64,000 bases of DNA, from contig NZ_VCNL01000003.1 in NCBI RefSeq assembly GCF_007671685.1, positions 1-64,000 of the forward strand, given 5' to 3'. Source of the stretch: Halorubrum salsamenti. Its GTDB lineage: Archaea > Halobacteriota > Halobacteria > Halobacteriales > Haloferacaceae. The translations under genes and the position numbers were made by a program. Shown piece by piece: positions 1 to 64,000 of the stretch. The notes under the pieces are model-generated. The model was not told where the DNA came from and ran no database searches. It was given only the letters and a program-made list of their open reading frames with translations. Position 1 is the first letter of the stretch. Every line of letters starts with the position of its first letter.

Positions 1-142
1 CGCCGACGTCCCGGCCGTCCGACCCGTCCGCGACGACCGCGCTCGACGAGTCCGCGACCGCCACGACCTCGTGGCCGCGGTCGACCGCGAGCTCCGCGAC
101 CGCACGGCCGACGACGCCGGCGCCGACGATCGCGAGTTTCAC
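1..142 (-). CDS. Homoserine dehydrogenase-like protein, N-terminal part (cut by window edge)
   Basis: Only the first 47 codons are inside the window. They start at a GTG and read VKLAIVGAGVVGRAVAEL, a typical Rossmann start with a GxGxxG dinucleotide-binding loop, followed by a second strand ending in an acidic residue (VVAVADSS). The GTG overlaps the TGA stop of the upstream ACT-domain gene (GTGA), so the two are translationally coupled. In haloarchaea an ACT-domain protein directly upstream of homoserine dehydrogenase is a common pair, which is why I favour that enzyme (aspartate semialdehyde to homoserine, threonine/methionine pathway). The sequence alone shows only an NAD(P)-binding N-terminus, so other dehydrogenases remain possible. 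Confidence 0.6.
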   Translation of the reverse strand, partial: MKLAIVGAGVVGRAVAELAVDRGHEVVAVADSSSAVVADGSDGRDVG

Positions 143-669
143 GGCTCACCCCGCGTCAGCGGCTCGATGAGATGGAGGTCCTTTCCATCGGCGATCCCGC
201 GAATGGTCTCGAGCGTCTCGCTCACCTCGCCCTCCTCGACGGCGAGCCGCAGGCGGGCGCTCGACGTGTTTCGAGTTCCCTGCGGCGCCGACAGCGAGAG
301 GTCCGTCACCGTCGCGTTCGACCCGTCCTGAATCCGCGAGAGGGTGCCCGACAGGTCCGTGTCGACGATGTGTCCCGAGAGGACGCACACGAGCGACTCG
401 CTGTAGCGCTCTTCGCCGGCCTGGATCACGTTGATTCCCCCGTCTTGGAGGTCCTCGACGATCGCCTCGTACTGCGACTCAGTCGCCTCGAGGTCGACCT
501 CCACCGGAATGTGACCGCGCGGCGTCATACTTCCCCGCTCGTGGAAGATAGACAGCAGGTTCCCGCCGTTCTCGCTGATCGGACGCAGCGACCGGAGCAG
601 TTCACCCGGCTCGTCGACGAGTTCGAGCCGGATCATGTAGGCGTGGACCGCGTTCTCGTCCTCCTTCAT
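139..669 (-). CDS. ACT-domain amino-acid-binding regulatory protein
   Basis: The protein has 176 residues and no catalytic domain. The N-terminal part (about residues 10-85, with VDEPGELLRSLRPISENGGN) fits an ACT ligand-binding fold, and a second ACT-like half follows (about 95-170, with LSGHIVDTDLSGTLSRI). Such double ACT proteins sense amino acids and modulate a partner enzyme. The gene overlaps the start of the homoserine dehydrogenase-like gene, so a role in feedback control of aspartate-family synthesis is likely. The ACT fold is supported by sequence; the partner and ligand are inferred from position. Confidence 0.8.
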   Translation of the reverse strand: MKEDENAVHAYMIRLELVDEPGELLRSLRPISENGGNLLSIFHERGSMTPRGHIPVEVDLEATESQYEAIVEDLQDGGINVIQAGEERYSESLVCVLSGHIVDTDLSGTLSRIQDGSNATVTDLSLSAPQGTRNTSSARLRLAVEEGEVSETLETIRGIADGKDLHLIEPLTRGEP

Positions 670-826
670 CGCCGATCGCCCCCGCTCTGGCTACAGAGAG
701 TACACATTGGTGGCGAGTGGCGCGGTACAATAATAAGGATCCCGAAACGGATCTCCTCGCCCCTGCGCTCGTCCGCAGACGCCAATATCGGCTGGGGTCC
801 TCCGCCGGGCCACCGCGGCCGATAAG

Positions 827-1564
827 TCAGTGTTCCGCCGGCTGTCGGTTCTCCGGGCGGTCCTCGGCGGCCGCGGCAGCGCTCTGGATCTCGCTTTCCG
901 CCGTGAGATCGTCGATCAGCGTTCGGAGGCGTTCTAGGGGGATCTGCCCCGGCGCGTACTCGCTCTCGTCGTCCGCGAGCGGCGCGTACCCGAGTCTGGA
1001 GCCGTATATCGGAGCGACCGCCCGAGAGTGGCTCCCGATCCGGCCCATCGAGATCCCGGCCACGTCGATGCCCTTCTTCGTTGCGACGTTGATCGAGCGG
1101 AGCAGGCGGAGCACGTCCGTGTGCTTCCGCGGGAACGTCGCCACTTTGGCGATGTCCCCGTACTCACCGCACTGACGGAAGATCGCGTCGAGGACCTCGC
1201 GTTCCGGGGTGTCCTCGAACGTGTGGTGAGAGACGATACAGTCGACGGCGTTGTCTCGGAGCTCGTCGAGGACCCACTCCATCCCGCGGGCCGTCTCCAG
1301 CTCGACGTCGACGACCTCGACGTGATCCGAGCGCGACGCCGCTGACAGTCGGTCGAGCCGCCCCGTATCGGGTGCTTGTCCGCCGAACCAGCGGGTTCGG
1401 TTCGTCGCGATGAGCGGGAGCTGCCCGTCGTAGTCGTCGAGCTGCTCCAGCGGATCGTCCGCTTTGTCCATCCGAAATTCGATGACATCTGCCAGCCCGC
1501 GCGCGGCCGGCTCCCGCGTCAGATCGTTTGTCGTGGCCGCGAGCACGAACGCCTCGAAGTTCAT
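827..1564 (-). CDS. aroD: 3-dehydroquinate dehydratase, type I
   Basis: The 245-residue product matches the type I (Schiff-base) dehydroquinate dehydratase family, which converts 3-dehydroquinate to 3-dehydroshikimate. The reading supports EFRMD near residue 29, a catalytic histidine in VSHHTFEDTP (113/114), the Schiff-base lysine in DIAKVATFP (K140), ISMGRIGSHSR with R181, and APGQ near 207. I chose the ATG at 1564 because the longer ORF adds a 29-residue non-conserved extension. The gene is divergent from an IclR regulator and next to a catabolic region, and a GTGAA-N4-TTCAC inverted repeat lies 22 bases upstream. It may therefore serve quinate/shikimate breakdown rather than biosynthesis, but that is inference; a biosynthetic role is equally possible from the sequence. 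Confidence 0.88.
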   Translation of the reverse strand: MNFEAFVLAATTNDLTREPAARGLADVIEFRMDKADDPLEQLDDYDGQLPLIATNRTRWFGGQAPDTGRLDRLSAASRSDHVEVVDVELETARGMEWVLDELRDNAVDCIVSHHTFEDTPEREVLDAIFRQCGEYGDIAKVATFPRKHTDVLRLLRSINVATKKGIDVAGISMGRIGSHSRAVAPIYGSRLGYAPLADDESEYAPGQIPLERLRTLIDDLTAESEIQSAAAAAEDRPENRQPAEH

Positions 1565-1586
1565 GCGATACTCTATCATCCGACGA

Positions 1587-1600
1587 GTGAAAACGTTCAC
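1587..1600. promoter_or_regulatory. Inverted repeat GTGAA-N4-TTCAC upstream of aroD
   Basis: GTGAAAACGTTCAC is a perfect 5-base inverted repeat with a 4-base spacer, 22 bases before the aroD start and in the aroD-iclR divergent region. The same GTGAA/TTCAC half-site occurs at the IclR and MFS promoters. It is a candidate operator. Confidence 0.4.
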
Positions 1601-1730
1601 TGTCGACGCAGTCCGTTGCGGACCCGGAACGCACGGCGTCTCGTCGCCCACACGCCGCGTCGCAGTCGGGGCGTCGCATCGCCGTCGGGTCGACCTCGCC
1701 GCGCCGGGAGCGCGACACGTGCACTCGGAC

Positions 1731-1749
1731 GTTTCACCTTCGTTGAAAC
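1731..1749. promoter_or_regulatory. Inverted repeat GTTTCA-N7-TGAAAC, candidate IclR operator
   Basis: GTTTCACCTTCGTTGAAAC is a perfect 6-base inverted repeat. It sits just upstream of a TATA-like TATTAG (1761-1766) that precedes the IclR start at 1792 by 26-31 bases. The location fits autoregulation by the IclR protein or control of the divergent gene. Confidence 0.45.
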
Positions 1750-1791
1750 TGACGCGCAGGTATTAGTACGGCCGCTCGCACAGATCGACCT

Positions 1792-2583
1792 ATGGCAAAG
1801 CCGAACGGGTCGGAATCGGAAGAGACGGGGCCGCGTCAGATCAAAAGCGTCCGCCACGCGTTCGACATCGTCAGGTGCCTCGACGAGGTCGGCGGAGCGA
1901 CGCTCTCGGAGACGGCGGAACACCTCGACATGCCGGTGAGCACGGCTCACGTCCACCTCACGACGCTCGTCGAGACGGGATTCGTCGTCAAGAAGTCGGG
2001 GGAGTACCGTTGCGGCCTCGAGTTCCTTCAGGTCGGTGGCCGTCTCCGCGATGAGATGGCGCTGTACCAAGCGGCGAAGACAGAGCTCGACGATCTGCGG
2101 GAAAAGACGGACGAACACGCGAACGTCGTCGTCGAGGAGAACGGATACTCGGTCCAGCTGTACAAGTCACAAAGCCCGAACTCCGTCGACGACCAGGCGC
2201 CGCTCGGCGACCACTTCCACACCCATTCGACGGCGACCGGGAAGGCCATCCTCGCGGAGCTGTCCGCGGAGGAGGTCGACCGCATTCTGGACGAGCGGGA
2301 GCTCACATCCGTGACCGACTCCACTATCACCGACGAGACGCGCCTCCGCGACGAGCTCGACGAGATCCGCGAGCGCGGCTACTCGATCAACCGCGAAGAG
2401 CATTTTAAGGGTGTCTGCGCCGTCGGGACGGCGATCGTCTCAGAGCCCGACGACGCCGTCGGCGCGATAAGCGTCAGCGGGCCGCTCAGCCGCATGGACG
2501 ACCACCGGATCGAGACCGAGATCGCGCCCGAACTACTAAACAAAAAGAACATCATCGAGCTCAAGCTCAGGCGTCGTTCATAA
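1792..2583 (+). CDS. IclR family transcriptional regulator
   Basis: The 263-residue protein has an N-terminal winged helix (about 18-80: SVRHAFDIVRCLDEVGGATLSE, then MPVSTAHVHLTTLVETGFV) and a C-terminal IclR effector domain (about 90-260) with STATGKAILAEL, the REEHFKGVCAVGTAI segment and the AISVSGPLSRM strand typical of the family. IclR proteins bind small organic acids and control nearby catabolic operons. The gene is divergent from aroD and leads into the MFS/epimerase/RraA/Tct region, which makes that cluster the likely regulon. A 19-base inverted repeat lies upstream of its TATA-like box. Confidence 0.92.
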   Translation: MAKPNGSESEETGPRQIKSVRHAFDIVRCLDEVGGATLSETAEHLDMPVSTAHVHLTTLVETGFVVKKSGEYRCGLEFLQVGGRLRDEMALYQAAKTELDDLREKTDEHANVVVEENGYSVQLYKSQSPNSVDDQAPLGDHFHTHSTATGKAILAELSAEEVDRILDERELTSVTDSTITDETRLRDELDEIRERGYSINREEHFKGVCAVGTAIVSEPDDAVGAISVSGPLSRMDDHRIETEIAPELLNKKNIIELKLRRRS

Positions 2584-2998
2584 AAGTACGAACGCTGATC
2601 TAAACATATAAAATCCGTCTTGTTCTAGATAGTATATCTAAATTAGAAATAATTCTCGCAAGTCAAGCCTTATCGATGGGATCAACTCATTTCGGGGATA
2701 TCGTCGATAATCTTCAAAATACACAGACATATAGCCTATATACGCTTGTGTTCTAAATATATAATCGCAAATTGGGGGTATGTGTTGGTCCTAGACGACA
2801 TCTGTAGTTCTATTACGATCGAATTCTCACTAATACTCAAATAATCACGTGAAAGTGGAGAAAAGACAATCTAATATTAAATATAGTTGTGTTTTAAGAT
2901 GCATTTCTGATGTGTGTGGCCTTCATGAGAGGAGAGATCGATGGCTCCGTGCGGTCGTAGCTAAGAAAGATATTTTTTAAATGATGTTAAGAAATATG
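2584..2998. other. AT-rich intergenic stretch, no gene seen
   Basis: About 415 bases lie between iclR and the end of the MFS gene, where two transcripts converge. The stretch is strikingly AT-rich against the GC-rich surroundings. It contains a small perfect inverted repeat TAGATA-GTA-TATCTA (2626-2640). An 11-base string TGTGGCCTTCA (2915-2925) recurs at 4170-4180, just upstream of the MFS start. I find no convincing ORF, tRNA or transposase remnant. Confidence 0.6.
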
Positions 2999-4165
2999 TT
3001 ATGTAGGGCGAGGGACGCCGGGCGTGTCCGTCCACCGCCACAGTGTGCCGACGGCGAGAACGAACGCGACGGCGATAGCGACCGCCGTCCACTGAATCGC
3101 GGTCCCGATCCCGTACCGCCCCGCGAGCACCCCGACGACTGCGGGCGCCGTTGCGAGTCCGAGGTACGTCGACCCGTTCGTGACCGCGTTGAGCGGACCG
3201 CTGTACTCGGGCGCCGACTCGACCGCGTACGCGGAGAGCACCGGGAATCCGGTCGAGATCGCCGCGCCGGCGACGAAAACCGCGGCGAAAAGCGCTGGAC
3301 CGGTCACGCCCGAGAAGGCGACCGCGAGCGCCGGTATCGCGGGAACAAGCGCCGCTAACAGAAGCAGCAGATGCGGAACTCGTTCGATCGCCGTCGCACA
3401 GCCGAGCCGCGCCGGGATGTACGCGAGGAGATAGACCGACAACAGCGCGTTCGCGGTCGCTGTCGGGTAGAACGTCTCGGCGTAGTACACGAGCCAAGTG
3501 AAGAGGACGCCTTCGAGCGCTCCGGTGAGAACCATCCCGAGACAGCTCCCGAGAACGGCCGGTCGGCGAAGCAGCGACGCGAGCTCGGCCCGCGACACCG
3601 AGCGCTCCGCGTCTATCGAAGGGAGGTCGTACCGCGCGGCAAGTAGGGTCGCGGGGAGGAACGCGCACGCGACGACGAGGAACAGCATCCGCCAGTCGGC
3701 GACGGCGAGGACGACGCTGACGAGTTGGGGCGTGAGCACGGCTCCGACGGCCCACACGAGCGTGTAGACCGTGTACATCCGTGCGCGGCGTTCGGCGTGG
3801 AGGTGGCTCAACACGACGCGATCGAGGCCGCGAAACGCGCCGGCGGCCGTTCCCTGCCCGAGCAGCGCGACCAGAAAGACCGCGTAGGTGGGAGCGACGC
3901 TCATCGCGACGAGCGCACCGACCGTACACGTCGCGCCGACGAGCAGGGACGGTCGCATCGGGAGCCGACCGGCAAGCACTCCGGTGACGACAATCGCCAC
4001 GAGGAACCCAGCGGTCCCCGCCGGCGCGACGAGCCCCAGCGTGGCCGTCGAAGCGCCGAACTCCTCGCCGAGACTCGCGAGTATCGGCCCCCGTACCTGC
4101 ACGGCGATAGCATCAGCGAAAATGAACGAGAACACCGCGACCGTCCACGCGCGTCTCTGCTCCAT
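2999..4165 (-). CDS. MFS transporter
   Basis: The 388-residue protein is almost entirely hydrophobic, with about 12 predicted membrane segments. It has the MFS loop 2-3 pattern in GVLAGRLPMRPSLLVGA and a polar central loop around residues 185-205. It starts with a short cytoplasmic MEQRRAW. Substrate cannot be read from the sequence. Its place between the IclR regulator and the epimerase suggests uptake or efflux of the compound handled by this region. A TATA-like TTTATATTA lies 21-29 bases before the start on the minus strand and is bracketed by two TTCAC/GTGAA half-sites 19 bases apart. Confidence 0.85.
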   Translation of the reverse strand: MEQRRAWTVAVFSFIFADAIAVQVRGPILASLGEEFGASTATLGLVAPAGTAGFLVAIVVTGVLAGRLPMRPSLLVGATCTVGALVAMSVAPTYAVFLVALLGQGTAAGAFRGLDRVVLSHLHAERRARMYTVYTLVWAVGAVLTPQLVSVVLAVADWRMLFLVVACAFLPATLLAARYDLPSIDAERSVSRAELASLLRRPAVLGSCLGMVLTGALEGVLFTWLVYYAETFYPTATANALLSVYLLAYIPARLGCATAIERVPHLLLLLAALVPAIPALAVAFSGVTGPALFAAVFVAGAAISTGFPVLSAYAVESAPEYSGPLNAVTNGSTYLGLATAPAVVGVLAGRYGIGTAIQWTAVAIAVAFVLAVGTLWRWTDTPGVPRPT

Positions 4166-4537
4166 ATTCTGTGGCCTTCACAAGATAATATAAAGTTCAC
4201 TGGTTCCGGAGTTCGCTGCCTCGGGTTCCTCGCCGACGGTGGAGGAGGTCACCCATTCACTCCCAGATGAGTCGTGAGTTTTCACAATGTTGGATACGGC
4301 CCCTTTTTGCTCCCGATCTGTCCCGAAAGCGACCCGCCGATCGCTCATACAGCCCCACCCATTACAAACATACGTGTGTAACTATAATGGTTTTTCGATA
4401 TGTATATTCCAACGATAGTGAAATACATCGAGCGGCGAGAGCAGGCGTTTCAACGAGGCTCGCAACCCGTCTGAAGCCGGGTGAGATTCGGAGAACACAA
4501 AGAGTTAAATGAGATGATGAACGACCGACGATCAGCG
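4166..4537. promoter_or_regulatory. Divergent promoter region between MFS and epimerase genes
   Basis: This 372-base stretch is partly AT-rich. Toward the MFS gene it holds the TATA-like box (about 4186-4194) flanked by TTCAC at 4177-4181 and 4196-4200. Further on are an inverted repeat GTGA-GTTT-TCAC (4274-4285) and a 20-base imperfect palindrome starting TTACA and ending TGTAA (4362-4381, two mismatched pairs). No gene is supported here. Confidence 0.5.
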
Positions 4538-5434
4538 ATGGCAGCTCAAAATGTGCTTGTGACGGGTCCGTTCGGTGAGGCCGGGGAGGCGATCCTCAAC
4601 CACATGGCGGACGACGATCGATACGAATTCACGTACCTCAACCGGAGCGATCACCCGGACTACGAGACGCACGTCGCGGACATCGCCGACTACGAGGCGA
4701 TACGACCGGCGTTCGACGGACAGGACGCCGTTATCCATCTCGCCGCGCAGTCCGACGCCGGTGCCGACTTCGAAGAGATAATCGATCCCAACATCCTCGG
4801 GACCTACAACGTGCTCAAGGCGATGGAGGACGCCGGCGTCGAGAAGCTCATCTATGCATCCTCACAGCGCGTGATGGGACTCTACGAGGAGGACCACGCT
4901 CCGGAACTCTACGAGGAGGATTATCCGAGCGAACACGACCCGTTCCGGCTCACCCACGAGACCCTTCCGAAGCCGGACGGATACTACGGCGCCTCGAAGA
5001 TGTTCGGCGAACACATGTGCCGGGTCCACGCGCGGCGCGACGGTGCGCCGGAGCATGTGTACTCGCTGCGCATCTCGAGCGTCCGAACCGAAGAGTACGA
5101 TCACCCGTACGGCGACGCGGAACGCGGGGTCGACAGGGGAGACGAACACCGCGTCGACGACGACGAGGTGTGGGACCAGTCACAGACCGGGTCCTGGAAA
5201 CGCGGGAGCGAGGAGTACAATGAGATGGTAAAGCGGCTGAAGGCGTCTTGGACCTCCCAGCGCGACTTCGCGCACATGCTGGAGTGTTGCCTCGCGGACG
5301 AGGAGGTCACCTACGACGCGTTCTACGCCGTGAGCGGGAACGCCGCTCGCTGGTTCGGTATCGAACACGCGCAGGCCGTGCTCGGCTACGAACCGAAAGA
5401 CGACGGCGGAGAGTGGGACGGACCGCCGAAGTAA
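4538..5434 (+). CDS. NAD(P)-dependent epimerase/dehydratase family protein (extended SDR)
   Basis: The 298-residue protein starts QNVLVTGPFGEAGEAI, a GxxGxxG Rossmann loop, followed by DGQDAVIHLAAQSD, the IYASSQRVMG strand carrying the catalytic serine, and YYGASKMFGE with the SDR YxxxK pair. It resembles sugar-nucleotide epimerases and the uronate dehydrogenase group, which oxidises hexuronates. I start at the ATG at 4538; ATG 4517 and an earlier in-frame start add only poorly conserved residues. The gene faces RraA, so these may be consecutive steps on a sugar acid, but substrate and reaction are not determinable from sequence. Confidence 0.82.
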   Translation: MAAQNVLVTGPFGEAGEAILNHMADDDRYEFTYLNRSDHPDYETHVADIADYEAIRPAFDGQDAVIHLAAQSDAGADFEEIIDPNILGTYNVLKAMEDAGVEKLIYASSQRVMGLYEEDHAPELYEEDYPSEHDPFRLTHETLPKPDGYYGASKMFGEHMCRVHARRDGAPEHVYSLRISSVRTEEYDHPYGDAERGVDRGDEHRVDDDEVWDQSQTGSWKRGSEEYNEMVKRLKASWTSQRDFAHMLECCLADEEVTYDAFYAVSGNAARWFGIEHAQAVLGYEPKDDGGEWDGPPK

Positions 5435-5576
5435 TCGGTGTTCGCGGTTGTGATCAGGGGGACGTTCCGCCAGGTAGTCAGGACGGGCCGATCGTCGGTT
5501 CGATCTAAACGCCGGCGTGATCGCTGTCCGGGTCTCGGACAGTCACGTCGCGAAAGGCGCTCCGCCCCTGACGCGT

Positions 5577-6293
5577 CTACTGGATCGAGTCCTCTGGACC
5601 CACGACCTCTAGGTTGTCGAGTAGCTCGTCGTAACCGTTGATCTCCAAGAGGTACTCACCCGACTTGACCTCCTCGCGCGTGGCGTCTTCGGCGTCCATC
5701 TTCTCGTGAGCGAGTTCGAGCACCCGCTCGGCGCCGTCGCCGGGAATGACCGCGATCCCGTCGTCGTCGCCGACGAGGATGTCGCCGGGGTCGACGCTCA
5801 CGCCACCGACCGAGACCGTGACGTTCACCGACCCCGGATCCTGCTTGAGCGGCCCCTGCGGGTTCACGCCGCGTCCGTAGACGGGGAAATCCATCGCCGC
5901 GATCTCGGGGCTGTCCCGGTAGCCGCCGTCGATGACGAGACCACCGAGCCCGTTCGCCATACAGGAGGTACACATCAGTTCGCCGACGTGGCCGACATCG
6001 GTGTAGCCGTCACAGTCGATGACGAGCACGTCGCCCGGCTCGGCCATCGTGATCGCTTTGTGGATTATCAGGTTGTCCCCCGGCGACGCGTTGACCGTGA
6101 CCGCCGTCCCGGCCATCTCGACGCCGTCGCCGGCGGGCGTGATTCCAGCGTCCATGGTGAGGCCGATATTCCCGGTCACATCGGAAACGATCGTGCTCGG
6201 GACCTCCTCGAAGGCCTCGACGATACTCCGGTCTGGCCGCTCGATGTCGTGTTCGATGGTGTGCACATTCCCGGCGAGGTTTACCCGACGCAT
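5577..6293 (-). CDS. RraA / HMG-CHA aldolase family protein
   Basis: The 238-residue product carries the full RraA-type signature: GDNLIIHKAI (72-81), PGDVLVID (86-93), GELM (104-107), GGLVIDGGYRD (117-127, with the key Arg126-Asp127), FPVYGRGVNPQGP and PGDILVGDDDGIAVIP (169-184). In bacteria most proteins of this type without an RNase E partner are class II pyruvate aldolases acting on 4-hydroxy-4-methyl-2-oxoglutarate or 4-carboxy-4-hydroxy-2-oxoadipate, or related decarboxylases. As archaea lack the RNase E degradosome, an aldolase/decarboxylase role is more likely than RNase inhibition. The neighbouring Tct transporter for di/tricarboxylates fits this. Confidence 0.85.
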   Translation of the reverse strand: MRRVNLAGNVHTIEHDIERPDRSIVEAFEEVPSTIVSDVTGNIGLTMDAGITPAGDGVEMAGTAVTVNASPGDNLIIHKAITMAEPGDVLVIDCDGYTDVGHVGELMCTSCMANGLGGLVIDGGYRDSPEIAAMDFPVYGRGVNPQGPLKQDPGSVNVTVSVGGVSVDPGDILVGDDDGIAVIPGDGAERVLELAHEKMDAEDATREEVKSGEYLLEINGYDELLDNLEVVGPEDSIQ

Positions 6294-6402
6294 AAATTCA
6301 TCGGTGAGTTACTCCCCGTCCGATATCGCCACGCCAGTTACTGCGGCCGTTCCGTGACTTCGAGAAAAACGGAGTCGCTTCGCGTTCGTGGTCCGACGGC
6401 CG

Positions 6403-7401
6403 TTACTGCTCTTCGATGCCGAGTTCGTCGACGAGGTTCCCGTAGAATTCGTACTGCTCGTCGAGGAAGGTGCGCAGCTCGTCGCCGGTCCGGCGGGTCT
6501 GGATGAAGCCGTTGTTGTTCATGAACTCGACGAAGCCCTCGTCCTCGTACACCGACTGATACGTCTCGAGGAGGCTCTGCTGGACTTCGTCGGAGATACC
6601 GGTGGGCGCGAAGTGCGCCAGCCAAGAGCCGATCTCGATGTCGAGCCCTTCGTCGGCCAGCGTCGGCACGTCCGGGAGCGCGTCGACCGGCTCGCTGAAG
6701 GCGACCCCGAGCGCCTCGAGTTGGCCGTCCTGCACCTGCGGTGCCGCCTCCGCGGCTCCCACGGCGGTGGCGTCGACCTCCCCGTTCGCGACGGCGGTCA
6801 TCGCGGGCGCGGCGCCCTCGTAGGAGATGTGCTCGACCTGCACGTCGGCCTCGCTGGCGATCCCTGCCGCAGCCATGTGCCAGGAGGAGCCGAACCCGGA
6901 GTTCGCCATCTGGATCGTGTTGTCTTGGCCGTAGGCGACCCAGTCATCGACGGAGCCGAAGTCGGAGTCCTCGTTGACGAGCAGCGTCGCCGGGAACTCC
7001 GTGTACTGCATGATCGGTGTGATGTCGTCGGGACTGAGATCGGCGATACCGAGATGCTCGAACAGCGCGATCTCGGGCGCCGTACAGCCGATCGTATGGC
7101 CGTCGGCGTCAGCGTTGGCGGCCGCGTTCATCCCGACCGATCCGGAACCGCCGGTCTGGTTGCTGACGTTCCAAGAAACGTCTGTGTAGTTCTCCGCCGC
7201 GTCGGCGACCGCGCGGCTCGTCCGGTCGGCTCCGCCACCGGCCGCCCACGGTGAAACGATCTCCACGGGCCGAGACGGCCACGACTGACCGCCGCTGAGC
7301 TGATCGAGACAGCCCGCGGTTGCCGCGAGCCCGGTGACGCCAGCGCTCTTCAAAAACGTCCGCCTGTTCGATGCAGTTCGGCCGCTGGTATCTCTTACCA
7401 T
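6403..7401 (-). CDS. tctC: Tripartite tricarboxylate transporter substrate-binding lipoprotein (TctC/Bug)
   Basis: The 332-residue protein begins with a twin-arginine lipoprotein signal (NRRTFLKSAG, then a lipobox ending at Cys in LAATAGC). The mature part has the Bug pattern: RPVEIVSPWAAGGGADRTSR near the N-terminus, then a two-domain periplasmic-binding fold. It captures carboxylates outside the membrane for TctA-TctB. I chose the ATG at 7401 because the upstream ORF extension would bury the Tat motif. It is encoded divergently from the zinc dehydrogenase and apart from tctBA (9505-11501), yet it is the only binding protein nearby. Confidence 0.9.
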   Translation of the reverse strand: MVRDTSGRTASNRRTFLKSAGVTGLAATAGCLDQLSGGQSWPSRPVEIVSPWAAGGGADRTSRAVADAAENYTDVSWNVSNQTGGSGSVGMNAAANADADGHTIGCTAPEIALFEHLGIADLSPDDITPIMQYTEFPATLLVNEDSDFGSVDDWVAYGQDNTIQMANSGFGSSWHMAAAGIASEADVQVEHISYEGAAPAMTAVANGEVDATAVGAAEAAPQVQDGQLEALGVAFSEPVDALPDVPTLADEGLDIEIGSWLAHFAPTGISDEVQQSLLETYQSVYEDEGFVEFMNNNGFIQTRRTGDELRTFLDEQYEFYGNLVDELGIEEQ

Positions 7402-7506
7402 GCCAATCCTGCATATTCGACTGTGTATAATAAGCGTTTGGATCGTTCGAGGGGGTAGAGTGTCCGATACCAAAACCTTATGTCACACACCCGTTCAGAA
7501 TCCAGT

Positions 7507-8550
7507 ATGCGAGGGCTCGCAAAAACCCGCCGTGACTCCGGGAGTATGGAACTTGTCGACATCGAACAGCCCAAACCGGCCGCAGACGAGGCGCTCATCG
7601 AAGTCGAGTACGCGGGACTCTGTGGAAGCGACGCCGGCATCTACCAGTTCAAGTCCGCGTTCGAGCGGATGTCACTCCCGACGGTAATCGGTCACGAATA
7701 CACGGGGAAGGTCGTCGAAGTCGGCGACGCGGTCACGCGGATCGATCCCGGACAGCGCGTCGTGGAACGACCGATCCGCGGATGCGGCGAGTGCTTCCAG
7801 TGCCAGATCGGAAAGGAGAACATCTGTCAGAACATCGAACTGACCGGTATCGACCGCGATGGCGCCTACGCCGGCTACATCACGGCCCCCGCCGACTCGT
7901 TACAGATCGTCCCGCAGGGAGTCGATCCGCGACACGCCGCGCTCGCGGAGCCGACCGCGGTCTGCACGCGCGCAGTCATCGAGAACTCTCGTGTCGGTGC
8001 CGGCGATACCGTCCTCGTCGCCGGCCCGGGACCGATCGGGCTCCTCACCGCACAGGTCGCGGACGCGCAGGGCGCGACCGTCACCGTCGCCGGCGTGGGA
8101 CGAGACACGAACTACCGACTCCCGCTTGCGGAGGACCTCGGCTACGCCACGGTCAACATCGAGGAGAGCGACGTGGAGACGCACTGGGCGGAAGACACGG
8201 GCGGGCTCGGGTACGACGTCGTCTTCGATACGACCGGTCACTCCTCCGGGCTACCGATGGCGACCGACGCGGTTCGGAAAGGGGGCCAGATCGTCATGAT
8301 CGGTCAGGCCGGTGAGACCTCGATTCCCACCACGTCGCTGGTCCGGGCGGAGGTCGATCTCCAGTGTTCCTACAGCGCGCTGTACCGCGACTTCGACCGG
8401 GCCTTCCGACTGATCGCCACCGGTGATGTCGACCACGAAACGTTTCTCGACGACCGGTTCAGTCTCACCGACCCGGAGACGGCGTTCGAAGCCTTCCTGT
8501 CCGGCGAGACGTGCAAGCCGGTCTTCGACGTATCGGTGTTGCGAGAGTAG
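7507..8550 (+). CDS. Zinc-dependent alcohol/polyol dehydrogenase (MDR family)
   Basis: The 347-residue enzyme has the medium-chain dehydrogenase layout. Catalytic zinc ligands are Cys39 (AGLCGSD) and His63-Glu64 (GHEYTG). The structural zinc loop has Cys93, 96, 99 and 107. The cofactor loop VLVAGPGPIGLLTAQ lies around residue 170. This pattern fits the sorbitol/threonine/galactonate dehydrogenase branch, so the substrate is probably a polyol or sugar acid oxidised with NAD(P)+. The start at ATG 7507 removes a nine-residue tail. It lies between tctC and the MBL protein in the catabolic cluster. Confidence 0.9.
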   Translation: MRGLAKTRRDSGSMELVDIEQPKPAADEALIEVEYAGLCGSDAGIYQFKSAFERMSLPTVIGHEYTGKVVEVGDAVTRIDPGQRVVERPIRGCGECFQCQIGKENICQNIELTGIDRDGAYAGYITAPADSLQIVPQGVDPRHAALAEPTAVCTRAVIENSRVGAGDTVLVAGPGPIGLLTAQVADAQGATVTVAGVGRDTNYRLPLAEDLGYATVNIEESDVETHWAEDTGGLGYDVVFDTTGHSSGLPMATDAVRKGGQIVMIGQAGETSIPTTSLVRAEVDLQCSYSALYRDFDRAFRLIATGDVDHETFLDDRFSLTDPETAFEAFLSGETCKPVFDVSVLRE

Positions 8551-8621
8551 GTCTCGGTGTTGCGAGAGTAGGTCTCGCTGCGGGATGATTCTGTGTGAAA
8601 ACGGAGTTGGCTCCGACTCGG

Positions 8622-9302
8622 TTAGTCCGTCCGAGGGTCCCACTCGTTCCACTCGCGCTCGACGAGGTAGTTGTCGAGCTTCCCCTTCGGGTTCTCGAAG
8701 ACGTGTGATCCGTGGAAGACGAGAAGCGCGTCAAACTCGTGTTCGAGCAGCGCGTAGAGGTTCAACTCCGCGTCTCTGTGATTGTCGTTGAAAAGCGCCG
8801 GCGGCGGGAGGAGATACCCGGCCGGAAGTCCGCCCCGGTCGGCGCCGTCGAGAACGTCGCCAGAGATGAGGATGTCTCGGTCCTCGAGGAGCAGCGCCGA
8901 CGTCGCCTCCGTGTGGCCGGGCACCTGGATGACCCGAATGTTGCCGTCGAGGACATCGCCGTCCTCGTAGGCGACATCCGGCTCGATATCGAGGTTCGCT
9001 TCCTCGAGGTGGTCGTAGAGCTTCGTCTCGTCGGCCGGCATCGCGATCTCGGGGTCGAACGCCTCTACGACGTGGCTGAGTCCGCCGTGGTGACCGTGGT
9101 CACCGTGCGTGAGGATCACGCGATCGACTCCCCCGTATTGCGACTCCAGTGTTTCGACGAGTTCGGGCCCGTTCTCATCGAAGGCGGTGTCGACGAGCGT
9201 GATCGACCCCGGTTCCGGGACGTCTTCGAGCACGAACACACGGACGTGTTCGAACTGTATCTGGTCGATACCATCGACTACGTTACTTACGCTCATAGTC
9301 AT
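8622..9302 (-). CDS. Metallo-beta-lactamase-fold protein with altered metal motif
   Basis: The 226-residue protein has the MBL fold: GSITLVDTAFDENG, the metal loop at 65-74, PGHTEATSALLLEDRDILISGDVLDG (metal His and Asp), and a late LLVFHGSHV. The metal loop reads THGDHGHHGG. The usual HxHxDH is replaced so that the second His is Asp68 and the conserved Asp is Gly70. I checked this directly on the DNA. It may be a lactonase-like hydrolase in the sugar-acid route, or a protein with changed metal use. The start could also be the ATG six bases downstream (9296). Confidence 0.82.
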   Translation of the reverse strand: MTMSVSNVVDGIDQIQFEHVRVFVLEDVPEPGSITLVDTAFDENGPELVETLESQYGGVDRVILTHGDHGHHGGLSHVVEAFDPEIAMPADETKLYDHLEEANLDIEPDVAYEDGDVLDGNIRVIQVPGHTEATSALLLEDRDILISGDVLDGADRGGLPAGYLLPPPALFNDNHRDAELNLYALLEHEFDALLVFHGSHVFENPKGKLDNYLVEREWNEWDPRTD

Positions 9303-9504
9303 CTCGATGTCCGGTCGTTTCTGAATTAAATCTGCCGGAGTTTCTCAGGTTCGGACAGTCTCGTCTGATCGACGCCACGAGCCGACCGATCTCACGCGGT
9401 CGTTCGGTCTCTCCGTTCGATCAACCGACCTCCTCTCGGCCGCATAAAGGGGTTCCAGTAGCTTTATACAAGCAGATCCCCTGTTTGCCGAGTGAGAAGT
9501 ACAC

Positions 9505-10020
9505 ATGGTAAAACAACGTATCGCAGACACGGTCGACCGGGTCTCCGTAGGGATGCTCTTGTCGCACCCGCTGTCGGTCGGATTCATCCTCCTCTCGCTC
9601 GTGGTCATCTACGCCGCGAGCAACTTCCCCAACGACAGTTTATTCGGACCGAGTTTCTTCCCGATCCTCACCTCGGTCGGGATAATCGTCTTCGCTGCCG
9701 CCGACATGCTGAACGGAGGCGAAACCGAACTCGAAATGAGCGACATCGACGTTCGGCCGCCGACCGTCGTGTTGGGACTCCTCGTGGCGTACGTTCTCGC
9801 GATACCGATTTTGGGGTTTTGGGTCGGGTCGATGCTATTCCTCGGGGTCCTCCTCTACTACTCCGGCATTCGGTCTCCGCTGCTCCTCGTCGGCCTTTCG
9901 CTCGGCGTGCCGACGCTGCTGTTTTACGTTTTCGGACGGATATTCCTCGTCCGGCTCCCTGAGGCGATCATCCCGGTATCCCGACTGCTGCCGCAACTTC
10001 CGCTGGTGGTGGGTGTCTAA
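9505..10020 (+). CDS. tctB: Tripartite tricarboxylate transporter small membrane subunit (TctB)
   Basis: The 171-residue protein has about four or five membrane segments, with LSVGFILLSLVVIYAAS first and the FGPSFFPILTSVGIIVF segment typical of TctB. It is the small membrane subunit that stabilises TctA. Its TAA stop overlaps the tctA ATG by one base (TAATG), so both are in one transcript. A TATA-like CTTTATAC lies upstream (about 9461-9468). Confidence 0.9.
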   Translation: MVKQRIADTVDRVSVGMLLSHPLSVGFILLSLVVIYAASNFPNDSLFGPSFFPILTSVGIIVFAAADMLNGGETELEMSDIDVRPPTVVLGLLVAYVLAIPILGFWVGSMLFLGVLLYYSGIRSPLLLVGLSLGVPTLLFYVFGRIFLVRLPEAIIPVSRLLPQLPLVVGV

Positions 10021-11501
10021 TGACGGTTGACTACATCGTCCAAGGAGCTCTCAACGCGACGGACCCGCTCGCCGTCGGGCTGATGATCCTCGGTATCCTG
10101 CTTGGTATCCTCATGGGATCCATCCCGGGAATGACGGCAACGATGACCATCGCTGTGCTGCTGTCGTTCACCTTCACGATGGACCCGGCCAACGGGATGA
10201 TGCTGCTCCTCGGAATTTACGGCGGGGCGGTGTACGCGGGGTCGATCCCGGCGATCCTCATTCGAACGCCCGGAACGCCGTCGGCGGCGGCGACCATCTT
10301 CGACGGATATCCCCTGTCACAGCGAGGGGAGGCCGGGCGGGCGATCCGCGTCGCTACGATCGCCTCCTTCGTTGGCGGTTTTATCAGCGTCCTCGCGCTG
10401 ATGTTCTTTTCGCCCGTGATTGCCGACGCCGCGCTCAATTTCCGTTCGCCGGAGTTCTTCGCGCTCGCCGTCTTCGGGCTAACGATCATCGCCAGCGTGA
10501 GCGGTGACTCGGTCACGAAGGGAATGGTCTCCGGACTCCTCGGGATGTTGGTCGCGACGGTCGGGATCGACCCGATCACGGGGTATCACCGGTTCACGTT
10601 CGACCTGCCCGCCTTGCTCACCGGCGTCGAGTTCATCGCGGTGATGATCGGACTGTTCGGGATCGCGGAGGGTCTCCGAAAGTACGGTCAAGGAATTAAA
10701 ACGGACAGAGAGCGGGTCGATCAAGACGTATCGGGCGCGCTCCCGTCACTGTCGGACCTGCGGGCGATACTCCCCGTGAGCGCCGGCGGTGGCATCCTCG
10801 GATCGCTGATCGGATCGATTCCGGGTGCCGGCGGCGATATCGCCGCGTTCATCACGTACAACGAGGCCACCCGGTGGATCAAAGACGCGGTACCGTCCTT
10901 CGGCGACGGAAACATCCGCGGAGTCGCCGCGGCGGAGTCGGGGAACAACGCGAGCACTGGCGGTGCCCTGATCCCCACGCTGACACTCGGAATCCCCGGA
11001 GACTCCGTCTCCGCGATCCTCATCGGTGCGCTGTTGGTTCACGACGTCAATCCCGGCCCGGGTCTATACCAAGACGAGCCGGAACTGTTGTACACGATAT
11101 TCGTCGGGTTCCTGCTCATCTACGTGTTCATCCTCGTCTTCGGGCTGCTCGGTGCCAACTACTGGGCGCGGCTCATCAACATCCCCAAGCAGTTCCTCTG
11201 GCCGGTCATCCTACTGCTCTGTGTGATCGGCGCGATCGCGCTCCGTGGGAACCTCTTCGACGCGTGGATCATGCTCGGGTCCGGCGTGCTCGGCTACGCG
11301 ATGCGCCTCCGCGGGTATCCGCTCGCGCCGATGGTCCTCGGGCTGATCCTCGCTCCGATCGCGGAAGAGAACCTGCGTCGGTCGCTGGAGCTGTCGAACG
11401 GATCGCCCGACATCTTCCTCACGAGTCCCATCGCGCTCATCATCCTCCTGTTGAGCGTCGGGACGATACTCTTACCTGCGGTGCGAGCGCTCCGCGAGTA
11501 G
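10020..11501 (+). CDS. tctA: Tripartite tricarboxylate transporter large membrane subunit (TctA)
   Basis: The 493-residue protein is the TctA permease, with about 12 membrane segments. Family marks include LGILMGSIPGMTATMTIA near residue 30, the matching second-half SLIGSIPGAGGDIAAFI, AAAESGNNASTGGALIPTL and LGIPGDSVSAILIGAL. It moves carboxylates using an ion gradient once TctC has delivered them. The substrate may be citrate, tartrate or an aromatic or sugar acid and cannot be fixed from the sequence. Confidence 0.95.
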   Translation: MTVDYIVQGALNATDPLAVGLMILGILLGILMGSIPGMTATMTIAVLLSFTFTMDPANGMMLLLGIYGGAVYAGSIPAILIRTPGTPSAAATIFDGYPLSQRGEAGRAIRVATIASFVGGFISVLALMFFSPVIADAALNFRSPEFFALAVFGLTIIASVSGDSVTKGMVSGLLGMLVATVGIDPITGYHRFTFDLPALLTGVEFIAVMIGLFGIAEGLRKYGQGIKTDRERVDQDVSGALPSLSDLRAILPVSAGGGILGSLIGSIPGAGGDIAAFITYNEATRWIKDAVPSFGDGNIRGVAAAESGNNASTGGALIPTLTLGIPGDSVSAILIGALLVHDVNPGPGLYQDEPELLYTIFVGFLLIYVFILVFGLLGANYWARLINIPKQFLWPVILLLCVIGAIALRGNLFDAWIMLGSGVLGYAMRLRGYPLAPMVLGLILAPIAEENLRRSLELSNGSPDIFLTSPIALIILLLSVGTILLPAVRALRE

Positions 11502-11786
11502 CGCTCGAGAGACGGAGTTGTCGCCCCCTCGGAACCCGTCGTCTCGAACGTCCCTGCAGCGGTTTCCGGTGTCCGCGTTCCACTATCAGTGAGTGCGTTT
11601 CCGAATATGGGCAAAACCCTCGCTAGTACGAGTACGACAGACGTGCACCCGTGTTGCCACGACCCCGAGTTCCGACTGATTTCCGGAGAAGTGGGATCAA
11701 TCGCACCTGCGAACAGTTGCCGGTAGACGGCACCGTTCCGGTACCGGTCGCCAAAACTATATTATACCGGCGAGGAAAGGGCAAGC
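11502..11786. promoter_or_regulatory. Intergenic region with UspA promoter
   Basis: No gene is seen here. A perfect 10-base palindrome CCGGTACCGG (11738-11747) is followed by a TATA-like TATATTATA about 25-32 bases before the uspA start. Confidence 0.4.
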
Positions 11787-12215
11787 ATGACGATCGTTGC
11801 AGCCGTCGATCGGTCCGAGAGAGCGTCGAACGTCGTCGACGAGGCGGCCGCCCTCGCACGGGCGTTCGATGACACGGTTCACGTCGTACACGCCCTGACG
11901 CGCTCGGAGTTCCTCGATCTGGGGATCACCAGCGCACAGGCGGAGGAGCCGAAAGACATGAGCGAGATCCGCGAGGCGGCCAGCGACATGGCGGCTGAGG
12001 CGGTCTCGGATATCGACGTACCGTACGAGACGGTCGGCCTCGTCGGCGGGCCCGTCGAAGAGGTCGTGCAGTACGCGGACGAGAAGGACGCGAGGTACAT
12101 CGTCGTGAGCCCGAGACGGCGGTCGCAAACCGGGAAAGTGCTGTTCGGTAGCGTCGCGCAGTCGATCCTGCTCAACGCGACCACCCCGGTGGTCTCGACG
12201 ATCGAGTCGGAGTAG
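11787..12215 (+). CDS. Universal stress protein UspA family
   Basis: This is a single-domain 142-residue Usp protein. The opening TIVAAVDRSERASNVVDEA is the first nucleotide-binding strand, and the end RRRSQTGKVLFGSVAQSI is a G-x9-G-S type phosphate-binding loop in which the first glycine positions are partly lost. UspA proteins bind ATP or AMP and help under stress; transporter-linked copies often regulate the neighbouring carrier. It closes the catabolic cluster and has its own promoter. Confidence 0.9.
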   Translation: MTIVAAVDRSERASNVVDEAAALARAFDDTVHVVHALTRSEFLDLGITSAQAEEPKDMSEIREAASDMAAEAVSDIDVPYETVGLVGGPVEEVVQYADEKDARYIVVSPRRRSQTGKVLFGSVAQSILLNATTPVVSTIESE

Positions 12216-12600
12216 AAATATAAGAATACAATATATCCATTTATATTTAGATATAACACAGATATAGCTTCAAGAGGAGACACATCCGATCGGATGTATA
12301 GAGTATATAAATAATACGTAGAAAATACACTAAAAATTAGTAATTAATAAGAAAAGAAATAAAATATTAGTTATTTTTGCGTTTATAGTTGATTATACCA
12401 TATTCCAGTATAGCGGCGCAGATCGATTCCGCATTCGACAAACAGATAATTATATTGTCTTTTCTGATTAATAATTCTATTTCTGAAATGATCGGTGCGG
12501 AACCACCGAACGTGGTACGCTCATGGACGGTGGATATCTGACATGGTGAGAGCGGTCTGAGAGCCAAACCGCTTTACGAACGCCCCCGTAAGACCTGGTA
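12216..12600. other. AT-rich intergenic stretch, no reliable gene
   Basis: About 385 bases that are very AT-rich in their first 270 mark the boundary between the catabolic cluster and core genes. A 66-codon minus-strand ORF (12367-12567) has AT-driven codon use and no recognisable motif, so I do not call it a gene. The last part holds a TATA-like CTTTACG (about 12571-12577) for the rhomboid gene. Confidence 0.55.
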
Positions 12601-13584
12601 ATGGCGACGTGCGACGTGTGTGGGGAGTACGAGAACCTCCCGTATCAGTGTAAACGGTGCGGCAAGACGTTCTGTGCCGACCACCGTCTGCCCGAGAACC
12701 ACGACTGTCCGGGGCTCGCCGAGTGGGACGATCCCGGCGGCGTCTTCGACAGCGGGTTCGACGAGAGCGTCGAGACCGGCGGGTCAGGTGGCTCGGGCGG
12801 CACGTCGGCCGGCATCTCAGGGCGTATCAAGCGACGGATCGACCGCGAGACGAGCACCGGCGGGCTCGTGAGTTACTTCCGCGGGAACGCGACGTACGCC
12901 ATCCTCGCGGCGATGTGGATCACGTTCGTCGCGCAGTTGATTACGTACCACGGGATCAGTGTGACCCTGCACAACCAGCTGTTCGTCCTCCAGTCGAACG
13001 CCCTCGGGAACGTCTGGACGTGGGTGACTTCCGTGCTCTCTCACTCGCCCGTCGGTCTCTATCACATCATCGGGAACAGCGTGGTACTGTTCTTCTTCGG
13101 CCCGCTCGTCGAGCGCGCGGTCGGCTCCCGCCGCTTCGTCGGGTTCTTCTTCGCGTCCGGGATCCTCGCCGGCCTCGGCCACGTCCTGTTCGCGATCGCA
13201 ACGGGCGCGCCGCCGACCGGCGTGCTCGGCGCAAGCGGCGCCGGATTCGCGATCCTCGGCGTTCTCACCGTCTGGCGACCGAACATGCAGGTGCTCCTCT
13301 TCTTCGTCATCCCGATGAAGATCAAGTACCTCACCTGGGGGATCGCGCTCGTCTCGGCGTTCCTCGTCGTACAGAGCCTCCAAGCCGGCGGAGCCGGCGC
13401 CGCCGGCGGCATCGCGCACCTCGCGCACCTGATCGGGTTCGCGATCGGGCTCGCGTTCGGCAAGCGCAACGAGGGCCTCGCGCGGTCCGCGGGCGGTTCC
13501 GGCGGGATACAGATGGGTGGCCCTGGCGGGCCGGGCGGCCCCCGCGGACCGAGCGGCCCAGGCGGTCCCGGCGGGCGATTCTGA
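12601..13584 (+). CDS. AN1 zinc finger-rhomboid intramembrane serine protease
   Basis: The 327-residue protein joins three parts. An AN1-type zinc finger occupies residues 1-40 (Cys4, 7, 17, 20, 25, His28, His34, Cys36). A six-segment rhomboid domain follows (about 95-290) with HIIGN (155-159), the serine nucleophile in GASG (Ser212) and a catalytic histidine in AHLAHLIGF. The tail is Gly-Pro-rich and collagen-like (about 300-327). Rhomboids cut membrane proteins within the bilayer. Its stop abuts the endonuclease V start. Confidence 0.93.
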   Translation: MATCDVCGEYENLPYQCKRCGKTFCADHRLPENHDCPGLAEWDDPGGVFDSGFDESVETGGSGGSGGTSAGISGRIKRRIDRETSTGGLVSYFRGNATYAILAAMWITFVAQLITYHGISVTLHNQLFVLQSNALGNVWTWVTSVLSHSPVGLYHIIGNSVVLFFFGPLVERAVGSRRFVGFFFASGILAGLGHVLFAIATGAPPTGVLGASGAGFAILGVLTVWRPNMQVLLFFVIPMKIKYLTWGIALVSAFLVVQSLQAGGAGAAGGIAHLAHLIGFAIGLAFGKRNEGLARSAGGSGGIQMGGPGGPGGPRGPSGPGGPGGRF

Positions 13585-14508
13585 ATGGGACGCGAACCCG
13601 CGGCCGACCCGCCTCGCGGCGACCTCGACGACGTCGAGCGCTCCGATTTCCTCCCGGACCCGTCGCTGTCGCGCGGGGAGATGGAGTCGCTCCAGCGCGA
13701 GCTGGCGGCGACGGCGACGTTCGCGGACGATCACGGGATCGATCCGACCGCGGTCGCGATCGACGAGCCCGCGGACCTGACTGACGGGCTGCCGGACCCA
13801 CGCCAAGAGACGCTCCCGGGCACGCGCTCGAGCGCCGGCGATCCGGAGTCCCCGGTCGTCGTGGGGATCGATCAGGCGTTTCTGACGCCCGACGACGAAG
13901 CGGACCGGGCCGTCTCCGCCGCGGTCGCGATCCGCGACGGCGACGTGATCGAGTACGCCAGCGCGATCACGCCCCTCTCGATCCCCTACATCCCGGGGCT
14001 GCTCGCGTTCCGGGAAGGTGGGCCGATGCTGGCGGCGCTCGACGCGCTCGAAGCCGAGCCCGACCTGCTGGTCTGTGACGGCTCCGGCCGGATCCACTTC
14101 CGGCAGGCCGGCGTGGCGACTCACGTCGGCGTCCTGCTAGACGTGCCGAGCGTCGGCGTCGCGAAGAGCCTGCTGTGCGGCACGCCCGACGAGTCCACCG
14201 ACGAGCGACCGACGGGATGGCGAACGCCGATCCGGGCGGACGAGTCGGTGGAGACGGCGGGCGTGGACGGCGAGGCCTTCGACGGCGACAGCGACACTCC
14301 CGCAGCCCCCGTCATCGGCCACGCCTTCCAGTCCCGACAGTACCCGAACAGCCGGCGCGTGAACCCCTTGTACGTGAGTCCCGGCCACCGCGTGTCGCCC
14401 GCGGCGACCGTCGAGATCGTCGAGGCGCTGTGTGCGGGCTACAAGCTCCCGGAGCCGACCCGGATCGCGGACGCGTATGCCGACGCCGTGAAGCGGGACG
14501 CGGCGTGA
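13585..14508 (+). CDS. nfi: Endonuclease V
   Basis: The 307-residue enzyme initiates repair of deaminated adenine (inosine) in DNA. It has the Nfi landmarks VVVGIDQAF (first catalytic Asp), PYIPGLLAFREG (Tyr wedge and Glu), LLVCDGSGRIHFRQAG (Asp), DVPSVGVAKSLLCG, NPLYVSPGHRVS (metal His) and YKLPEPTRIAD. It is longer than the roughly 220-residue bacterial enzyme because of a hydrophilic N-terminal region of about 90 residues and an acidic loop in the middle. Its ATG directly follows the rhomboid TGA. Confidence 0.93.
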   Translation: MGREPAADPPRGDLDDVERSDFLPDPSLSRGEMESLQRELAATATFADDHGIDPTAVAIDEPADLTDGLPDPRQETLPGTRSSAGDPESPVVVGIDQAFLTPDDEADRAVSAAVAIRDGDVIEYASAITPLSIPYIPGLLAFREGGPMLAALDALEAEPDLLVCDGSGRIHFRQAGVATHVGVLLDVPSVGVAKSLLCGTPDESTDERPTGWRTPIRADESVETAGVDGEAFDGDSDTPAAPVIGHAFQSRQYPNSRRVNPLYVSPGHRVSPAATVEIVEALCAGYKLPEPTRIADAYADAVKRDAA

Positions 14509-14596
14509 ACGCGAGACGGGAGACAGGAACCGTGATTCGTGCCACCAGTTGCCACAGTCAGGCGGTTTATATACTGTGGGCCGCGAACGCGAACGC

Positions 14597-14869
14597 ATGG
14601 GAGACGAGGAGACCGAGGGCCCGATGTCTGCAGAGGAGTTCCGCTCGTTGAGGGACGGACTGGTTCGCCAGAGCTCCGGTGGCGGGACCACCGTGTACAA
14701 AAACGCCGCGGGGGTCGGCTGCCCGAACCCCGACTGCGACCGCGGCGTCTTTCAGACGCTGTTCGTCAGCGACCACGGCTGGCAGCAGATCGGCGCGACC
14801 CGCGACGGGATCGACCTCTGCCTCTGTAACACCGAGTCGAAGCGGCTCGTCTTCATCCACGACGAGTGA
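14597..14869 (+). CDS. Small Cys-motif protein, conserved haloarchaeal hypothetical
   Basis: The 90-residue protein has four cysteines arranged as CPNPDC (about residue 45) and CLC (about 78), consistent with a small zinc site. A TATA-like TTTATATA (14566-14573) 24-31 bases before ATG 14597 supports this leaderless start over the longer ORF. Function is unknown. Confidence 0.7.
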   Translation: MGDEETEGPMSAEEFRSLRDGLVRQSSGGGTTVYKNAAGVGCPNPDCDRGVFQTLFVSDHGWQQIGATRDGIDLCLCNTESKRLVFIHDE

Positions 14870-14949
14870 GGCGGACGGGAGAAGTCGGGCGGTAGCGAGT
14901 CGGACAGAACGGTGAGAACCCTTTTGAGGAATCGCGTACCAGCGGGCGT

Positions 14950-15228
14950 ATGCCGCTTTCCCTCCCCATCAACGCCGAGGATATCGCCGATGCCTTCTTT
15001 ATGGCGGTCACGACCCTCGTCGGATTCTTCATCGGCGGGGTACTCGGCCTCGTCGTCGGTCTGTTCGCCGGCTACGCGTACCTCGATCTCACGAATCGGA
15101 TCGCCGATCTGGAAGCGACCGTCAACGCGCTCGTCCGAGACCGGAACGATCTCCGCGAGCGCGTTGCGGAGTTGGAAGCCGACCGAGACGACGCGACCGA
15201 TCGGGACAACCGACGGGACGACCGATAG
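14950..15228 (+). CDS. Small membrane-anchored coiled-coil protein
   Basis: The 92-residue protein has a short polar start, one or two membrane segments (about 15-45, glycine-rich GFFIGGVLGLVVGLFAGYAY) and then a charged heptad-like helix (about 47-85) ending in a run of Asp/Arg. It has no known family mark that I can see. It may form a membrane-tethered oligomer. The ATG and high GC3 support it as real. Confidence 0.7.
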   Translation: MPLSLPINAEDIADAFFMAVTTLVGFFIGGVLGLVVGLFAGYAYLDLTNRIADLEATVNALVRDRNDLRERVAELEADRDDATDRDNRRDDR

Positions 15229-15262
15229 CCCTCTATCGGCCGCTCGGTCGAGCGGATCGGCT

Positions 15263-16558
15263 TCAGTCGTCCGCCGCGGGCTCCGTCCCGGCGTCGGCCG
15301 CGCACCGGTTCGGCCCGAGCTCCAGCTCGATCGCCGCGGTCTCGTCCGAAGGCGACTCGACGCCGCGGTTCGCCGCGATGACGGCCTCGTAGTTCGGCGG
15401 CTTCTCCGGTAGCGTCGCCGTAATCCGCTCCACGAACGACTCGCGGTCGAGGCCGAGCACTCCGATCCCCCGGCGCGCCGCTCCCACCGTCGTCGTCACC
15501 GGCTCACCGGGCACGACGTCGCCGGTCGTCCCGTCGTTCGCGACTGCGAAATGACCGGGACAGACGACGACATCGTCGGGCTCCGCGAGCAGCGTCCCGT
15601 GAAGCGAGTCGTAGAGGCGTTCGGCGCCGGTCGCCGCGCCGACGCTCTCGCCACCTCCGTCGCTCGCGGCGTCGTCGGCCGCGTCGCCGCCCCCTCCGTC
15701 GCCGACCGCCGCGAACTGCAGCTCCGTCCGACCGACGCTGTCGGTGAAGAGCGTGTCGCCGGTAAGCAGCGCCGACCGCCCGACGAGGTAGCTCGCACCG
15801 TCGTCGGTGTGGCCGGGCGTCGCGAGCGCCTTCACGTCGACCCCGCCGACGTCGAGCGTCTCGTTGCGCGCGAGCGGCTCGAACGCGTAGGCCACGTCGC
15901 GCTCGGCGGCCGCCGCCGGGAGGAAGTAGGGTACGTCGAGGTCGTCGGCGAGCGCCCGGCCGCCGGAGAGGTGGTCGGCGTGGACGTGGGTGTCGAGGAC
16001 CGCCGCGATCGACGCGTCCCGCTCGGCGGCCGCCTCCCGCCACTCGTCGCCGTGACGAGAGACGTCGACGGCGATAGCGACGCGGTCGGAGCCGTCGGGA
16101 TCGGCTTTCTCATCGTCCGGCCGTCCACCGACCACGAGGTACCCGAGACACCCCTTCGCGCGTCGCTGGATCTGAACGACGTCGAGCGGGTCGTCGCCCG
16201 CGTCGGGAAGCGGGACCACGGTCCGGTCGTACACGCCCGACCAGCCGCGCATCCCGTCCGCGACGACGGAGACGTCGTCGTAGCCCGCGGCCTCCAGCTC
16301 TTCGGCGAAGTCAAGCGAGGCTTTCCCCTTCGCGCAAGCCGTGACGATCGTGTCGTCCGGGTCGAGCCCCGTCTCGGCCTCGAAGTCGTCGGCGTCGAAC
16401 TCGTGAAACGGCTTGTAGAAGTAGTGGATCGAATCGGCGATCCGCCAGCCCTCGTAGCTCTCTCGGGGACGCGTGTCGACGAGGGCGAACGACCGCTCGC
16501 CGCGCCGTCGCTCGTCGATCCTGTCGCGGAGCGCGTCCGCATCGATAACGGTAGGCAT
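15263..16558 (-). CDS. Rhodanese-MBL fusion (persulfide dioxygenase-like)
   Basis: The 431-residue protein has an N-terminal rhodanese domain (1-115) with the persulfide Cys75 in VTACAKGKAS. A linker is followed by a metallo-beta-lactamase domain (about 125-400) with HVHADHLSGG (191-200), PGHTDDGASYLV, LLTGDTLF and a late CPGHF histidine. This resembles ETHE1-type persulfide dioxygenases that oxidise glutathione- or protein-persulfides. The rhodanese-first order is the reverse of many fusions. ATG 16558 is preferred to the longer ORF because the rhodanese begins there; the ParA-like gene diverges from it. Confidence 0.88.
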   Translation of the reverse strand: MPTVIDADALRDRIDERRRGERSFALVDTRPRESYEGWRIADSIHYFYKPFHEFDADDFEAETGLDPDDTIVTACAKGKASLDFAEELEAAGYDDVSVVADGMRGWSGVYDRTVVPLPDAGDDPLDVVQIQRRAKGCLGYLVVGGRPDDEKADPDGSDRVAIAVDVSRHGDEWREAAAERDASIAAVLDTHVHADHLSGGRALADDLDVPYFLPAAAAERDVAYAFEPLARNETLDVGGVDVKALATPGHTDDGASYLVGRSALLTGDTLFTDSVGRTELQFAAVGDGGGGDAADDAASDGGGESVGAATGAERLYDSLHGTLLAEPDDVVVCPGHFAVANDGTTGDVVPGEPVTTTVGAARRGIGVLGLDRESFVERITATLPEKPPNYEAVIAANRGVESPSDETAAIELELGPNRCAADAGTEPAADD

Positions 16559-16683
16559 GGTCGACGCTTGGTTCCGAACGGCAAAACGCTGTCCGGTGGG
16601 ACCGGTGGAGTCCGGACAGCGGTGACGGCTCCGGTGCGACCGCGATGGACAGCTTTTAGCCCGGCGACCGGACACGTCGGCGC

Positions 16684-17451
16684 ATGGTCGAGGCGTTCGC
16701 GGTCGCCAGCGGGAAGGGCGGCACGGGGAAGACGACGAGCACGCTCGCGCTGGGGATGGCGCTCGCCGAGGAGCACGACGTCACCGTCGTCGACGCCGAC
16801 ACGGGGATGGCGAACCTGCTGTTCCACGCCGGGCTCGACGACGCGACAGTCACTCTCCACGACCTCCTCGTTGAGGGGACCGCGACGGCCGTCTCCGAGG
16901 CGACGTACGACCGGTTCGGGCTCTCCGTCGTCCCCTGCGGAACGTCGCTCGCGGGCTTCGAGGCGGCCGAGCCGGGTCGCCTCCGCGAGGTCGTCGCCGA
17001 TCTCGCCGCCGACACCGACGTGCTGCTGCTCGACTCGCCGGCCGCGCTCGGCTCGAAGTCGGCGGTGTTGCCGGTCGTCCTCGCCGACCGCGTCGTGGTG
17101 GTCGTCGAGCCGACGATCCCCGCGCTCTCCGACGGGCTGAAGGTCCAAGAATACGCGCGCTCGTACGGGACGGAGACGGCGGGCGTGCTGTTCAACAAGG
17201 TCCGCGACGACGCCGCCGACGTGGCCGAACAGGCCGAGCGCCGCTTCGGCGGACCCGTCCTCGCGAGCGTCCCCGACAGCGACGCCGTCAGGGCGGCGAG
17301 ACGCGCCGGGAAGCCCCTCCTCGCACACGCTCCCGAGAGCGAGCCGGCCGCCGGCTACCGGCGGGCGGCGGCCCGGCTCGACGTGCGCGACGGCGACGAG
17401 GGGGCCGTCGCCGACCGCTTCCGGAGCGCGGTCGTCCCGGACACGCCATGA
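16684..17451 (+). CDS. MinD/ParA family P-loop ATPase
   Basis: The 255-residue protein has a deviant Walker A, KGGTGKTT (11-18), with the signature lysine, then VVDADTGMANLLFHAG (switch I) and LLLDSPAAL (Walker B). It resembles the MinD branch. It heads an apparent three-gene operon with ATGA overlaps into the next two ORFs. Haloarchaea have several MinD paralogues with roles in positioning surface structures or division; the role of this one is not evident. No C-terminal amphipathic helix is obvious. Confidence 0.88.
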   Translation: MVEAFAVASGKGGTGKTTSTLALGMALAEEHDVTVVDADTGMANLLFHAGLDDATVTLHDLLVEGTATAVSEATYDRFGLSVVPCGTSLAGFEAAEPGRLREVVADLAADTDVLLLDSPAALGSKSAVLPVVLADRVVVVVEPTIPALSDGLKVQEYARSYGTETAGVLFNKVRDDAADVAEQAERRFGGPVLASVPDSDAVRAARRAGKPLLAHAPESEPAAGYRRAAARLDVRDGDEGAVADRFRSAVVPDTP

Positions 17452-18044
17452 CGGGGACCGCGGAGTCGCCGGAACTCCGGATCCCCCGGGGAGATCTGCT
17501 CCGCTCGCGGGTCGTCTCCGACGTGGGCACGACGCTCGCCCGGGCGCTCGATCGAGGGCTGACCGGCTACGCGACCCTCGTGCCACAGGAGACGCTCCTG
17601 TTGGAGGGCGACGCCCGCGGCGTCGTCACGTTTGCGGAGGGCGTCCCCGTCCTCGCGTACAACACGGTGAGCGACAGCGGCGGCCCGGACGCGCTCGCCG
17701 AGCTCGCGGTCCCCGGACCCTACCGCGTCGAGCTGTACGCGGTCGACGGCGGCGCGCTCGAAACCGCCCACGAGGAGGAGGCGCTCCGCGTCTCGCCGGG
17801 CGCCGCGGCGACCGAACTCGCGGACGATCAGGCGCTCGCCGACCGCACCCGCGACGCGGCCCCGGACGAGCGACTGGACGCCGACCGCGACGACGACGGT
17901 GACGCGGTCGCGGCATTCCTCGAAGACGACGAGCGGATCGAAGCGATCCGCGAACAGGCCCGCTCGGAGGCGGCAGAGCGCGCGTCGGAGTGGGGGCTCG
18001 ACGACGCGCTGGCAGAGGGGAACGGAGACGGTTTCGAGGGATGA
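17448..18044 (+). CDS. Conserved haloarchaeal hypothetical in MinD-like operon
   Basis: This 198-residue acidic soluble protein starts within the upstream stop (ATGA). A folded N-terminal part (about 10-115, LRIPRGDLLRSRVVSDVG...YRVELYAVD) is followed by a disordered Asp/Glu/Arg-rich stretch and a helical end. I do not recognise a family. Tight coupling to the ATPase suggests it is a partner or effector of it. Confidence 0.75.
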   Translation: MTGTAESPELRIPRGDLLRSRVVSDVGTTLARALDRGLTGYATLVPQETLLLEGDARGVVTFAEGVPVLAYNTVSDSGGPDALAELAVPGPYRVELYAVDGGALETAHEEEALRVSPGAAATELADDQALADRTRDAAPDERLDADRDDDGDAVAAFLEDDERIEAIREQARSEAAERASEWGLDDALAEGNGDGFEG

Positions 18045-18811
18045 ACCGCCACAGCAGTTAGGCCGTTCCGCCCCGTACGACGATCATCACCGTTCTCCGA
18101 CTCCTCCGCCTGACGGCGCCGAACGACTTCGCCGACTGGTACGCCGCGAGTCGCACGTACACCCGCCACGTTGCCGAAGGGATGGGGTTCGAGGGAACTG
18201 ACGCGCTCGATGGGGCACGGATTACAGCCGATCTCCGCGAGGATCCGTCGGGGCTGTCGCCGGCGGCGGCCCGCTCCGTTTCGGCGACGCTGCTCGCCGA
18301 CGGGCGGTTCTCCGAGCCGTACTGCGAGTGGCTCCCGACGTGGTACGAACTCGGCTTGATCGGGCCGGTCAGATACGGGGAGTGGCGGCTCCGACGTGTC
18401 GCTGCCGCGGTCGCGGACGCCGCGAACGTGACGGTGACCGCGCCGCAGTTCTCCCGACCGCGAGACGTGACCGTCGACGGCAGGCCGGCGCTCGCCCGCG
18501 TCTCCGGGTTCCGCGAGCGGTTCCTGCTCGCCGCCGCGCTGTTGCACCTGGAGTGGTTCGAACACGCCGCGGCCGCCGACGGCATCGAGGTCCCGCCGGC
18601 GCTCGTCGACCGGGCCCGGGAGGAGTCGCTGTCGTACTACGGTGGCGATCGCGATCACCTCTCCGAGCCGGTGCGACGGTTCCAGCAACTGCTGTTCGCC
18701 GACGACGCGTGGGTCCGGCGGGTGGATGAGGGATACGGGCTCGACAGCCGCCTGTTCGGCCTCTGGGAGCGCCTCCTGCGCGCGGAGCGGGAGCGGCTCG
18801 CGTCGGTGTGA
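18041..18811 (+). pseudogene. Conserved hypothetical with in-frame TAG near its expected start
   Basis: The expected ATG at 18041 overlaps the previous TGA (ATGA) like its neighbours, but the frame hits TAG at 18059-18061 after six codons. The frame then stays open and looks coding (very high GC3, LRLLRLTAPNDFADWYAAS), with no ATG, GTG or TTG until ATG 18182. From there 209 residues run to 18811. Either the gene starts at 18182 as a shortened protein, or it uses an unusual start such as ACG near 18077-18080, or it carries a nonsense mutation. Function is unknown; the helical C-terminal half has FRERFLLAAALLHLEWFEHA. Confidence 0.6.
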
Positions 18812-19179
18812 CGGACCAAGTCGACATGGTTTGTATCGGCGATTGTGTTACAGAACCTGTAACATGTTACCAACGGTGTTGTTGGATCGGGAGATAAGTA
18901 TTCCAGTGGACGGGCCGTACGGATGTGTACGAGCCGTCAACCGGTTCGTCGTTCCCCGGATCGCTTCGGCCCTCTACCACGTTTCTTGTCCCTCCGTCCG
19001 TAGCGGCTATCGGAACGATACGACTCGCCTCGGTCGGACGGAATGCCGTCGCGCCAGAGGCGACTCATCGGATCCGCGCCCCGATCTGACGCGATCACTC
19101 GACCGCGAGTAATCTTTTATTCACGGTTGCGTAGGCCGGAAGCTTCATACGTCGGCTCTCGGATCCTCCGAACACACGA
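18812..19179. promoter_or_regulatory. Upstream region of ppsA with overlapping palindromes
   Basis: This 368-base gap contains two overlapping perfect palindromes. TGTTACAG-AAC-CTGTAACA (18846-18864) shares its right half with GTAACATGTTAC (18859-18870). Together they form three alternating GTAACA/TGTTAC half-sites. A TATA-like TTTTAT lies about 60 bases before the ppsA start. The block is 35 bases past the preceding stop, so it could be a terminator hairpin, an operator, or both. No gene is supported. Confidence 0.5.
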
Positions 19180-21531
19180 ATGGCAGTACTCTGGCTCGAG
19201 GATGTCGACGCCGACGATGTCGGGACCGTCGGCGGAAAGGCAGCTTCGCTCGGTGAACTCATCGGCGCTGGACTCCCGGTTCCGCCGGGATTCACCGTCA
19301 CGGCAGGCACGTACCGCACCTTCATCGAGGAGGCAGGAATCGACGAGGAACTGTTCGCCGCGGTTGACGTCGATCCAGAGGACTCCGCCGCGCTCCGGGA
19401 AGCCGAGGAGACGGCGGCAGAGCTGATCTTAGAGACGCCGCTCCCCGACGACGTCCGCGAGGAGATCGTCGACCGGTACCGAACGATGGGCGACGACGGC
19501 GAGGAGGCGTTCGTCGCCGTTCGCTCGTCTGCGACCGCCGAGGACCTCCCGGACTCCTCCTTCGCCGGCCAGCAGGAGACCTTCCTCAACGTCCGCGAGC
19601 GGGATCTGATCCGACGGGTGAAGGAGTGCTGGGCGTCGCTTTTCACTCAACGGGCGATATACTACCGGCAGCAGCGGGGGTTCCCGCACGCCGAGGTCGA
19701 CATCGCCGTCGTCGTCCAGCGGATGGTCGACGCCGAGAAGTCCGGCGTGATGTTCACCAGCCACCCCTCGACCGGCGACCCGCAGATCACGATCGAGGCC
19801 GCGTGGGGACTCGGGGAGGCGGTCGTCTCCGGGACGGTCTCGCCGGACAACTACGTGTACGACCGCGAGCGGGACACCGTCGACGAAGTGACTGTCGCGG
19901 ACAAGAAGGTGGAGATGGTCAAAGACGCGGAGACGGGTGAGACCGTCACGCTGGAGGTCGACGACGACCGCCGGAACAGCCGGGTACTCTCCGACACAGA
20001 GATCGAGGAGCTCGTCGAACTCGGGAAGCGCGTCGAAGACCACTACGGGACGCCACAGGACGTAGAGTGGGCGATCTACGACGGAGAGATCTACATGCTG
20101 CAGTCCCGCCCGATCACGACGATCCAAGAGGAGACCGAGAGCGATCCAGAGACCGGCGAGGGCGAATCCGCGGGGGGCGCCGCCGGCAAAGACGATTCCG
20201 GCGATGGCGCCGCTGCTAACGGCGCGGGCGACCGAGACGCCGGCGACGACGCCGACGTGCTCGTCGACGGGCTCGGCGCCAGTCCGGGCGTCGTTTCCGG
20301 GACCGTTCGGATCGTCCACAAGCTCGACCACCTCGATCAAGTGCAGGAGGGCGACGTGATGGTGACCGAGATGACGATGCCGGACATGGTCCCCGCGATG
20401 AAACGGGCGGCCGGGATCGTTACGGACGAGGGCGGCATGACGAGTCACGCCGCGATCATCTCTCGAGAACTCGGCGTTCCGGCCGTCGTCGGCACCGGAA
20501 ACGGGACGCGGCTCCTGAACGACGGACAGAACGTCACGCTCGACGGCGACAAGGGAACCGTCCGCGCCGGCACCGACGAGGAGGCCGAGTCCGGCGAGGA
20601 GTTCGAACCGGTCGAGGCGGCGCGGCCGGAGACCCCTGTCAAACCGATGACGGCGACGGAAGTGAAGGTGAACGTCTCGATTCCGGAGGCCGCCGAGCGC
20701 GCCGCGGCGACGGGTGCCGACGGCGTCGGCCTGCTCCGGATCGAGCATATGGTGTTGTCGCTCGGGAAGACCCCCGAGAAGTACATCGCCGATCACGGCG
20801 CCCGCGCGTATCAGGACGAACTCATCGAGGGCGTCCGGCGGGTCGCCGACGAGTTCTATCCCCGGCCTGTCAGAGTGCGGACCATCGACGCCCCGACCGA
20901 CGAGTTCCGAGAGCTCGAGGGCGGCGAGGGCGAGCCGGCGGAGCACAACCCGATGCTCGGCTGGCGCGGGATCCGTCGGAGCCTCGACAAGCCCGAGCCG
21001 TTCCGTCAGGAGCTGGCGGCGTTCGCACGGCTCTACGAGATGGGGTACGACAACCTGGAGGTGATGTTCCCCCTCGTCAACGACGCGAGCGACATCGAGG
21101 GGATCAAAGGGCACATGCGCGAGTCCGGGATCGATCCCGAGACGCACCGGTGGGGCGTGATGATCGAGACGCCCGCGAGCGCGCTGCAGATCGAGGAGCT
21201 GGCGGCCGCCGGGATCGACTTCGCCTCCTTCGGTACGAACGACCTCACGCAGTACACGCTGGCGGTCGACCGCAACAACGAGCACGTCGCCGACCGGTTC
21301 GACGAGCTCCACCCGGCGGTGTTACAGCTGATCGGCGACACGATCGAGACGTGTCGAGAGCTGGGCGTCGACACGAGCATCTGCGGGCAGGCGGGTTCGA
21401 AACCCGAGATGGTCGACTTCCTCGTTGAGGCGGGCATCTCCTCCATCTCGGCGAACATCGACGCGGTGCGGGACGTGCAACACGAGGTGAAGCGGACCGA
21501 ACAGCGGCTCCTCCTCGACTCGGTTCGCTGA
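19180..21531 (+). CDS. ppsA: Phosphoenolpyruvate synthase
   Basis: The 783-residue enzyme makes PEP from pyruvate and ATP for gluconeogenesis. It has the ATP-grasp-like N-terminal domain ([21 protein letters not shown] from about residue 14; [20 protein letters not shown]), the phosphohistidine domain with catalytic His423 in GGMTSHAAI, and the C-terminal TIM barrel ([36 protein letters not shown]). An acidic Gly/Ala/Asp-rich linker of about 40 residues (roughly 317-358) between the first two domains is unusually long. Pyruvate kinase (52369-54126) performs the opposing reaction. Confidence 0.96.
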
Positions 21532-21611
21532 CGCGGTCGCAGGAGCGAGCCTCGGAGGAGAGAGCGCCCGGAGCGGAACGGGTAAGACCCTCCGCGGTAA
21601 CGTTCGGTCGA

Positions 21612-22679
21612 ATGCAGCAGCCCGAGCCGCAGTCGTTCGACCGGGTGCTCTCCTCGATGTGCACCGAGCCGCATCCCGCGGCCCAGGAGGCGGCCGAGCG
21701 ATTTCTCGCGACCAATCCCGGCGACCCGGCCACGTACGAGGCGGTCGCGTCGCTGGAGGAGCGCGCGGTCGAACTGCTCGCGACGCTCGCGGACCACCCG
21801 GCACCGACCGACGCCGCGGGGTACGTCACCTCCGGCGGCACGGAGGCGAACGTGCAGGCGGTCCGGTCGGCGCGGAACCGCCACGACGCGAGCGACGTGA
21901 ACGTCGTCGTCCCCGAGAGCGGCCACTTCTCGTTTCACAAGGCCGCGGAGCTGCTCGACGTGGAGCTCCGGACGGTGCCCGTCGACGGCGACTTCCGGAC
22001 CCGGACCGACGCCGTCGCGGCCGCCGTCGACGACGCGACCGCGCTGGTCGTCGGTGTCGCCGGGAACACGGAGTACGGCCGAGTCGACCCGATCCCGGAA
22101 CTGGCCCAGATCGCACGGGAGACGGGCGCGCGGATGCACGTCGACGCGGCGTGGGGCGGGTTCGTGCTCCCCTTCACCGACGGCGAGTGGTCGTTCGGCG
22201 ACGCCGCCGTCGACACGCTGACGATCGACCCCCATAAGTTCGGACAGGCGGCGGTGCCGGCCGGCGGGCTCATCGCCCGCGACGACGCGGCGCTGGACGC
22301 GCTCGCGATCGACACGCCCTACCTGGAGACGCGGTCGCAGGCGACGCTGACGGGAACGCGGAGCGGCGCGGGCGTCGCCGGCGCGGTGGCCGCGATGGAG
22401 GCGCTGTGGCCGGACGGCTACCGCGACGCGGTCGAGCGCGCGACCGCCAACGCCGAGTGGCTCGCGACGGCGCTCGAAGAGCGCGGGTACGACGTGGTCG
22501 AGCCGGAGCTACCGCTCGTCGCGGCGGCGCTCCCGGGGTCCGAGTTCGACGCGCTTCGGGAGGCTGGCTGGAAGGTCTCTCGGACGGGGCGCGGCGAGCT
22601 GCGCGTCGTCTGTATGCCCCACGTGACTCGGGAGGCGCTCCGGGCGTTCGTGGCGGATCTCGATCGGATCCGGGAGTGA
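21612..22679 (+). CDS. mfnA: L-aspartate/L-tyrosine decarboxylase (MfnA family)
   Basis: The 355-residue PLP enzyme belongs to group II decarboxylases. [15 protein letters not shown] binds the cofactor phosphate, HVDAAWGGF holds the PLP-contacting Asp, and DPHKFGQ carries the Schiff-base lysine. In methanogens MfnA makes tyramine for methanofuran. In archaea without methanofuran, such as this one, the likely role is aspartate to beta-alanine for coenzyme A. The pathway choice is inference from known archaeal biology. Confidence 0.92.
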
Positions 22680-22943
22680 GCGGCGGGGGCGCCGCCGCTG
22701 GAGTCGGCTGAAAACCCGCGGAGGAAGGCCCGAATGGCGAACAGGCGGCGCTCGTCGATCCCGGGCGGCTCGCCGCGCGACCGCCTCGACCGCGCCGGGA
22801 CGGGCGTCTGGTCACGTGGGATGGTGGTTCCGACATCCGTGATAAGCGATCGGGGACGCCACCGCGGCCGGTGTCGCGAGAGCGACGGGGACTCCTTCGA
22901 CGCCCACCGATCCTTTTCACCCGAGCCGCGGCCAACCCCTTCC

Positions 22944-23606
22944 GTGATCCCCTTCAGCGACCTCGCTCGCGCCGCCTACTGCCCGCGACAGCTCTACTAC
23001 GCGCGTCGCGACCGCGACCGAGACGTTCCCGGCGACGCGCGGGCTCGGGTCGATCTCGGCTTCCGGTACCCGACGCTCGTCGACGCGCCGGACGCGACGC
23101 TCCGGCGACTGCCGATCCGTCGGTCGCCCGCCGCGTACCGCCGGAACCTGTCGCGGCTCCGCGAGCGCGACGACTACGACCGGCTCTCCGATCCCGAACA
23201 CGAGCGCGTCTTCAGATCCGGAAAGGACTGTCACGGGACGGTCCACAAGTTGCTCGCGGGTGAGACGGACTCTGATCCGCCGATCCCCACGGTCGTCTCA
23301 CCGGGTGAGCCGCCGGAAAACGGTGTCTGGGAGCCGCAGGGAGTCAGAGCCGTCGCCGTCGCCAAGGCGGTCGCGTGGGAGCGGGAGCGCGAGGTGCCGC
23401 GCGCGCTGATCGAGTACCCGAGCGTCGGCGCCGTCCGCGAGGTCCGACTCACGACTCGGAAGAAGGCCGCCTACCGGCGGGCGCTGCGGGCCGCCCGCGC
23501 GATCGACGGCCCGCCGTCGCGCGTCGACGACGAACGGTGTTCCGCCTGCGACTACCGAGAGCGGTGCGGTACCGGGCGACGGTCGTTCCGGTCGCTGCTG
23601 GGGTGA
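22944..23606 (+). CDS. Cas4-like (DUF83/PD-(D/E)XK-type) protein, solitary
   Basis: The 220-residue protein starts at a GTG with IPFSDLARAAYCPRQLYY, the Cas4-like entry motif with its first cysteine, and ends with CSACDYRERCG, giving the other three cysteines of a Cas4-type Fe-S site. The middle (PTVVSPGEPPENGVWEPQ, then AVAWERE and ALIEYPS) aligns with Cas4 but lacks a clear D...ExK nuclease motif. A TATA-like CCTTTTCA about 27-34 bases upstream supports the GTG start rather than the ORF beginning at 22734. No CRISPR array or other cas gene is in the window. Confidence 0.75.
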   Translation: MIPFSDLARAAYCPRQLYYARRDRDRDVPGDARARVDLGFRYPTLVDAPDATLRRLPIRRSPAAYRRNLSRLRERDDYDRLSDPEHERVFRSGKDCHGTVHKLLAGETDSDPPIPTVVSPGEPPENGVWEPQGVRAVAVAKAVAWEREREVPRALIEYPSVGAVREVRLTTRKKAAYRRALRAARAIDGPPSRVDDERCSACDYRERCGTGRRSFRSLLG

Positions 23607-23732
23607 GACGGCCCCGCTCGGAAGAACGTCGGCGAGCTCGCCGCGGGTTGCCGCCCCGGTCAAAGCTGTCGCAACCCGACGACTTATCCGTGTGTGACTC
23701 CTCGCCACGGACACGAATGACACGAGACGTTC

Positions 23733-25430
23733 GTGATCGTTCGGAGGATAGAGGAAGTCGCCTCACGGCGGCTGGCCGCGAAATTCTCCGACGATAACGA
23801 CACCGGGGCGCGACCGCCCCGCGGCGGTACCGGCCCCGAACCCACCGACCAGCCGACGGACTCCCTTTTGACCCGAACACAACTCACCACACTCGACGAG
23901 GTACAGCTGTTAGACACTACCCTGCGCGACGGCGAGCAGATGCCCGGCGTCTCGCTGACGCCGGCCGAGAAGGTCGACGTCGCCCGCGAGCTCGACGCGG
24001 CTGGGATGCACCTGATCGAGGCCGGCTCGGCGTGCACCTCCGAGGGCGAGCGCGAGGCGATCCGCCGGGTGGCCGCCGAGGGGCTCGACGCGACCGTGAC
24101 GAGCTTCGCACGCGGCGTGAAGGCCGACATCGACCACGCGCTCGACTGCGGCGTCGACGGGATCAACCTCGTCGTTCCCGCGTCGGACAAACACGTCGAG
24201 ACGAAGGTCGGCTCGACCCGCGACGACGTGGTCGAGACGACGGTCGAACTCGTCGAGTACGCCACGGATCACGGGCTGTGGGTCGAGGTGCTCGGCGAGG
24301 ACGGCTCCCGTGCCGACCTCGACTACCTCGAACACCTACTCGGCGCCGGTCTCGACGCCGGCGCCGACCGGATCTGCTACTGCGACACCGTCGGCGCGGC
24401 CGACCCGGAGCGCACCGCGGAGGTCGTCTCCCGGCTCGCCGACCGCGGCCCGACGAGCCTCCACACGCACGACGACCTCGGCTTCGGCGTGGCGAACGTC
24501 CACGCGGGACTGAAGGCGGGCGCCGACACCGTTCACGGCACCGTCATGGGCGTCGGCGAGCGCGCCGGCAACGTCGCCCTGGAGGAGGTCGCAATCGCGC
24601 TCGACCGGTCGTACGACGTCGACACCGTCGAGCTGGAGCGGCTCTACCGGCTCTGCCGGACCGTCTCGGAGGCGACCGGCGTCGCGCTCCCTCCGAACAA
24701 GGCGGTCTGCGGCGCCAACGCCTTCGCTCACGAGTCGGGGATCCACACCGACGGGACCCTGAAGGACGGGACGATGTACGAGCCGTACCCGCCGGAGACG
24801 GTGGGGCGCGAGCGGCGGCTCGTCCTCGGGAAACACGCCGGGCGTGCGGGGGTCAAAGCGGCCCTCGCCGAGCACGACGTGGCGGTCGACGACGGCGAGC
24901 TGAGCGAGGTCGTGAGCCGCGTGAAGGATCTCGGCGACCGCGGGAAACGCGTCACCGACGCCGACCTCCTCGCGATCACGGAGGACGTGCAGGGCCGCGA
25001 GCGCGACCGGTACGTCGAACTCGTCGACCTGTCGGCCACCTCCGGCGGGAACCTCCCGACGGCCTCGGTCCGGCTCCGCGTCGGCGACGACGAGCGCGTC
25101 GCCTCCGGCACCGGAGATGGTCCGGTCGACGCCGGGCTGGAGGCGGTGCGGGCTGCGTTGGCGGGAGACGGAAGCGAACAGGGCGCCGGAGGCGGGGTCG
25201 ACTTCGAGCTCGACTCCTACCACGTCGACGCGATCACTGGCGGGACCGACGCCGTCGTCACCGTCGAGGTCGACCTCTCGCGAGGCGACCGGTCCGTGAG
25301 CGTCTCCTCGACCGACGCCGACATCACGCGCGCCAGCGTCGTCGCGATGGTCGACGGGCTCGACCGTCTGCTCTCCGCCGCCGCCGAGGACGGGTCGGCG
25401 CCGGACGCCGCCTCGCTCGCCGACGACTGA
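23733..25430 (+). CDS. 2-isopropylmalate/(R)-citramalate synthase family enzyme
   Basis: This is a 565-residue DRE-TIM metallolyase. The catalytic stretch LLDTTLRDGEQMPGVSL starts near residue 60, followed by HTHDDLGFGVAN (metal histidines), HGTVMGVGERAGNV and NAFAHESGIHTDG. The C-terminal part (about 400-560) is the LeuA-type allosteric dimer domain. It condenses acetyl-CoA with 2-oxoisovalerate (LeuA) or pyruvate (CimA); I cannot separate these from sequence. The start is uncertain: the GTG at 23733 gives a non-conserved 50-residue leader. Confidence 0.85.
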   Translation: MIVRRIEEVASRRLAAKFSDDNDTGARPPRGGTGPEPTDQPTDSLLTRTQLTTLDEVQLLDTTLRDGEQMPGVSLTPAEKVDVARELDAAGMHLIEAGSACTSEGEREAIRRVAAEGLDATVTSFARGVKADIDHALDCGVDGINLVVPASDKHVETKVGSTRDDVVETTVELVEYATDHGLWVEVLGEDGSRADLDYLEHLLGAGLDAGADRICYCDTVGAADPERTAEVVSRLADRGPTSLHTHDDLGFGVANVHAGLKAGADTVHGTVMGVGERAGNVALEEVAIALDRSYDVDTVELERLYRLCRTVSEATGVALPPNKAVCGANAFAHESGIHTDGTLKDGTMYEPYPPETVGRERRLVLGKHAGRAGVKAALAEHDVAVDDGELSEVVSRVKDLGDRGKRVTDADLLAITEDVQGRERDRYVELVDLSATSGGNLPTASVRLRVGDDERVASGTGDGPVDAGLEAVRAALAGDGSEQGAGGGVDFELDSYHVDAITGGTDAVVTVEVDLSRGDRSVSVSSTDADITRASVVAMVDGLDRLLSAAAEDGSAPDAASLADD

Positions 25431-25472
25431 GGGCGATCGGGGAGAGCAGATCGCCGTCGCGGGGCTCCGATC

Positions 25473-27134
25473 CTACCGCTTCTCGCCGCGCAGCCAGACG
25501 TAGTCGCACTCGTCGAGGAGGAACGTGACGCCGCCCTCGGCGACGTAGTGCTCGCCGTCGCCGACGACGTGCTCGACCGTCTCGGGGTCGACGTCGAAGC
25601 CGACGATCTCCTCGCGGTACCCGTCGGCGAGGTTGTGCGCGCAGAGCAGGACGACCTCCCGACCGTCCTCCGTCGCGTGGTCGAACCGATGGACGCGCGT
25701 CTCCTTGTGGTCGGCCTCGGGGACCGAGTACGCGCCGCGGGCGATCGCCGGGCAGTCGTCGCGGGCCGCCGAGAGGTCTCGGACCCGCGAGAGCAGCGAG
25801 TCGGGGTCGTCGCGCTGGTCGGCGACGTTCACCCGGTCGTAGGCGTACTCGCCCCCGTCGATCACGGGGTTGTAACAGTCCTCCGGGTCGGCGGTCGAGA
25901 AGCCGCCGTTCTCCGAGTTGTCCCACTGCATCGGCGTGCGGACGGACTCGCGCTCGGGCAGGGAGAGGTCGGCGCCCATCCCGATCTCGTCGCCGGACTG
26001 GAGCGCGACGGAACCGGGGAGCGCGAAGAGCAGGCTGTGCGCGACGGCGATCCGATCGCGGTCCCCGTCGTACAGGTCGGCGAGCCGGAGTCGGTGGCCC
26101 CGCTCGAAGATCCACGAGTCGCCCCGGTCGTCACCGAAGTACTCGCGGGCGTGCTCGAACGCCTCCTCGGGGAGCTTCAGCAGGTTCCACTCGTCGTGGT
26201 TTCGCAGGAAGTTCACCCACCCGCCCACGCCGGAGACGTCCGGAAGGATCTGCTCGGCGCGGTCGAGCGGCCACGTGTCCTTCACCCCGACCGCGTACGT
26301 GAGGTGGGCGTTCATCACGAAGTTGAACTGGAGGTGGAACGCCTCGCCGCCGCCGAAGTAGTAGTCGAGGTTCTCGGGCTCGTCGTCGGCCTCGGCGAGC
26401 AGCACCGCGTCCGACTGCTCCGCCTCGACGACCCGCCGCATCTCTTTGAACAGCTCGATGGACTCACCGAGGTCGGTCTCGTCGAGGGTGGTCGCGTTGT
26501 GTCCCTTCGGCATCAGCATCGGATGAGCGGCGTCGATCCGGAAGCCGTCGGCACCCTGATCGAGCCAGAACCGAAGCACGTCGTACAGCTCCTCGCGGAC
26601 GGCGGGGTTCGCGACGTTGAGGTCGGGCTGGTGGCCGTAGAACTGGTGGAAGTAGTGTTTCCCGGCGGCCTCGTCGTACGACCAGACGCCGTCCTCGTAC
26701 TCGGGGAAGATGTTGCCGCGCTGGTGGGCGTCCCCCAGGTGGCTCGTCCACAGGTAGTAGTCGTGGTACTCCGACTCGGGGTCCTCGCGGGCGCGCCGGA
26801 ACCACTCGTGCTCGTTCGAGGTGTGGTTGAAGACGAGGTCGGTGATCACGCGGATCCCGCGCTCGTGCGCCCGATCCGCGAACTCGCGGAAGTCCGCGAG
26901 GGTTCCGAGCCGGTCGTCGACGCCCCGGTAGTCGGCCACGTCGTACCCGTTGTCCCGGAGCGGGCTCGGGTAGAACGGGCGGATCCACACGGCGTCGACG
27001 CCGAGGTCGTCGAGGTGGTCGAGCCGCTCGATCGCGCCCCGGAAGTCCCCCCAGCCGTCCCCGTCGCTGTCGTTGAACGTCTTGACGTCGAACGAGTAGA
27101 TCGTCGCGTCCTCGTACCAGTCCGGATCGCTCAT
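25473..27134 (-). CDS. GH13 alpha-glucosidase / trehalose synthase-like enzyme
   Basis: The 553-residue protein has the GH13 catalytic barrel: DLVFNHTS (99-106), nucleophile Asp201 in GFRIDAAHP, acid/base Glu248 in LLAEAD, and Asp314 in NHDEWN. The start DWYEDATIYSFDVKTFNDSDGDGWGDF is typical of trehalose synthase (TreS, maltose to trehalose) and related maltosyl enzymes. It lacks a maltokinase fusion. Trehalose synthase or an alpha-glucosidase are both plausible; trehalose would fit osmolyte needs. No secretion signal is present, so it acts in the cytoplasm. Confidence 0.88.
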   Translation of the reverse strand: MSDPDWYEDATIYSFDVKTFNDSDGDGWGDFRGAIERLDHLDDLGVDAVWIRPFYPSPLRDNGYDVADYRGVDDRLGTLADFREFADRAHERGIRVITDLVFNHTSNEHEWFRRAREDPESEYHDYYLWTSHLGDAHQRGNIFPEYEDGVWSYDEAAGKHYFHQFYGHQPDLNVANPAVREELYDVLRFWLDQGADGFRIDAAHPMLMPKGHNATTLDETDLGESIELFKEMRRVVEAEQSDAVLLAEADDEPENLDYYFGGGEAFHLQFNFVMNAHLTYAVGVKDTWPLDRAEQILPDVSGVGGWVNFLRNHDEWNLLKLPEEAFEHAREYFGDDRGDSWIFERGHRLRLADLYDGDRDRIAVAHSLLFALPGSVALQSGDEIGMGADLSLPERESVRTPMQWDNSENGGFSTADPEDCYNPVIDGGEYAYDRVNVADQRDDPDSLLSRVRDLSAARDDCPAIARGAYSVPEADHKETRVHRFDHATEDGREVVLLCAHNLADGYREEIVGFDVDPETVEHVVGDGEHYVAEGGVTFLLDECDYVWLRGEKR

Positions 27135-27259
27135 GCGTCATGCTACGAAAGACGGGGTTGCGTTTCTTGCGGTTCGACCGGCTCGCCCCGATCGTCGAGC
27201 GGCGTCGCAAGCGACCGCGTCTGACGAGGTTTTTAAGCGATGCCGCCCGAACGGCGTCC

Positions 27260-27571
27260 GTGAGCGTCGTCGTCGCGGTGAAGCCCTCCGCCCGCAAGCG
27301 CAACGCGAAGGTGGGTCGGCTCGTCTTCGAGGACGGCTCCCGCCACGCGTTCGAGAGCCGCGCGGCCGCCGAGCGCTGGGCCGACGACCTCTCGACGGGC
27401 GACGGCCACGTCTGGGTCGCGAGCGCGCACCCACGCGACGGCGACGACGCCGATCTGTACCTCGTCTCGCGGGCGACCAACGCGAAGCTCGAGGCCGCCT
27501 ACGACAAGCGCCGGCGGCGGCTCCGCGGCGACTCCGCGTCCGAGCAGGAGTCGCTGGGCGGGGAGCCGTAG
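27260..27571 (+). CDS. Conserved haloarchaeal hypothetical protein
   Basis: The 103-residue basic-to-neutral protein starts at GTG 27260 (VSVVVAVKPSARKRNAKVG). A TATA-like TTTTTAAG (about 27230-27237) sits 23-30 bases upstream, supporting this leaderless start over the longer ORF from 27140. It contains VFEDGSRHAFESRAAAERWAD and ends in a disordered tail. I see no catalytic motif. It is divergent from the GH13 gene. Confidence 0.7.
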   Translation: MSVVVAVKPSARKRNAKVGRLVFEDGSRHAFESRAAAERWADDLSTGDGHVWVASAHPRDGDDADLYLVSRATNAKLEAAYDKRRRRLRGDSASEQESLGGEP

Positions 27572-27622
27572 GCGATCGATCGAGGCGGTCCGATCGCTAC
27601 CGAGTCGAGCGTCCGAAAGAAG

Positions 27623-27707
27623 CGCCGAGGCGGAGATTTGAACTCCGGTGTCCGAATGGACAGTAGATTTCGAATCTACCGCCTTGGCCAGGCTAGGCTA
27701 CCTCGGC
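27623..27707 (-). tRNA. tRNA-Ser(CGA)
   Basis: On the minus strand the acceptor GCCGAGG pairs with CCTCGGC. The anticodon stem-loop is GTAGA-TTCGAAA-TCTAC with anticodon CGA. A long variable arm (TGTCC-ATTC-GGACA) marks a class II serine tRNA, and the T-arm is CGGAG-TTCAAAT-CTCCG. The discriminator base is G and the CCA end is not encoded. No intron is seen. Confidence 0.95.
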
Positions 27708-27764
27708 TCATCCTTCGGTTGGCCGGTTCCGCTGTTATGCGTTTCGATCGCCGACGGCGAGGTC

Positions 27765-28036
27765 GGAGCCTCCCCGACATCGCTTTTCGACGCGGATCGC
27801 GTGGCGACGGTATCGACGTCCCCGAAGTCGCGGCGGCCTGCTCCCGCGACGTCGACGAGGTCGGCGGCGGGGTCGTGGCCGATGGGGAGTCCGTCACGCC
27901 CGACGACGTGAAACGCGTCGCGGAGCCGACGCTCGCCCACCGGCTCGCGTTGACGCCGGACGCCGCCGTCGACGACGCCGACAAGCGCGACGTGATCGAC
28001 GACGTGCTCGACCGGGTCGCGGCGCCGACGGTGGAG
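27765..28036 (+). pseudogene. Remnant of a MoxR-type AAA ATPase C-terminus
   Basis: A reading frame covering about 27887-28036 gives VTPDDVKRVAEPTLAHRLAL and a following DVIDDVLDRVAAP, matching the lid end of MoxR ATPases. A GASPTSL string at 27765-27785, like the MoxR GASPR motif, lies in a different frame upstream, so the remnant is frameshifted. No Walker motifs are left. It sits directly beside the tRNA-Ser gene, a usual target for integration, and faces the end of pyrE. Call based on motif memory; moderate confidence. Confidence 0.5.
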
Positions 28037-28070
28037 CGGCCGAGGCGCGATTTCGGGCGAGAAAACCGGC

Positions 28071-28619
28071 CTACTCCGCGTCCCGCTCCGCAAGCAGTTC
28101 CGTCGCCGTGAGCAGCGACTCCAGCTCGATGTCGTGCTCGGCCAGCAGTTCCTCGGCGCCCTCCTCGCGGTCGACGACGACGAGCACGCGGTTCACCGTC
28201 GCGCCCGCCTCGCGGAGCGCCTCGACGGCGTCGACCGCGGACTGCCCGGTCGTAGCGATGTCCTCCAGCACGACGACCTCCTCGCGCTCGTCGAGTCGGC
28301 CCTCGATGCGGTTGCCCGTGCCGTACTCCTTCGCCTGTTTGCGCGCGATGACGTACGGGCGGCCCGTCTCCGCGGCCGTCACGGCCACGAGCGGGACCGC
28401 GCCCAGCGCGACGCCCGCGAGCTTCGCGTCGGTGTCGGCGAGCCGGTCGGCGAACGCCTCGCTCACGAGCCGGAGCGCGTCGGGGTCGGTCTCGAAGAGG
28501 TACTTGTCGACGTAGTAGTCGCTCGTCCCGCCGTGCGAGAGCTCGAACTCACCGAATTGGACGGCGTCGGCCGCCCGCAGCGCGTCGATGAGTTCGCTCC
28601 GTCGCTCGTCGTCGGTCAT
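28071..28619 (-). CDS. pyrE: Orotate phosphoribosyltransferase
   Basis: The 182-residue enzyme adds PRPP to orotate in UMP synthesis. It has [16 protein letters not shown] (orotate/PRPP contacts), the flexible loop with [11 protein letters not shown], and the PRPP signature [21 protein letters not shown] 28619 is chosen because it removes a nine-residue tail. Repeat copy A lies between it and the halocyanin gene. Confidence 0.95.
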
Positions 28620-28701
28620 ACCGAGACAGCGCGCGTCGGCGACCATAAACGGGTCGGAACGCGAGCGATAGCGGGAGTGGGTTTTGCAGTTCGTCGGAGT
28701 T

Positions 28702-29026
28702 GATACGATATTTAAACGGCTGTGGGCGACAGCGACGATCGCTTATAAAGGAGGATGCGGTGGCGCGCCTGCGAGCGGCCGCCATCGGCGGCCGCGAGCT
28801 AGCCCGCGAGGGACGCCGCGAGCGGAGCGAGCGGCGAGGTTGGGGAGGTGTGAGGTGCTGTGCGGTGCGGCAGGGTGGGACTCAAAGGGGCGGCCACGAG
28901 GACGAAGCTCGGCGACGCAAGGACCGCAGGAACGAGCAACGCGAGTGACGAGGACCGCAGCGAGCCGCGCGAGTCCTCGCGGCCGGGGCTTTGGAGGTCG
29001 TCACCACAGCGTCGAATACTTATAAA
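28702..29026 (+). repeat. Dispersed non-coding repeat, copy A
   Basis: Ordered blocks are: GATACG plus TTTAAACGGCTG (28711-28722), TTATAAA (28743-28749), GAGGTTGGGGAGG (28836-28848), GTGGGACTCAAAGGGGC (28875-28891), GGGGCTTTGG (28985-28994) and CTTATAAA (29019-29026). A second TTATAAA follows at 29054-29060. A 9-base-pair hairpin GCGGCCGCC-ATC-GGCGGCCGC occupies 28775-28795. The same block order occurs at 50219 and 55213. Short ORFs in it are not conserved in frame. Confidence 0.85.
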
Positions 29027-29175
29027 CCACCAACAGCAACACCCCGATCCGACTTATAAATGACCACACCACCACACTGAGAGACGTACTCCCGCCGTCG
29101 ATCAGGGCATCGGTCGGGAGAGTTGACCACGCTCGGATCAACATATTCACTATAGGCCGTCACAAACCGGGGTGT

Positions 29176-29811
29176 ATGAGCACGGACGACGTCTCTCGGC
29201 GCAGGTTCATCCGGACCGCCGGCGGCGCGGCCGGCGTCGCGGGAGCGACGGCGGCGACGACGGGGACCGCGGCGGCACAGGAGGAGCAGCCGGTCTGGCC
29301 GAGCGGGGCTGAAGGGAACGTCGGATCGTACCAAGACGCCCGCGGGGAGAGCGAGGTCACCGTTCAGGTCGGCGCCGGCGACCAGGGACTCGCTTTCGAT
29401 CCGACCCTCCTGTGGGTCGACCCCGGCACGACGATCACGTGGGAGTGGACCGGGAACGGGGGCGACCACAACGTCCAAACGGTCGAGGGCGGCGGCCCGG
29501 CCAGCCTCGACAGCGGCGACCCGGTCGGCGAGGAGGGGTACACCTACGAGTACGAGACGAGCGAGGAGGACGTCGGAATCACCCACTACCACTGCGTTCC
29601 CCACACCGCGGTCGGCATGCACGGCGGCCTCGCCGTCGGCGGCGACATCGAGACGGAATCGACCGGCGGAGGCGGCGGGTCCGGCGCCGTGTTCGTCCCG
29701 CAGGGCGCCCGTGCGCTCAGCGTCGCGACGTTCGTCGCGATGATGAGCACGCTCGGGCTCGCGTTCGTCTTCATGAAGTACGGCGGCACGATCACGCAGG
29801 ACGAGGAGTAG
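29176..29811 (+). CDS. Halocyanin-like blue copper protein, membrane-anchored
   Basis: The 211-residue protein has a Tat signal (SRRRFIRTAGG, then an Ala-rich stretch), a cupredoxin domain (about 50-155) with copper ligands His in GDHNVQ and Cys-His-Met in HYHCVPHTAVGMHG, and a C-terminal membrane helix (about 175-205). It is an electron carrier on the outer membrane face, comparable to plastocyanin in haloarchaeal respiration. Tethering is by the C-terminal helix rather than a lipid. Repeat copy A lies upstream. Confidence 0.92.
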   Translation: MSTDDVSRRRFIRTAGGAAGVAGATAATTGTAAAQEEQPVWPSGAEGNVGSYQDARGESEVTVQVGAGDQGLAFDPTLLWVDPGTTITWEWTGNGGDHNVQTVEGGGPASLDSGDPVGEEGYTYEYETSEEDVGITHYHCVPHTAVGMHGGLAVGGDIETESTGGGGGSGAVFVPQGARALSVATFVAMMSTLGLAFVFMKYGGTITQDEE

Positions 29812-29844
29812 TCGCTCGTCGCGGTCCGCGCGGTTCTTCCGGTC

Positions 29845-30894
29845 TTATTCCTCGTTCAGGAGCTTTCGGTACGCGTCGACGACCCGGTCGAGCACCGCGT
29901 CGCGGTCGTAGGACGCGAAGTCGCGCTCGATCGACTTTCTGCCGAGGTCGCCGACGGCGACGAACTCGTCGGCGAGTTCGGCCGGACTCGTGACGAGCCG
30001 CCCGCGCCGGCGTCCCTCCACGAGCTCGTGGGCGCTCGAGTCGGCCTGGTACTCGACGAGGGCGACGCAGCCGCACGCCAGCGCCCACAGCAGATCGGTC
30101 GCGAACGTCTCCCACGTCGCCGTCGCCACCGCGACGTGGGTCCCCTTGAACAGCGCCACCCGCTCGCGGAGCGGGAGGTCGCCGAGGAACGACACCCGGT
30201 CGTCGATCCGGAGGTCGCTCGCCATCGATTCGATCCGAGCGCGCTCGGGCCCGTCGCCGACGATCGCGGCGGTCCAGTCCCGATCGCGAAGCTCCGCGAG
30301 CCCGAGCAGAAACGTCTCGACGTTGGCGTGGCGGTCCAGCCGCCGGGCGTACACCGCGTCGAACCGGTCGTCGACGCCGGCCGACTCGACGAGGTCGAAG
30401 TCGATGCTCTCGGGGATCACTCGAACGTCCTCGCCGGCGGCGCCCTGCTCGCGGACCCGCGTCTTGGTCGTCCGCGAGGGCGTCGTGACGACGTCGGCCC
30501 GCCGGGCGAGCAGCCGGTAGCGCCGGCGGGAGTCAGCGGGGTGGTCGCGCCACCAGTCGACGACGACGGGAGTCCGTGAGAGCGTGCCCGCGACGGTCGC
30601 GGCGATCCCGGGAGTCGGCGGGGTGTTGACCGCGTGGACCACGTCGGGATCCGCCCGGTGGAGCGCGAGCGGGAGCCGAGCCGCGAACGACGACGGCGAC
30701 GGGTCGGCGGTCACCGAGCGGTAGGCGATCCCGTCGTCCTCGAACGCGTCGTGGTCCCCGCCCCACCAGCGGGCGCAGAGCCAGATCACGTCGTGGCCGC
30801 GCTCGGCGAGTCCCCGGGCGATCCGTCGCGTCCGCGATCGCGCCGGCGTGTCGCCGTGGCCGGGGGCGAAAAGCGAGACGAACGCGACGCGCAT
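29845..30894 (-). CDS. Glycosyltransferase family 4
   Basis: The 349-residue protein has the GT-B layout. The N-terminal MRVAFVSLFAPGHGDTPARSR carries a glycine-rich acceptor loop. VVDWWRDHP and VVTTPSRTTKTRV mark the end of domain one. VRVIPESIDFD and AIVGDGPERARIE start domain two. Where most GT4 enzymes have E-x7-E, this one has VATATWETFATDLLWALACG. The substrate is unknown; a role in glycoprotein or lipid glycans is likely. ATG 30894 is used, since the longer ORF is antisense to S9 peptidase sequence. Confidence 0.88.
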   Translation of the reverse strand: MRVAFVSLFAPGHGDTPARSRTRRIARGLAERGHDVIWLCARWWGGDHDAFEDDGIAYRSVTADPSPSSFAARLPLALHRADPDVVHAVNTPPTPGIAATVAGTLSRTPVVVDWWRDHPADSRRRYRLLARRADVVTTPSRTTKTRVREQGAAGEDVRVIPESIDFDLVESAGVDDRFDAVYARRLDRHANVETFLLGLAELRDRDWTAAIVGDGPERARIESMASDLRIDDRVSFLGDLPLRERVALFKGTHVAVATATWETFATDLLWALACGCVALVEYQADSSAHELVEGRRRGRLVTSPAELADEFVAVGDLGRKSIERDFASYDRDAVLDRVVDAYRKLLNEE

Positions 30895-31048
30895 ACGCCG
30901 ACCGGATGGCTGGGGCGGATAAAAAGACACGGCATCCGGCGGGCGGGGGAAGAGTCGGAGGACGAGCGACCGACGGCGCGCGGGTCGCGGCCGTGCGATC
31001 GATGTTCCCACCCGAAACGGTTTCACATCACGGCGGGTATCGGGCCCC

Positions 31049-32908
31049 ATGCACCGGTACGACATCGAGCGATACCTCAACGTACGGAACGCCGGCGGGG
31101 CGGATCTGGGACCCAACGGGCGGCTCTCGTTCCTGTTGAACACGACCGGAACCGGACAGGTGTGGTCGCTCGACGAACCGCTCGGGTGGCCCGAACAGCA
31201 CACGTTCTTCGAGGAGTCGGTCTCGTTCGTCGACTCCTCGCCGGAGCGCGCGGAGGCCGTCTTCGGCATGGACGAGGGGGGCAACGAGCGCGCCCAGCTG
31301 TACCTGCTCAACTACGAGTCGGGCGAGATCACCGACCTCACGGATCGCCCGGAGGCGAAACACCGGTGGGGCGGCTGGGACGGCGATGGAGACCGCTTCG
31401 CGTTCGCCTCGAACCGCCGCGACGAGGCCGTCTTCGACGTGTACGTACAAGACCGGGACGCGACCGGCGGCGACGCCGAACTGGTGTACGAGGGCGACGG
31501 GTGGCTCTCCGTCGCCGGGTGGTCGCCGAGCGACGACCGGCTGATCGTCCACGAGGCGCACTCCTCGTTCGACCACGACGTGTACACGCTCGACGTCGCC
31601 AGCGGCGATCTGACCCACCACACGCCTCACGAGGGAGACGTCCGCTACGGCAGCCCGGAGTGGGGGCCCGACGGCGAGGGGCTCTACCTCGTCACCGACC
31701 GCGACAGCGACACGCTGCGCTTGGAGCGGCTCGACCTCGCCAGCGGCGAGTTCTCGGTCGTGGCGTCCGGCGAAGACGGACCCGACGGGGACGACGACGG
31801 CGACGCGCCCGCGAAGCCCGGCGACGACGGCTGGAACGTCGACGGCGTCGCGGTCCACGAGGAGTCCCGACGCGTGGTCTACTCGCGCAACGTCGACGGC
31901 TACACCGAGATCACGGTCGGAGAGCTGGTCGAGCCGGACCGGGTCGATCCGTTCCCGACACCCGACCTCCCCGAGGGCGTCGCCGGCGGCGTGAGCTTCA
32001 GCCCGGACGGGGACCGCTTCGCGATCACCGCGACCGGCAGCACCCACAACGCGAACGTGTACGTCGTCGACGCGACGACCGGCGAGAGGGAGCGCTGGAC
32101 CGCCGCCTCGACCGCCGGGATCCCGCCGGACACGTTCGTCGAGCCCGAACTCGTCCACTACCCCACGTTCGACGGCCGGGAGATCCCCGCGTTCTTCTCC
32201 GTCCCGGAGACGGAGTCGCCCGAAGACGGCTACCCCGTGGTCGTCGATATCCACGGCGGCCCCGAGTCGCAGCGCCGTCCCTCCTTCGCCTCGGTCAAGC
32301 AGTACCTGCTGAACAACGGCTACGCCGTCTTCGAGCCGAACGTCCGCGGGTCCTCGGGATACGGCAAGGCGTACGCCGCACTCGACGACGTGGAGAACCG
32401 GATGGACTCGGTCGCGGACGTCCGGGCGGGCGTGGAGTGGCTCCACGATCACCCCGAGGTCGACCCCGACAGCGTCGTCGCCATGGGCGGCTCCTACGGC
32501 GGCTTCATGGTACTCGCGGCGCTCACCGAGTACCCCGAGCTGTGGGCCGCCGGCGTCGACGTCGTCGGTATCGCGAACTTCGTGACGTTCTTAGAGAACA
32601 CCGGCGACTGGCGACGTGCCCTGCGGGAGGCCGAGTACGGGTCGCTGGAGGGGGATCGGGAGTTCCTCGAGTCGATCTCACCGATCAACAACATCGAGGC
32701 GATCGAGGCGCCGCTGTTCGTCCTCCACGGCGCGAACGACCCGCGGGTGCCCGTCGGCGAGGCCGAACAGATCGTCGAGGAGGCGCGCGAACAGGGCGTC
32801 CCCGTCCGGAAGCTGATCTTCGACGACGAGGGGCACGGCTTCTCGAAGCTGGAGAACCGCATCGAGGCGTACCGCGCGATCGTCGACTTCCTCGCGGAGC
32901 ACGTCTGA
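31049..32908 (+). CDS. S9 family (prolyl oligopeptidase-like) peptidase
   Basis: The 619-residue protein has an N-terminal beta-propeller (about 30-370, with repeated strands such as GGWDGDGDRFAFASN and SFSPDGDRFAITATG) and an alpha/beta hydrolase domain. The catalytic triad is Ser482 in GGSYGGF, Asp564 in GANDPRV and His596 in DEGHGF. The cytoplasmic enzyme cuts short peptides or acyl-peptides. An acidic linker (about 245-262) is a haloarchaeal adaptation. No signal peptide is present. Confidence 0.94.
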   Translation: MHRYDIERYLNVRNAGGADLGPNGRLSFLLNTTGTGQVWSLDEPLGWPEQHTFFEESVSFVDSSPERAEAVFGMDEGGNERAQLYLLNYESGEITDLTDRPEAKHRWGGWDGDGDRFAFASNRRDEAVFDVYVQDRDATGGDAELVYEGDGWLSVAGWSPSDDRLIVHEAHSSFDHDVYTLDVASGDLTHHTPHEGDVRYGSPEWGPDGEGLYLVTDRDSDTLRLERLDLASGEFSVVASGEDGPDGDDDGDAPAKPGDDGWNVDGVAVHEESRRVVYSRNVDGYTEITVGELVEPDRVDPFPTPDLPEGVAGGVSFSPDGDRFAITATGSTHNANVYVVDATTGERERWTAASTAGIPPDTFVEPELVHYPTFDGREIPAFFSVPETESPEDGYPVVVDIHGGPESQRRPSFASVKQYLLNNGYAVFEPNVRGSSGYGKAYAALDDVENRMDSVADVRAGVEWLHDHPEVDPDSVVAMGGSYGGFMVLAALTEYPELWAAGVDVVGIANFVTFLENTGDWRRALREAEYGSLEGDREFLESISPINNIEAIEAPLFVLHGANDPRVPVGEAEQIVEEAREQGVPVRKLIFDDEGHGFSKLENRIEAYRAIVDFLAEHV

Positions 32909-32976
32909 CTCGACAGTCGTTCGCCGAGGCTTTCGTGTCGGCCGTCCGCCCGGACCGTCCGGAGACGGCCGCTTAT

Positions 32977-33807
32977 TTACCAGTCCGGACCGAAGTCCGG
33001 GTTCAGCTGGCGGTCGGTCCGCCCGAGGGTGTCGATCGTCTCGACGTCCTCGTCGTCCAGTTCGAGCCCGAGGCTCGCGAGGTTGTCGCGGAGGTGGTCC
33101 TCGCCGGTCGCCTTCGGGATGGCGGTGACGCCCTTCGCGCGGAGCCACGCGAGGCTCACCTGCGCCGCGCTGACGCCGTGCTTCTCGGCGATGTCGGCGA
33201 TGGTCGGGTCGTCGAGGATCTTCCCGCGGGCGAGCGGCGAGTAGCCGACGAGTTCGACGTCGTTGGCGTCGGCGTACTCGCGCAGCTCCGCCTGTCGGAG
33301 CAGCGGGTGACACTCCACCTGGTTCGCGAACGGCGCCTCGCCGAGGGCGTCGGTCGCGGCGTCGAGGTGGTGCGGCTCGAAGTTCGAGACGCCGATCCGG
33401 TCGATCAGGCCGTCGTCGCGGAGCTCCGCGAACGCGGGCAGCGTCTCCTCGGGGTCGTACTCGCCGGCCGGCCAGTGGACGTACAGCAGGTCGACGTACC
33501 CGGTGTCGAGCTTCTGAAGGCTCTCTCGGGTCGAGGCGGCCACGTCCTCGGGCGCGAGGCTGTCGATCCACACCTTCGTGGCGAGGAACACGTCGTCGCG
33601 GTCCACGTCCGCGGCCGTGACCCCCTTGCCCACGGCGGCCTCGTTACCGTAGATCTGGGCCGTGTCGACGTGGCGGTAGCCCGCTTCGAGAGCGGTCTTG
33701 ACGGAGTCGGCACACTGCGAGGGATCGTCGTTCTCCCACGTTCCGAGCCCGAGCGCCGGCATCCCGTCGTTGGTGGGGACGCCGAAAGACCGCGGCTCCT
33801 GTGACAT
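32977..33807 (-). CDS. Aldo/keto reductase
   Basis: The 276-residue TIM-barrel NADPH oxidoreductase has the AKR tetrad Asp48, Tyr53 (AQIYGNE), Lys78 (ATKVW) and His111 (YVHWP), and ATGEDHLRDNLASL contacting the cofactor. It is close to the 2,5-diketogluconate reductase group. The natural substrate is not determinable. Confidence 0.93.
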   Translation of the reverse strand: MSQEPRSFGVPTNDGMPALGLGTWENDDPSQCADSVKTALEAGYRHVDTAQIYGNEAAVGKGVTAADVDRDDVFLATKVWIDSLAPEDVAASTRESLQKLDTGYVDLLYVHWPAGEYDPEETLPAFAELRDDGLIDRIGVSNFEPHHLDAATDALGEAPFANQVECHPLLRQAELREYADANDVELVGYSPLARGKILDDPTIADIAEKHGVSAAQVSLAWLRAKGVTAIPKATGEDHLRDNLASLGLELDDEDVETIDTLGRTDRQLNPDFGPDW

Positions 33808-33940
33808 ACGTGAGAGTACTCGCGTGAGCCGAAAGTCGCTTGCGGTCCCGGCGGTCGATCGGGGGATCGTATCCGTGGTTATCGGGAGACGAGAACCGAC
33901 GAGACGGCTTTATTCGCGGCCGTTAAAGCTCAAACGAGGG

Positions 33941-34183
33941 ATGGTGAGCCGCTACGACAAACAGCTGATAGCGATGGCCGCCCTCCTGCTCGCCGGCGCG
34001 GCCGTGGGGCTCCATCCAGCGGTAGCGCTTCAGCAGGGGCTCGCAGCTGGAAGCGCCGCGTCCACGCTGGTTCTGTACGAGGCCCTGTTCCGGAATCCGC
34101 CGACCGAACCGGCTCGACATCGGAACGTGGCCCTGAGCATCGCCGGACTCGGCTGGCTCGTCACCCTCGTACTGGCGCTTTGA
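33941..34183 (+). CDS. Small membrane protein
   Basis: The 80-residue protein has two or three hydrophobic segments (about 10-27, 33-50, 63-80). A TATA-like CTTTATTC (about 33908-33915) lies 26-33 bases before ATG 33941, which supports the short form instead of the 161-codon ORF. No family is recognised. Confidence 0.7.
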   Translation: MVSRYDKQLIAMAALLLAGAAVGLHPAVALQQGLAAGSAASTLVLYEALFRNPPTEPARHRNVALSIAGLGWLVTLVLAL

Positions 34184-34207
34184 CACCCGACCACCGAGAT
34201 CGTGTGC

Positions 34208-36751
34208 TCACTTCAGCAGCGCCCGCGAGGAGTTCGTCACGACGAGCAGGCTGGAGGCTCCCATCGCGACCGCGGCGAAAAGCGGATTGAGGAGACCGGT
34301 CACCGCGAGCGGGATCGCGACCGCGTTGTAGCAGAACGCCCAGCCGATGTTCCCCTTCACGCGCCGGCCCGCGGCCCGCGAGAGCTCGAAGACGGTCGCC
34401 ACGGAGTCGAGATCATCGTCGACGATCGCCACGTCGGCCGCGTCGGCCGCCATCGCGGTCCCGCCGCCGAGCGCGACGCCGAGGTCCGCCGCGGCGAGCG
34501 CGGGCGCGTCGTTGGTGCCGTCGCCGACCATCACCGTTCGCCCGCGCGCCTTCAGCCGCTCGACCGTCTCGGCTTTCCCCTCCGGCGGCACGCCAGCGAA
34601 CACCGACGAGACCGCGTCGTGCTCGCTGAAGACGGTCGCCGCGCGCTCGTCGTCGCCCGTCAACACGACCACCTCGACGCCCGAGTCGGCCAGCTCGGTC
34701 ACGGTCTCCGCCCACCCCTCGCGCAGCTCGTCGCCGACAACGACGACCCCCTCCGCCGCGCCGTCGCGTCCGACGGCGACCGGGACGCGCCCCACGTCGC
34801 GCGCCGTAGCGACCGCCTCGCGGATCTCCTCGGGGACCGTCCACCCGCGCTCGTCGAACAGGTCCGGGTGGCCGACGACGACCTCGACGCCGTCGACGAC
34901 GCCGGAAACGCCGCGGGCGTGGCTCTCGAAGTCGGCGACCGCGAGGGCGTCGCCGTCGTCGGTTTCCGCCGACTTCACCTGCCCGCCGTCGGCGGCCGCG
35001 GGCGACCCGGTGCGGGAGCCCGACGCGGCGCCGGCGTCTCCGAGCGCGCCGTCGGTGGCGCGCGCCACAGCGATGGCCTGCCCGACCGGGTGCGCCGAGC
35101 GCTCCTCGACGGCGGCGGCGAGCCGGAGCAGGTCGTCGTCGATATCGGAGGAGACGACCCGCATCTCGCCGGTGGTGAGCGTCCCCGTCTTGTCGAAGAC
35201 GACGGTGTCGGCGCCGCGGAGGCGCTCGAAGACGGTGTCGTCGAAGATCACGATGGAGCGTTCGAGCGCGTCGCGGATCCCGGCCGCGACCGCGAGCGGG
35301 GTCGCGAGCCCGAGCGCGCACGGGCACGAGACGATGAGCACCGTGAGCCCGACGAGCATCGCCTCCGTCACTCCGTTCCCGAGCGCGAGGTTGGCGCCCG
35401 CGGCGAGGAGCGCGACCGCGAGCACGACCGGGACGAATATCGTCGCCAGCCGGTCGGCGAGCTTCTGGACGCCGTGGTTCCCGCTCTGGAGGTCCCAGAC
35501 GAGCTCGGCGACGCGGTCGAGGCTGGAGGTCGCGTCCGGGCCGACCTCGACCGTCAGCGACCCGTCCGCGACCACGGAGCCGCCGACCACGGCATCTCCG
35601 GGCGTCTTCCGGACCGGCATCGACTCGCCCGTGACGACCGACTCGTCGACGGCGGCGTCGCCCGCGACCGCCTCGCCGTCGGCCGGAACCCGCTCGCCGG
35701 CGCGCACGAGCAGGCGGTCGCCGGGCGCGAGGTCGTCGATGGCGACCTCCTCGGTCTCGCCGGCGGCGCTTCCACCGCCGTCCGCGCCCCCGCCGTCACC
35801 GACGATCCGCCGAGCGCTGTCGACCTGCACCGCGGTGAGATCGGAGAGGAGTTCGGTCGCCCGCTTTTTGATCGAGTCCTCGTAGTGGTTGCCGACGGTG
35901 ACGATCACGATGATCGCGACGGTCACGTCGTAGTAGATCGACGGCGACTCGACGAATATCACGGCGAGCGTGCTGTAGACGTACGCGCTGAGCGCCGCGA
36001 GCGCGACGAGTAAGTCCATGTTCGGCGACCGGGTCTTCGCGCTGACGTACGCGCCCCTGAGTATCGGCTTCCCGGTGACGAACAGGACCACCGTCGTCAG
36101 CACGGCGATCACGATGAAGAAGTACGTCCCCGAGGAGGAGGCCATCGCTTCGTTGAGGTACTCCAAGGTGCGCTCGTTGTAGAACGGGAACGCGAAGTAC
36201 GTCGGGTAGATGATGACGATGTACTGGAGCATCACCGCCATCCCCACGAGCACGCCGGCCGCGAGCCGCGCCGTCGCCATGTTGTCCGCCTGTCGGCGCG
36301 AGAAGGCGTCGTCGCGGTCGTACGCGCTGTATCCGAGCCCGCTCACCGCCTCCGAGAGGTCGTCGGTGGAGACCGCGTCGGGGTCGTGGTCGATCCGCAC
36401 CGTGTCGGTGACGTAGCTCGCGCTCGCGGCGCTGACCCCCTCGTTCTCGGTCGCGACCGTCTCGATGAACGCCTCGCAGGTGGCGCAGTGCATCCCGTCG
36501 ACTTCGAGGAACGTCGCCTCGTGGTCGGCGGGGACCTCGGCCTCGTCGGCGGCGCCGCCGCCAGCGTCGCCGGTCTCGCCCTCGCTGCCCTCACGCCGCC
36601 GTTCGCGCACCGCGTCCGCGTCGACGTCGACGTCGCCGAGCGTCTCGTACACGTCCCGACAGCCCGTACAGCAGAACTCGTTGCCCTCGTCGTCGACCAC
36701 GTCGACGCCGTCGGTCGGGAGCTCACAGAGGGTGCAGTCGGGCGCGCTCAT
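34208..36751 (-). CDS. Copper-type P1B ATPase (CopA/FixI-like)
   Basis: The 847-residue pump starts with a Cys-rich metal-binding domain (Cys6, 9, 27, 28, 31, with CCTGC) as in FixI/CcoI-type ATPases. An acidic linker follows, then an HMA domain with GMHCATC (86-92). Membrane helices frame the CPC metal site (476-478). The P-domain has DKTGT at Asp520, then a TGDD motif and VGDGTNDAPAL. The layout and the adjacent DsbD/TauE-like gene three bases upstream resemble ccoIS/H clusters that load copper into heme-copper oxidases. Copper export is the alternative. Confidence 0.93.
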   Translation of the reverse strand: MSAPDCTLCELPTDGVDVVDDEGNEFCCTGCRDVYETLGDVDVDADAVRERRREGSEGETGDAGGGAADEAEVPADHEATFLEVDGMHCATCEAFIETVATENEGVSAASASYVTDTVRIDHDPDAVSTDDLSEAVSGLGYSAYDRDDAFSRRQADNMATARLAAGVLVGMAVMLQYIVIIYPTYFAFPFYNERTLEYLNEAMASSSGTYFFIVIAVLTTVVLFVTGKPILRGAYVSAKTRSPNMDLLVALAALSAYVYSTLAVIFVESPSIYYDVTVAIIVIVTVGNHYEDSIKKRATELLSDLTAVQVDSARRIVGDGGGADGGGSAAGETEEVAIDDLAPGDRLLVRAGERVPADGEAVAGDAAVDESVVTGESMPVRKTPGDAVVGGSVVADGSLTVEVGPDATSSLDRVAELVWDLQSGNHGVQKLADRLATIFVPVVLAVALLAAGANLALGNGVTEAMLVGLTVLIVSCPCALGLATPLAVAAGIRDALERSIVIFDDTVFERLRGADTVVFDKTGTLTTGEMRVVSSDIDDDLLRLAAAVEERSAHPVGQAIAVARATDGALGDAGAASGSRTGSPAAADGGQVKSAETDDGDALAVADFESHARGVSGVVDGVEVVVGHPDLFDERGWTVPEEIREAVATARDVGRVPVAVGRDGAAEGVVVVGDELREGWAETVTELADSGVEVVVLTGDDERAATVFSEHDAVSSVFAGVPPEGKAETVERLKARGRTVMVGDGTNDAPALAAADLGVALGGGTAMAADAADVAIVDDDLDSVATVFELSRAAGRRVKGNIGWAFCYNAVAIPLAVTGLLNPLFAAVAMGASSLLVVTNSSRALLK

Positions 36752-36754
36752 GGG

Positions 36755-37582
36755 TTAGTGACCCCCCGCGGCCGCGACGTCGATCGGGTTCCAGAAGGGC
36801 AGGCTCGGGTGCGGCACGTGGACGCCGACCGCCATCAGCCCGTGCGCGAACAGGACGTAGCCGAGCGCCACGAACACGACGCCGAGCAGTCGGTGAACTC
36901 GGCGACGGTGGACCGCGTCGACGCTCTCGATGACCGTGCCGTAGAGGAAGACGGCCGGCATCGTCCCGACGCCGAGCGCGCCGAGCGCGAGCGCGCCGCT
37001 GACGGCGGAGCCGCTGGCGAACGCGTAGAGGTACGCCGGGTAGAGGATCGGACACGGGAGCAGCCCGTGGACCGCGCCGAGCCCGACGATTCCGGGGCCG
37101 TTGGCGAGCCGGTCGACGTGGCCCGTGAGCCAGCCGGAGACCCGGTCGAGTCCGGGGAGGTGGATCCCGCCGGTCGCGCCGCCGAGCGCGTACCGGACCC
37201 CGACCAAGATTACGGCCGCGCCGACGACGAGACCGACGGCGCCGCGGACCGCCTCCGCCGCGCCGGTCAGCGTCGCCGTCGTGACGAGGACGGCCCCGCC
37301 GAGCGCGCCGAGCGCCGCGCCGATGGTCGCGTAGCTCGCGGCGCGTCCGAGGTTGAACAGCGCGTGTTGGCGGACCTCGTAGGTCGTCAGGTGGCTCCCG
37401 CGGCGGTCGGCAGTCGCGCCGGCGGTAGGCGCTCCGCCGTCGGCGCGCTCGCTCCCGTCGCCCATCCGACCGGCGTACACCGTGACGAGCGGGCCGCACA
37501 TCCCGATGCAGTGGGCGCCACCGAGCAGCCCGATGGCGAGAAACAGCAGAACATCGGTCCCGAGAAGCGGTGAGAGGTCCAT
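36755..37582 (-). CDS. DsbD/TauE-like membrane protein (CcoH/SafE type)
   Basis: The 275-residue protein has about six to eight membrane helices. The family mark GGAHCIGMCGP near residue 25 has a paired CxxxC. LLPCPILYPAYLYAFASG in the second half is the matching motif. Such proteins accompany copper P-type ATPases and take part in cytochrome oxidase assembly or thiol transfer. ATG 37582 is preferred to the GTG four codons earlier. It is cotranscribed with the ATPase. Confidence 0.85.
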   Translation of the reverse strand: MDLSPLLGTDVLLFLAIGLLGGAHCIGMCGPLVTVYAGRMGDGSERADGGAPTAGATADRRGSHLTTYEVRQHALFNLGRAASYATIGAALGALGGAVLVTTATLTGAAEAVRGAVGLVVGAAVILVGVRYALGGATGGIHLPGLDRVSGWLTGHVDRLANGPGIVGLGAVHGLLPCPILYPAYLYAFASGSAVSGALALGALGVGTMPAVFLYGTVIESVDAVHRRRVHRLLGVVFVALGYVLFAHGLMAVGVHVPHPSLPFWNPIDVAAAGGH

Positions 37583-37669
37583 GAGTCGAGTCACCTGCGG
37601 TTGGAGTCGCGCGTGCTAATGGGTTTCGTCGCCCGGGGGAGAACGCGGTCGGGTCGGTGCGCTCGCACG

Positions 37670-38101
37670 TCACTCCTCCACGAGGACGGTTCCGACCATC
37701 CCCCCGGTCTCGTGGGGGATACAGACGTACGCGTAGCGGCCGGCGACCTCGAAGGTGTGCGAGTAGCGGTCGCCGTTCTCCAAGCGACCCCCGAAATTCC
37801 CGGCCCAGCTCTCACGGGCCGCCTCCTCGCCGTCGTAGCCGCCCGAGGCGAAGTATTCGGCCTCGTCAGGAATCGCGCTCTCGTAGGCGGTGACCGTGTG
37901 GCCGCGCGCGCTCGTGTTCTCCCAGACGACGGTGTCGCCGACGGCGACCGTCACCTCGGCCGGCTGAAACGCGGACGCCATCATCCCCACGTCGTAGCCC
38001 GGCTCGCCGCCGACGCCGGCACAGCCGGCGAACCCCGTCAGCGCGCCGACGCTCGCGACGGTGCCGGTCCGCCGGAGAAACCGTCTGCGGTGCATGGTCA
38101 T
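37670..38101 (-). CDS. Halocyanin-like blue copper lipoprotein
   Basis: The 143-residue protein has a Tat lipoprotein signal (RRRFLRRTG, then lipobox LTGFAGC) and a cupredoxin domain with His in ARGHTVT and Cys-His-Met in YVCIPHETGGMVG. Acting at the cell surface, it shuttles electrons or carries copper. It lies just upstream of the DsbD-like/CopA pair on the same strand, which suggests a copper-delivery unit. Start is ATG 38101, with 38095 as alternative. Confidence 0.92.
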   Translation of the reverse strand: MTMHRRRFLRRTGTVASVGALTGFAGCAGVGGEPGYDVGMMASAFQPAEVTVAVGDTVVWENTSARGHTVTAYESAIPDEAEYFASGGYDGEEAARESWAGNFGGRLENGDRYSHTFEVAGRYAYVCIPHETGGMVGTVLVEE

Positions 38102-38239
38102 GCTGCGTGCCTCAGGCGTTTCAATACCGCGGTTGACCCCACCGAATGAGAACCGCAGCAGGTCGCCCGTCGACCGCCGATCGGACGAAGCGACCGGTGA
38201 GAGACAAACGCTAAACCCGCGGCGGCGGTGGAGAGAGAC

Positions 38240-38578
38240 ATGAAACAGGCCATCGTCGCCCGCACCGACATCGGGATGGGCGAAGGGAAACTCGCCGCGC
38301 AGGTCGCGCACGCGTCGCTGTCGGCGTACCAAGACGCGGGGCGACGGGTCCGTAAGAAGTGGCAGGGAGAGGGACAAAAGAAGGTCGTGCTCAAGGGCGA
38401 GTCCGAGAGCCAGCTGTTCGAGCTGGCCGACAAGGCCGACAGGGAGGGGATCCCGTACGCGATCGTCCGCGACGCCGGCCACACCCAACTGGAGCCGGGG
38501 ACCGTCACCGCGCTCGCCGTGGGTCCCGCCCGCGACGACACCGTCGACCGCGTGACCGGCGACCTCTCGCTGTACTAG
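38240..38578 (+). CDS. pth2: Peptidyl-tRNA hydrolase, Pth2 type
   Basis: The 112-residue protein frees tRNA from stalled peptidyl-tRNA. It shows the archaeal/eukaryotic Pth2 pattern: [40 protein letters not shown] and [20 protein letters not shown], with GPA near the end. Its stop abuts truD, so both form one transcript. Confidence 0.96.
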
Positions 38579-40036
38579 ATGGCGCCGTCAACTCCCCTCC
38601 GCGAGGCGCACCCGGCCGAGCGCGCCGCGGGCATCGACCACTACGTCAGCGACGCCGACGGGATCGGCGGCCGGCTCCGCGAGTCGCCAGAGGACTTCCG
38701 GGTCCGCGAGCTCGAGGCGTTCGAGCCGGAACCGCTCGGCGCGGAGGCCGGGAGCTACCCCGAGCTCGTCGTCCGCGTCACGCTCCGCGACTGGGACACG
38801 AACGACTTCGCGCGTCGAGTCTCCGACGCTCTCGGGATCAGCCGCGAGCGCGTCTCGTGGGCGGGGACGAAGGACAAGCGCGCCGTCACCACCCAGCTGT
38901 TCACGCTCCGCGAGGTCGACCCCGACGACCTCCCCGAGATCCGCGGCGCCGAGATCGAGGCCCTCGGCCGCGCCGGCCGCGGGCTCTCGTTCGGCGACCT
39001 CGCGGGCAACGCGTTCGAGATCCGGGTCGCCGACGCCGTTCCCGAGGCACCCGAGCGCGTCGCCGACGCGGTGAGCGACCTGCGGGCGTTCGGAGGCGAC
39101 GGGAGAGGGTCGGCGGCAAGCGACTCGACCGACGGCGACTCCGCCGGCGTCGGCGTCCCCAACTACTTCGGCCAGCAGCGGTTCGGGAGCCGGCGTCCCG
39201 TCACCCACCGCGTCGGGCTCGCGGTCGTCCGCGACGACTTCCGCGAGGCGGTGCGGCTGTACGCCGGCAACCCCTCGGAGACGGAGCCGGACGACACCCG
39301 CGCCGCGCGCGATCGCGTCGACGCCGCGTTCGGCGTGGAAGGGGAATCCGCCCCCGCCGCCGACGGCACCGGCGACGGCGACTGGGAGGCCTGCCTCGAC
39401 GCGATCCCGGGCAAGCTCCGGTTCGAGCGCTCGATGGTCCATCGGCTCGCCGAGCGCGGCGTGGCCCCCGACGCGCCGCCGGACGGCGACGACTGGCGGC
39501 ACGCGCTGGAGGCGGTCCCCTCGAACCTCCAGCGGCTCTTCGTCAACGCCGCGCAGTCGTTCCTCTTCAACCGGGTCCTGAGCGAGCGCCTTCGCCGCGG
39601 GCTCCCGTTCGACCGCCCGGTCGCCGGCGACGTGGTCTGCTTCGCCGACGGCGACGCCCCCGACGAGCTGTACGCGCCCGACACGGACCGGCTCCAGCGG
39701 GTCGACGAGGACCGGGTCTCCGTCGTCACCCGACACTGCGAGCGCGGCCGGGCGTTCGTCACCGCGCCCCTCGTCGGCACGGAGACGGACCTCGGCGACG
39801 GCGATCCCGGCGAGATCGAGCGCGAGGTCCTCGCCGACGCCGGGATCGAGCCCGGCGACTTCGCGCTCCCCGGCGAGTTCGACTCGTCGGGCACCCGGCG
39901 GGCGATCCTCCTCCGGAGCGACCTCGACGTGACGTTCGACGACGGCGACCCGCGGTTCGCGTTCGCGCTCCCGAGCGGGTCGTACGCGACGGTCCTGCTC
40001 CGAGAGTTCACCAAAAGCGGGCCGCTCGACCTCTAG
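38579..40036 (+). CDS. truD: tRNA pseudouridine(13) synthase TruD
   Basis: The 485-residue enzyme modifies U13 of tRNA. It has the TruD catalytic motif [11 protein letters not shown] with the nucleophilic Asp, the NYFGQQRFG motif, and the TRUD insertion domain in the middle. The N-terminal [19 protein letters not shown] is characteristic. Acidic loops lengthen it relative to bacterial TruD (about 350). It directly follows pth2. Confidence 0.95.
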
Positions 40037-40051
40037 TCGATCCACGTTCGT

Positions 40052-40100
40052 GTATCATCGTGTAGTTTTAGCGTCCAAAACCACCACGATACTGCGATAC
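40052..40100. terminator. Imperfect stem-loop after truD
   Basis: Three nested pairings can form: GTATC with GATAC, ATCGTG with CACGAT, and GTTTT with AAAAC, around a 7-base loop. It starts 16 bases after the truD stop and ends 41 bases before guaA. It may end the pth2-truD transcript or structure a 3' end. Confidence 0.4.
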
Positions 40101-40140
40101 GTTCCGAGCCGCTTTTGTGCGGGAGCCGTCAATCGCCGCC

Positions 40141-40695
40141 ATGACCCGGATCGTCGTCATCGACCTCCACGGCCAGTTCACCCACCTCGAACGGCGGGCG
40201 CTCCGCGACGTGGGCGTCGACACCGAGATCGTCTCGGCGGACACGCCCCCGTCGGAGCTCGACGCCGACGGCATCGTCCTCTCGGGCGGCCCCGACATGG
40301 ACCGCGTCGGCAACGCCCCCGACTACCTCGATCTGGACGTTCCCGTCCTCGGCATCTGTCTCGGGATGCAGCTGATCGCTGTCGAGCGCGGCGGCACGGT
40401 CGGCGGCGGCGACTACGGCGGCTACGCCGACGTCGACGTGGAGATCACCGACGAAGAGGACCCGCTCGTCGGTTCGCTGGCCCCGGAGACGCGCGTCTGG
40501 GCCTCCCACGCCGACGAGGTGACCGAGGTCCCCGAGGGGTTCGTCCGGACCGCGACCTCCGACGTCTGCGACGTGGAGGCGATGTCGAACCCCGACGCGG
40601 GGCTGTACGGCGTTCAGTGGCACCCCGAGGTCGCCCACACCGAGCGGGGCGAGGAAGTGTTCGAGAACTTCGTCGCGGTCTGTGAGTCCGCGTAG
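40141..40695 (+). CDS. guaAA: GMP synthase, glutamine amidotransferase subunit
   Basis: The 184-residue class I amidotransferase has the Cys nucleophile in GICLGMQL and the His-Glu pair in QWHPE, with the oxyanion LSGGPD. In archaea the amidotransferase and PP-loop subunits of GMP synthase are separate proteins; this is the ammonia-producing one. ATG 40141 is chosen over the extended ORF. The partner subunit is not in the window. Confidence 0.93.
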   Translation: MTRIVVIDLHGQFTHLERRALRDVGVDTEIVSADTPPSELDADGIVLSGGPDMDRVGNAPDYLDLDVPVLGICLGMQLIAVERGGTVGGGDYGGYADVDVEITDEEDPLVGSLAPETRVWASHADEVTEVPEGFVRTATSDVCDVEAMSNPDAGLYGVQWHPEVAHTERGEEVFENFVAVCESA

Positions 40696-40721
40696 GCGGT
40701 CGACCTCGACCGGTTCCCTTC

Positions 40722-40919
40722 TCAGAGCCGATACAATCGAACGCGCTCGGTCCCGCAGCTCGGGCACTCCCGGCGGTACTCGACCGTCGCGCCCGTCGTC
40801 ACCGCCTCCCACGTCCCCCCCTCGTCGACGAATCCGCACTCCTCGCAGGCGTAGGACTGCCCGTCGAGCCGCGCGCGGAGCCGATCGAACGCCGATGTGC
40901 CGCCATAGCTGGATGACAT
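40722..40919 (-). CDS. Small zinc-finger protein (CxxC/CPxCG)
   Basis: The 65-residue protein has two zinc knuckles, CEEC (about 25-28) and CPSCG (about 53-57), separated by a beta-rich stretch. It belongs to the many haloarchaeal small zinc-ribbon proteins. Function is unknown; binding of RNA, DNA or protein is typical for the fold. Confidence 0.8.
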   Translation of the reverse strand: MSSSYGGTSAFDRLRARLDGQSYACEECGFVDEGGTWEAVTTGATVEYRRECPSCGTERVRLYRL

Positions 40920-40984
40920 GCGTTAACGTTACACGGCATCACGTGAATAGTTAACGGTGGTCGTGAAACGGCCGTCCGGAGGCG

Positions 40985-41470
40985 TCACTCGCCGGTTTCC
41001 GGCAGGAACGGTGCCGGGTCGTTGTGGACGAACTCCACCGTGTCGTCGTTCAGTCGGCGACAGAAGAGCGTCACCGTCCCCTCCTCTCTGATCGACTCGA
41101 TCGTCTCCGCGGCCGCGCTCGGGTCGTAGTACGCGGGGACGAACACGGCCGTCTCGGTCTCCGGATCGGTCTCGACGACAAGCAGGTACATCAGCCCGTC
41201 GCCCTCGGCGCGGAACACCTCGACGTCTCGGAAGGACCGCTCCTCGACGAGCGATTCGAGGTTCTCGAACTCGGGACCCGGGAGGACGACGTCGATCCCG
41301 GTTCGGCGGTCCGAGTCGACGAGGACCGAGTCGCCGGGGTGGAGTTCAAGCGTCGTCCACCCGCCGTCTCGGTACTCCGCGGCGGTCGCTTCCATGTCTT
41401 CGATGACCGCTGGCCAGCCCTCTCTGGCCTGTACGTTGGGAGTGACGCCGTCCCCAGAGGATTCGCCCAT
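40985..41470 (-). CDS. Conserved haloarchaeal hypothetical protein
   Basis: The 161-residue acidic soluble protein has a helical start (VIEDMEATAAEYRDGGW) and several beta strands (TTLELHPGDSVLVDSD, YLLVVETDPETETAVFVP). I recognise it only as a widespread haloarchaeal family of unknown function. A TATA-like element (TTTTATGG, about 41494-41501) lies 24-31 bases before ATG 41470. It is divergent from the ABC operon. Confidence 0.75.
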   Translation of the reverse strand: MGESSGDGVTPNVQAREGWPAVIEDMEATAAEYRDGGWTTLELHPGDSVLVDSDRRTGIDVVLPGPEFENLESLVEERSFRDVEVFRAEGDGLMYLLVVETDPETETAVFVPAYYDPSAAAETIESIREEGTVTLFCRRLNDDTVEFVHNDPAPFLPETGE

Positions 41471-41552
41471 ACCGGGAGACGTTCGGGGGAGGCCATAAAA
41501 GGTTCCCACCACTCCCAAAGATATTTTCCTTTGAGGTGCGCTACCGCTGGTA

Positions 41553-44273
41553 GTGACTAACCTCCTTTCACTTTCGACGCTCCGCACCCAGTTCAAAACT
41601 GAACGGGGTGCGGTCAAGGCCGTCGACGGCATCGACCTCACGATAGAACAGGGTGAAACCGTCGGCCTCGTCGGCGAGTCCGGATCCGGAAAAAGCGTTA
41701 CCGCCCTCTCCGCGATGGATCTCGTCGACGATCCGGGCGAGGTCGTCGGCGGCCGGATCGCCCTCGCCGACGCCGCGCTCGCGGCCTCCCTCCTCGACGA
41801 GTTCGACGGCGCGTACGTCCCGTACCCCTCCGAACTGATCGACGCGCTCGCGGCCGTCACCAGCGACCTCCGTGCCGGACAGCGCGTCTCCGACACTCCG
41901 GCAGAGCTTCGCGGTATGGCCGACGACCTCGCCGCCGACGCGGATCCCGCAGATCTCGCGGCCGACCTCCGACGCGCGGCCGACCGCCTCGAGGACCGCG
42001 ACGGCCCCGAGGACGTGGGCGACGAACTCGCTGCGGCGGTCGACGAGGCCGTCGACGGCTTCGTCTACCTCGACGACGGTTCCCGCGCACGGATCCGCGA
42101 CGGAGCCGACCCGAGCGACATCGACATCGACGAGGGCATCGTCGACGTGACGGCCGCTCCCGAAGCGGCCGTCCGCCGAATCCGCGGGGGAGAGATGGGG
42201 ATGATCTTCCAGGACCCGATGACCTCGCTCAATCCGGCGATCACCGTCGGCGAACAGATCGCCGAGTCGCTGCGGCTCCATCGGTACGGCGGTCAGAAGA
42301 GAGACACCTGGCTCAACGGTATCAACGAGATCCTCCCGAAGATCGGGGGGCGGGACGGCGACGAAGAGGTGATGGACGAGGTAGTCAGGATGCTTCAGGC
42401 GGTCGGCATCCCGGAGGCGAAACAGCGCCTGGACGACTATCCACACGAGTTCTCCGGCGGGATGCGCCAGCGCGTGCTCGTCGCGATCGCGCTCGCCTGC
42501 CAGCCGAACCTCCTCATCGCTGACGAGCCGACGACCGCGCTCGACGTGACGATCCAGGCGCAGATTCTCGATCTGATCGACGACCTTCAGACGGAGTTCG
42601 GGATGTCCGTCCTGATGATCACCCACGACCTCGGCGTCGTGGCCGAGACCTGCGACCGCGTGGCCGTGATGTACGCCGGCGAGATCGTCGAGGAAGGCCC
42701 CGTCGAGGAGATCTTCGCTAACCCCAGCCACCCCTACACCTACACGCTGCTCGAGTCGATCCCGACCGAGGACAAGAAGCGGCTGACGCCGATCGAAGGG
42801 AACGTTCCCGATCTGATCGACATGCCCGAGGGATGCCACTTCGCGCCGCGCTGTCCGTGGGCCGAGCCCCAGTGCCGCGAGGGGGAGATCCCGTTCCTCC
42901 AGCACGGCCCGGGGGATGTCGACCATCGGTCGAAGTGCGTCCACGACGAGTTCGACAAGGCCGCGTACGGAACCGATGGCGTCGAAGTCGGCGCCAGGTC
43001 GGCCATCGGCGACCCGATCGTCGAGGTCCGCGAGATGCGGAAGTACTACCAACAGGAAGAGGGCGCACTCGACCGGGTGCTCGGCGGCGGCGATCCGAGC
43101 GTCAAGGCCGTCGACGGGATCGACTTCGACGTGCGTGAGCGAGAGACGCTGGGGCTCGTGGGCGAGTCCGGTTGCGGGAAGTCCACCGCGGGGCGAGCGA
43201 TCCTCCACCTGGACCCGCCGACCGACGGCACCGTCGTCTTCGCCGGCGAGGAGCTCGGGTCACTCTCGAAGTCCGAGCTTCGGAAGCGTCGGAAGGACAT
43301 GCAGATGGTGTTCCAGGACCCGATGTCGAGTCTGGACCCACGGATGACGGCCGGACAGACGATCATGGAGCCGCTGAAGATCCACGACCTCGCCGAGGGA
43401 CGCCGCCGCGAGCGCGTCTTCGAGCTGATGGACGCGGTCGGGCTGGAGCGCGGGCAGTTCGGTCGATACCCTCACGAGCTCTCCGGCGGCCAGCGCCAGC
43501 GAGTCGGTATCGCACGGGCACTGGCGGTGGATCCCGACTTCATCGTCGCCGACGAGCCGGTGTCGGCGCTCGACGTCTCCGTCCAGGCGCAGATCATCAA
43601 CCTCCTGGAGGACCTCCAAGAGGAGTTCGGACTCACCTTCCTGTTCATCGCTCACGACCTGAGCGTCGTTCGCCACATCTCCGACCGAGTGGCCGTGATG
43701 TACCTCGGGCAGATCGTCGAGGTCGCCGAGACGGACGAACTGTTCGAGACGCCGAAACACCCCTACACGAGGGCGCTGTTGTCCGCGATTCCGGAGCCGG
43801 ACCCCCTTGCTGACACGGGCGACCGAACGATCCTCAAGGGGGACGTCCCGTCGCCGATCGATCCGCCCTCCGGCTGCCGGTTCCGCACGCGGTGTCCGTC
43901 GATCATTCCGCCGGACGGACTAGACATCGACCAAGAGCGATACCGGGAGGTGATGTTCTACCGACAGCGTCTGGAGTCCAGGGACATCGACCTCGACGCC
44001 ATCGAGTCGGAGGTCCGTATCGAGGACGAATCGGTGACGACCGCCGTCGCCGACGGCGGCGAACACCCGACTCTCTTCGAGTACTTCTTTGACGGTCCCC
44101 TCTCGGGAGAGGCCCGAGCGGTCGTCGCCGAATCCTTCGAGCATCTCAAAAACGATCGGTGGGAAGAGGCCGAGGCCACCCTGCGCGAGACCTTCGAGAG
44201 CGTCTGCGAGCGATCCAATCCCGCACTCGACGAGAGCGCCCATCCCGCCGCCTGTCACCTCCACGACGATTGA
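41553..44273 (+). CDS. Fused dipeptide/oligopeptide ABC transporter ATPase (DppD-DppF)
   Basis: The 906-residue protein contains two complete ABC ATPases. The first (1-470) has GESGSGKS (41-48), Q220, FSGGM (300-304), LLIADEP (320-326) and His358, and ends in an oligopeptide-type Cys-rich tail. The second (485-785) has GESGCGKS (537-544), Q588, LSGGQ (643-647), IVADEP (664-669) and His701. A helical, acidic insertion of about 120 residues (72-210) sits between Walker A and the Q-loop of domain one, and an extra 100-residue tail follows domain two. It powers peptide uptake with the following genes. The start codon is GTG. Confidence 0.93.
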
Positions 44274-44378
44274 TCCGCCCGACAAACAAACGCGTGACCA
44301 CTCGGACAGAGTTTCTTCCGTGGTTCCGTCCTTATTGTCCACCAGAATTATCTAGGTGGCTGATTTATCCGTCAACGT

Positions 44379-46103
44379 ATGTCCCCTGATACCACAGGAA
44401 CCTCACGACGGAGCTTCTTGCAACGAGCGGGCGGCGCGACGGTCGCCACGGCGTCCGTGGCCTCCCTCGCCGGCTGCGGCGGAAACGGCGGCGACGGCGG
44501 CGACGGCGGAAACGGCAGTGACGGCGACGACGGCGGAGACGGCACCGACGGCGACGACGGCACCGACGGCGACGACGGCGACACGACGTCGCTCCGCTAC
44601 GGCCGCGGCGCTCACTCCAGCACGCTCGACCCGCAGAACACCACCAGCGGCGAGGTCGCGAAGGTGACCAACCAAGCGTACGAAGGACTGATCTCGTTCC
44701 AAGTCGGCGAGGCGTCACTCACGGAGTCGCTCGCCACCGACTGGTCGATGGACGGCGAGTCGGTGACGCTCACGCTGCGGGAGGACGTGACCTTCCACGA
44801 CGGGTCGGACTTCACCGCCGACGACTTCATCGCCACCTATCGGCGCTTCGTCGACGACGACTACGAGTACCACTTCGAGGACGCCTCCGCGTACGGGCCG
44901 TTCACGCTGGGCAACTGGATCGAGAGCGTCGAGGCGCCGAGCGACTACGAGCTATCGATCACGCTGACCCAGACGTACGCGCCGTTCCTCCGCAACCTCG
45001 CGATGTTCGCGGCCGTCGTCATCTCCCAAGACGCGATCGAGGGCGACACGAACCTCGATGACGAGATGGTCGGTACCGGTCCGTTCCAGCTCGAGAACCT
45101 CGACGACGCCAACAATCGGATCCGGCTCACCGCCTACGACGACTACTGGGGAGAGAGCCCGAACGTCGACGAGGTGCTGTTCCTCACTCGCGGCCAGAAC
45201 TCCACGCGTGCACAGGCGCTCGTGGAGGAGGAACTCGACATCATCGACGGGCTCGATCCCGACAGCATGCAGATCATCGAGGGGTCCGACAGCGCCGAGA
45301 ACCGGACGGCGACGGGAATCAACATCGGGTACATGGCGTTTAACCTCTCGCGCGTCGAGCCGTTCCGCGACCGCCGGGTCCGCCGCGCGATCAGTTACGC
45401 CATCGACACCCAGGCGATCGTCGAGAACATTTACTCGGGGATCGCAACGCAGGCCGACCAGCCGATCCCGCCCGCGCTGTTCGGCCACAACGACGACATC
45501 AGCCCCTACGAGTACGACCCCGATCAGGCGCAGAGCCTGCTCGAAGAGGCCGGCTACGGCGACGGGTTCTCGTTCTCGCTGACCACGTTCCAGAACCCCC
45601 GCGGGTACAACCCCGCGCCGCTCCCGACCGCCGAGACGATCCGGTCGAACCTCTCGGAGATCGGCATCGAGGTGTCGATCGACGACCGACAGTTCTCCGA
45701 CTACCTCACGTACACCAGCCAGGGGCGCCACGACGCGACGCTCGCGGGCTGGTACACCGACAACGCCGACCCCGACAACTTCTGTTACGTCCTCATGCAC
45801 CCGCAGACCGAGGCGCCGGAGGGGCAAGACTGGGTGTCCTGGGACACCGAGGGATTCAACACCTCGAACAACGCCGCGTGGGCCAACAGCGAGTACATGA
45901 GCGCCGTCGAGGAGGCCCAGCGGACCACGAATCAGGAGGACCGAGCCGCGCTGTACCAGGAGGCCGCCCAGATCGCACACGACGAGGCGCCGTGGGTGTT
46001 CATCGACTACGCCGACGAGGTTCGCGGCGTGTCCAACAGCGTGAGCAACTACACCGTCGCCGCGATAGGCGGACCGTACCTCGAAGCGGTCGAACTCGAG
46101 TAA
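44379..46103 (+). CDS. Peptide/nickel-type ABC transporter substrate-binding lipoprotein
   Basis: The 574-residue protein has a Tat lipoprotein signal (SRRSFLQRAGG, lipobox SLAGC), followed by a repetitive Gly-Asp-rich spacer (about 30-68), then a family 5 solute-binding domain (LDPQNTTSGEVAKVTNQAYEGL, WSMDGESVTLTLREDVTFHDG, VRRAISYAIDTQAIVE). It captures peptides or similar ligands outside the cell for the two permeases that follow. Confidence 0.95.
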   Translation: MSPDTTGTSRRSFLQRAGGATVATASVASLAGCGGNGGDGGDGGNGSDGDDGGDGTDGDDGTDGDDGDTTSLRYGRGAHSSTLDPQNTTSGEVAKVTNQAYEGLISFQVGEASLTESLATDWSMDGESVTLTLREDVTFHDGSDFTADDFIATYRRFVDDDYEYHFEDASAYGPFTLGNWIESVEAPSDYELSITLTQTYAPFLRNLAMFAAVVISQDAIEGDTNLDDEMVGTGPFQLENLDDANNRIRLTAYDDYWGESPNVDEVLFLTRGQNSTRAQALVEEELDIIDGLDPDSMQIIEGSDSAENRTATGINIGYMAFNLSRVEPFRDRRVRRAISYAIDTQAIVENIYSGIATQADQPIPPALFGHNDDISPYEYDPDQAQSLLEEAGYGDGFSFSLTTFQNPRGYNPAPLPTAETIRSNLSEIGIEVSIDDRQFSDYLTYTSQGRHDATLAGWYTDNADPDNFCYVLMHPQTEAPEGQDWVSWDTEGFNTSNNAAWANSEYMSAVEEAQRTTNQEDRAALYQEAAQIAHDEAPWVFIDYADEVRGVSNSVSNYTVAAIGGPYLEAVELE

Positions 46104-46153
46104 CGAGAACCGAACACAGATTTTTTGACCGTCCCACGCGCCGATACGTCTGA

Positions 46154-47167
46154 ATGGTCTCCAAACGCTTCGTCTTGAAACGCCTGCTCATGCTGTTCCC
46201 CGTGTTGTTCGGGGTCGCGACGGTGGTTTTCGCCATCCTCCACCTCTCGCCGGGCGATCCGGCAGTGGTCATCGCGGGCGAGCGAGCGAGCCAAGAGTTC
46301 GTCAACCAGATCCGGTCTGACCTGGGGCTCGACGACCCGCTCTGGCAGCAGTACATTCGGTTCCTGGGGGAGGTCGCGACGTTCGACTTCGGTCAGTCCT
46401 ACCAGGTGAACCGCGGCACGCCGGTGAGCGAGATTCTCACGGACCGGCTCCCGATCACGATCGAACTCGCGCTGCTCGGCCAGTTCGCCGGCCTCCTGTT
46501 CGGGCTTCCACTGGGTATCTTGAGCGCGGTCAAACAGGACACGTGGACCGATCACCTCACCCGCATCGGCGCACTGAGCGGAATCAGCATCCCGATCTAC
46601 TGGAGCGGTCCGCTGCTCATCCTGCTTTTCGCGCAGTTCCTCGGACTGCTTCCGACCAGCGGCCGGATCGGATCGGCGTACTTCGTCGACCCGGTCACGG
46701 GGTTCATCCTCGTCGACACGCTGTTGGCCGGGAACTTCGCGGCGTTCCGGTCCGCGGTCACCCACCTGTTGTTACCGGTCGTGGTGCTCGGCATCTACCA
46801 GATGGCGCTGCTCTCGCGGATGATGCGCTCGTCGATGGTGGAGGTGATCCGCCAAGACTTCATGCGGACTGCCCGGGCGAAGGGGCAGGGCTCGAAGATC
46901 ACCGTGATGAAACACGGGCTTCGTAACGCCTTCATCCCCGTCATCACCGTGATCGGCATCCAGTTCGGATCGCTGCTCGGCGGTGCGGTCCTCACAGAGA
47001 CGGTCTTCGAAATCAACGGCATCGGCACGCTGCTCGTCGACGCGATCAATCGCAGCGACTACCCCGTCGTGCAAGGAACTGTCCTCGTCTTCGCCGTGTT
47101 GTACACGCTGGTCAACCTGGGCGTCGATCTCACCTACTCGATCCTCGATCCCCGCATCGAACAATGA
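46154..47167 (+). CDS. ABC transporter permease (DppB type)
   Basis: The 337-residue protein has six membrane helices. The start KRFVLKRLLMLFPVLFGVATVVF is typical of DppB/OppB, and the EAA-like coupling loop is MRTARAKGQGSKITVMKHGLRNA. It forms the channel with the DppC-type subunit; its stop overlaps that gene by four bases (ATGA). Confidence 0.95.
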   Translation: MVSKRFVLKRLLMLFPVLFGVATVVFAILHLSPGDPAVVIAGERASQEFVNQIRSDLGLDDPLWQQYIRFLGEVATFDFGQSYQVNRGTPVSEILTDRLPITIELALLGQFAGLLFGLPLGILSAVKQDTWTDHLTRIGALSGISIPIYWSGPLLILLFAQFLGLLPTSGRIGSAYFVDPVTGFILVDTLLAGNFAAFRSAVTHLLLPVVVLGIYQMALLSRMMRSSMVEVIRQDFMRTARAKGQGSKITVMKHGLRNAFIPVITVIGIQFGSLLGGAVLTETVFEINGIGTLLVDAINRSDYPVVQGTVLVFAVLYTLVNLGVDLTYSILDPRIEQ

Positions 47168-48081
47168 GTACAGAAACACAGACCGAAACCGTCGAACGAG
47201 GCATCGTCGAGCGCCTGCGAGCGAGCCCGTTCCTCTCGCAGCTCGTCTCGAACCGACTCGCGGTCACCGGGATCGTCATCATCGTGGGCGTCGTCCTGCT
47301 CGCCATCTACGCGCGGCTCACCTACAACATCAGCGACCTCATGGCGACCCAGTTCGGCACGAACCCCTCCGAGGCCTCGCCCAGCCTGGAGTACCTGTTC
47401 GGCACCGACGGGCAGGCGCGCGACATCTTCCCGCGGGTGCTGTACGGGGCCTGGTACGCCGTCCTCTACGGGACCGTCACCGTCGCGGCGTCGACGTTCC
47501 TCGGGGTCGGCCTCGGGATCGTCGCGGCGTACTACGGTGACCTCACGGACAACCTCATCATGCGGACGATGGACGTCCTGCTGTCGTTCCCGTCGCTCCT
47601 CCTAGCGCTCGCGCTCGTCACGATCTTCCCGGAGGAGCTGGGGCTGTGGCGTGCCGTCGGCGCGCTGACGCTCGTGTACACGCCGCGGTTCGCTCGCGTG
47701 GTCCGGGGAGCGGCGCTGAAGGTGCTCGAAGACGAGTACACCGACGCCACGAAGGCGCTCGGCGCGACCGACCCGCGGCTGCTCGTCCGCCACATCCTCC
47801 CGAACTGCCTCGCGCCGATCACCGTCCAGTCGACGCTCAACTACGGGCTCGCGATCATCGACATCGCGGCGCTGTCGTTCCTCGGCTTCGGCGCCAGTCC
47901 GGGGGAACCGACGTGGGGGATGATGCTCTCGAACGGCGTCGAGTTCGGGCTGTTCTCCGGGGCGTGGTGGTGGTCCTTCTTCCCCGGGCTGCTGCTCGCG
48001 CTGACGGTGCTCGGGTTCAACCTCCTCGGCGACGGGATGCGCGACGCGCTCGACCCCCGGATGCGAGAGACCGTTGACTGA
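47164..48081 (+). CDS. ABC transporter permease (DppC type)
   Basis: The 305-residue membrane protein has an N-terminal helix, the LFGTDGQARDIFPRVLYGAW motif of DppC/OppC, and the coupling loop YTDATKALGATDPRLLVRHILPN. It completes the peptide transporter. The order fused ATPase, binding protein, permease, permease differs from the usual dppABCDF order. Confidence 0.95.
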   Translation: MSTETQTETVERGIVERLRASPFLSQLVSNRLAVTGIVIIVGVVLLAIYARLTYNISDLMATQFGTNPSEASPSLEYLFGTDGQARDIFPRVLYGAWYAVLYGTVTVAASTFLGVGLGIVAAYYGDLTDNLIMRTMDVLLSFPSLLLALALVTIFPEELGLWRAVGALTLVYTPRFARVVRGAALKVLEDEYTDATKALGATDPRLLVRHILPNCLAPITVQSTLNYGLAIIDIAALSFLGFGASPGEPTWGMMLSNGVEFGLFSGAWWWSFFPGLLLALTVLGFNLLGDGMRDALDPRMRETVD

Positions 48082-48421
48082 ACGCGACCTCCGCCCGTTC
48101 GGTCGAGCGGTCGCGCGGTGGGTCGGCGTCGGCGGTCTCGTCGGCGTCGCCGTCGCGGCCGTGCTGTTCCCGGTCGTCGGGTCGCGAGCCGCAACCGATA
48201 CCTCCTTCGCGCTCGGCGCGCTGGTGTTCGGATTCGGCGTTGCGACGTGGGGCGGGACCGTCGGCTTCGGCGAGTCGATGGTCGCCGTACAGGACCACCT
48301 CGAGGGCGAGTCGTCGTGGACCCGGTCAGGGGCCCGACAGGCGTTCGCCGTGCTGACCTGGATCGGCGTCGGCTGGTCGGCCGCGGCGGTCGCGATGTCG
48401 ATCGCGCTCGTCGGGCTGTGA
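48074..48421 (+). CDS. Small four-helix membrane protein
   Basis: This 115-residue hydrophobic protein (segments about 15-35, 43-62, 88-112) starts at TTG and overlaps the permease stop by eight bases. It has no recognised family. Its position suggests cotranscription with the ABC operon, but it may be an unrelated neighbour. Confidence 0.65.
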   Translation: MTERDLRPFGRAVARWVGVGGLVGVAVAAVLFPVVGSRAATDTSFALGALVFGFGVATWGGTVGFGESMVAVQDHLEGESSWTRSGARQAFAVLTWIGVGWSAAAVAMSIALVGL

Positions 48422-48604
48422 AGTCGACAGTCGCGTCCGTTCAACGCGTTTCCACCCCCGAGTGTCGTCGTTACCGTGCCCGCCCGCGGGTCGGGCCGAC
48501 GGAAGTCCGTAGGCATCGCGAACGCGTCGCTATCTCGCGCGGAACAGAATCGAAAAGGGTGCCGCGACGGTGTCGACCGTGCGGCGCCGCCGGCGACCGC
48601 CGTG

Positions 48605-48880
48605 CTACTCCGCGAACAGCTCGTCGACCGCCTCGCCGGCGGTCTCGGCCGCTTCGCGGGCGACGGCGTCCGGGTCGGGGTCGTCGGGGGCGTTCAGGTA
48701 GACGTCGACGTCGAGCACGCCCTCCTCGAACGTGACCGTCACGTCCAGGTCGGTCACCGCCGACTGGTCGTAGTGGGCGAACACGACGCCCTCGGCCGCC
48801 TCCGCGGCGGTGCGGACGACTTCCTCGTCCGTGGGCCCGTCGTCTCCGTCAACCGATTCGTCGCTCGATTCGCTCGACAT
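48605..48880 (-). CDS. DUF3194 family protein
   Basis: This is a 91-residue acidic archaeal protein (EGVVFAHYDQSAVTDLDVTVTFEEGVLDVDVYL). DUF3194 genes lie next to prefoldin beta in many archaea, as here (six bases apart). Function is unknown. Confidence 0.85.
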   Translation of the reverse strand: MSSESSDESVDGDDGPTDEEVVRTAAEAAEGVVFAHYDQSAVTDLDVTVTFEEGVLDVDVYLNAPDDPDPDAVAREAAETAGEAVDELFAE

Positions 48881-48886
48881 CGACGC

Positions 48887-49285
48887 TTACGCGCCGCCCG
48901 CGCCCGGACCGCCCGGACCCATCGGGCCGCCGCCGCCGGCGCCGCCCTGGAGCATCTGCTGGAGCTCGCCCTGCAGGTCGTCGAACTGCTCTTGAACGCG
49001 CTCCTCCTGCTTTTCGAGCTGCTCGGCGCGCACTTCGAGGGAGTCGACCTTGTTCTCGAGGTCGTCGTAGGCGGACTCGTAGTCCGTCTCGACGAGGACC
49101 TCGCCGATCTCGCGGTACATCCCGGCGTCCTCGTCGACGTCTTCGAGGGCGTCGAGCGCCGTCTTGGACTCGTTGAGCGCGGACTGCGCCTGCTCTTTCT
49201 GCTCGGCGACCTGCTGTGCGGTCTCCTGCAGCTCCTGCAGCTCCTCGATCTTCTCCTGTGCCTCGGGCGGCATGTTCCCTTGCAT
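48887..49285 (-). CDS. pfdB: Prefoldin subunit beta
   Basis: The 132-residue protein is a long coiled coil (about 8-45 and 75-115) around a beta hairpin, with the archaeal prefoldin beta pattern [22 protein letters not shown]. It holds unfolded proteins for the thermosome together with the alpha subunit. The C-terminal Gly-Pro-rich tail (about 116-132) is a haloarchaeal extension. Confidence 0.95.
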
Positions 49286-49387
49286 GGGCGAGATGAGGCG
49301 TCCCGGACGGAAAAACCCCCGACTTCTCCATCAGCGATCGGTTCGGTGGGTACAGCCCCGTAGCGTCGGGGTATCGGCGGGTCGTCG

Positions 49388-49672
49388 CTATCCTCGACCG
49401 CGCCCAGTCCCGACGCGCTCGGCGACCTCGACGAGCCGCGACCAGCTGTTGATCCCGGCGCGGAGGGCGACGAGGTCGTCGGCGACGACGCGGACGCGGA
49501 CCGCGTCGCCGTCGCGGGAGACGGTCGCGGCGGAGCGGGCGTCGTCTATCTCGCCGACTTCGGGTTCGAGTGCGGCGCCGACGAGACGCGCGCGCCGCTG
49601 GGAGGGGTAGCGAAACGAGAGAACCGTCTCGTGCGCGCGGTCGGCGGTCGCGGTGACGGGATCGGCAGTCAC
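49388..49672 (-). CDS. pcc1: KEOPS complex subunit Pcc1
   Basis: The 94-residue protein has the Pcc1 fold and the end motif VVADDLVALRAGINSWSRLV. It dimerises in the KEOPS complex, which makes t6A at position 37 of ANN-decoding tRNAs. It lies between rpoP and prefoldin beta, the normal archaeal order. Confidence 0.9.
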   Translation of the reverse strand: MTADPVTATADRAHETVLSFRYPSQRRARLVGAALEPEVGEIDDARSAATVSRDGDAVRVRVVADDLVALRAGINSWSRLVEVAERVGTGRGRG

Positions 49673-49699
49673 GATGACGGGTCGGGGTCGAAACGGGGA

Positions 49700-49834
49700 T
49701 TACTCGACGTTGACTTCCTTCACGTCGCCGCCGCGCTCCTTCAGGAGGACGCGGTGGCCGCAGTACGGGCAGCGCACGCCGCCGTACTCGTCGAGGGTGA
49801 CGTCGCGCTTACAGCGAGAGCACTTGTAGCTCAT
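49700..49834 (-). CDS. rpoP: DNA-directed RNA polymerase subunit P
   Basis: Reading the minus strand from ATG 49834 gives a 44-residue protein starting [19 protein letters not shown], with [14 protein letters not shown] after it and ending EVNVE. The four cysteines (CxxC and CxxC) form the RpoP/Rpb12 zinc ribbon. It is a small core subunit of archaeal RNA polymerase. It follows the eL43 gene by four bases. Confidence 0.97.
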
Positions 49835-49838
49835 CGCC

Positions 49839-50105
49839 TTACTCCTCGTCGGCGAGCGCGGCGCGGATGGAGCGGCGAACGGTGCGACCGCCGGGCGTCT
49901 CGGGGCGGTACGCGCCGCCGGTGAACGTCTCGCCGGTCTCCTCGTTGACCCAGATGCCGGTACCCTTACGCGTGACGTCGTCGCCGTCGACGGTGGCGTT
50001 CTGCATCTCCTCTTCGATGTCCTGGACCCGCTTGCGGGAGACCCGGCCGTAGCGGGCGCCGAATCGGCCCGCGCTGCCGGTGCTTCGTGCCTTGTCCTCA
50101 GCCAT
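49839..50105 (-). CDS. rpl37ae: 50S ribosomal protein eL43 (L37Ae), zinc cysteines absent
   Basis: The 88-residue protein matches eL43: [19 protein letters not shown] at the start, KGTGIW in the centre, and [19 protein letters not shown] at the end. The central zinc ribbon of the family normally has four cysteines. Here there is no cysteine at all (NATVDGDDV and VNEETGETF replace the knuckles). It heads the rpoP-pcc1-pfdB operon. Confidence 0.93.
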
Positions 50106-50218
50106 AGTGACTGCGTCTACCGCCAGCGAGCGTAAAAAGGCTACGAGTCGGGGGCGTCAGGAAGGGGGACGACGAGCCGACCGAACCCGAGGTGCGGGAA
50201 TCGCCGCGTATCGACGGC

Positions 50219-50664
50219 GATACGGTGTTTAAACGGCTGAGCGATGCGACGGTCACTTATAAACGAACGAGGCGGTGGCGCGCCTCCGACCGGCCGCCAC
50301 CGGCGACCGCGAGGAGTCCGCGAGGGACGCTGAGAGCGCTCGGAGAGCGCGAACCGCGAGGCTGGGGAGGCGTGAGGTGCGGGGCGGTGCTGTGTGGGGT
50401 GGGACTCAAAGGGGCAGTCGCGATTTCCGCGAGCGAAGCGAGCGGCAAGACGGGAGACGGAGTCTCCCGGAAGGACGAAGACGCGCGACGCAAGTAGCGA
50501 GGGACCGAAGGTCCCTCGGACAGCCGGCGGCGAAGCCGCCGGCGAGACCGCAGGAGCGAGCGCATCGAGCGACGAGGACCACAGCGAGCGCATCGAGCCG
50601 TCGCGACTGGGGCTTTGGCGGCGTTGAAGATGTTTGCAGTCGATCCACCGTCATGTCTTATAAG
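50219..50664 (+). repeat. Dispersed non-coding repeat, copy B
   Basis: Blocks are: TTTAAACGGCTG (50228-50239), TTATAAA (50257-50263), GAGGCTGGGGAGG (50358-50370), GTGGGACTCAAAGGGGC (50399-50415), GGGGCTTTGG (50609-50618) and CTTATAAG (50657-50664). Between the fourth and fifth blocks are perfect hairpins GGGAGAC-GGA-GTCTCCC, GGGACC-GAA-GGTCCC and GCCGGCGGC-GAA-GCCGCCGGC. This is the longest copy, in the divergent gap between eL43 and thi4; no gene is supported. Confidence 0.85.
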
Positions 50665-50694
50665 CACAGCCGCGTATCGACCGCAACGTCTTTT

Positions 50695-50720
50695 ACTACC
50701 TAGTAATATTACTTGGTTGT
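50695..50720. promoter_or_regulatory. Near-perfect 26-base palindrome at the thi4 start, candidate operator
   Basis: The core AGTAATATTACT (50702-50713) is a perfect 12-base palindrome. It extends to 26 bases with only two mismatched pairs and ends directly before the thi4 ATG. A TATA-like CTTTTACT (about 50690-50697) overlaps its left edge. Archaeal thiamine genes are controlled by the ThiR repressor, so a ThiR site is the leading idea. Confidence 0.6.
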
Positions 50721-51656
50721 ATGCACGGATTCGACGGCTTCAGCGACGTGAGCGAGACCGACGTGACGAAGGCCATCGGCAACGAGTGGACCGACGGGTT
50801 CCTCGATTTCACCGACTCCGAGGTGATTATCCTCGGCGGCGGCCCGTCGGGGCTGATGGCGGCCAAGGAGCTGGCCGAGCGCGGCGTGAAGGTGATGATC
50901 GTCGAGAAGAACAACTACCTCGGCGGCGGGTTCTGGCTCGGCGGGTTCCTGATGAACACGGTGACGGTGCGAGACCCCGCACAGGAGATCCTCGGCGACC
51001 TCGACGTGGACTACGAGCCGGTCGACGACGTGGACGGCCTCTACACCGCCGCCGGCCCCGAGGCCTGCTCAGGGCTGATCAAGGCGGCCTGCGACGCCGG
51101 CGCGCGCGTCCAGAACATGACGGAGTTCACCGACCTGGTCGTCCGCGAGGACCACCGCGTCGGCGGGATCGTGATGAACTGGACGCCGGTCCACGCGCTT
51201 CCCCGCGAGATCACCTGCGTCGATCCCATCGCGGTCGAGTCCGACCTCGTGATCGACGCGACCGGCCACGACGCGGTCGCGATCAGTAAGCTCGACGAGC
51301 GCGGCGTCCTCTCGGCGCCCGGCATCGAGCACGCGAAGGAGCACAACACCGGGATGGACCAGACGGGGGACGGCGAGTACGGCGCCCCGGGACACGACTC
51401 CCCGGGCCACGATTCGATGTGGGTCGGCGAGAGCGAGGACGCGGTCGTCGAGCACACCGGCGTCGTCCACGACGGCCTGATCGCGTCCGGCATGGCGGTC
51501 GCGACGGCTCACGGGCTCCCGCGGATGGGTCCGACGTTCGGCGCGATGCTGGTCTCCGGAAAGCGCGCCGCGCAGGCCGCCCTCGACGAACTCGGCGTCG
51601 ACGAGCCCGAAGTCCGGCTCTCCGCGAGCGACGCGCCGGCGCCGGCGGACGACTGA
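50721..51656 (+). CDS. thi4: Thiamine thiazole synthase (Thi4 family)
   Basis: The 311-residue FAD/NAD-binding-fold enzyme makes the adenylated thiazole of thiamine from NAD. It has the glycine-rich loop [20 protein letters not shown] (36-55), [15 protein letters not shown] and LVIDATGHD. The active-site position is Cys166 in EITCVDP, as in yeast and Haloferax volcanii Thi4, where the cysteine sulfur is donated. Methanogen enzymes have His and use free sulfide. A strong palindrome abuts its start. Confidence 0.95.
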
Positions 51657-51751
51657 GACGACGCCCGTGCGATCGATGGCTGAGACGGATCTCCGCTGAC
51701 GACATCCCCCTCCCCAACGGGTTTTTTATCGGCTACCCCCGAGCGTCACCT

Positions 51752-52261
51752 ATGTACTGGCGAGGTCACGTCGGGATCGCGCTGCTCGCGTACGCGCCGG
51801 TCGCGGGGGCGATCCGGGCCGCCGGCGAGCCCGGACTGGCGGTCCTCGGCGCGGCGGTCGCCGTCGCGTTCGCGACGGTCCCCGACCTCGATCACCGGCT
51901 TCCGGTCGCGCACCGGGGCCCGACACACACGATCGCGTTCGCGGTCGCTGCGGGCGCGTCCGTCGCTTTCGCGGCCGCGATAGCCGTCCCCGCGGGCGAC
52001 GGGGCCGCTCTCTTCCCCCCGAGAGTCGGAACCGGCCTTCCGCCGTGGACCCCGGCGTTCGTCGGGGGCGTCGCGACGCTCTCCCTCGGTTCGCACATCG
52101 CCGGCGACGCGATCACGCCGATGGGGATCTGGCCGCTCCGCCCGTTTCGGGAGCGGCACGTCACGTTCGATCTGACGCCGGCCGCGAACTCCCGCGCGAA
52201 CCGGCTATTCCTCGGTGCCGGCGTCGCCGCCCTCGCGCTATCGATCGCGCTCACGCTCTGA
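51752..52261 (+). CDS. YdjM-like membrane-bound metal-dependent hydrolase family protein
   Basis: The 169-residue protein has about four membrane segments and conserved histidines: HVGIALLAYAP at the start, VPDLDHRLP, HRGPTHTIAFA and LGSHIAGDAITPMGIWPLRP. These are the marks of the DUF457/YdjM family. Its catalytic role is unproven. A TATA-like TTTTTTAT about 25-30 bases upstream supports ATG 51752. Confidence 0.85.
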   Translation: MYWRGHVGIALLAYAPVAGAIRAAGEPGLAVLGAAVAVAFATVPDLDHRLPVAHRGPTHTIAFAVAAGASVAFAAAIAVPAGDGAALFPPRVGTGLPPWTPAFVGGVATLSLGSHIAGDAITPMGIWPLRPFRERHVTFDLTPAANSRANRLFLGAGVAALALSIALTL

Positions 52262-52368
52262 GGGGTCTGCCTCGGGACCGCGACCGCCGGCCAGCAACCG
52301 TCACGAACGTTCACTCGGTGACGACTCAACCGTGTGGCTTTTTCCGCCCCTGCGCCGAATCCGGCGAC

Positions 52369-54126
52369 ATGCGAAACGCCAAAATCGTCTGTACGATCGG
52401 TCCCGCGTCGGACGACCGGGATACGATCCGCGACCTCGCCGACGCGGGGATGTCCGTCGTCCGGCTGAACGCCAGCCACGGGACGACGGACCACCGCGAG
52501 GAAGTCATCGAACGCGCCCGCGCCGTCGACGCCGAGATCGACGATCCCCTCGCGGTGATGGTCGACCTGAAGGGGCCGGAAGTCCGGACCGCCGAGCTCG
52601 ACGAGCCGATCCAGCTCGCGACCGGGTCCGAGGTGACGTTCGCGGAGGGCGACGACGCCACGCCCGAACGCGTGGGTCTCACACACTCCATCGCGGCCGC
52701 GGGGCCGGGCGACACGATCCTCCTCGACGACGGTCGGATCGAGTGCCGAGTCGAGCGCGTCGACGGCGAGTCGGTCGTCGCCACCGTCGTCTCGGGCGGA
52801 GAGCTCAGCTCCCGGAAGGGCGTCAACCTCCCGGGCGTCGCCATCGACGTGGACCTGATCACGCCGGCGGACGAGGCCGAACTCGACCTGGCCGTCCGAG
52901 CGAACGCCGACTTCGTCGCCGCCTCCTTCGTGCGCGACGCCGAGGACGTCTACCGGATCGCGGACGCGCTGGAGGAGCGCGGCGACGGGGATATCCCCGT
53001 CGTCGCGAAGATCGAGCGAGCGGGCGCGGTCGAGAACCTCGACGGGATCGTCGACGCCGCCGACGGCGTGATGGTCGCCCGCGGCGACCTCGGCGTGGAG
53101 TGCCCGCTGGAGGACGTGCCCGTCATTCAAAAGCGGATCATCCGCAAGTGCGTCAACGCGGGCGTCCCAGTCATCACGGCGACGGAGATGCTCGACTCGA
53201 TGGTCTCCTCTCGCCGCCCCACCCGAGCCGAGGCCTCGGACGTCGCCAACGCCGTCCTCGACGGCACCGACGCCGTGATGCTCTCCGGAGAGACCGCCAT
53301 CGGAGACGACCCCGTCAACGTCGTCGAGACGATGGACCGGATCGTCCGGCAGGTCGAGTCCAGCGACGAGTACGCGGAGACGCGCGAACAGCGCGTCCCG
53401 GCCGCCGCGGAGGGCTCGCGGACCGAGGCGCTGGCCAGGTCCGCGCGCTACCTCGCGCGCGACATCGGCGCCTCCACGGTCGTCGCCGTCTCGGAGTCCG
53501 GGTTCACGGCCCGCAAGACGGCGATGTTCCGACCGGGCGTCCCCGTGGTCGCGACGACGCCGAACGACCGCGTCCGGCGCCAGCTCGCGCTCTCGTGGGG
53601 GGTTCGCCCCGTCCTGACCGAGTACGCCCACGACATGGAGACGATCCTCGACAACGCGGTCGACGCCGCGCTCGACCGCGGCGGGGCCGCCTCCGGTGAC
53701 ACCCTCGTCGTGCTCTCGGGCATGCTGACCGAGTTCGAGGGGACGAACACGACGAACACGCTCAAGGTCCATGTCGCCGCCGAGACGCTGGTGACCGGCA
53801 AGGCGGTCGTCGCCGGCAGCGTCGCAGCCCCCGTGTACCGCACCGCCGACGGCGACCTGAGCGAGGTCCCCAACGGGTCGATCGTCGCTCTCGGCCCGAG
53901 TTTCGAGGGGGAGTTCACGGGCGACCTCGACGCGCTCGCCGGGATCGTCGACGCCCGCGAGGGGATGACGGGGTACCCGGCCGTGGTCGCTCGCGAACTC
54001 GGCGTCCCGATGGTCTCGGGCGCGGGCCTCCCCGAGAGCGTGACCGACGGAACCGTGGTGACGGTCGACGGCGAGCGCGGCGTCGTCTACGACGGCGACG
54101 TGATCGCGGCGGCGCGGAAGCGGTAG
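52369..54126 (+). CDS. pyk: Pyruvate kinase with C-terminal PEP-utilising-type domain
   Basis: The 585-residue enzyme has the standard domains: RNAKIVCTIGPAS, VDLKGPEVRT, the catalytic lysine in VVAKIERAGAVENLD, MVARGDLGVE and ITATEMLDSM. An extra C-terminal domain (about 480-585) resembles the phosphohistidine domain of PEP-utilising enzymes, but the TSHAA-like site reads TGYPA, with Tyr536 in place of the catalytic His. It is therefore structural or regulatory. It makes ATP and pyruvate from PEP, opposite to ppsA. Confidence 0.95.
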   Translation: MRNAKIVCTIGPASDDRDTIRDLADAGMSVVRLNASHGTTDHREEVIERARAVDAEIDDPLAVMVDLKGPEVRTAELDEPIQLATGSEVTFAEGDDATPERVGLTHSIAAAGPGDTILLDDGRIECRVERVDGESVVATVVSGGELSSRKGVNLPGVAIDVDLITPADEAELDLAVRANADFVAASFVRDAEDVYRIADALEERGDGDIPVVAKIERAGAVENLDGIVDAADGVMVARGDLGVECPLEDVPVIQKRIIRKCVNAGVPVITATEMLDSMVSSRRPTRAEASDVANAVLDGTDAVMLSGETAIGDDPVNVVETMDRIVRQVESSDEYAETREQRVPAAAEGSRTEALARSARYLARDIGASTVVAVSESGFTARKTAMFRPGVPVVATTPNDRVRRQLALSWGVRPVLTEYAHDMETILDNAVDAALDRGGAASGDTLVVLSGMLTEFEGTNTTNTLKVHVAAETLVTGKAVVAGSVAAPVYRTADGDLSEVPNGSIVALGPSFEGEFTGDLDALAGIVDAREGMTGYPAVVARELGVPMVSGAGLPESVTDGTVVTVDGERGVVYDGDVIAAARKR

Positions 54127-54212
54127 GGCGCGGACGGCAGCATCCGACACCGCCCCGCCCGACGCGGCCCCCGCCCGCCAGCCATTTACTGGTGAACCGC
54201 CTAGCCGCTGGT

Positions 54213-54470
54213 ATGAGTAGCGACGACGGCCGCGACGAGGGGGACCGCGACGACGTGCGGAGCCGGGCGAACGAGACCCGGACGGACGACGAGGACGACG
54301 AGCGCGAGTGGCGGTTCGCCGTCGACGACGTGGGGCCGGACGGAGTCACCGAGGACACCCACACGCCCGAGACCGAGCCGATCGAACCCGAGTCGATCGA
54401 CACCGAGCACGCCGTCTTCGTCGCGCTGGGGGTCGTGCTTACCGTGGGCGTGCTGCTGTTCGGGTTCTGA
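54213..54470 (+). CDS. Small acidic protein with C-terminal membrane anchor
   Basis: The 85-residue protein consists of a very acidic disordered part (1-60, rich in Asp/Glu/Arg/Thr) and one C-terminal helix (about 64-84, FVALGVVLTVGVLLFGF). TATTT-like AT bases about 25-30 upstream support ATG 54213. It is known only as a conserved haloarchaeal type, function unknown. Confidence 0.7.
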   Translation: MSSDDGRDEGDRDDVRSRANETRTDDEDDEREWRFAVDDVGPDGVTEDTHTPETEPIEPESIDTEHAVFVALGVVLTVGVLLFGF

Positions 54471-54570
54471 CCGGTCGCCGTCGCGTTCCGACCGTTTCGT
54501 TCCGTCGTCGTGCCGTTTCGTTCCGTCGTCTCGTACCACCACTTATACCGTCACAGCCGTACGTCCGGAT

Positions 54571-55197
54571 ATGGACGTGCTCGTGCAGTCCGGACTGCTC
54601 TCCCCGGACACGCTGCCCCTGCTGTTGCTGACGGCCGGGCTATTGCTCTCGATGGCGGAGGCGCTCGCCCCGGGCGCGAACTTCATCGTGGTCGGCATCG
54701 CGCTGATCGGGGCTGGGCTCGGCGGCCTCCTCCTCACGTCGCTCGGGGTCGTCGGCGCGGGCCTGACCCTCGTCATGGCGATGCTGACGCTCGTGTTCGG
54801 CGCGGCGGCCTTCTACGGCTACCACGAGTTCGACCTGTACGGCGGAAAAGGTCAACAGCAGACGAGCGACAGCGCCGCGCTAAAGGGAAAGACCGGCGTC
54901 GTCACCGAGGAGGTGACCACCGCCGGCGGCGAGGTGAAGCTCTCTGGGGGCGGGTTCAACCCCCACTACTCCGCGCGCTCGATCGAGGGGACGATCGAGG
55001 TGGGCGAGGAGGTGATGGTCGTCGACCCCGGCGGCGGCAACGTCGTCACCGTGGAGTCGATGGGGTACGTCGAAGACGACATCGACAAGGAGCTCGCCGC
55101 GGACAGGGCGCGGAAGGAGGCGCGGCGGGAGACCGAAGCGAGCGCAGACGGCGACGAGCGAGAGACCGAGGCCGAAACTGAAACCGAACGCGAGTGA
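54571..55197 (+). CDS. NfeD-like membrane protein
   Basis: The 208-residue protein has an N-terminal membrane part of about three helices (15-80, LLTAGLLLSMAEALAPGANFIVVG) and a C-terminal OB-fold (about 100-165, LKGKTGVVTEEVTTAGGEV...VGEEVMVVDPGGGNVVTVE), the NfeD layout. A charged tail (170-208) follows. NfeD proteins usually act with stomatin/SPFH proteins in membrane quality control; no such partner is next to it here. Confidence 0.88.
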   Translation: MDVLVQSGLLSPDTLPLLLLTAGLLLSMAEALAPGANFIVVGIALIGAGLGGLLLTSLGVVGAGLTLVMAMLTLVFGAAAFYGYHEFDLYGGKGQQQTSDSAALKGKTGVVTEEVTTAGGEVKLSGGGFNPHYSARSIEGTIEVGEEVMVVDPGGGNVVTVESMGYVEDDIDKELAADRARKEARRETEASADGDERETEAETETERE

Positions 55198-55212
55198 TCG
55201 CGACGGGGAATC

Positions 55213-55379
55213 GATCACGTATTTAAACGGCTGAGTGACGACGACGATTATTTATAAACCGACGAGGCTGGGGAGGGGGTGAGGCTGCGGTCGCGGTACG
55301 AGTGGGACGCAAAGGGGCAGCCGGCGAGGCTGGGGCTTTGGCCGTGCTCACCGTCGATCTCCTCTCAATTACTTATAAG
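55213..55379 (+). repeat. Dispersed non-coding repeat, copy C (minimal form)
   Basis: This is the shortest copy. Blocks are: TTTAAACGGCTG (55222-55233), TTATAAA (55252-55258), GAGGCTGGGGAGG (55264-55276), GTGGGACGCAAAGGGGC (55302-55318, one change), GGGGCTTTGG (55332-55341) and CTTATAAG (55372-55379). The variable insertions seen in A and B are absent, so it defines the core of about 160 bases. Confidence 0.85.
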
Positions 55380-55458
55380 CGGCCGACCGGGCGTCGGAAG
55401 TCACCACAGAACTCTGCGCTATCGATCAGTTGAAACGCGACGCCGGCCACGGACGCGT

Positions 55459-55929
55459 ATGGACGCGGACCGTCGGATCGCCGCCGTCGAGGAGGTTCCC
55501 GAGGACAGCACGCTGCTCGTGACGCTGCGACCGGTCGACGCCGGCGCGGTCGACGACGGCGACGGCGACGTGGGCGAGGGAGAGGACGGAACGCCCGAGG
55601 CCGAGGCGATCCTCACGCGGGCGGCCGGCGGGGTGCGCGCGTTCCGCAACTACTGCCAACACTGGACCGACGTGCGCCTCGACAAGGACGACGGGGCGTT
55701 CGTCCGGGACGGCGAGGTGTTCTGCCAGAAGCACGGCGCCACCTTCGAGGCCGACGGCGGCTACTGCAACTTCGGGCCCTGCGAGGGGGCCGTGCTGGAG
55801 TCTGTCGACGTGACCGTCGAGGGCGACGCGGTGTACCTCGCCGACGCCGCCTACGAGTTCGTCCGGCTCGGTCACTCGAACCGCGACGGCGACGCCGGCG
55901 ACTCGCGGATCGACTTCACCGGGAACTGA
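55459..55929 (+). CDS. Rieske [2Fe-2S] domain protein
   Basis: The 156-residue soluble protein has the Rieske ligands in NYCQHW (Cys-x-His) and FCQKHGATF (Cys-x2-His), spaced about 20 residues apart. CxH is preceded by GVRAFRNY. An acidic loop (about 32-48) is inserted in the N-terminal half. It is most like stand-alone ferredoxin-type Rieske proteins that feed electrons to oxygenases; no oxygenase is adjacent. The start is ATG 55459. Confidence 0.9.
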   Translation: MDADRRIAAVEEVPEDSTLLVTLRPVDAGAVDDGDGDVGEGEDGTPEAEAILTRAAGGVRAFRNYCQHWTDVRLDKDDGAFVRDGEVFCQKHGATFEADGGYCNFGPCEGAVLESVDVTVEGDAVYLADAAYEFVRLGHSNRDGDAGDSRIDFTGN

Positions 55930-56043
55930 GGGGTGATCGGGCCGACCGAAGCCGACGACGAGGCCGACCCCGAGGGCCCCGGAGACGACAGCGGCTCTTT
56001 GTGCAACGCCGACGCATTTATGTCAGGCCGACGAACGACCCGT

Positions 56044-57093
56044 ATGAGCGATTCGAAGCCCTCCCGACGCCGGGTGCTCGCCGGCGGCCTCGCCGCGGCG
56101 GCGGGCGCGGTCGCCGGGTGCCTCGACGGGTCAGTGACCGGCGGTCCCGCGAACGGCGATGACGACGACCGCGTTCTCGCCCTCTCCCTCAGTGACCTCG
56201 GAGAGACCCTCCGGGACGGCGCCGTCGTCGATCCCGCGGAGACGGACCCGGGGTGGGACGAGGCGGCGTTCGCGGCCGCCCGCGACGGGGAGGAGTACAC
56301 CACGCAGTACCGGACGCCGTTCCCGTCCGCGGGCGACGACCCGACGTACGCCCGCCACGAGGGGACGTACTACCGGCTGAGCTCGGTCGTCGTCGACGAG
56401 GCGGAAGCGACACGCCCCGTGCTCCGGCTGTTCGATGTCGACGAGGCCGCCGGGACCGACGAGGCCGACGACGGCAACGGAACCGACAGTGGTGACGACT
56501 CCGACCCCGTCGAGCAAACGGCCCTCCCCGAGGGCGACCGCCGCGCCGTCGAGATCGCGCACCGCTCGGCGCGGGCGCGGGGGAACTCGGGCGGCGTGCC
56601 GATCGGACTGGTGGAGCGCGGCGGCTACGTCTACCGCGACGAGGGCGCTATCGACGCGAGCGAGCTGCTCGCGACGGACGGGCCGAGTCGCGTCACGTAC
56701 CGAGACACCGTCTACCGGGTCGAGGTCACGCGCGAGCGGTTCCACGAGCCCGTGCACCGCGCCGTCGCCGAGCCGGTCGCGGAGTCGCCGGAGCGGATGG
56801 AGGCGATCCTCCGAGCGCGCACGGTCGGCGCGCGGATCGACCGCGACGACCTCTCGGACGACGCGCGGCAGGTGATCGAGGCCGCGAGACACGACGGGTA
56901 CGAGGAGTCGCACCCGTACTCCGAGGGCTACGCGGAGGTGCTCCGGGGGTTACACGAGCGCCCGTACCTCGACGGCAACATTCGGAAGGACGCGGGGTGG
57001 AGCGAGTCGGGGTCGGAGCGGGTCCGCTACGAGGACCGGTACTACGACTACCGGCTCCGGTTTCTGCCGGCCGCCAGCGACGGGGCTCCGTAG
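56044..57093 (+). CDS. Tat lipoprotein with repeated YY module, haloarchaeal hypothetical
   Basis: The 349-residue protein has a Tat lipoprotein signal (SRRRVLAGG, lipobox AVAGC near residue 22). The mature part seems to contain three related modules, ending RHEGTYYRLSSVVV, RVTYRDTVYRVEV and RVRYEDRYYDYRLRF. A helix plus a beta hairpin recurs in each. Acidic spacers separate them. It is surface-anchored; function is unknown. Start ATG 56044 is chosen for the signal. Confidence 0.8.
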   Translation: MSDSKPSRRRVLAGGLAAAAGAVAGCLDGSVTGGPANGDDDDRVLALSLSDLGETLRDGAVVDPAETDPGWDEAAFAAARDGEEYTTQYRTPFPSAGDDPTYARHEGTYYRLSSVVVDEAEATRPVLRLFDVDEAAGTDEADDGNGTDSGDDSDPVEQTALPEGDRRAVEIAHRSARARGNSGGVPIGLVERGGYVYRDEGAIDASELLATDGPSRVTYRDTVYRVEVTRERFHEPVHRAVAEPVAESPERMEAILRARTVGARIDRDDLSDDARQVIEAARHDGYEESHPYSEGYAEVLRGLHERPYLDGNIRKDAGWSESGSERVRYEDRYYDYRLRFLPAASDGAP

Positions 57094-57117
57094 AACCGCG
57101 TCCGGCGGTCAGCTTCG

Positions 57118-57564
57118 TCAGAACCGCGTCCGCCCGCTCGCGCCGCCCGCGTCGTCCCGTCCGAGCGCCTTCTTCAGGAAGCTCATCCAGCGCTTCTGGT
57201 CGGCCGCCTCCTGTCGCTTCGCCTCCGTCTCCGGGTCGGGCGCGTCGAGCCCCTCCAAGGCGTCGAGCGCGCGGTCGATCCCGATGATCGAGGCCGCCAA
57301 CTCCTCGCCGCGGTCGTAGTCGACCTCGTTCTCCTCGATGGGTTCGAGCCGCTCTAGGCGCTCGCGCCGGAGGTTCCGCTTCGCCCGCTCGACCCGGTCG
57401 CGCTCGCCGGGGGGAACCGTGTCGCGGCGCTTGATCTCGAAGACGAACGACCGCAGCTCGATCGGCTCCCCCTGGATCTCGATCTCCTCGGGGATCTCCG
57501 CGCCCACCGTCGACGCCTCGCGGTTGACGCGCTCGAGGAGCCCCTTCCGCTCGTACTCCTTCAC
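57118..57564 (-). CDS. DUF5788 family protein
   Basis: The 148-residue, charged, largely helical protein (YERKGLLERVNREASTVGAEI, TVPPGERDRVERAKRNLRRERL, ASIIGIDRALDALEGL, KRWMSFLKKALG) is a conserved haloarchaeal type of unknown function. It has no metal motif or membrane part. Confidence 0.8.
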   Translation of the reverse strand: MKEYERKGLLERVNREASTVGAEIPEEIEIQGEPIELRSFVFEIKRRDTVPPGERDRVERAKRNLRRERLERLEPIEENEVDYDRGEELAASIIGIDRALDALEGLDAPDPETEAKRQEAADQKRWMSFLKKALGRDDAGGASGRTRF

Positions 57565-57646
57565 GCCCGGTCGGTTGGGGGCGGTCGCACTTCGCTCCTT
57601 CGCCCCGAAGGAACGAGGTTAACCCGCCCGCACCGCAAGCGATCCC

Positions 57647-58402
57647 ATGGAATCGCTCGAAGCCGAGCTCGAACGCGCCCGCGACCTCGACGCCGACGAG
57701 CTCGCCGACGCCATCGAGTCGATCGGCTTCGAGTGCACGCGCTGTGGCGGCTGCTGTACGGGCTACGCCCCCGACGAGCCCGGAGGCGCACCGGCGGGGA
57801 TGGGGGAAGGAGAGGCAGCGGGAGCGGATGATCCCGACCGCGAACCCCACACGGCCACCGTCTTCCCGGACGAGGTCCGCGCCGTCGCCGACGCCGCCGA
57901 GGCGGAGTTCGGCGAGTCGTACGACTGGCGCGACGCGGCCCGGCCCATGCCCTTCGGGCTCTCCGCGGGCGACGACGGCGAGCCCGCGGGCGAGACGTTC
58001 GAGTGGGCGCTTGCGACCGACGACTGCGGCGACTGCACCTTCTACGAGGAGGCGGACGGGCAAGGGGCCTGTACCGTCCACGACGCCCGACCCCTCATCT
58101 GTCAGACGTACCCGTTCAGCGTCGCGCTCGACGGGACGAGCCAGCCGATGGGCGAGGCTGTCGACGCCGAGGGCGTCGTCCGCGCCCACGAGTGCGAGGG
58201 GCTCGGCCGCGACATCTCCCGCGAGGACGCCGAGGAACTGGCCGCGTCGCTGAAGGAGCGCGCGGTCCGCGAACTGGAGGAGGCGATCGGCGTCCGCGAT
58301 AACTACGACCCGACCGCCGCCGAGCGCGCCGACGGCGACGTGGTCGTCTTCGACTCCGAGGGGCCGAAAGAGGCCGACGGAACGCCGATAGACGGGGACT
58401 GA
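57647..58402 (+). CDS. YkgJ family cysteine cluster protein
   Basis: The 251-residue protein has CTRCGGCCTG (about 30-39) near the N-terminus, CGDCTFY in the middle and CTVHDARPLICQTYPF, the classic YkgJ zinc/iron-binding pattern. A Gly/Glu-rich insertion follows the first Cys cluster. The family's role is unknown, with suggested links to metal or Fe-S chemistry. Confidence 0.9.
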   Translation: MESLEAELERARDLDADELADAIESIGFECTRCGGCCTGYAPDEPGGAPAGMGEGEAAGADDPDREPHTATVFPDEVRAVADAAEAEFGESYDWRDAARPMPFGLSAGDDGEPAGETFEWALATDDCGDCTFYEEADGQGACTVHDARPLICQTYPFSVALDGTSQPMGEAVDAEGVVRAHECEGLGRDISREDAEELAASLKERAVRELEEAIGVRDNYDPTAAERADGDVVVFDSEGPKEADGTPIDGD

Positions 58403-58426
58403 GCCCGATACCGGGCCCGACGGTTT

Positions 58427-59332
58427 TCAAACGGCGTCCAGCGCCGCGTCGACGTCGTCGGCGATCGCCTCGCGTCCCGCCGCGTCGGGAAGCGTGAGCG
58501 GCGGGCGGACCCGGGGGTTCGGGATGAACCCGCGGTGCGCGGCCGCGACTTTCGCGGCGGGCGCGAAGCCGTACTCGGCACACCCGGCGAAAAGCGGGGC
58601 GATCGCCTCCCGGTGGAGCGCCAGCGCGCGGCCGTCGTCGCCGGCGCGGATCGCCTCGCGGAACGCGACGAACACCTCGGGGATCACCTGCGAGAGCGCG
58701 TTGATCCCGCCGTCGACGCCGAGCGACACGCTCGGGTACAGCAGGGCGTCGACGCCCTGGAAGACGGTGAAGGAGTCGGGGGTCCGGCTGAGGGCGGCGT
58801 CGATCCCGGAGACGTCGCCCGACGTGTCCTTCAGCCCGACGATCGACTCGTGCGCGGCGAGGTCGGCGGCGACCTCGGGGTCGATCGCTTCGCCGACCGC
58901 GGCCGGGATGTCGTACAGGTAGATCGGGAGCGCCGCGTCGTCCGCGACCTGTTCGAAAAAGGCACGCTGGCCGTCGGGACCCGTCGAGGTCTGGTAGTAC
59001 GGGAGCGTGATGAGTCCCGCGTCGGCGCCCGCGTCGGCGGCGAAGCGCAGCCGATCGCGCACGCCCGAGACGGTCGTGTCCGCCGCGCCGGCGACCACGG
59101 AAACGCGGCCGTCGGCCGCCTCGACGACGGTCTCGATCGCCGTCCGACGCTCCTCGTCGGTGAGACTGGCGAACTCCCCGGTCGTCCCGCAGGGGACGAT
59201 CCCGTCGAGACCGGCGTCGACGAGCGTCTCGACGTGATTCGCGAGCGCGTCGGTGTCGACGCCGCCGTCGGCGTCGAACGGCGTTACGATCGGTGACGAG
59301 ACGGCTCCGTACTGGAACGATGGATCGCTCAT
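58427..59332 (-). CDS. Dihydrodipicolinate synthase/N-acetylneuraminate lyase family aldolase
   Basis: This is a 301-residue TIM-barrel class I aldolase. GTTGE (49-53) binds the keto acid carboxylate, Tyr140 (LYDIP) is the proton relay, and Lys168 (IVGLKDTSGD) forms the Schiff base. It could be DapA for lysine/diaminopimelate or a 2-keto-3-deoxy-sugar-acid aldolase. There is no dap gene next to it, so the catabolic reading is at least as likely. Confidence 0.88.
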   Translation of the reverse strand: MSDPSFQYGAVSSPIVTPFDADGGVDTDALANHVETLVDAGLDGIVPCGTTGEFASLTDEERRTAIETVVEAADGRVSVVAGAADTTVSGVRDRLRFAADAGADAGLITLPYYQTSTGPDGQRAFFEQVADDAALPIYLYDIPAAVGEAIDPEVAADLAAHESIVGLKDTSGDVSGIDAALSRTPDSFTVFQGVDALLYPSVSLGVDGGINALSQVIPEVFVAFREAIRAGDDGRALALHREAIAPLFAGCAEYGFAPAAKVAAAHRGFIPNPRVRPPLTLPDAAGREAIADDVDAALDAV

Positions 59333-59437
59333 GGGTCACGGTTCGACGGGCCGCGAGAAAGGCTTTGGTGCGGTGGCGGCAGTTGCCGGAGGCGGGAGCG
59401 ACGCAGACAGGGAGAATCGCGCGACGCGGAGCCGGGG

Positions 59438-60535
59438 TCAGTCCATCTCGACCGGGTCGCCGTCGGCGGCGATCGCGTCGTTCCGCCCCCGGTACCGGTC
59501 TCTGAGTCCGAACGCGAGCGCGCCGAGCCCGAACAGGAGGACGAGCAGGTCGACGAGCCCGCCGACCCACGGGACCAGCCCGATCAGGGCGACCCCGACG
59601 ACGCCGAGCAGGAGCGCGGCCCACCGGTTCGGCCTGTCGATCCGGTCGAGCGCCCGCGATCCGAGCGCGTACTGACCGTACACGGAGCCGACCCAGAGCG
59701 CGACGACGTAGGCCGCGATCCCGGCGAGCGCCAGCGGAATGCCGACGACCGTGATCGCCACGAGGGCGAGGAGGATCGGAACGACGATTAACGCGAGGAG
59801 CCCGACCCCGCCGCTGGCGAGCGGCCGGTCGCCGATCCGGTGCGCGACGCCACGCGAGAACCGGGGGAACGCGAGCAGGAGGACCGCGCCCAATGCGAGG
59901 TTGACCGCGACGCCGTACACGGGCCCGAACCACGACGGGACGAGGTCACCACCGAAGCCGACCCCGGTGTCGCCGCCGAGGCTGGTGTCCTCCACGACGC
60001 CGCCGGCGACGGTCGCGTCCGGGCTCCGGGTGAACTCGTCGGCGTCGTACCGGAACTCGCCGCCGACGTCCGCGTTGGGGCCGATGGCGACCGAGTCGGC
60101 GGCCGCGCGAACGTCCCCGCCGACCGCGCCGTCGACGGTTATCGAGCCCGCGCCGACATCGAGCGAGCCGTCGATTCGACCCGTCTCCATCAGATCGAAG
60201 GAGCCGGCACCGACCTCGGCGTCCCCGCCGACCGCGCCGGCGACGAGTACGGTCCCGGCGGCGACCTGGACGTTCCCGTCGACCCGCCCCGTCTCCGCGA
60301 TCCGGACCGAGCCGGCCGCACCGGAGAGGTCGCCCTCGACGGTTCCGCGGACGACGATGGTCGCGGCCGCGCCCTCGAGGCCGTCGACCGTCTCTCCCTC
60401 GTCGACGACGATGGCTCCGGACGCGCCCGGGGCGGACTGGGCGGCCGCGAGCCCCGTCGCCAGCGGCGAGAGGAGCGCCATGATCGCGAGCGCGACGGCG
60501 ATGCGACGACGCGTGCTGCTGTCCGAGGAGACCAT
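59438..60535 (-). CDS. Bactofilin-like (polymer-forming) membrane protein
   Basis: The 365-residue protein has a signal-like hydrophobic start (RIAVALAIMALLSPLATGLA), then a repetitive beta-helix-like region (about 40-190: TVEGDLSGAAGSVRIAETGR, RVDGNVQVAAGTVLVAGAVG, and so on, about 18-20 residues per turn), then about four to six membrane helices (215-350) and a polar tail. Bactofilins polymerise; here the helix would lie outside the membrane. A TATA-like AATAAA about 32-39 bases upstream supports ATG 60535 over 60562. Confidence 0.82.
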   Translation of the reverse strand: MVSSDSSTRRRIAVALAIMALLSPLATGLAAAQSAPGASGAIVVDEGETVDGLEGAAATIVVRGTVEGDLSGAAGSVRIAETGRVDGNVQVAAGTVLVAGAVGGDAEVGAGSFDLMETGRIDGSLDVGAGSITVDGAVGGDVRAAADSVAIGPNADVGGEFRYDADEFTRSPDATVAGGVVEDTSLGGDTGVGFGGDLVPSWFGPVYGVAVNLALGAVLLLAFPRFSRGVAHRIGDRPLASGGVGLLALIVVPILLALVAITVVGIPLALAGIAAYVVALWVGSVYGQYALGSRALDRIDRPNRWAALLLGVVGVALIGLVPWVGGLVDLLVLLFGLGALAFGLRDRYRGRNDAIAADGDPVEMD

Positions 60536-60762
60536 ATCGAAGGGATCTCTGTCGAAGTACATATGTTTATTCGTCAACTCGTTTCGGGGGCCGTCCGGCT
60601 GGGGCGACTCGTCTCGCGTCGAGACACGCACACGCACCGGGCCGGGTGTGTGCGCTCGCGCGGAGTGACAGCTCCGGTGTCACCGACTCTAACCGCACGC
60701 GACGGAGCAGCGTCGCGACCGCGAGCCGACAGTTCCCCTCGCGCGAAGCGCATCCCGATGCG

Positions 60763-60933
60763 GTGACGCGGTCCCCCGCCGAACGGGAAGAGGACGTGCT
60801 CGGGGCGCTCGCCCGTCGCCGGACCGGGTCGGTCGCCGACGTAGCCGCGGCCATCGAGTGTTCGCCGTCGACGGCGGGCACCAACCTCCGCAAGGGAGAG
60901 GCGGCGCTGGTCGACGCCTGCCTCGACGGGTGA
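60763..60933 (+). pseudogene. Fragment of an HTH_10 (bacterio-opsin activator type) DNA-binding domain
   Basis: From GTG 60763 the 56 codons read AEREEDVLGALARR, then SVADVAAAIECSPSTAGTNL and RKGEAALVDACL. This matches the last part of the HTH_10 domain that closes many haloarchaeal regulators, but the sensory or GAF-type region and part of the domain are missing. It is either a remnant or a very small DNA-binding protein. The larger ORF from 60646 has an unconvincing N-terminus. Confidence 0.5.
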
Positions 60934-60993
60934 TCCGCGCGTGTCGGCGGTACAACTATACTGGTCCGTCTCCACGTTTCGCTGGAGTCTACT

Positions 60994-61410
60994 ATGGAGA
61001 TCTCAGAGAAGCTCCTTTGTCTGTTCAGCGCCGACGTTCGCGAGGAGAACGGCGAGTACGTCGTGGAAGTCCCGCGACGCGAGGTCGAGACCGGCTCGCT
61101 GGAGCCGGGCGAGACGTACCGCGTCGCGCTCATCTCCCGATCCGAGTCCGACGCGCCTGGGGCGACCGACGAGGGCATCGACGCCTCGGCGTCCCGCGCC
61201 GACGACGGGCCGCAGCCGCCGGTCGAGCCCGGGGAGATGCGCTACGTCGAGATCGAGGACCTCGGGAAGCAGGGCGACGGAATCGCCCGAGTCGAGCGTG
61301 GGTACGTGATCATCGTCCCGGACACGGAGGTCGGCGAGCGGGTGAAAATCGAGGTAACGGAGGTCAAATCGAACTTCGCGGTCGGCGAAGTCGTCGAGGA
61401 GTCGACCTAG
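60994..61410 (+). CDS. TRAM domain protein
   Basis: The 138-residue protein ends in a TRAM domain (about 75-138: YVEIEDLGKQGDGIARVERG, then VIIVPDTEVGERVKIEVTEV), a beta-barrel that binds RNA. The N-terminal half is a small conserved haloarchaeal segment with an acidic linker. Archaeal TRAM proteins act as RNA chaperones. A TATA-like CTATACT lies about 33-40 bases upstream. Confidence 0.92.
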   Translation: MEISEKLLCLFSADVREENGEYVVEVPRREVETGSLEPGETYRVALISRSESDAPGATDEGIDASASRADDGPQPPVEPGEMRYVEIEDLGKQGDGIARVERGYVIIVPDTEVGERVKIEVTEVKSNFAVGEVVEEST

Positions 61411-61411
61411 C

Positions 61412-62176
61412 TCACTCGGCGGCGGCCCCGTCGTCGCCGGCGCCGTCCGCGGGGACCCGAGCGTCCCAGTAGGAGACGGACGCCACGTAATCGCCCGGTA
61501 TCGTGTCTCCGACGAGCTCGTCTAGCACCCGGAACGGCTTCGCGACGGGACCGGGAAGCTCGCGGTAGAAGCCGTACGGAAGCACGAAGTCGTGTTCCTC
61601 TCCCGCGAGCGTGAGGTCCGCCTCGCCGAGCATGGCCGCGACCTGTCGCTCGGAGTAGAGCCGAGAGCCCATCGGGAGGAGCCAGGTGTACAGCGTCCGC
61701 AAGCTGCGGCTGTTGAACGTGTCGAAGAACACCTGATCCGCGCTGACGCGGCACAGCTCCGAGAGGAACGGGACCGGGTCGTCCATCAGGTGGAAAAACC
61801 GCATCGCGACCACCGAGTCGAAGTGGTCGTCCGGGAACGGGAGCCGGGAGGCGTCCCCGCGGACGAACTCGACCGTGTCGGACAGCCCTGCCGTCGCCGC
61901 CTTCTGCCGCCCCTGTTCGAGCATCTCGCGAGAGATGTCGATCCCGACGATGTTGGCCCCCTGATCCGCGAGCATCGTCGTGAACCGGCCGGTGCCGCAG
62001 GCGACCTCCAGCACGCGCTGTCCCTCCTCGATCGGTCCGAGCGCCGAGAGGACCGCCTCCTTCTCGCGGCGATCGATGAGCTCCCCGCCGCCGGAGAACC
62101 GTACGTCCTCGTACTCCTCCGCGACCTCGTCGGCCTGGTACCAGTCCTGTCCCTTCACGTTGTCCGTACTGCACAC
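61412..62176 (-). CDS. Class I SAM-dependent methyltransferase
   Basis: The 254-residue protein has the SAM loop VLEVACGTGRFTTML (about 54-68), motif II NIVGIDISREML, and VRGDASRLPFPDDHFDSVVAMRFFHL, which is typical of UbiE/ArsM-like methyltransferases. The substrate is unknown. It converges with the TRAM gene (stops two bases apart). ATG 62176 is used; a GTG at 62155 is possible. Confidence 0.9.
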   Translation of the reverse strand: MCSTDNVKGQDWYQADEVAEEYEDVRFSGGGELIDRREKEAVLSALGPIEEGQRVLEVACGTGRFTTMLADQGANIVGIDISREMLEQGRQKAATAGLSDTVEFVRGDASRLPFPDDHFDSVVAMRFFHLMDDPVPFLSELCRVSADQVFFDTFNSRSLRTLYTWLLPMGSRLYSERQVAAMLGEADLTLAGEEHDFVLPYGFYRELPGPVAKPFRVLDELVGDTIPGDYVASVSYWDARVPADGAGDDGAAAE

Positions 62177-62233
62177 CCGACCGACAAAACCGTACTGGAT
62201 ACGGTCGGCGATTCGCTCGACGAGTCGACCCGA

Positions 62234-62653
62234 TCAGCCGCTCGTCGTGACGTTCTCGGCCGGGATTTTCACCGGCACTCGCGGACCGGACTCCTCGCCG
62301 TGGTGCGGATACTCGTCGCCGTCGAAGTACCGCCGCGCGAGCTCGTCGATGTGCTCGGTCGCTCCCTCCTCGGTGAGCTCCGCCTCGCCGCGCACCGAGA
62401 CGTACCGGTACGGGTCCGGCGAGTCGAGTACGCTCACGCCCACCTTCGGGCTCCGGCGGACGTTCCGCACCTTCTGGCGGCCGCGTGCCGTGTTGACGGA
62501 CACGTACTCGCGGTCCCCGTGGTCTACCCACACCGGTGTCACGTGCGGCGTCCCGTCCGGCATCACCGTCGCGAAGTGAGCGTACGATTCGGACTCGGGG
62601 ACGTCGACGTGAGACTCGGGGACCGCGGTGGACCGTACGCGCCACCGCGTCAA
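62234..62653 (-). CDS. Pyridoxamine 5'-phosphate oxidase family protein (PPOX/F420 type)
   Basis: The 139-residue split-barrel protein has FATVMPDGTPHVTPVWVDHG, TARGRQKVRNVRRSPKVGVSV and YRYVSVRGEAELTEEG, the pattern of small FMN- or F420-binding PPOX-class proteins. The specific reaction is unknown. The start is TTG 62653, the first in-frame start before the conserved part; a GTG a few codons later is possible. Confidence 0.85.
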   Translation of the reverse strand: MTRWRVRSTAVPESHVDVPESESYAHFATVMPDGTPHVTPVWVDHGDREYVSVNTARGRQKVRNVRRSPKVGVSVLDSPDPYRYVSVRGEAELTEEGATEHIDELARRYFDGDEYPHHGEESGPRVPVKIPAENVTTSG

Positions 62654-62777
62654 AATCTGCCTGATCGATCAAGATTGATGGTTCTCCGAGATGTGATATT
62701 AACACATTATATTATTGCAATCGAATTGCCCTATATGTAGCCAACCTTTACCAATAGGCGCGGACTGCACATGAGAC
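62654..62777. promoter_or_regulatory. Divergent AT-rich regulatory region
   Basis: This short region between the PPOX and winged-helix genes holds a perfect palindrome TGATCGATCA (62662-62671) and a perfect inverted repeat GCAAT-CGA-ATTGC (62717-62729), with several TATA-like strings (for example TTATATTATT). It likely carries both promoters and perhaps an operator. Confidence 0.45.
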
Positions 62778-63050
62778 ATGAGTACCAGTCCCGCGGAGAC
62801 CGCTGACCAGGATCGTTTGTCGGAGTCGGAGTACCGCGACCGCTTACGCGAACTCCCCCCGAGCGCTAAGCTCGTCGCGAAGGTGTTAGAGGGTGACGCC
62901 CCCCTCTCGCAGGGCGGCCTCGCCGACGAGTCGCTGCTCCCCGACCGGACCGTCCGCTACGCGCTCAACCGCCTCGAGGAGGAGGGCCTCGTCGACTCTC
63001 GCTACAGCTTCAAGGACGCGCGCAAGCAGGTGTACTACCTGACGGTCTGA
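62778..63050 (+). CDS. Small winged-helix DNA-binding protein (MarR/ArsR-like)
   Basis: The 90-residue protein is one winged helix. The segment SAKLVAKVLEGDAPLSQGGL is followed by the recognition region DRTVRYALNRLEEEGLVDSRY and a wing FKDARKQVYYLTV. It resembles a widely conserved haloarchaeal single-domain regulator. The 124-base region upstream contains palindromes that may be its site. Confidence 0.88.
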   Translation: MSTSPAETADQDRLSESEYRDRLRELPPSAKLVAKVLEGDAPLSQGGLADESLLPDRTVRYALNRLEEEGLVDSRYSFKDARKQVYYLTV

Positions 63051-63159
63051 ACGCTCGCCGACCTGACAGTCCGAACGCTCGCCGACCGATTCTCGGCTCG
63101 GCCGCACGGTCGGCCCCGCACGGAGCCCTTTTTAATCCTTGGCCCCGATAGCTGACCGT

Positions 63160-64000
63160 ATGGACCTCTCGGTCGTCGTTCCCACCCTTAACGGGCGAGA
63201 CCGGTTGGCCGCCTGCCTCGACGCGCTGGCGGCCCACGCCCCCGACGCGGAGGTGGTCGTCGCCAACGGCCCCTCCGCCGACGGCACCACCGGGATGGTA
63301 CGAGACCGCGACGACGTGGACGTGTTAGTGGAGATATCGGACCGCACAGTCAACGTCGCCCGCAACGCCGGCGTCGAGGTCGCGACGGGCGAGGTGGTCG
63401 CCCTCGTAGACTACGATAACCGGATCGAAGCGGGCTGGCTCGACGCCGTCCGCACCGGACTCGACGTCGCGGACGCCGTGACGGGGCCGGTGACGCCGAT
63501 CGAGCCGGAAGAGAGGGAACACGACAGGGAAGTCGACGCCGACGAGCCCCGCGACGGCCCGGAGCGCCGGAGCATCGCGGGCACCGAGGTGACCTACTTC
63601 GAGGGCGGCAACGTCGCCTTCCGGCGCGAGGCGCTTCGGGACCTGGACGGCTTCGACGAGTACCTCCACACCGGCGGCGCACGGGACGCAGCCCACCGGT
63701 TGGCGCAGATGGGCCGAACCGTGGCGTGGCGCGAGGGCATGGCGGTCGCCAAGGCGCTCCCGAGCCCGACGGCGGCCGACGGCGGGCGCAGCGCCCGCGA
63801 GTGGGGGTGGAAGTACCGGGCGCTCGCGTACCGACTTTCGAAGAACTACGGAGTCCACCCGACTGCCATCGCGCGGGCCGGGACGCACGCGGCGACGGAC
63901 GCGCTCGGAGCCGCGGGCGACGTGATCCGCGGCGAGTCGACCCCGTCGCGGTGGATCGCCACCGGCCGCGACGTGATTTTCGGGCTCGCCGGCGGGAGCT
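63160..64000 (+). CDS. Glycosyltransferase family 2, cut by window edge
   Basis: Translated from ATG 63160, the frame stays open for 280 codons to the end. It starts MDLSVVVPTLNGRDRLAACL, then VVVANGPSADGTT and NVARNAGVEVATGEVVALVD, with DYDN at the place of the DxD metal motif. FEGGNVAFRREALRDLDGFDE and GARDAAHRLAQMGRTVAW follow. This is a GT2 (GT-A) enzyme. A TATA-like TTTTTAAT lies about 25-32 bases upstream. Haloarchaeal GT2 enzymes often build S-layer N-glycans; the substrate here is unknown. Confidence 0.88.
   Translation, partial: MDLSVVVPTLNGRDRLAACLDALAAHAPDAEVVVANGPSADGTTGMVRDRDDVDVLVEISDRTVNVARNAGVEVATGEVVALVDYDNRIEAGWLDAVRTGLDVADAVTGPVTPIEPEEREHDREVDADEPRDGPERRSIAGTEVTYFEGGNVAFRREALRDLDGFDEYLHTGGARDAAHRLAQMGRTVAWREGMAVAKALPSPTAADGGRSAREWGWKYRALAYRLSKNYGVHPTAIARAGTHAATDALGAAGDVIRGESTPSRWIATGRDVIFGLAGGS

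Follow-up and report, generated by a model that had tools for sequence, protein, structure and literature searches.

What is a nearly symmetric stretch of 26 bp doing directly before the start codon of thi4, the gene for thiamine thiazole synthase, in a Halorubrum genome? Such an element lies in the window, by which we mean the whole 64,000 nucleotides of DNA that were analysed, and comparison of sequences makes it highly probable that the palindrome is an operator of the thiamine repressor ThiR, covering the start of thi4, whose transcript is probably leaderless, and occupied when thiamine phosphates are plentiful. The features on which the argument turns are the following:

50680 to 50687, forward strand: ACCGCAAC, moderately conserved and upstream of the TATA-like element (columns -41 to -34)
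50691 to 50695, forward strand: the TATA-like TTTTA of thi4 (positions -30 to -26); its last base is also the first of the palindrome
50695 to 50720, no strand assigned: imperfect palindrome of 26 bp, proposed ThiR operator (11 of 13 pairs; core AGTAATATTACT at 50702-50713; 20-mer ACCTAGTAATATTACTTGGT at 50698-50717)
50721 to 51656, forward strand: thi4, thiamine thiazole synthase, the target gene (311 aa; Pfam Thi4 193.5 bits, cut-off 26.2)

The palindrome and the thi4 promoter

The identity of the gene is also supported by TIGR00292, against which its product scores 205.9 bits (cut-off 148.3). The NCBIfam label of this protein (50721-51656) reads "sulfide-dependent," yet a cysteine is present in its ITCVDPI segment, and we read this residue as the active-site cysteine. 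Haloarchaeal Thi4 is described in a passage of one article as having an active-site cysteine and a single-turnover reaction (PMC12029414), and the active-site cysteine is essential in Haloferax Thi4 according to the title of another (PMC4215014), so the NCBIfam name may mislead for the Thi4 of the window.

Positions 50695-50720 read ACTACCTAGTAATATTACTTGGTTGT and the ATG of thi4 begins directly after them, at 50721, as an earlier note on this DNA had stated. The note was also right that the core is a perfect palindrome, which holds for all 12 bases of AGTAATATTACT, and that the element fills the gap that separates the ATG from the TATA-like element, with TTTTA reaching into its left end by a single base. 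Its count of 24 paired positions among 26 was too high, as pairing holds at 11 of the 13 opposed positions, or 22 of 26 bases, and the one 26-mer in the window that pairs at 24 of 26 is located elsewhere than thi4. It could be argued that the palindrome arose by chance or reflects a generic promoter symmetry with no regulatory role, given that the window contains 11 26-mers with at least 22 of 26 bases paired, compared with a mean of 5.15 in 40 dinucleotide shuffles (sd 2.3, maximum 10). When the local 100 bp around the palindrome were shuffled, 11 of 13 pairs were reached in 3 of 5,000 shuffles; by itself, the symmetry is evidence weakly above chance. The palindrome is significant because it is conserved across thi4 loci and not through symmetry alone. 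Its sequence and register are kept at thi4 across many genera and the sites are restricted to thiamine genes in 39 genomes, which already contradicts a chance origin and leaves it a negligible probability. The 12-base core AGTAATATTACT alone is uninformative for searching, with 18 places in the genome at up to two mismatches vs. 20 for the backward control.

We assign TTTTA as the likely TATA box from its spacing to the ATG, and columns -30 and -26 of this TATA-like element are strongly conserved among 79 distinct thi4 upstream regions. ACCGCAAC sits where a BRE would be expected and may act as one. A TATA-like box at -30 to -26 would set the transcription start at the ATG or right beside it, the arrangement expected of leaderless haloarchaeal transcripts; the thi4 transcript is thus probably leaderless, in which case the palindrome would work at the DNA level and not through an RNA hairpin. 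The TPP riboswitch (THI element) is an RNA-based control of thiamine genes that responds to thiamine, and a symmetric element that adjoins a start codon might be taken for a hairpin or riboswitch in the thi4 leader. However, no TPP riboswitch was detected in the whole window by Rfam at the gathering threshold, which bears out the earlier remark that none was visible, and the only two Rfam matches in the window are leuA-Halobacteria and a tRNA. Furthermore, the palindrome would not be transcribed from a promoter with its conserved TATA-like box at -30 to -26, and at other thiamine genes the site lies +1 to +33 from the ATG, sometimes next to or before the TATA-like box. An RNA element at this position therefore has a vanishingly small probability. 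As a separate observation, the leuA-Halobacteria RNA at window positions 23737-23789 is a strong match (73.4 bits, gathering threshold 47.9).

Conservation of the site before thi4

Conservation was assessed in the best 80 of 591 confirmed Thi4-protein matches in the genome collection, comprising 31 loci labelled Halorubrum and 49 others, mostly from other Halobacteria; two of the 80 are copies on one contig, which leaves 79 distinct upstream regions. When these were aligned on the start codon, the strongly conserved columns were -14, -13, -10, -5, and -4 in addition to the two TATA-like columns at -30 and -26, and the symmetry score peaked at a single axis 13 bases before the ATG, where 0.60 of pairs matched compared with a mean of 0.26 (sd 0.05) across 65 axes. 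At least 8 of 13 pairs were found in the 26 bases before the ATG at 52 of the 80 loci vs. 2 of 314 control 26-mers taken farther upstream, and this degree of pairing in the exact register is seen both within Halorubrum (23/31) and at the other loci (29/49). Fewer than six pairs were present in the thi4 register at 15 of the 80 loci, seven of which (six Halorubrum and one Halobellus, L049) have their best register three bases farther from the ATG, with 8-11 pairs.

The same loci were scored for mismatches against the consensus ACYNRGTRRTAYYACYNRGT, with the site placed to end 3 or 6 bases upstream of the ATG. At most one mismatch was found at 46 of the 80 loci and at most four at 75, whereas the best of 314 control positions has five mismatches and none (0/314) has four or fewer; as ACYNRGTRRTAYYACYNRGT was drawn up partly from these loci, the values measure agreement and are not an independent test. 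The fit is closest among the Halorubrum loci, 28 of 31 having no mismatch and all 31 at most three. It is looser outside them, where 17 of the 49 loci have at most one mismatch, 38 at most three, and 44 at most four; 11 of the 49 have at least four, the worst being L081 with seven.

Sites in the genome and the genus

The window's own genome (3,674,958 bases in 21 contigs) was searched with two patterns. Allowing one mismatch, ACYWAGTRRTAYYACTWRGT occurs in two places only, at thi4 (no mismatches) and at thiC (one mismatch, 11 bases ahead of the ATG). Allowing three, it occurs in 4 places vs. 6 for the backward control, so that such weak matches by themselves mean little; the other two places (L100 and L101, three mismatches each) have no recognised thiamine gene nearby. 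The consensus ACYNRGTRRTAYYACYNRGT is found in 50 places at up to three mismatches vs. 28 for the backward control, and 11 of the 50 fall between -6 and +45 relative to the ATG of a reading frame of 120 or more codons. Five of these 11 belong to thi4, thiC, tenA (+28), thiD (+1), and thiB (+1), the last three with three mismatches each, a level prone to chance. The remaining six lie at genes not recognised as thiamine genes and are taken as chance, as are two further places: C1:538391, the sole place of ACYNRGTRRTAYYACYNRGT at two mismatches, with no recognised thiamine gene nearby, and C16:139095, which matches the core AGTAATATTACT with one mismatch before a superoxide dismutase gene and is absent from the places of the longer patterns. 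The thiB product satisfies TIGR01254 (thiamine ABC transporter substrate-binding protein; 125.3 bits, cut-off 93.4) and falls below the narrower thiB equivalog (89.2 vs. 317), and the gene is followed by a permease gene and an ABC ATPase gene. The earlier note had proposed a search for further copies of the palindrome at thiC, thiD-thiN, and thiamine transporters; the first and last were found, at thiC with one mismatch and at the thiB transporter with three, but there is no thiD-thiN to carry one, the thiD of this genome being free of a ThiN fusion.

Specificity was clearer across the genus, for which 39 genomes (G000-G038, the window's own genome included) were drawn evenly from a larger group. 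ACYNRGTRRTAYYACYNRGT at up to one mismatch gave 54 sites in 36 genomes compared with 1 for the backward control, and all 54 adjoin thiamine genes: 36 at thi4 (in 35 genomes, one with two copies), 5 at thiC, 5 at thiD, 7 at tenA, and 1 at a thiB-like gene. The protein families of all twelve thiD and tenA products at these sites were checked. A thi4 gene was found in 36 of the 39 genomes, G010 and G034 having weak matches only and G019 none, and 35 of the 36 bear the motif at up to one mismatch about 3-6 bases before the start. The exception is G001, where the motif has two mismatches, so that the site stands before thi4 in 36 of 36 thi4-bearing genomes. The earlier note had named the absence of the palindrome from the thi4 upstream regions of close relatives, or from other thiamine genes, as the outcome that would speak against its reading; the reverse is seen on both counts. 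In G034, for which neither thi4 nor thiC was matched, the only site lies 1 base before the start of a ThiB-like gene, whose product scores 91.1 bits against TIGR01254, just below the cut-off of 93.4.

At thiC, which gave 18 matches in 15 of the 39 genomes, every locus with a 5' end (16/16, two of the 18 rows being pieces without one) has the motif at one to three mismatches just upstream, next to a TATATTA-like stretch; the thiC sites abut or overlap this TATA-like stretch. The gene is broken or a remnant in two genomes, being in two pieces in G018 and a 3' piece with a stop in G021. At tenA, the seven sites of the genus are 30-33 bases upstream of the ATG and lie immediately ahead of a TTATAAC-like stretch. 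This placing, which differs from that at thi4, would fit a ThiR that activates or acts dually on some targets, a variant of the operator reading that does not exclude it. However, the position at thi4 and thiC, overlapping or adjoining the TATA-like box and the start, is one that suits blocking, and repression has reportedly been published for Haloferax. We therefore regard an activating or dual role as unlikely. The placings at both thiC and tenA suit a repressor, and that at tenA would also allow other modes.

A candidate regulator

If the palindrome is an operator, which protein would read it? The window's own genome contains one ThiN-domain match, in the C-terminal part of a 299-aa protein (G000:C15:92592-93491) encoded on the same contig as thi4 and approximately 42 kb from it. 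The protein has an HTH_3 domain near its N-terminus (29.9 bits, cut-off 23) followed by the ThiN domain (152.7 bits, cut-off 25), and as an HTH joined to a ThiN domain is the ThiR architecture, we take this protein to be ThiR. Its related solved structures are two ThiN-domain chains, 2php and 2pb9. Among the NCBIfam models it satisfies none, the best being a ThiD-ThiN model at 73.6 bits (cut-off 528). A dCTP deaminase-like gene runs into the start of thiR (464-1090 vs. 1087-1986 in L016), and the overlap suggests that the two are co-transcribed. No operator was found before thiR, the best match in the 186 bases scanned having seven mismatches, and the nearest place of ACYNRGTRRTAYYACYNRGT at up to three mismatches is about 2 kb off (C15:90585); with no site ahead of the gene, there is no sign of autoregulation.

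Catalytic ThiN is found fused to ThiD, and regulatory ThiN domains are reported by Hwang et al. 2017 to be without the methionine-bearing helix of catalytic ThiDN. In a comparison of four sequences, an STMGW segment is present in two ThiDN proteins of the genus and absent from the 299-aa protein, as well as from a 197-aa fragment of another ThiN protein; the 299-aa protein retains the ThiN histidine (SEHVA). Our own reading is that STMGW corresponds to the methionine-bearing segment of that ThiR/ThiDN distinction. Since this segment is missing and the genome encodes a ThiE-family gene separately, alongside its separate, unfused thiD, the ThiN domain of ThiR need not be a TMP synthase. Additional ThiN genes occur in some relatives: a second ThiN-domain protein, at L149 (G014:C11:515419-517313), has a thiDN gene directly after it, G014 has a further ThiN gene elsewhere, and G017 has three ThiN matches.

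The link between site and ThiR is drawn from shared function and co-occurrence and not from contact, and the pattern would look no different if another regulator controlled these genes. The palindrome could then serve an unrelated thiamine-responsive regulator as its operator, and ThiR would act at other places. ThiN-domain genes are present in 38 of the 39 genus genomes (counted as domain matches, with the HTH inspected in a subset), and two of the 38, G010 and G019, lack both thi4 and any site at up to one mismatch, so that the presence of ThiN is statistically inseparable from the presence of sites. Conversely, G012 has three operator sites and no ThiN match in an assembly that is 94% complete, which could be an assembly artefact or a genuine loss of ThiR. 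In the same genome, two opposed thi4 copies lie on one contig (contigs C14 and C146; L207 and L188, probably the same record as L038 and L039), and the tenA frame is short and matches just the first half of the TenA family. Against a second regulator, all 54 genus sites are at thiamine genes and ThiN takes its name from a thiamine-phosphate synthase fold, the window's own genome encodes one HTH-ThiN protein, and work on Haloferax volcanii is said to name ThiR as the repressor of thi4 and thiC. An unrelated regulator is therefore improbable, and ThiR, which the earlier note had put forward as the best candidate, is supported as such by the HTH-ThiN gene together with the restriction of sites to thiamine genes, its binding to them being the predicted step.

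Proposed mechanism

Under the ThiR operator reading, a ThiR dimer loaded with thiamine phosphate would bind both AGTAAT half-sites of the thi4 palindrome. The bound protein would lie across the transcription start as well as the TATA box edge, thereby blocking the assembly or the escape of RNA polymerase at thi4. When thiamine phosphates are low, ThiR would release the site and thi4 would be transcribed. This order of events agrees with published work on ThiR, in which thiamine phosphate reportedly promotes binding and the gene is shut off while the vitamin is in good supply.

Known systems and significance

Hwang et al. 2017 (J Bacteriol 199:e00810-16) reportedly described the HTH and ThiN repressor ThiR of Haloferax volcanii, with operators at leaderless thi4 and thiC and no riboswitch. 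The system proposed here shares the HTH-ThiN architecture, the operators at thi4 and thiC, and the lack of a riboswitch, and differs in belonging to another genus and in having sites also at thiD, tenA, and thiB; the comparison covers the described architecture and target genes. Archaeal ThiR regulons, those of Halobacteria included, were reportedly reconstructed by Rodionov et al. 2017 (J Bacteriol 199:e00743-16), who are said to have found palindromic, lineage-specific motifs at synthesis and transport genes and to have given thiamine phosphate as the effector of ThiR. Palindromic motifs at thiamine genes are shared with these regulons, again at the level of description. In Pyrococcus furiosus, the ThiR protein PF0601 is named in part of one article as a predicted regulator of thiamin transport (PMC10746257); the regulator name is the same, whereas the predicted regulon there is one of transport and synthesis genes dominate here. 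ThiR is also stated, in a passage of a further article, to be present in all Haloarcula and Natrinema species studied (PMC12029414).

As ThiR, its operators, and halobacterial regulons are already in print, the thi4 site is a further case of a known switch, and the known picture of archaeal thiamine control is unchanged by it. What is new here is the list of sites for one genome and the 54/54 specificity across the sampled genus genomes. Comparison alone was enough to trace one palindrome, spotted by eye, to a whole regulon, and a consensus of the ACYNRGTRRTAYYACYNRGT type is usable for ThiR-type sites in Halorubrum. If haloarchaeal Thi4 is a single-turnover enzyme, one Thi4 protein would be spent per thiamine, and tight repression of thi4 would be valuable to the cell.

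The genus comparison also bears on how thiamine control may follow the pathway. No thiC was found in 24 of the 39 genomes, 23 of which keep a ThiN gene and 21 of which keep thi4 with its site, and many Halorubrum species may need an outside source of the pyrimidine precursor yet retain the thiamine repressor. More speculatively, and with considerable doubt on our part, the ThiR of Halorubrum might be a single-purpose regulator whose operators track the thiamine pathway as it is lost and rebuilt. If this is true, the placing of the operator, whether over the start, at the TATA box, or upstream, would grade the order of derepression between salvage and synthesis.
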